From contig MU632242.1 of NCBI GenBank assembly GCA_026770615.1, positions 5,980 to 17,774 of the forward strand: a stretch of DNA of 11,795 nucleotides. The letters run 5' to 3'. The DNA comes from Pavlovales sp. CCMP2436 (Eukaryota > Haptophyta > Pavlovophyceae > Pavlovales). The notes beneath the pieces are model-generated. The model was given only the letters and a program-made list of their open reading frames with translations, searched no databases and was not told where the DNA came from. Within the stretch, counting starts at the first letter, position 1; each line of letters starts with the position of its first letter. A program made the translations under genes and the position numbers. Positions 1-11,795 of this stretch are shown one piece after another.

Positions 1-2
1 TC

Positions 3-3000
3 GCCGCGGGCGCCGCGACGCGCTGGGAGCTGGGCGGTGCGCTCGCGGCGTACGTTGCCTGGCGCGAGGTTGCGCGCGGCCGCCGGCTGCAGCTGGCCGC
101 GCTGGTCCACCTGATGCACGGCGCGTTCCTGCGCGGCTTCGCCGCGTGGGCGGGAGCGCACAGCCGCGCGGCCGCGGGCAGGGCGCTTGTCTCCGAGGCC
201 CTTGGCCGCTGGGCGTCGGCTGGTTTGGCCGCAGCGACGCGTGCGTGGGTCGCGGGCGCACGCCTCCGCCGCCTCACTGCCCACGCAAGCTTGCGCTGGC
301 TGCGCGTGGGCAAGGCCCGCGGCTGGCGCGCCTGGCGTGTGTTCGCGCTTGCACGCCGCCCCCTGGTCGCGGGCGCGCTGCCGATCGAGCCGCGCCTGCG
401 CGCTGCGGTCGCGCGCTGGCGCTTCGCGGCGGCTGGGGCGCGCAACGCGCTCGCGCTCGCGCTGGCGCGCTCGCTCGAGGGCGCAACTGCCGCGTCCTTC
501 CGGCGGTGGACGCAGGTGTCGCGCGTCTCGCGCTCGGCCGCGTCGTTCGACGCCGCGATGCTGCTCGCAGCTCACCGCAGCTCGTGGGCTGGCTGGCGCT
601 CCGTGAGCGGCGCGTGGGCGATGGCGCTGCGCGCGGCACAAAGCTGGCGCCTCTCCGCGCAGTCGGCGGCTGTGCGGCGCTGGTCGGCGCGTGCGTGCGC
701 GCAGGCCGCGCTGACGAGCGGGCTGCGGCGCTGGTCGGCGGGCGCGTCCGGGCGCGCGCTTGACCAGTGGCGCCTGTTTACGGACCGGCGGCACGGCGCC
801 GGCGCGCTGGCCGCCTCGACGCTGCTCCACTGGCGGGCGCGCCTGCTCGGCCTCGCGCTGTGCCGCTGGCTCGCGTCGAGCTCCGGCGGCGCGCGCGCAC
901 ACTCGGTGGGCAGGCTCGCCGCGCTGCGCTGGGCCGGCGCGGCGCTCGGCCGCTGCCAGCGTGCGTGGGGGGCCGAGGCCGCGCGCTTTATTGCCGCGCG
1001 CGCCGCGGCGCGCACGCTGCGCACAGGCCGCACGGGCCGGTCGCTGCGCACATGGCGCGCGGCGCGCACGCTGGCGGCGGCGGCGGCCCGCCTCGGCGAG
1101 GCGGTGCGGGCCGCACTACGCGACGCGTGCGCGCGGCTGCGGCAGCACGCGGCGCTGCGCGCGCTCGCCGCCGATCTCGTCGGCCTTTCCCGGGCGTACG
1201 ACGAACAGCGGCGACTGGCACGGCTGCTCGCCTCGTGGGTGCGCCACGCCTTCGCCGCGCTTGGGCGCGCGTCGTCGGCGCAGATGGCGCGCGCGGCGCT
1301 CCTCGCGCGCGCTGGGCTTGCACTCGGCCTGTGCGCCGACTGGGCCCGCCTGCGCGGCGTGCAGCGCGAGCTGCGCGCGCGCGTGAGCGCGCACAGCGCG
1401 CTGCGGCTGCGCGCAAGCGCGCTCGGCCGGTGGGCCCGTGCTGCGGCAACCGGCGCGCCCGGCGCGTCGGCGTGCGCGGCGCTTGGGCCGCGGCGCGAGG
1501 CCGCGGCCCTGCGCGCCGCGCTGCGCGGCTGGCGCAGCCGCTGCGTGGCGCGCGCGGCGAGCGCGGCGGCGGCGGGCGCGCGTGCGCAGCGGGGCGCGGC
1601 GGGCGTGGCCTTCCGCCAGTGGACGCACGTCTCGCGGCTGACGCGCTCGGCGGCGTCCATCAAGCAGGTGACGCTTCGCGCCGCGCGCGCTGCCTCGTGG
1701 GCGCGGTGGCGCGGGGCGAGCGGCCTGCGGCGGCTGCTGAGCCGCGCCGCGCGCGGCCGGGCTGCGCGTGCGCCGGCGCGCGCGCTGCATCGCTGGTACG
1801 CGGGCGCGATCGGCTCGCTGCAGATCGCCTCGTCGCTGCGCCGATGGCGGCGCGCTTCCTCGGCGGGTGCGCTCGAGGCGTGGCGCGCGTGGCTCGACCG
1901 GCGGCACAGCGGCGGCGCGGTCGCGGCCGCCGCGCTGCTCCACTGGCAGCAGGGCGCGTCCGCGCGCGCCCGGCGCGCCTGGGCCGCCGCGGCCGCAGCG
2001 GCGCTCGAGCTGCTCGCCGTCGCGGCCGCCGCCTCGGCGCAGCGCGAGCTGCGCGACGCGCACCGCGGCGTGCGCGCGTGGGGCATGCACGTCGCGCGGC
2101 GCGTGCTAGTGCGCCGGGCTCGCGCCGCGGGCGTCGCCGCGCGGTGGGCGCGCGGGCTGCGCACGTGGAGGACGGGCGCGTGCGCGCCCGTGACGGCGAC
2201 CGTGCTCCGGCGGCGCGGCGCGCTCCGTGAAGCGCTCGCCAGCTGGCGCTCGGCCGCCGACCGCGCGGCGCGGGGGCGCGCCGCGCCCTGCCGGTGGGCC
2301 GCGGGCGCATCCGGGTGCGCGCTCGACCAGTGGCGCCTGTGGACAGACCGCGCGCACGGCGCCGGAGCGCTGGCGGCCGCCGCCGCGATCACGTGGCAGA
2401 GCCTCGCCCACCGCGCCGCGTGGCGCGCGTGGCTCGGGCGCGCGCGCGAGGCGTCCGCCCTCTCGGCTGCGGCCTCGGCGTGGCGCGCGCAGCGGCTCGG
2501 CGGCTGGCTCCGCCGCTGGCGGCGCGCGCAGTCCGGGCAGTTGGCGGCGGCCGCATCCGCCGTGTCAACGGCGCCCGCGGCCAGCCGGCTGCCGCCGGCG
2601 CTCGCGCTGTGGCGCGAGCAGTCGCGCCGCGCGACGGCGCGCTTCGAGCTGGCCGCCTCGTTCATCGCGCGGCTGGAGCTGCGGCGCGTGTTCACGGCCT
2701 ACCGCGCGTGGGCCAACGGCGTCTCGCTCGAGAGCCTCAGCGGCGAGCGCGCGCTCGCCTCGCGCCTGCGCGTGCTGCTCGAGGGCGTGCGCGCCTGGCG
2801 CGCGCGCTTTGCCGGCGCGATTCGGCTCGGCCGCGAGCTCGAGGTGCGGCTGCGCGCCGCCGCCGCCGCGCGCGCACTGCGCGCGTGGCGGCTGGCAGAC
2901 GGCACCAAGGCGGCACGCGCCCCGCCGCAGCTCACCGCCTGCGTGGCGCGGTGGCGCTCGGCCGCGGTGCTGCGCGGGATCGCCAGCATGCACCTCGCCG

Positions 3001-4043
3001 AGAGCACTGCACTCGCCGCCTTCTCGGCACAGCGGCACGCCGTCGCCGCGTGGGCGCTGCACGCGCTCCACCTGCGCGTCTTCGCGCTCGGCACGCTGCG
3101 CCGCGCGGAGGCGGACAACGCCTCGGCACTTGTCACGCTGCAGCTGTGGCGCGACACGACGCGCTACGCCATGGTGCGCGCGGCGCAGCGCGCTGCGACC
3201 GCGCAGCACGCCAAGCTGGCGGCGCTGTTGAGTGGCTGGCAGCAGCTGCGCGCCTACGCGCTCGTCGAGCTGCGCGCCGACGCGCTTGTCTCGGCGACCG
3301 TGGCCGACGGGGAGGAGTTGCGGCGCGCGTTCGGCCTGCTCCGTGTCTCGGCGAGCACAGCCGCCGACCGATCCATGGTCGAGCGGTGCGCGCGGGGCGC
3401 GCTGCGCTTGGTGCTGGCGCGGTGGCGCGACGAGTGCCTTGTGGTCGAGCGCGCGCTCGTGTCGAGCGCGGGCTTCGCAGTGCGCCAGGAGCTGCGGGCG
3501 ACGCTGCGCGCGTGGGCCGCGTGGCTCGCCCTGTTACAGGACGCCGCCGCCACGGCCGCACGGCGCGCCGGCGCAATCGAGCGACGCGCGCAGGGCTCGC
3601 TACTCGCGGTGGTGGCGCTGTGGCGCGACGTGGCGAGCGTTGCCGTCGTGCGCGCCGAGCTCGGCGCCGCCATCGCGCAGCACGCGCGCGCGCACGCGCT
3701 GGCGTGCGCGTGGCGCTGCGTGTGCGCCTACATCGTCACCGAGCTACGCGGGCGCGCGCCAGTGACGTCGGCGCGTGTGCAAGTGCGCCGGGCCTTCACG
3801 CAGCTCAAGCGGCGGAGCGAGGTAACGCGGCCCATTGGCGTTGTTACCACTGGGGGGGCCGACCATGCGTTTGCCCGCTGGCGCGTCTACGAGACACTGC
3901 GCGTGTGCACCGCGACGCGAGCCACGCTGGTCAGCGACTACCGTCTGCTGCGCGGGCTCACGCACGCGCTGTTCGCCTGGCGCGAGTACAGCCTGCTGCA
4001 GCACCTGTTCGACGGCTGGCGCGTCAGCAGCCTGCGAGACTGA
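3..4043 (+). CDS. Sfi1-like Trp-repeat protein, 3' part of gene
   Basis: The frame is open from base 3 with no stop upstream, so the gene starts outside the window; the first visible ATG is at 114 but is probably internal. 1,346 residues end at TGA (4041-4043). Trp recurs through the protein in short helical phrases of the type LRRW, ALDQWR, FRRW, LLHW and LALWRD, separated by Ala/Arg/Leu-rich helix. This is the look of Sfi1-type centrin-binding repeats, which form long helical fibres at centrosomes and basal bodies; that role is inferred from repeat style, and no other domain is seen. GC is extreme and codon third positions are nearly all G or C, so several other frames are open by chance. 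No intron is visible. Duplications occur at residues 166-277/537-648 and about 1049-1106/1207-1261. It could instead be another Ala/Arg-rich helical protein. Confidence 0.8.
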   Translation, partial: AAGAATRWELGGALAAYVAWREVARGRRLQLAALVHLMHGAFLRGFAAWAGAHSRAAAGRALVSEALGRWASAGLAAATRAWVAGARLRRLTAHASLRWLRVGKARGWRAWRVFALARRPLVAGALPIEPRLRAAVARWRFAAAGARNALALALARSLEGATAASFRRWTQVSRVSRSAASFDAAMLLAAHRSSWAGWRSVSGAWAMALRAAQSWRLSAQSAAVRRWSARACAQAALTSGLRRWSAGASGRALDQWRLFTDRRHGAGALAASTLLHWRARLLGLALCRWLASSSGGARAHSVGRLAALRWAGAALGRCQRAWGAEAARFIAARAAARTLRTGRTGRSLRTWRAARTLAAAAARLGEAVRAALRDACARLRQHAALRALAADLVGLSRAYDEQRRLARLLASWVRHAFAALGRASSAQMARAALLARAGLALGLCADWARLRGVQRELRARVSAHSALRLRASALGRWARAAATGAPGASACAALGPRREAAALRAALRGWRSRCVARAASAAAAGARAQRGAAGVAFRQWTHVSRLTRSAASIKQVTLRAARAASWARWRGASGLRRLLSRAARGRAARAPARALHRWYAGAIGSLQIASSLRRWRRASSAGALEAWRAWLDRRHSGGAVAAAALLHWQQGASARARRAWAAAAAAALELLAVAAAASAQRELRDAHRGVRAWGMHVARRVLVRRARAAGVAARWARGLRTWRTGACAPVTATVLRRRGALREALASWRSAADRAARGRAAPCRWAAGASGCALDQWRLWTDRAHGAGALAAAAAITWQSLAHRAAWRAWLGRAREASALSAAASAWRAQRLGGWLRRWRRAQSGQLAAAASAVSTAPAASRLPPALALWREQSRRATARFELAASFIARLELRRVFTAYRAWANGVSLESLSGERALASRLRVLLEGVRAWRARFAGAIRLGRELEVRLRAAAAARALRAWRLADGTKAARAPPQLTACVARWRSAAVLRGIASMHLAESTALAAFSAQRHAVAAWALHALHLRVFALGTLRRAEADNASALVTLQLWRDTTRYAMVRAAQRAATAQHAKLAALLSGWQQLRAYALVELRADALVSATVADGEELRRAFGLLRVSASTAADRSMVERCARGALRLVLARWRDECLVVERALVSSAGFAVRQELRATLRAWAAWLALLQDAAATAARRAGAIERRAQGSLLAVVALWRDVASVAVVRAELGAAIAQHARAHALACAWRCVCAYIVTELRGRAPVTSARVQVRRAFTQLKRRSEVTRPIGVVTTGGADHAFARWRVYETLRVCTATRATLVSDYRLLRGLTHALFAWREYSLLQHLFDGWRVSSLRD
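498..833 (+). repeat. Internal duplication in Sfi1-like gene, copy 1
   Basis: Residues 166-277 (numbered from base 3) run from FRRWTQVSRVSRSAAS to LLHW. The copy at 1611-1946 has the same order of motifs (FRQWTHVSRLTRSAAS, then LDRRH, then LLHW) at a constant offset of 1,113 nt, which is 371 codons, with no net indel over 112 codons. This shows one multi-repeat block was duplicated as a unit. Confidence 0.8.
1611..1946 (+). repeat. Internal duplication in Sfi1-like gene, copy 2
   Basis: This is the partner of 498-833. Matched landmarks are FRQW at 1611, LDRRHSGGA near 1893 and LLHW ending at 1946. Divergence is greater in the middle than at the two ends. A third, shorter relative of its end lies at 2304-2396. 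Confidence 0.8.
2304..2396 (+). repeat. Third partial copy of the LDQWR-TDR unit
   Basis: GAS-CALDQWRLWTDR-HGAGALAA repeats the phrase at 741-815. Over the 75 nt 741-815 versus 2304-2378 I count 64 identical bases. This is closer than either is to the corresponding part of copy 2, which suggests a later exchange or gene conversion between copies 1 and 3. Confidence 0.75.
3147..3785 (+). repeat. C-terminal duplicated block in Sfi1-like gene
   Basis: Two blocks begin at LWRD with Trp codons at 3147 and 3621, an offset of 474 nt or 158 codons. Each continues VRA, QHA, a central Trp, an AY dipeptide and ELR (3264 and 3738, same offset). The following RRAF motif lies at 3321 and 3786, so a three-codon indel separates the copies there. 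These repeats are less GC-extreme and more diverged than the N-terminal ones. Confidence 0.7.
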
Positions 4044-4255
4044 GCCTGCTCCTGCTGCCTGCATGATGATCCTGCACAGTCCGTGGGGCTTTGCACCTGC
4101 CTGCATATAAACCTACATATATCTATATTACTGATATGGATCAAGCTGACGTCTGACTGCTGGCGCTACGCATATTGATATATATAAGTTGTATGTGATG
4201 CACTGATCACTTGACACACAGCGACATGACCACTGACGTTTGGCTAAATATGCGA

Positions 4256-4273
4256 TAACAGTTATAACTGTTA
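4256..4273. repeat. 18-bp perfect palindrome
   Basis: TAACAGTTATAACTGTTA equals its own reverse complement. It runs straight into GTTACATGTGTAAC (4270-4283), a second imperfect inverted repeat sharing four bases with it. Function is unknown; it could extrude a cruciform or bind a dimeric protein. Confidence 0.85.
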
Positions 4274-4660
4274 CATGTGTAACTAGTTGCATGTACATAT
4301 TATGGTCGCTGCTCTCCTTCCTCATCTTCGCCATCGGGGTGTTCCTCGCCGATCGGTGGCGTTCCATCTCGGGGGCGATGAGCGCCGGTCGGCCGTGCCG
4401 TGCCAGAGCCAAGTCGCCGTGAGAGAAGGAGAAGGGGGATAAAGGGGAAGCGGAGAAGGCGAGCTAGGCCTAGAGCAGAGTTGCTGCGGCTCGGTACGCG
4501 CGCGATCCAACGGGCAGATGCTGTGCTGTGGAGTGTGGTCGTGGGCAGCTACTCGCTATGACGAGTTAAGCGAGCAGGTGCTGGGCACGGCGGGGGTCCA
4601 TATACGTAAGCTCAGTGGCCACCCGTTCGTATTATATCATTATAGTTGGTGATTGTTGTT

Positions 4661-4664
4661 TATT
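4661..4664. repeat. Target-site duplication, left (TATT)
   Basis: TATT abuts the left inverted repeat and is repeated at 7821-7824 after the right one. The fifth outward base differs, so the duplication is 4 bp. A chance 4-base match is 1 in 256; its exact position against both repeat ends makes it credible. Confidence 0.75.
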
Positions 4665-4717
4665 GGCTATGGCTCAGGTCACCCCCTGACAGCTATTAAG
4701 TGGGCGAAGACCATCTA
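4665..4717 (+). repeat. Left terminal inverted repeat
   Basis: The outer 28 bases begin GGCTATGGCTCAGG and end CCTGACAG at 4692. Then come 13 bases absent from the right arm (4693-4705), then 12 more shared bases (GAAGACCATCTA). A small internal hairpin, GTCA-CCCCC-TGAC, lies within the outer part. Confidence 0.92.
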
Positions 4718-4792
4718 CCGAGATGAGAGCATTCCTGACGGGCTACGCCGAAATTTAAAGTGTTTATTGGTCGGGCTTAACGAGCTCTAATT

Positions 4793-4807
4793 TATAAAAA
4801 AAATCAG
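4793..4807 (+). promoter_or_regulatory. TATA-like element of the transposon gene
   Basis: TATAAAAAAAATCAG lies 133 bases upstream of the ATG at 4940, inside the transposon. A near-identical TATAAAAATCAG stands upstream of the zinc-finger gene at 8159-8170. A promoter role is inferred only from sequence and position. Confidence 0.35.
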
Positions 4808-5599
4808 ATTCAAGTCTTCATGGGCGAGCCAGGGATCAATAACTAACGCGCGCCGATTTTAAACATGTTTCGAACCGTTTTTTAAACCCTACTTCTGCTC
4901 TGGATCGCTCCAGACTTGCAGCATCCGCCCGCCGCTGCGATGTCGCTCCGCTGGCCAGAGCCGCTCGCTGTGCTCGTCGGCAAAAGCGTTGATGACCTCC
5001 TTGCGCGCTTGTGCAATGAGGACAACGTGCACTCCGCGGAGACGGGGGGGAGCGCAGCCAAGCGCGAGTACGTTCAGGTGTCGCTCAGCTGCTGCCGGGC
5101 GGTGGACCCAACGAAGCGGATGCAGCTCAAGTGCAGTACCTCGGCTGTGCACCCCATGCTGCAGCATGCGATCTTGCAGCTCGTCAACGAGAATCTCGCA
5201 ACGCACCACTGCCGCGTGCAGCTCGAGCCCGAGCCCGCGCCGCCCGAGCTGGTGCCGCGCTTGTCGCGCGCGCGCTCGGAGCCGGCCGAGACCGGGCCTC
5301 CGCCGCTGTGGCGGGCGCGCAGCGCGCCCGAGTCCGTAGAGGCGAAGCGCGGGCGCACTGATGATGATGCAGACGACAACTGGACGACGTGGGACCTGCG
5401 CGAGCTCACTCGGCAAGAACAAATCTTCCACGCACGCGCTCAGGTGCCGATCGATGCAGACAACGGCGACGCATTCACTGCGCGGCAGCGCAGAGTTGCG
5501 CTTAACCACGCGCGCAGGGGTGTGCTCGCATCACTGCGTTATCACGCTGCCGGCTCTGCTGAGCGCGTTGCCGATCTCATCGTCGGTGCCGTGTCTGCG

Positions 5600-5618
5600 T
5601 TCGGCGTCGGCGAGCGAG
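5600..5618 (+). other. Frame change inside the transposon gene
   Basis: Frame 2 upstream and frame 3 downstream are both coherent, and the switch needs one extra base (or two missing). Downstream of the window, frame 2 degenerates to Arg-rich shadow text ending at 5653. No GT-AG intron fits such a short distance, so an indel is the simplest reading. The sequence here is rich in GCG/GGC repeats, where both replication slippage and sequencing error are common. Confidence 0.7.
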
Positions 5619-6458
5619 TCCTTCGAGGCGTTCGTGCCCGAGCGCGCGGCTAGTGGAGACGACGCGGCGGAGCCTGCGCTCTACATTGTGTCGCGGGCGC
5701 GCGAGGCCCTCTCCGACCTCAAGGAGTGCCAGACGGAGGCGCAGCGCGGCGAGTACTACGCCGCGCTCTGCGTACTCTCACCAGAGGCGGTGGTCGAGCG
5801 AGAGACGGGAGGCATGGGGCGGCGGGTGAAGGCAGCACTCGGCCTCAGCCGATCGAACGCAGTGTTCGACGAATGCCGAAAGATCCGCGCAGCTTTTGAC
5901 GCCTCGGTCCGGCGCAAGGAGGAACCGATCGCTGTGGGCGATAGCGTGCTGACGCGGAGCTCCACAGTTGCGGGCGTGGTGCGCGAGCTGCACCCCGATT
6001 CCTCTTGCACTGTCGAGTACACGGCGGAGGGCATGAGCACGCTGATTGAGTACAAGCACGCTGGCCGCCCGACAAAGGGTGTGCGCTCTGCTGCCGCGCC
6101 GATCGGCGCGCCCGCCGAGGAAGCCGCAGTGGCCGGGTTGTCTGGGCGGGCTGCTGGGGTCAGTGGGACTCGTCAGTTCGCGGCCCTCCGGCGACCACCT
6201 GTTCGGCTAGCGCCTTCTGCGCGCGCCGAGCGGAAAGACAAGCTTTCCGCTGCTGACGTGGCCAAAGTACACGCCTTCTTCTACGACAACGGTGCCGTCA
6301 GCCCGTGCACGCGCGACCGCGTGAGAAGGCACGTCGGCCCCAACCTTTGGCAAGTCGCGCAGGCGCTGGTCGCGATGCAGACTATGGACGCACTCTTCTC
6401 GCAGTTCCAGACCGAGAACGTCCTCTGCGGCACGGCGCTCAGCTATTCATCCTTTAAA

Positions 6459-6461
6459 TAG
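6459..6461 (+). other. In-frame TAG within the transposon gene
   Basis: The text before (LSYSSFK) and after (LAPWNLRRVKRETCSC) forms one continuous domain in frame 3, and the same frame stays open to 6896. The TAG therefore replaces a sense codon. It may be a nonsense mutation, a readthrough site or a recoded codon. Confidence 0.75.
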
Positions 6462-6779
6462 CTCGCGCCGTGGAACCTCCGGCGCGTCAAACGCGAGACA
6501 TGTTCGTGCCGTACTTGCGAACTGTACAAATGCTATCACGACGCAATGCACACGGTGCCCGCCATCTTCTCACTCCCAGACGCAACGCCCGCCGCATCGC
6601 CCGCTGCGGAAGTGCCTGCAGCAGCAAACGCATCATCCGCTGCGGGAGCGCCCGCCGCAGCACCTGCATCGCCCGCGGCTGATGCGCCAGCTGCCTCGCT
6701 TGGCAATGCTTGCTCAGACTACTCGAGCAAAGTCAGCCGCCTGCTCGAATTCAGCAGGCTCGAGTCCAAGCGCGAACAG

Positions 6780-6913
6780 GTAATCTCCTTTTTATGTGTG
6801 TGTGTGTTCAGTGTGTGTTGGAGGAGGGGGCGGGGGGGTTCTGACTCTGTTATACTATACTATATTTGTATGTGCGGTATCTACGGTGTGGATTAGTTAT
6901 TACGCTGACGGAG
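6780..6913 (+). other. Possible GT-AG intron or deletion scar
   Basis: CAG followed by GTAATC at 6780 is a good splice donor, and an AG ending at 6913 would join frame 3 to the downstream frame 2 exon (KREQ then KLIAARTFGCWCEC). The block contains GT runs, a G run (6826-6840) and a TATACTATACTATA stretch. Equally, KREQVISFLC may be coding read into low-complexity filler left by loss of the central domain. Confidence 0.45.
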
Positions 6914-7725
6914 AAGTTGATCGCGGCGCGCACTTTCGGCTGCTGGTGCGAGTGCTGCTGGGATTGCGTGTGCGCTGGGGGCATGGGCTCGACATGCCCG
7001 AGCCCCGCCGTAGGCTGCGGACGGCCGATGTGCGAGTGGGTCGTGCAGGAGCTGCATCAGATCGACGCGCGCACAGTGCAGAAGACGCGCACGACCGCGC
7101 AGGCGGCGGGCAAAGGATTCGCGAAGAAGCTGCGGCCAGGAGACTGGGTGGTCGCGCAAGCGCGCGAGTGTGGACGCGGGTGGGGGGCAGGGGATTGGTA
7201 CTGGATTGGGCAGGGTGCCGACGCAGGCGACGGCTCGTGCATCATCAAGGAGTTCACACACGCAGGCGGCAAGCTCGAGCAGACCACCTTCACCAAGGGC
7301 TACATCGCGCTTGCGGTTAAGTGGTTCGAACGCCACCCTGCCGACCCCGAGGGCATACATTTCGTCGAGTGGGATCCTGTGGCTGCCGGCAACGACCCCG
7401 ATGCCCGCTTTGTCCTCAACGCGACCGAGGTGCGCGCGGTAAACGTGAAGCTCAACGTGGTCCCGCCTGTTGGTCGGCCGCTTGTCGTCAGCCGGGCGCG
7501 CCGGTCGGGCGTGCAGCCGCGCGCACCCGAGGCACCGACGATCTGGGAGCTCCCCCGCAAGGCGCACGGCGAGATCCTCGCCACTCTGTGGTGATGGTCG
7601 CTGCTGGACGCGCTCCCGCACGCGGCGCAAGTTGAGAGTTTGCATGATCGAATTTAAATGTTAACACTTTTTCATGTGTATTTAATTAGAGCAAGGGAGT
7701 TGTTGGGAGCCGATAATATCTAAAA

Positions 7726-7731
7726 AATAAA
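7726..7731 (+). promoter_or_regulatory. AATAAA polyadenylation-type signal
   Basis: AATAAA lies 132 bases after the TGA at 7592-7594 and before the right inverted repeat, inside an A+T-rich stretch. It is placed correctly for the transposon transcript, but the motif is short and haptophyte-type genomes do not use it strictly. Confidence 0.35.
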
Positions 7732-7778
7732 ACCGAATCCACAAATCGCGATTTAGTTCAGAATATCCTGGCCACTTT

Positions 7779-7820
7779 TAGATGGTCTTCCCCTGTCAGG
7801 GGGTGACCTGAGCCATAGCC
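7779..7820 (-). repeat. Right terminal inverted repeat
   Basis: This is the reverse complement of the left arm: 28 perfect outer bases (7793-7820) and 12 inner bases (7779-7790), separated by only two bases. Its junction forms an odd palindrome CCCCTGTCAGGGG at 7790-7802 that the left arm lacks. Confidence 0.92.
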
Positions 7821-7824
7821 TATT
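7821..7824. repeat. Target-site duplication, right (TATT)
   Basis: This is the partner of 4661-4664. Removing the element and one copy gives an empty site reading GTTGTTTATTAACAG. Confidence 0.75.
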
Positions 7825-8213
7825 AACAGTTTGACTAGTTAGCAACTAACGTCCTAGTTCTGCTGACCCAATTTGTGGAAGCAGCAGAGCTCTAGTCGAG
7901 GCACGGCTCGAGGCAAGACCTGCAGGTCGCAGCGGTGCCGCGGCACGCGCCGTGTCGGCCCGGGGGAGGTCGAGACGCTGGTGGTGCTTGGCGATGTGCT
8001 CCTGGCGGGGATGGGCAACGGAGGGGTCGACAACGAAGAGTTAGGCTGGCTAGTGCGGATATCTAGTTAACACCTACTGTTGAAAACTGCTGAGCCGCAA
8101 AAATACCATAGGGGTCACAACCACATTTAAAAATATGGTGTTATATACAACTCAGATTTATAAAAATCAGTGCATCTCGGCGGTGTCTGAGCTGCTCGTG
8201 CTACGCAAGACCC
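7825..8213. other. Spacer between the transposon and the zinc-finger gene
   Basis: Contains a small hairpin GTTAG-CAA-CTAAC (7838-7850), a GC-rich patch (7890-8040) whose longest open frame (7873-8070) begins at TTG, not ATG, and an A+T-rich stretch before 8160. I see no gene. Confidence 0.6.
8159..8170 (+). promoter_or_regulatory. TATA-like element before the zinc-finger gene
   Basis: TATAAAAATCAG is 44 bases from the ATG at 8214. It matches the site at 4793-4807 apart from three extra A residues there. A role as core promoter is inferred from position only. Confidence 0.35.
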
Positions 8214-8833
8214 ATGAAACGCACGTGTGAGGAGCCCGGCTGCAAGTGGACTACCAACCGGGGCAAAGACGAGGCAGAGGGCCACAGACGCGCCGTGCAC
8301 ACCGGGAAGCTGCTCGCATGCGGAGCCTAGGGGTGCGAGTTCAAGAGCGCGTGGGCGGACTAATCTGCAAGCATCAGAAGGCCAAGCGCCATCGGGCCCA
8401 GATGGTGCTGCTGCACGAGAGCGCTGAGCGCGAGGCGCTGTGTCCGCCGCCGAGCGAGGACGAGGCCGAGCTCGCAAAGGAGTTGGCCACTCTTGTGCAG
8501 CACAAGTTCAAGGAGTACAAGAACTGCATTGTCTCGCTGCGCACGGAGCTGGCGGCGGCGCAGGTGGCTGTTGCGGTGACCAAGCAGGGCAGGGCAGTCG
8601 CCGTCAGTGAGTCTGAGGCGATGGCCGTGGCGCACGCACGCAATATCTATGTGGCGCAGGCGCGGGCGGAAGCAAGGGAGTCGCGCGTCGCGCAGGCACG
8701 GGCTGACGCAGAGGTGTCACGTGTCGTCGCGATGGAGGCGCGCAAAGCTGCGAACGCGGCAGAAGTGCGCGCGGCTACGGCGCAGGCGCGCGCTGACGTG
8801 GCACTAAGACTGGCGGGCGTCTACGCTGACTGA
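8214..8833 (+). pseudogene. C2H2 zinc finger plus coiled-coil protein, broken
   Basis: From ATG 8214, MKRTCEEPGCKWTTNRG continues to EGHRRAVH. This is a finger of the form C-x4-C-x13-H-x4-H. After the HTGKLLACGA linker comes TAG (8328-8330), then GCEFKSAWAD in the same frame and a stop. The rest of the second finger, LICKHQKAKRHR, is in frame 2, open from 8246 (a GTG codon). So one TAG and one frame change separate the halves. Frame 2 then encodes about 150 residues rich in Ala, Arg and Glu with repeated QARA phrases, predicted coiled coil, ending in TGA. Finger proteins usually bind nucleic acid and the coil may dimerise; that is inference. It is either a decayed gene or has an unrecognised intron. 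It stands alone, 0.4 kb from the transposon. Confidence 0.7.
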
Positions 8834-9530
8834 GACTGGCAAGACGCCTGCTCCCGCCCAGCCGAGCAACAAGCACCCTCAGTATGCGAGGCGGCTGCGT
8901 TTAATAACCTCTAACGCAGTCTGTATGTGCAGACGAGCGCTCGCCTGCCTGATGCACAGTGCAGACCGCCGCCGCTGAGATGTGCTTACAGTAGTAGTGT
9001 GTAAATATCTAGCAGTACGTCCGTCCCCTGACAGGTCTCCACCGGACCCAAGCGTCGAGAAAACACTCGGATCAAGGGACCTTTGCAGAGCACACGGATA
9101 CCGTCCCGCAAGGCTGATCAGACACACGACAATCGAAGATCCTCAGATCGACGCGCTGACTGGCCGCTGCTGCCTCTCGCTCGTCTCGAAATGCAGCTCG
9201 CCTGCGCACATGCCGCACCTATACTGTCCTAAACAAAAGATGCACCGATGGTCAAATTATAACAGCGGGCGTGATTCTGCTTAGAGTAAGTTGATGTAAT
9301 CGCGCGCTATCTGTTCTTCAGGCCTGAACCGTCTACGGTCCAACCAGCTTTAAAAAATGCGGGCCTCAAAATGGCCAAGAAATGGTTTTAAAGGGCCAAA
9401 CATATTTTCGCGAAAAGTCTGCGTGCATGCATGCTCCGTTCCTTTGCACAAAACATTTTGAGTTTTCTCTTATTTTGGTGACACTCCGGCTTTCCGCTGG
9501 TTTTTAAGGAGTTTGCCGTTGTGCTTTAAC
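8834..9530. other. Spacer with no recognised gene
   Basis: Composition falls from GC-rich to A+T-richer around 9290. Two overlapping open frames of 82 and 100 codons (8879-9127 minus, 8982-9284 plus) show no domain or compositional support. A GCATGCATGC run lies near 9424. I see nothing functional. Confidence 0.55.
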
Positions 9531-10037
9531 TTAAGTGCTAAAGTCGTGTGCCACTGATCCATTTTTCAAGCTCTCCTGGTCTGCCATCCAGAGGCGGTCT
9601 AGAGTTGGTGACCTAGTCGTATGACGCATCCTTTTGCCTTCTGAATTGATCCGGATTGGCTTTACCCTAATTTCTTGCATGGCGAGTACGTAGACTTTTA
9701 GCAGAAGTGTTGCGCTGCGCCTTGTACTCTTGAGTAGGACGGGATGTTGGTTGAGACGGTGGCTCCACAAGCCCTTTCCAGGAGTAAACCTGCCTTGTGT
9801 GCTCGACGTGCTCAAATCGATGCACGTTTGTTTGTGTTGTAATTCGCGCTTTAGGACCGGCATACCTACTGGTGCCTTCTTCGTGTTTTGGGCATTTGGC
9901 ATAATGGCATTGTACACTCTAGTTCCGCCTAGTTTTCGCATATCTGTCAGGGCCTCATCTAAATTTGTTTGGCATTCTTCCTTTTTTTCATCATTAGAGA
10001 TGCTTGTGATGAGCTGAGCTTGTGAAGGAATGCGCTT
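9531..10037 (-). pseudogene. Unrecognised minus-strand coding remnant, C-terminal part
   Basis: A 168-codon stop-free run ends at TAA (9531-9533). Its only upstream ATG near the start is at 9941, but the frame reads sensibly before it (SISNDEKKEEC, NLDEALTDMRKLGG). The same frame continues upstream to about 10352 interrupted only by two TAGs (10038-10040 and 10119-10121). In DNA of roughly balanced composition I estimate about 0.06 such runs by chance in this tract, so it is probably a real old coding sequence. It has no domain I recognise. Lys/Arg-rich, no membrane segment. The surroundings suggest a mobile-element protein. Confidence 0.45.
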
Positions 10038-10352
10038 CTAATGCTTGGTTTCATTTCTTTGGTCCATTTGATTGCCTGTTTTTGGGCCGCTGGTCTCTGC
10101 ACTCGCCGGAGCTCTCTGCTAGCGCAGTATCGTGGACTTGTCGTGTGGGTTGTGGTTCTTAGGATTGGTCTGCACTTTCCTCCTCCAAGCCGAGCCAGGG
10201 GGGGTGTCCGCAAATACCCAGTTGTGGCGGGGGCTGCTGTCCACATTGCCCGCTGCGTTAAATGAGAGTACTTCATACAGGAGATCGCGGGCAATAAGAA
10301 GGGCGAATTTTGAGCTTGAGGCTGAGCTTCTTAGCAAATTACATGCAAACAA
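10038..10352 (-). pseudogene. Upstream part of the same minus-strand frame, with two TAGs
   Basis: Open from about 10352 (TTG, not ATG) to TAG at 10119-10121, then from there to TAG at 10038-10040. It contains ARDLLYEVLSFNAAGN and RHNWVFADTPPGSAWRRK. The first part overlaps the left arm of the 164-bp hairpin repeat, so some of the frame may come from that insertion. A competing minus frame (9959-10294) is also open, which lowers confidence. Confidence 0.35.
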
Positions 10353-10437
10353 TGCTTAAATTACATACAAACGGTGCAAAATATGAGGCTCAGCTTCTTA
10401 ACGGTACGGCTTCTTATTTCCCGCGATCCCCTGTATG
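10274..10437. repeat. 164-bp hairpin-type repeat element
   Basis: 28-nt arms at 10274-10301 and 10410-10437 are inverted copies with 26 of 28 matches, beginning CATACAGG. Inside are two direct 19-nt copies (10317-10335 and 10384-10402, 17 of 19) and two adjacent 22-nt units (10336-10357 and 10358-10379, 17 of 22) starting AAATTACAT. This is the layout of a small foldback or MITE-like element, but I see no clear target duplication. Confidence 0.75.
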
Positions 10438-10572
10438 TTCCGCAATGTGTAAGATACTGAAGAATCTAGACAGGATCTTCTGGCACCCTTTCTCGTCGTG
10501 GGTGTAAATACCTCTATGTCTACAATGCCCGTGACAATGGGGTTTGGGCCTCGACCAGCGAGAGAGGTTCAT
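10414..10572 (-). pseudogene. 52-codon minus-strand fragment with Cys/His cluster
   Basis: From ATG 10572 (MNLSRWSRPK) to TAA 10414-10416. It contains HCHGHCRHRGIYTHDEKGC, a spacing of Cys and His reminiscent of zinc-binding motifs in mobile-element proteins. It is one frame away from the fragments on either side. Its end overlaps the right arm of the hairpin repeat. Family unknown. Confidence 0.35.
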
Positions 10573-10601
10573 ACTTCATATGAGGACCATGTCACTTACT
10601 T

Positions 10602-10787
10602 TCATGGCGATTCTAGCAGCCGCTGCGATTCATCTTTTTCGTCTGCTGCTTCATATCTTTGCGTATTTAGGCTTATCATCCGAGCGTCTGATATTGCTGT
10701 TAGTGCTTCCCGCCATGTGTAGGATCGGTCCATGACATATTTGTTGTTTATTTGCTCTATAACTGGTACACTTCGACCTGCATGCTA
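10602..10787 (-). pseudogene. Short minus-strand coding fragment
   Basis: Open from the stop at 10785-10787 to TGA at 10602-10604, with ATG at 10733 giving 43 residues (MDRSYTWREALTAISDAR and then SLNTQRYEAADEKDESQRL). The residue mix is typical of a soluble helical protein, and the upstream codons (RSVPVIEQINNKYV) read sensibly too. A GTAAGT donor-like site follows just after the stop. It is in the same frame as 9531-10352, so both may be pieces of one gene, with the Cys/His fragment between them shifted by an indel. Confidence 0.4.
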
Positions 10788-11190
10788 AAAAGCCAGGGTC
10801 AGCAGGGTCCCAGCTATTCTGCACATGGAGGAGAAAATTGCGGGTAGAAGACAGTTAGAATTGTTATTTATAATTGTTAGTATATATGTAGGATTGCATG
10901 ATCTGGCAGGTTGAGGTGGCAGGGTTATCAGGGCACCGACTACGCTTCGGCAGATGCTAGGTGTGTTTGAGACACTCTCCGACAGGTTTCTCCCGACAGC
11001 AGTACGGTATTGCGAGCTAAAAACGAAAGCCAATAACTAACAGTACCAATTAATAGTTTGTGGGGCGAGAACGATTGTGTAACAACTCGTGACAGCATAC
11101 TAATTCGAATCCGGACTGAGCCGAATTCGGGCAACTGCCAAAGAAAGACACGAATTAGTTGGAAGACGCGTGCAAAAGCCTTTAGGGAAT
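10788..11190. other. A+T-rich stretch without recognised gene
   Basis: Open frames on the minus strand (10785-11033 and 10940-11134) and plus strand (11058-11327) overlap one another, have no recognised domain and are about the length expected by chance. Some could be further remnants of the decayed gene to the left. Confidence 0.5.
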
Positions 11191-11193
11191 TTC

Positions 11194-11415
11194 TATCCGT
11201 TCCATCCGTTCGTTACGTTCTCATCCGTTCACTAGAACGGATGTGTGTTCCGTTCTCGTCCGTTCTCGTCCGTTCTCGTCCGTTCATCTTTGCGAACGCA
11301 ATGAACGCATCTCTGAGAACGCAATAAACGTATTAAACGCAATGAACGCACCCTTAAAAAGTTTAATGAACGCAATGAGCGGATGGAGAACGGACGAGAA
11401 CGGATCAGAACGGAT
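11194..11415. repeat. Tandem and inverted CCGTTCTCGT / GAACGCAATG repeat block
   Basis: The left side has CCGTTC-type units, including three exact adjacent copies of CGTTCTCGTC (11251-11280). The right side has their reverse complements (GAACGGACGAGAACGGATC, 11388-11406 and following). Between them are four copies of GAACGCAATGAACGCA with small changes (11294-11309, 11317-11330, 11335-11350, 11368-11383). The whole block can fold as a long imperfect hairpin. Confidence 0.8.
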
Positions 11416-11513
11416 ATGTTCTATTTTGATAGAGCAAGATAACCATGGGTTGCTCCTTTTTGATCGATGCTTAAGACTGTGAAGCTCTTTTTCGATCAAG
11501 TGCAGCACAAGTT

Positions 11514-11547
11514 TAAACGACGTAGGTTCGTTGTGTAAACGACGTAG
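11514..11547. repeat. 12-bp direct repeat
   Basis: TAAACGACGTAG occurs at 11514-11525 and 11536-11547, 22 bp apart, right at the start of the last open frame. Confidence 0.8.
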
Positions 11548-11795
11548 CGGAGGAGGGTTCCCCGCAGTGGACACCCTCTTTCAAGGCCATCGCCGACGCC
11601 GTCAAGCTCGAGGGCGTGCCGCAGCAGTCTCCGCTGCTGAAAGGAAGCGGCTCTGAGATCGCCTCTGCGCCGGTTTCGGAACCTACCACGCCGGCGCTGG
11701 CGGCGTCTTTGAAAGTCCAGCGCTTCCACGCCGATGCCAAGCGCATGATCCTCCGCGCCGAGTGCGAGCTCGACTCGCTCGCTGCGGACTTGGAG
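11526..11795 (+). CDS. Partial open frame running off the right edge
   Basis: Open from just after TAG 11523-11525 to the end of the window: 90 codons with no ATG before codon 70. GC rises sharply here, as in the host gene at the left. The translation, with EEGSPQWTPSFKAIADAVKL, a Ser/Pro/Thr-rich linker and then RFHADAKRMILRAECELDSL, looks like a soluble protein with a helical segment. An AG at 11546-11547 could be a splice acceptor, making this an internal exon. The opposite strand is open as well, and I do not recognise the family. N-terminal exons may lie left of the repeat block, or the gene may have been truncated there. Confidence 0.5.

What the first reader, a model, noticed from the sequence alone, without database searches (positions are those of the whole stretch)
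4665..7820. Complete DNA transposon with intact ends and a TATT target duplication
28 perfect terminal inverted bases plus 12 inner ones and a flanking 4-bp direct repeat define an insertion to the base. The ends start GGCTATGG and fit no terminus I know. This is the best candidate for an undescribed element family.
Basis: seen in the sequence. Interest (0 to 1): 0.8.

Follow-up and report, generated by a model that had tools for sequence, protein, structure and literature searches.

The report
Deleted copy of a jumping gene
This is an intact-ended but internally gutted copy of a cut-and-paste jumping gene that is repeated many times in its genome; it has lost the active site of its own enzyme, and the enzyme family behind it has no clear match among the protein-family models searched.

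Summary
Window 4665-7820 is a 3,156-bp insertion with perfect 28-bp terminal inverted repeats, an inner 12-bp inverted repeat and a 4-bp duplication (TATT). The genome holds 540 such ends (21-nt pattern, up to 3 mismatches) against 3 for a control. Of 28 two-ended copies examined, 18 have an exact 4-bp duplication of varied sequence. Related repeats without the insert exist for three other copies (one exact at the junction, one with a substitution in the target, one with a 2-bp indel), not for the window copy.
Published features of Sola (DDD transposase, 4-bp duplication, mostly 2-9 kb) fit, but no Sola sequence could be compared. Pfam gave one weak transposase hit in 60 homologues scanned. 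The family looks unlisted; a new superfamily is possible but unproven.

The parts
4661..4664 (.). target-site duplication, left copy (TATT)
4665..4692 (+). left terminal inverted repeat, 28 bp, perfect
   Evidence: the 21-nt end pattern occurs 540 times genome-wide with up to 3 mismatches against 3 for the control
4706..4717 (+). inner inverted repeat, left (GAAGACCATCTA); found with variants at about the same place in the other copies printed; likely transposase contact (inferred)
   Evidence: sequence; ends of 14 elements printed
4847..6779 (+). remnant of transposase exon 1, broken by a frame shift near 5616-5623 and an in-frame stop at 6459-6461; exon end at the GT donor 6780
   Evidence: P0001 residues 49-281 match 6099-6797, the last few beyond the donor; donor shared with L029, whose junction P0001 confirms
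6795..6912 (.). deletion scar: L029-element positions about 2093-3972 (most of intron 1, exon 2, intron 2, first part of exon 3 with D424, D582, D624) have no counterpart; the 117 bases here do not align to L029
   Evidence: window element 2131 and 2249 abut L029 2093 and 3972
6899..7594 (+). remnant of exon 3: cysteine-rich region and C-terminal beta domain (ORF 6866-7594, 242 aa)
   Evidence: P0001 residues 716-891 match 6899-7426
7779..7790 (-). inner inverted repeat, right
   Evidence: sequence
7793..7820 (-). right terminal inverted repeat, 28 bp, perfect
7821..7824 (.). target-site duplication, right copy (TATT)

Best explanation
A non-autonomous, internally deleted copy of a cut-and-paste DNA transposon family. 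Shown: exact ends, a 4-bp target duplication of variable sequence, many copies, internal deletions, uninterrupted related sites for three other copies, and a related transposase gene with a predicted RNase H-like core. Inferred: the full-length relatives' transposase binds the 28-bp ends and the inner 12-bp repeat, cuts the element out with a D424-D582-D624 metal site, and joins it to target DNA with a 4-bp stagger that repair turns into the TSD. The window copy lost its catalytic core (before or after landing here, not decided) and could be moved only by transposase supplied in trans.
Confidence: 0.92

Rival explanations
1. The family is a lineage of the known Sola superfamily (DDD transposase, 4-bp TSD), perhaps Sola2-like; nothing new above family level.
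For: PMC10741241 (passages): Sola encode a DDD transposase, have 4-bp TSDs, are mostly 2-9 kb, with TIRs of 11-1124 bp. PMC3627910 (passages): Sola2 has 4-bp TSDs. Here: third acid D, 4-bp TSD, 4.9 kb, 28-bp TIR.
Against: The Sola2 TSDs reported in PMC3627910 are AT-rich (AWWT; ATAT, AAAT, ATTT), whereas here they include TTCG, GACA, CCTG, TGGG, CAGA and CGTA.
Confidence: 0.5
2. The transposase group with D-x-[SA]-E-N ... [ST]-D-[NG]-A ... G-H-G-K-G-x-W-D-G is an unnamed DDD transposase superfamily, probably of protists.
For: Of 60 members scanned (of 70 proteins held), one has a transposase model at E<=0.5 (Transposase_32, E 0.006) and none an integrase model; no PDB sequence relative (best E 1.4); homologues come from several metagenome sources.
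Against: Pfam does not cover every superfamily, so lack of a Pfam match does not separate this from Sola or others; Repbase and Dfam were not available; hosts of the homologues were not seen.
Confidence: 0.25
3. The core-deleted copies are kept because they make a useful truncated protein (repressor or end-binding protein).
For: Third codon positions differ more than first and second in the exon 3 remnant among 10 core-deleted copies (4.4, 4.8, 7.8%).
Against: Exon 1 in the same copies shows no such excess (5.1, 6.3, 5.0%), while the 5 long-group copies show a modest one (4.2, 4.5, 6.5%); base-composition effects were not controlled; the window copy's exon 1 is broken.
Confidence: 0.1
4. A chance or assembly inverted repeat rather than a mobile element.
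For: None found.
Against: 540 ends against 3 control matches, variable exact TSDs, uninterrupted sites.
Confidence: 0.01

Closest known systems
Sola superfamily (Sola1/Sola2)
   Same: DDD transposase and 4-bp TSD; element length and TIR length within the published range (PMC10741241, PMC3627910; passages seen)
   Different: TSD here is not AT-rich as in the Sola2 cases of PMC3627910; transposase sequence relation not tested
piggyBac
   Same: 4-bp TSD (passage in PMC10045372); DDD triad (recalled)
   Different: piggyBac TSD is TTAA (passage in PMC9587614); none of the 18 exact TSDs here is TTAA; termini differ (GG..CC here, CC..GG in piggyBac, PMC10045372)
Kolobok
   Same: 4-bp TSD and 5'-RR..YY-3' ends (PMC9587614); the KolobokP lineage has TSDs of 3-5 bp (same paper)
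   Different: Kolobok as first described is TTAA-specific; its C/DxxH motif between acids 2 and 3 is absent in 5 of 7 homologues looked at, including P0001 (P0002 and P0004 have CAGH/CPGH)
Ginger1 and other integrase-like transposons
   Same: 4-bp TSD for Ginger1 (PMC10045372); integrase-like predicted fold
   Different: no Pfam integrase model in the 60 homologues scanned at E<=0.5
Mos1 / Tc1-mariner (fold only)
   Different: TA dinucleotide TSD in this group (PMC10045372); no sequence similarity found

Membership tests
cut-and-paste DDE/D DNA transposon | terminal inverted repeats at exact element ends | tested here: met
cut-and-paste DDE/D DNA transposon | fixed-length target-site duplication | tested here: met
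   18 of 28 exact at 4 bp; uninterrupted sites
cut-and-paste DDE/D DNA transposon | RNase H-like catalytic core with three acids, in the family's transposase | tested here: met
   predicted models only; D424, D582, D624 invariant in 6 of 6 of A3
cut-and-paste DDE/D DNA transposon | catalytic core present in the window copy (autonomy) | tested here: not met
   no match to P0001 residues 282-715
Sola superfamily | 4-bp TSD | tested here: met
Sola superfamily | DDD transposase | tested here: met
   third acid D624 at the start of the helix after beta-5, from alignment and model; not shown biochemically
Sola superfamily | sequence similarity to Sola1, Sola2 or Sola3 transposases | not testable with these tools
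   no Sola sequence was found in the libraries used; two key papers are not held
Sola2 | AT-rich 4-bp TSD (AWWT in the cases of PMC3627910) | tested here: not met
   exact TSDs include TTCG, GACA, CCTG, TGGG, CAGA, CGTA; whether this defines all Sola2 is not known to me
piggyBac | TTAA target | tested here: not met
   0 of 18 exact TSDs is TTAA
Kolobok | TTAA target (first-described Kolobok) | tested here: not met
   0 of 18 exact TSDs is TTAA; KolobokP has other 3-5-bp TSDs
Kolobok | C/DxxH motif between second and third acid | tested here: inconclusive
   present in 2 of 7 homologues (P0002, P0004), absent in P0001 and 4 others

The most novel reading that the evidence does not exclude
The GHGKGxWDG transposases form an unnamed superfamily of DDD cut-and-paste transposons, probably widespread in protists, some with an RRM domain. 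The present family carries a small beta domain inserted inside the RNase H core and uses 4-bp targets without evident sequence preference.
Probability: 0.25. Interest if true: 0.6.

Novelty: new member of a known kind. Interest (0 to 1): 0.35.

Why it matters
It gives base-exact ends, a target rule, uninterrupted sites, a spliced gene model and a predicted fold for a transposase group that Pfam does not name, so that such proteins in eukaryotic genomes and metagenomes can be recognised as transposases. It also shows deletion derivatives with a shared breakpoint spread in one genome. For general biology it is an ordinary kind of mobile element.

Tried and rejected
Pfam scans of the window ORFs, long relatives and homologues gave no convincing transposase family; 4 of 60 homologues matched RRM_1 (best E 5.7e-07); P0061-P0070 were not in that scan. 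Protein chains of the PDB by sequence: best E 1.4. Foldseek alone: no E<=0.001 in PDB or among viral structures; four Tudor chains came up at probability 1.00 but E 0.085-0.31, and the matched region was not printed. Viral contigs: 18 pattern matches, none a relative (one peptide pattern only). Prokaryote genomes: 11 pattern matches, one relative, the 3.1-kb contig L047 in a delta-proteobacterial MAG, frame-broken; I take it as likely eukaryotic carry-over, not shown. In the own genome P0002 (60 matches) and the more distant P0012 (17 weak matches) gave places of this same family: all 17 of P0012 overlap places, and those of P0002 were compared only by eye. Codon-position counts were mixed. 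A paper search for the motif letters gave nothing relevant. Passages, not whole papers, were seen of PMC5753468, PMC4455052, PMC9587614, PMC3627910, PMC10045372, PMC12477816, PMC10294476, PMC10138859, PMC5718144, PMC10741241 and PMC8230255; others only as search listings. The host was not identified: the search for its 18S rRNA did not complete.

Rows dropped: of the 20 loci, 12 were used for the TSD count. The other 8 (L010, L011, L014, L016, L017, L020, L025, L028) showed one end or an unclear set of ends; for L009 the left end was set by hand, for L023 the outer ends were taken. L030 showed one end. In one search, 3 of 17 pairs showed no second end, and the last 6 single ends fetched were not used. 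Empty sites were sought for 11 copies. One search covered the window alone. One search covered 7 copies (L013, L015, L018, L026, L023, L012, L022; 40 of 104 candidates scored) and found them for L015 and L026. One search covered 11 (L027 cut short; 40 of 1202 candidates scored, 46 of 47 rows from L021), so L029 and L027 are in effect untested. L019, L024 and L009 were given to no such search.

Full report
What was checked. The claimed element is real: 28-bp perfect inverted ends at 4665-4692 and 7793-7820, an inner 12-bp repeat on both sides, and TATT on both flanks. The longest perfect inverted repeat in 50 Markov-1 controls was 17 bp, against 28 in the window.

Copies and ends. A DNA search with the element gave 109 matching pieces (40 of 192 candidates scored). 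Similarity goes at most 9 bases past the left end and 5 past the right. The 21-nt end pattern with up to 3 mismatches occurs 266 + 274 times; the backward control occurs 1 + 2 times. If all ends were paired this would be about 270 copies.

Target duplication. I could read both ends of 28 copies: the window and 12 others, L029 and 14 of 17 further pairs. 18 of 28 have identical 4-bp flanks: TATT, ATAT, TTCG, TAAT, TACA, TTAC, CCTG, TGGG, TGTT, GACA, ATTT, CAGA, CGTA, TAGT, ACCT, TGAG, ATGC, TAAC. Five more agree in 3 of 4 letters (L027, L052/53, L058/59, L060/61, L064/65). Five do not agree (L019, L024, L009, L048/49, L066/67). With equal base frequencies chance would give about 0.1 exact match (my arithmetic). 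No fixed target sequence is seen, and none is TTAA. Copies dropped before this count are named in Tried and rejected.

Empty sites. Joining the flanks with one TSD copy and searching the genome found uninterrupted related repeats for L021 (six of six fetched run through the junction exactly, with a 1-bp indel three bases away), L015 (five of five without a gap, but all five read GTCG where the TSD is TTCG) and L026 (five of five with a 2-bp indel at the junction).

What the family encodes. L029 is a 4,905-bp member with TSD GACA. Reading it and L030 suggests at least three exons. A protein from the MMETSP (transcriptome) source, P0001, 982 aa and 95% identical to the L030-based query, joins the exons exactly where predicted; its first 43-48 residues do not match the element, so the start of the gene is not confirmed. 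L029 has a stop and a frame shift in exon 2, and L030 has a changed acceptor, so no intact genomic copy was shown; P0001 itself departs from the common frame near residue 891.

The window copy. Against L029 it lacks element positions about 2093-3972. In protein terms P0001 residues 49-281 and 716-891 are matched and 282-715 are not, so D424, D582 and D624 are gone. The exon 1 remnant is also broken by a frame shift near 5616-5623 and an in-frame stop at 6459-6461. In eight other copies similarity to L029 resumes at 3745. It ends at 2090-2093 in six of them (L009, L012, L013, L019, L021, L022), at 2138 in L018 and at 1882 in L024; this left border falls near the start of intron 1, where the sequences diverge, so its exact place is uncertain. 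The shared right breakpoint suggests a deletion-derived subfamily; the window copy has lost a further stretch. L015, L026 and L027 have other deletions; L015 keeps the D624 region but not the other two acids.

How it likely works. The transposase of a full-length relative, acting in trans, would pair the ends, cut the copy out and join it with a 4-bp stagger. Ends, TSDs and uninterrupted sites are shown; binding, cutting and mobility are inferred.

What it is related to. By features reported in the literature, Sola is closest: DDD transposase, 4-bp TSD, mostly 2-9 kb, TIR from 11 bp (PMC10741241, passages); Sola2 TSDs of 4 bp, AT-rich in the cases described (PMC3627910, passages). The TTAA targets of piggyBac and first-described Kolobok do not fit; KolobokP has other TSDs, and the Kolobok C/DxxH motif is present in only 2 of 7 homologues checked. 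No Sola protein was available to align, so membership is open. From memory only, similar HGKG-motif proteins occur in animals; this was not tested.

Verdict. A real, well-delimited, non-autonomous copy of a DDE/D DNA transposon family that appears unlisted in the resources searched here; an ordinary kind of element with an interesting, poorly named transposase.

Noticed in passing
window 3-4043: A very long GC-rich open frame (1,346 codons, open at the window's start) full of spaced tryptophan-arginine motifs, recalling Sfi1-type centrin-binding repeats (recalled); the 114-4040 part has no Pfam match.
   Followed up: partly
window 11249-11277 and 11386-11414: Inverted repeat of 29 nt (93%) built on a 10-bp tandem unit (TCCGTTCTCG), arms 108 nt apart; possibly a small foldback or MITE-like element.
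   Followed up: no
L023:2089-7542: A 5,454-bp unit with TSD TTAC that holds a second left end inside (5435), as if two family members had fused or nested.
   Followed up: partly
L059 (G000:C102:316655-316810): Two right ends of the family lie 85 bp apart.
   Followed up: no
P0018, P0025, P0032: Some homologous transposases carry an RNA recognition motif (RRM_1 in 4 of 60; P0018 E 8.4e-05 and P0025 E 0.0021 below its cut-off; P0032 precomputed), an unusual partner for a transposase.
   Followed up: partly
L047: A frame-broken relative of the transposase on a 3.1-kb contig binned as a delta-proteobacterial MAG; likely eukaryotic contamination of the bin (not shown).
   Followed up: partly
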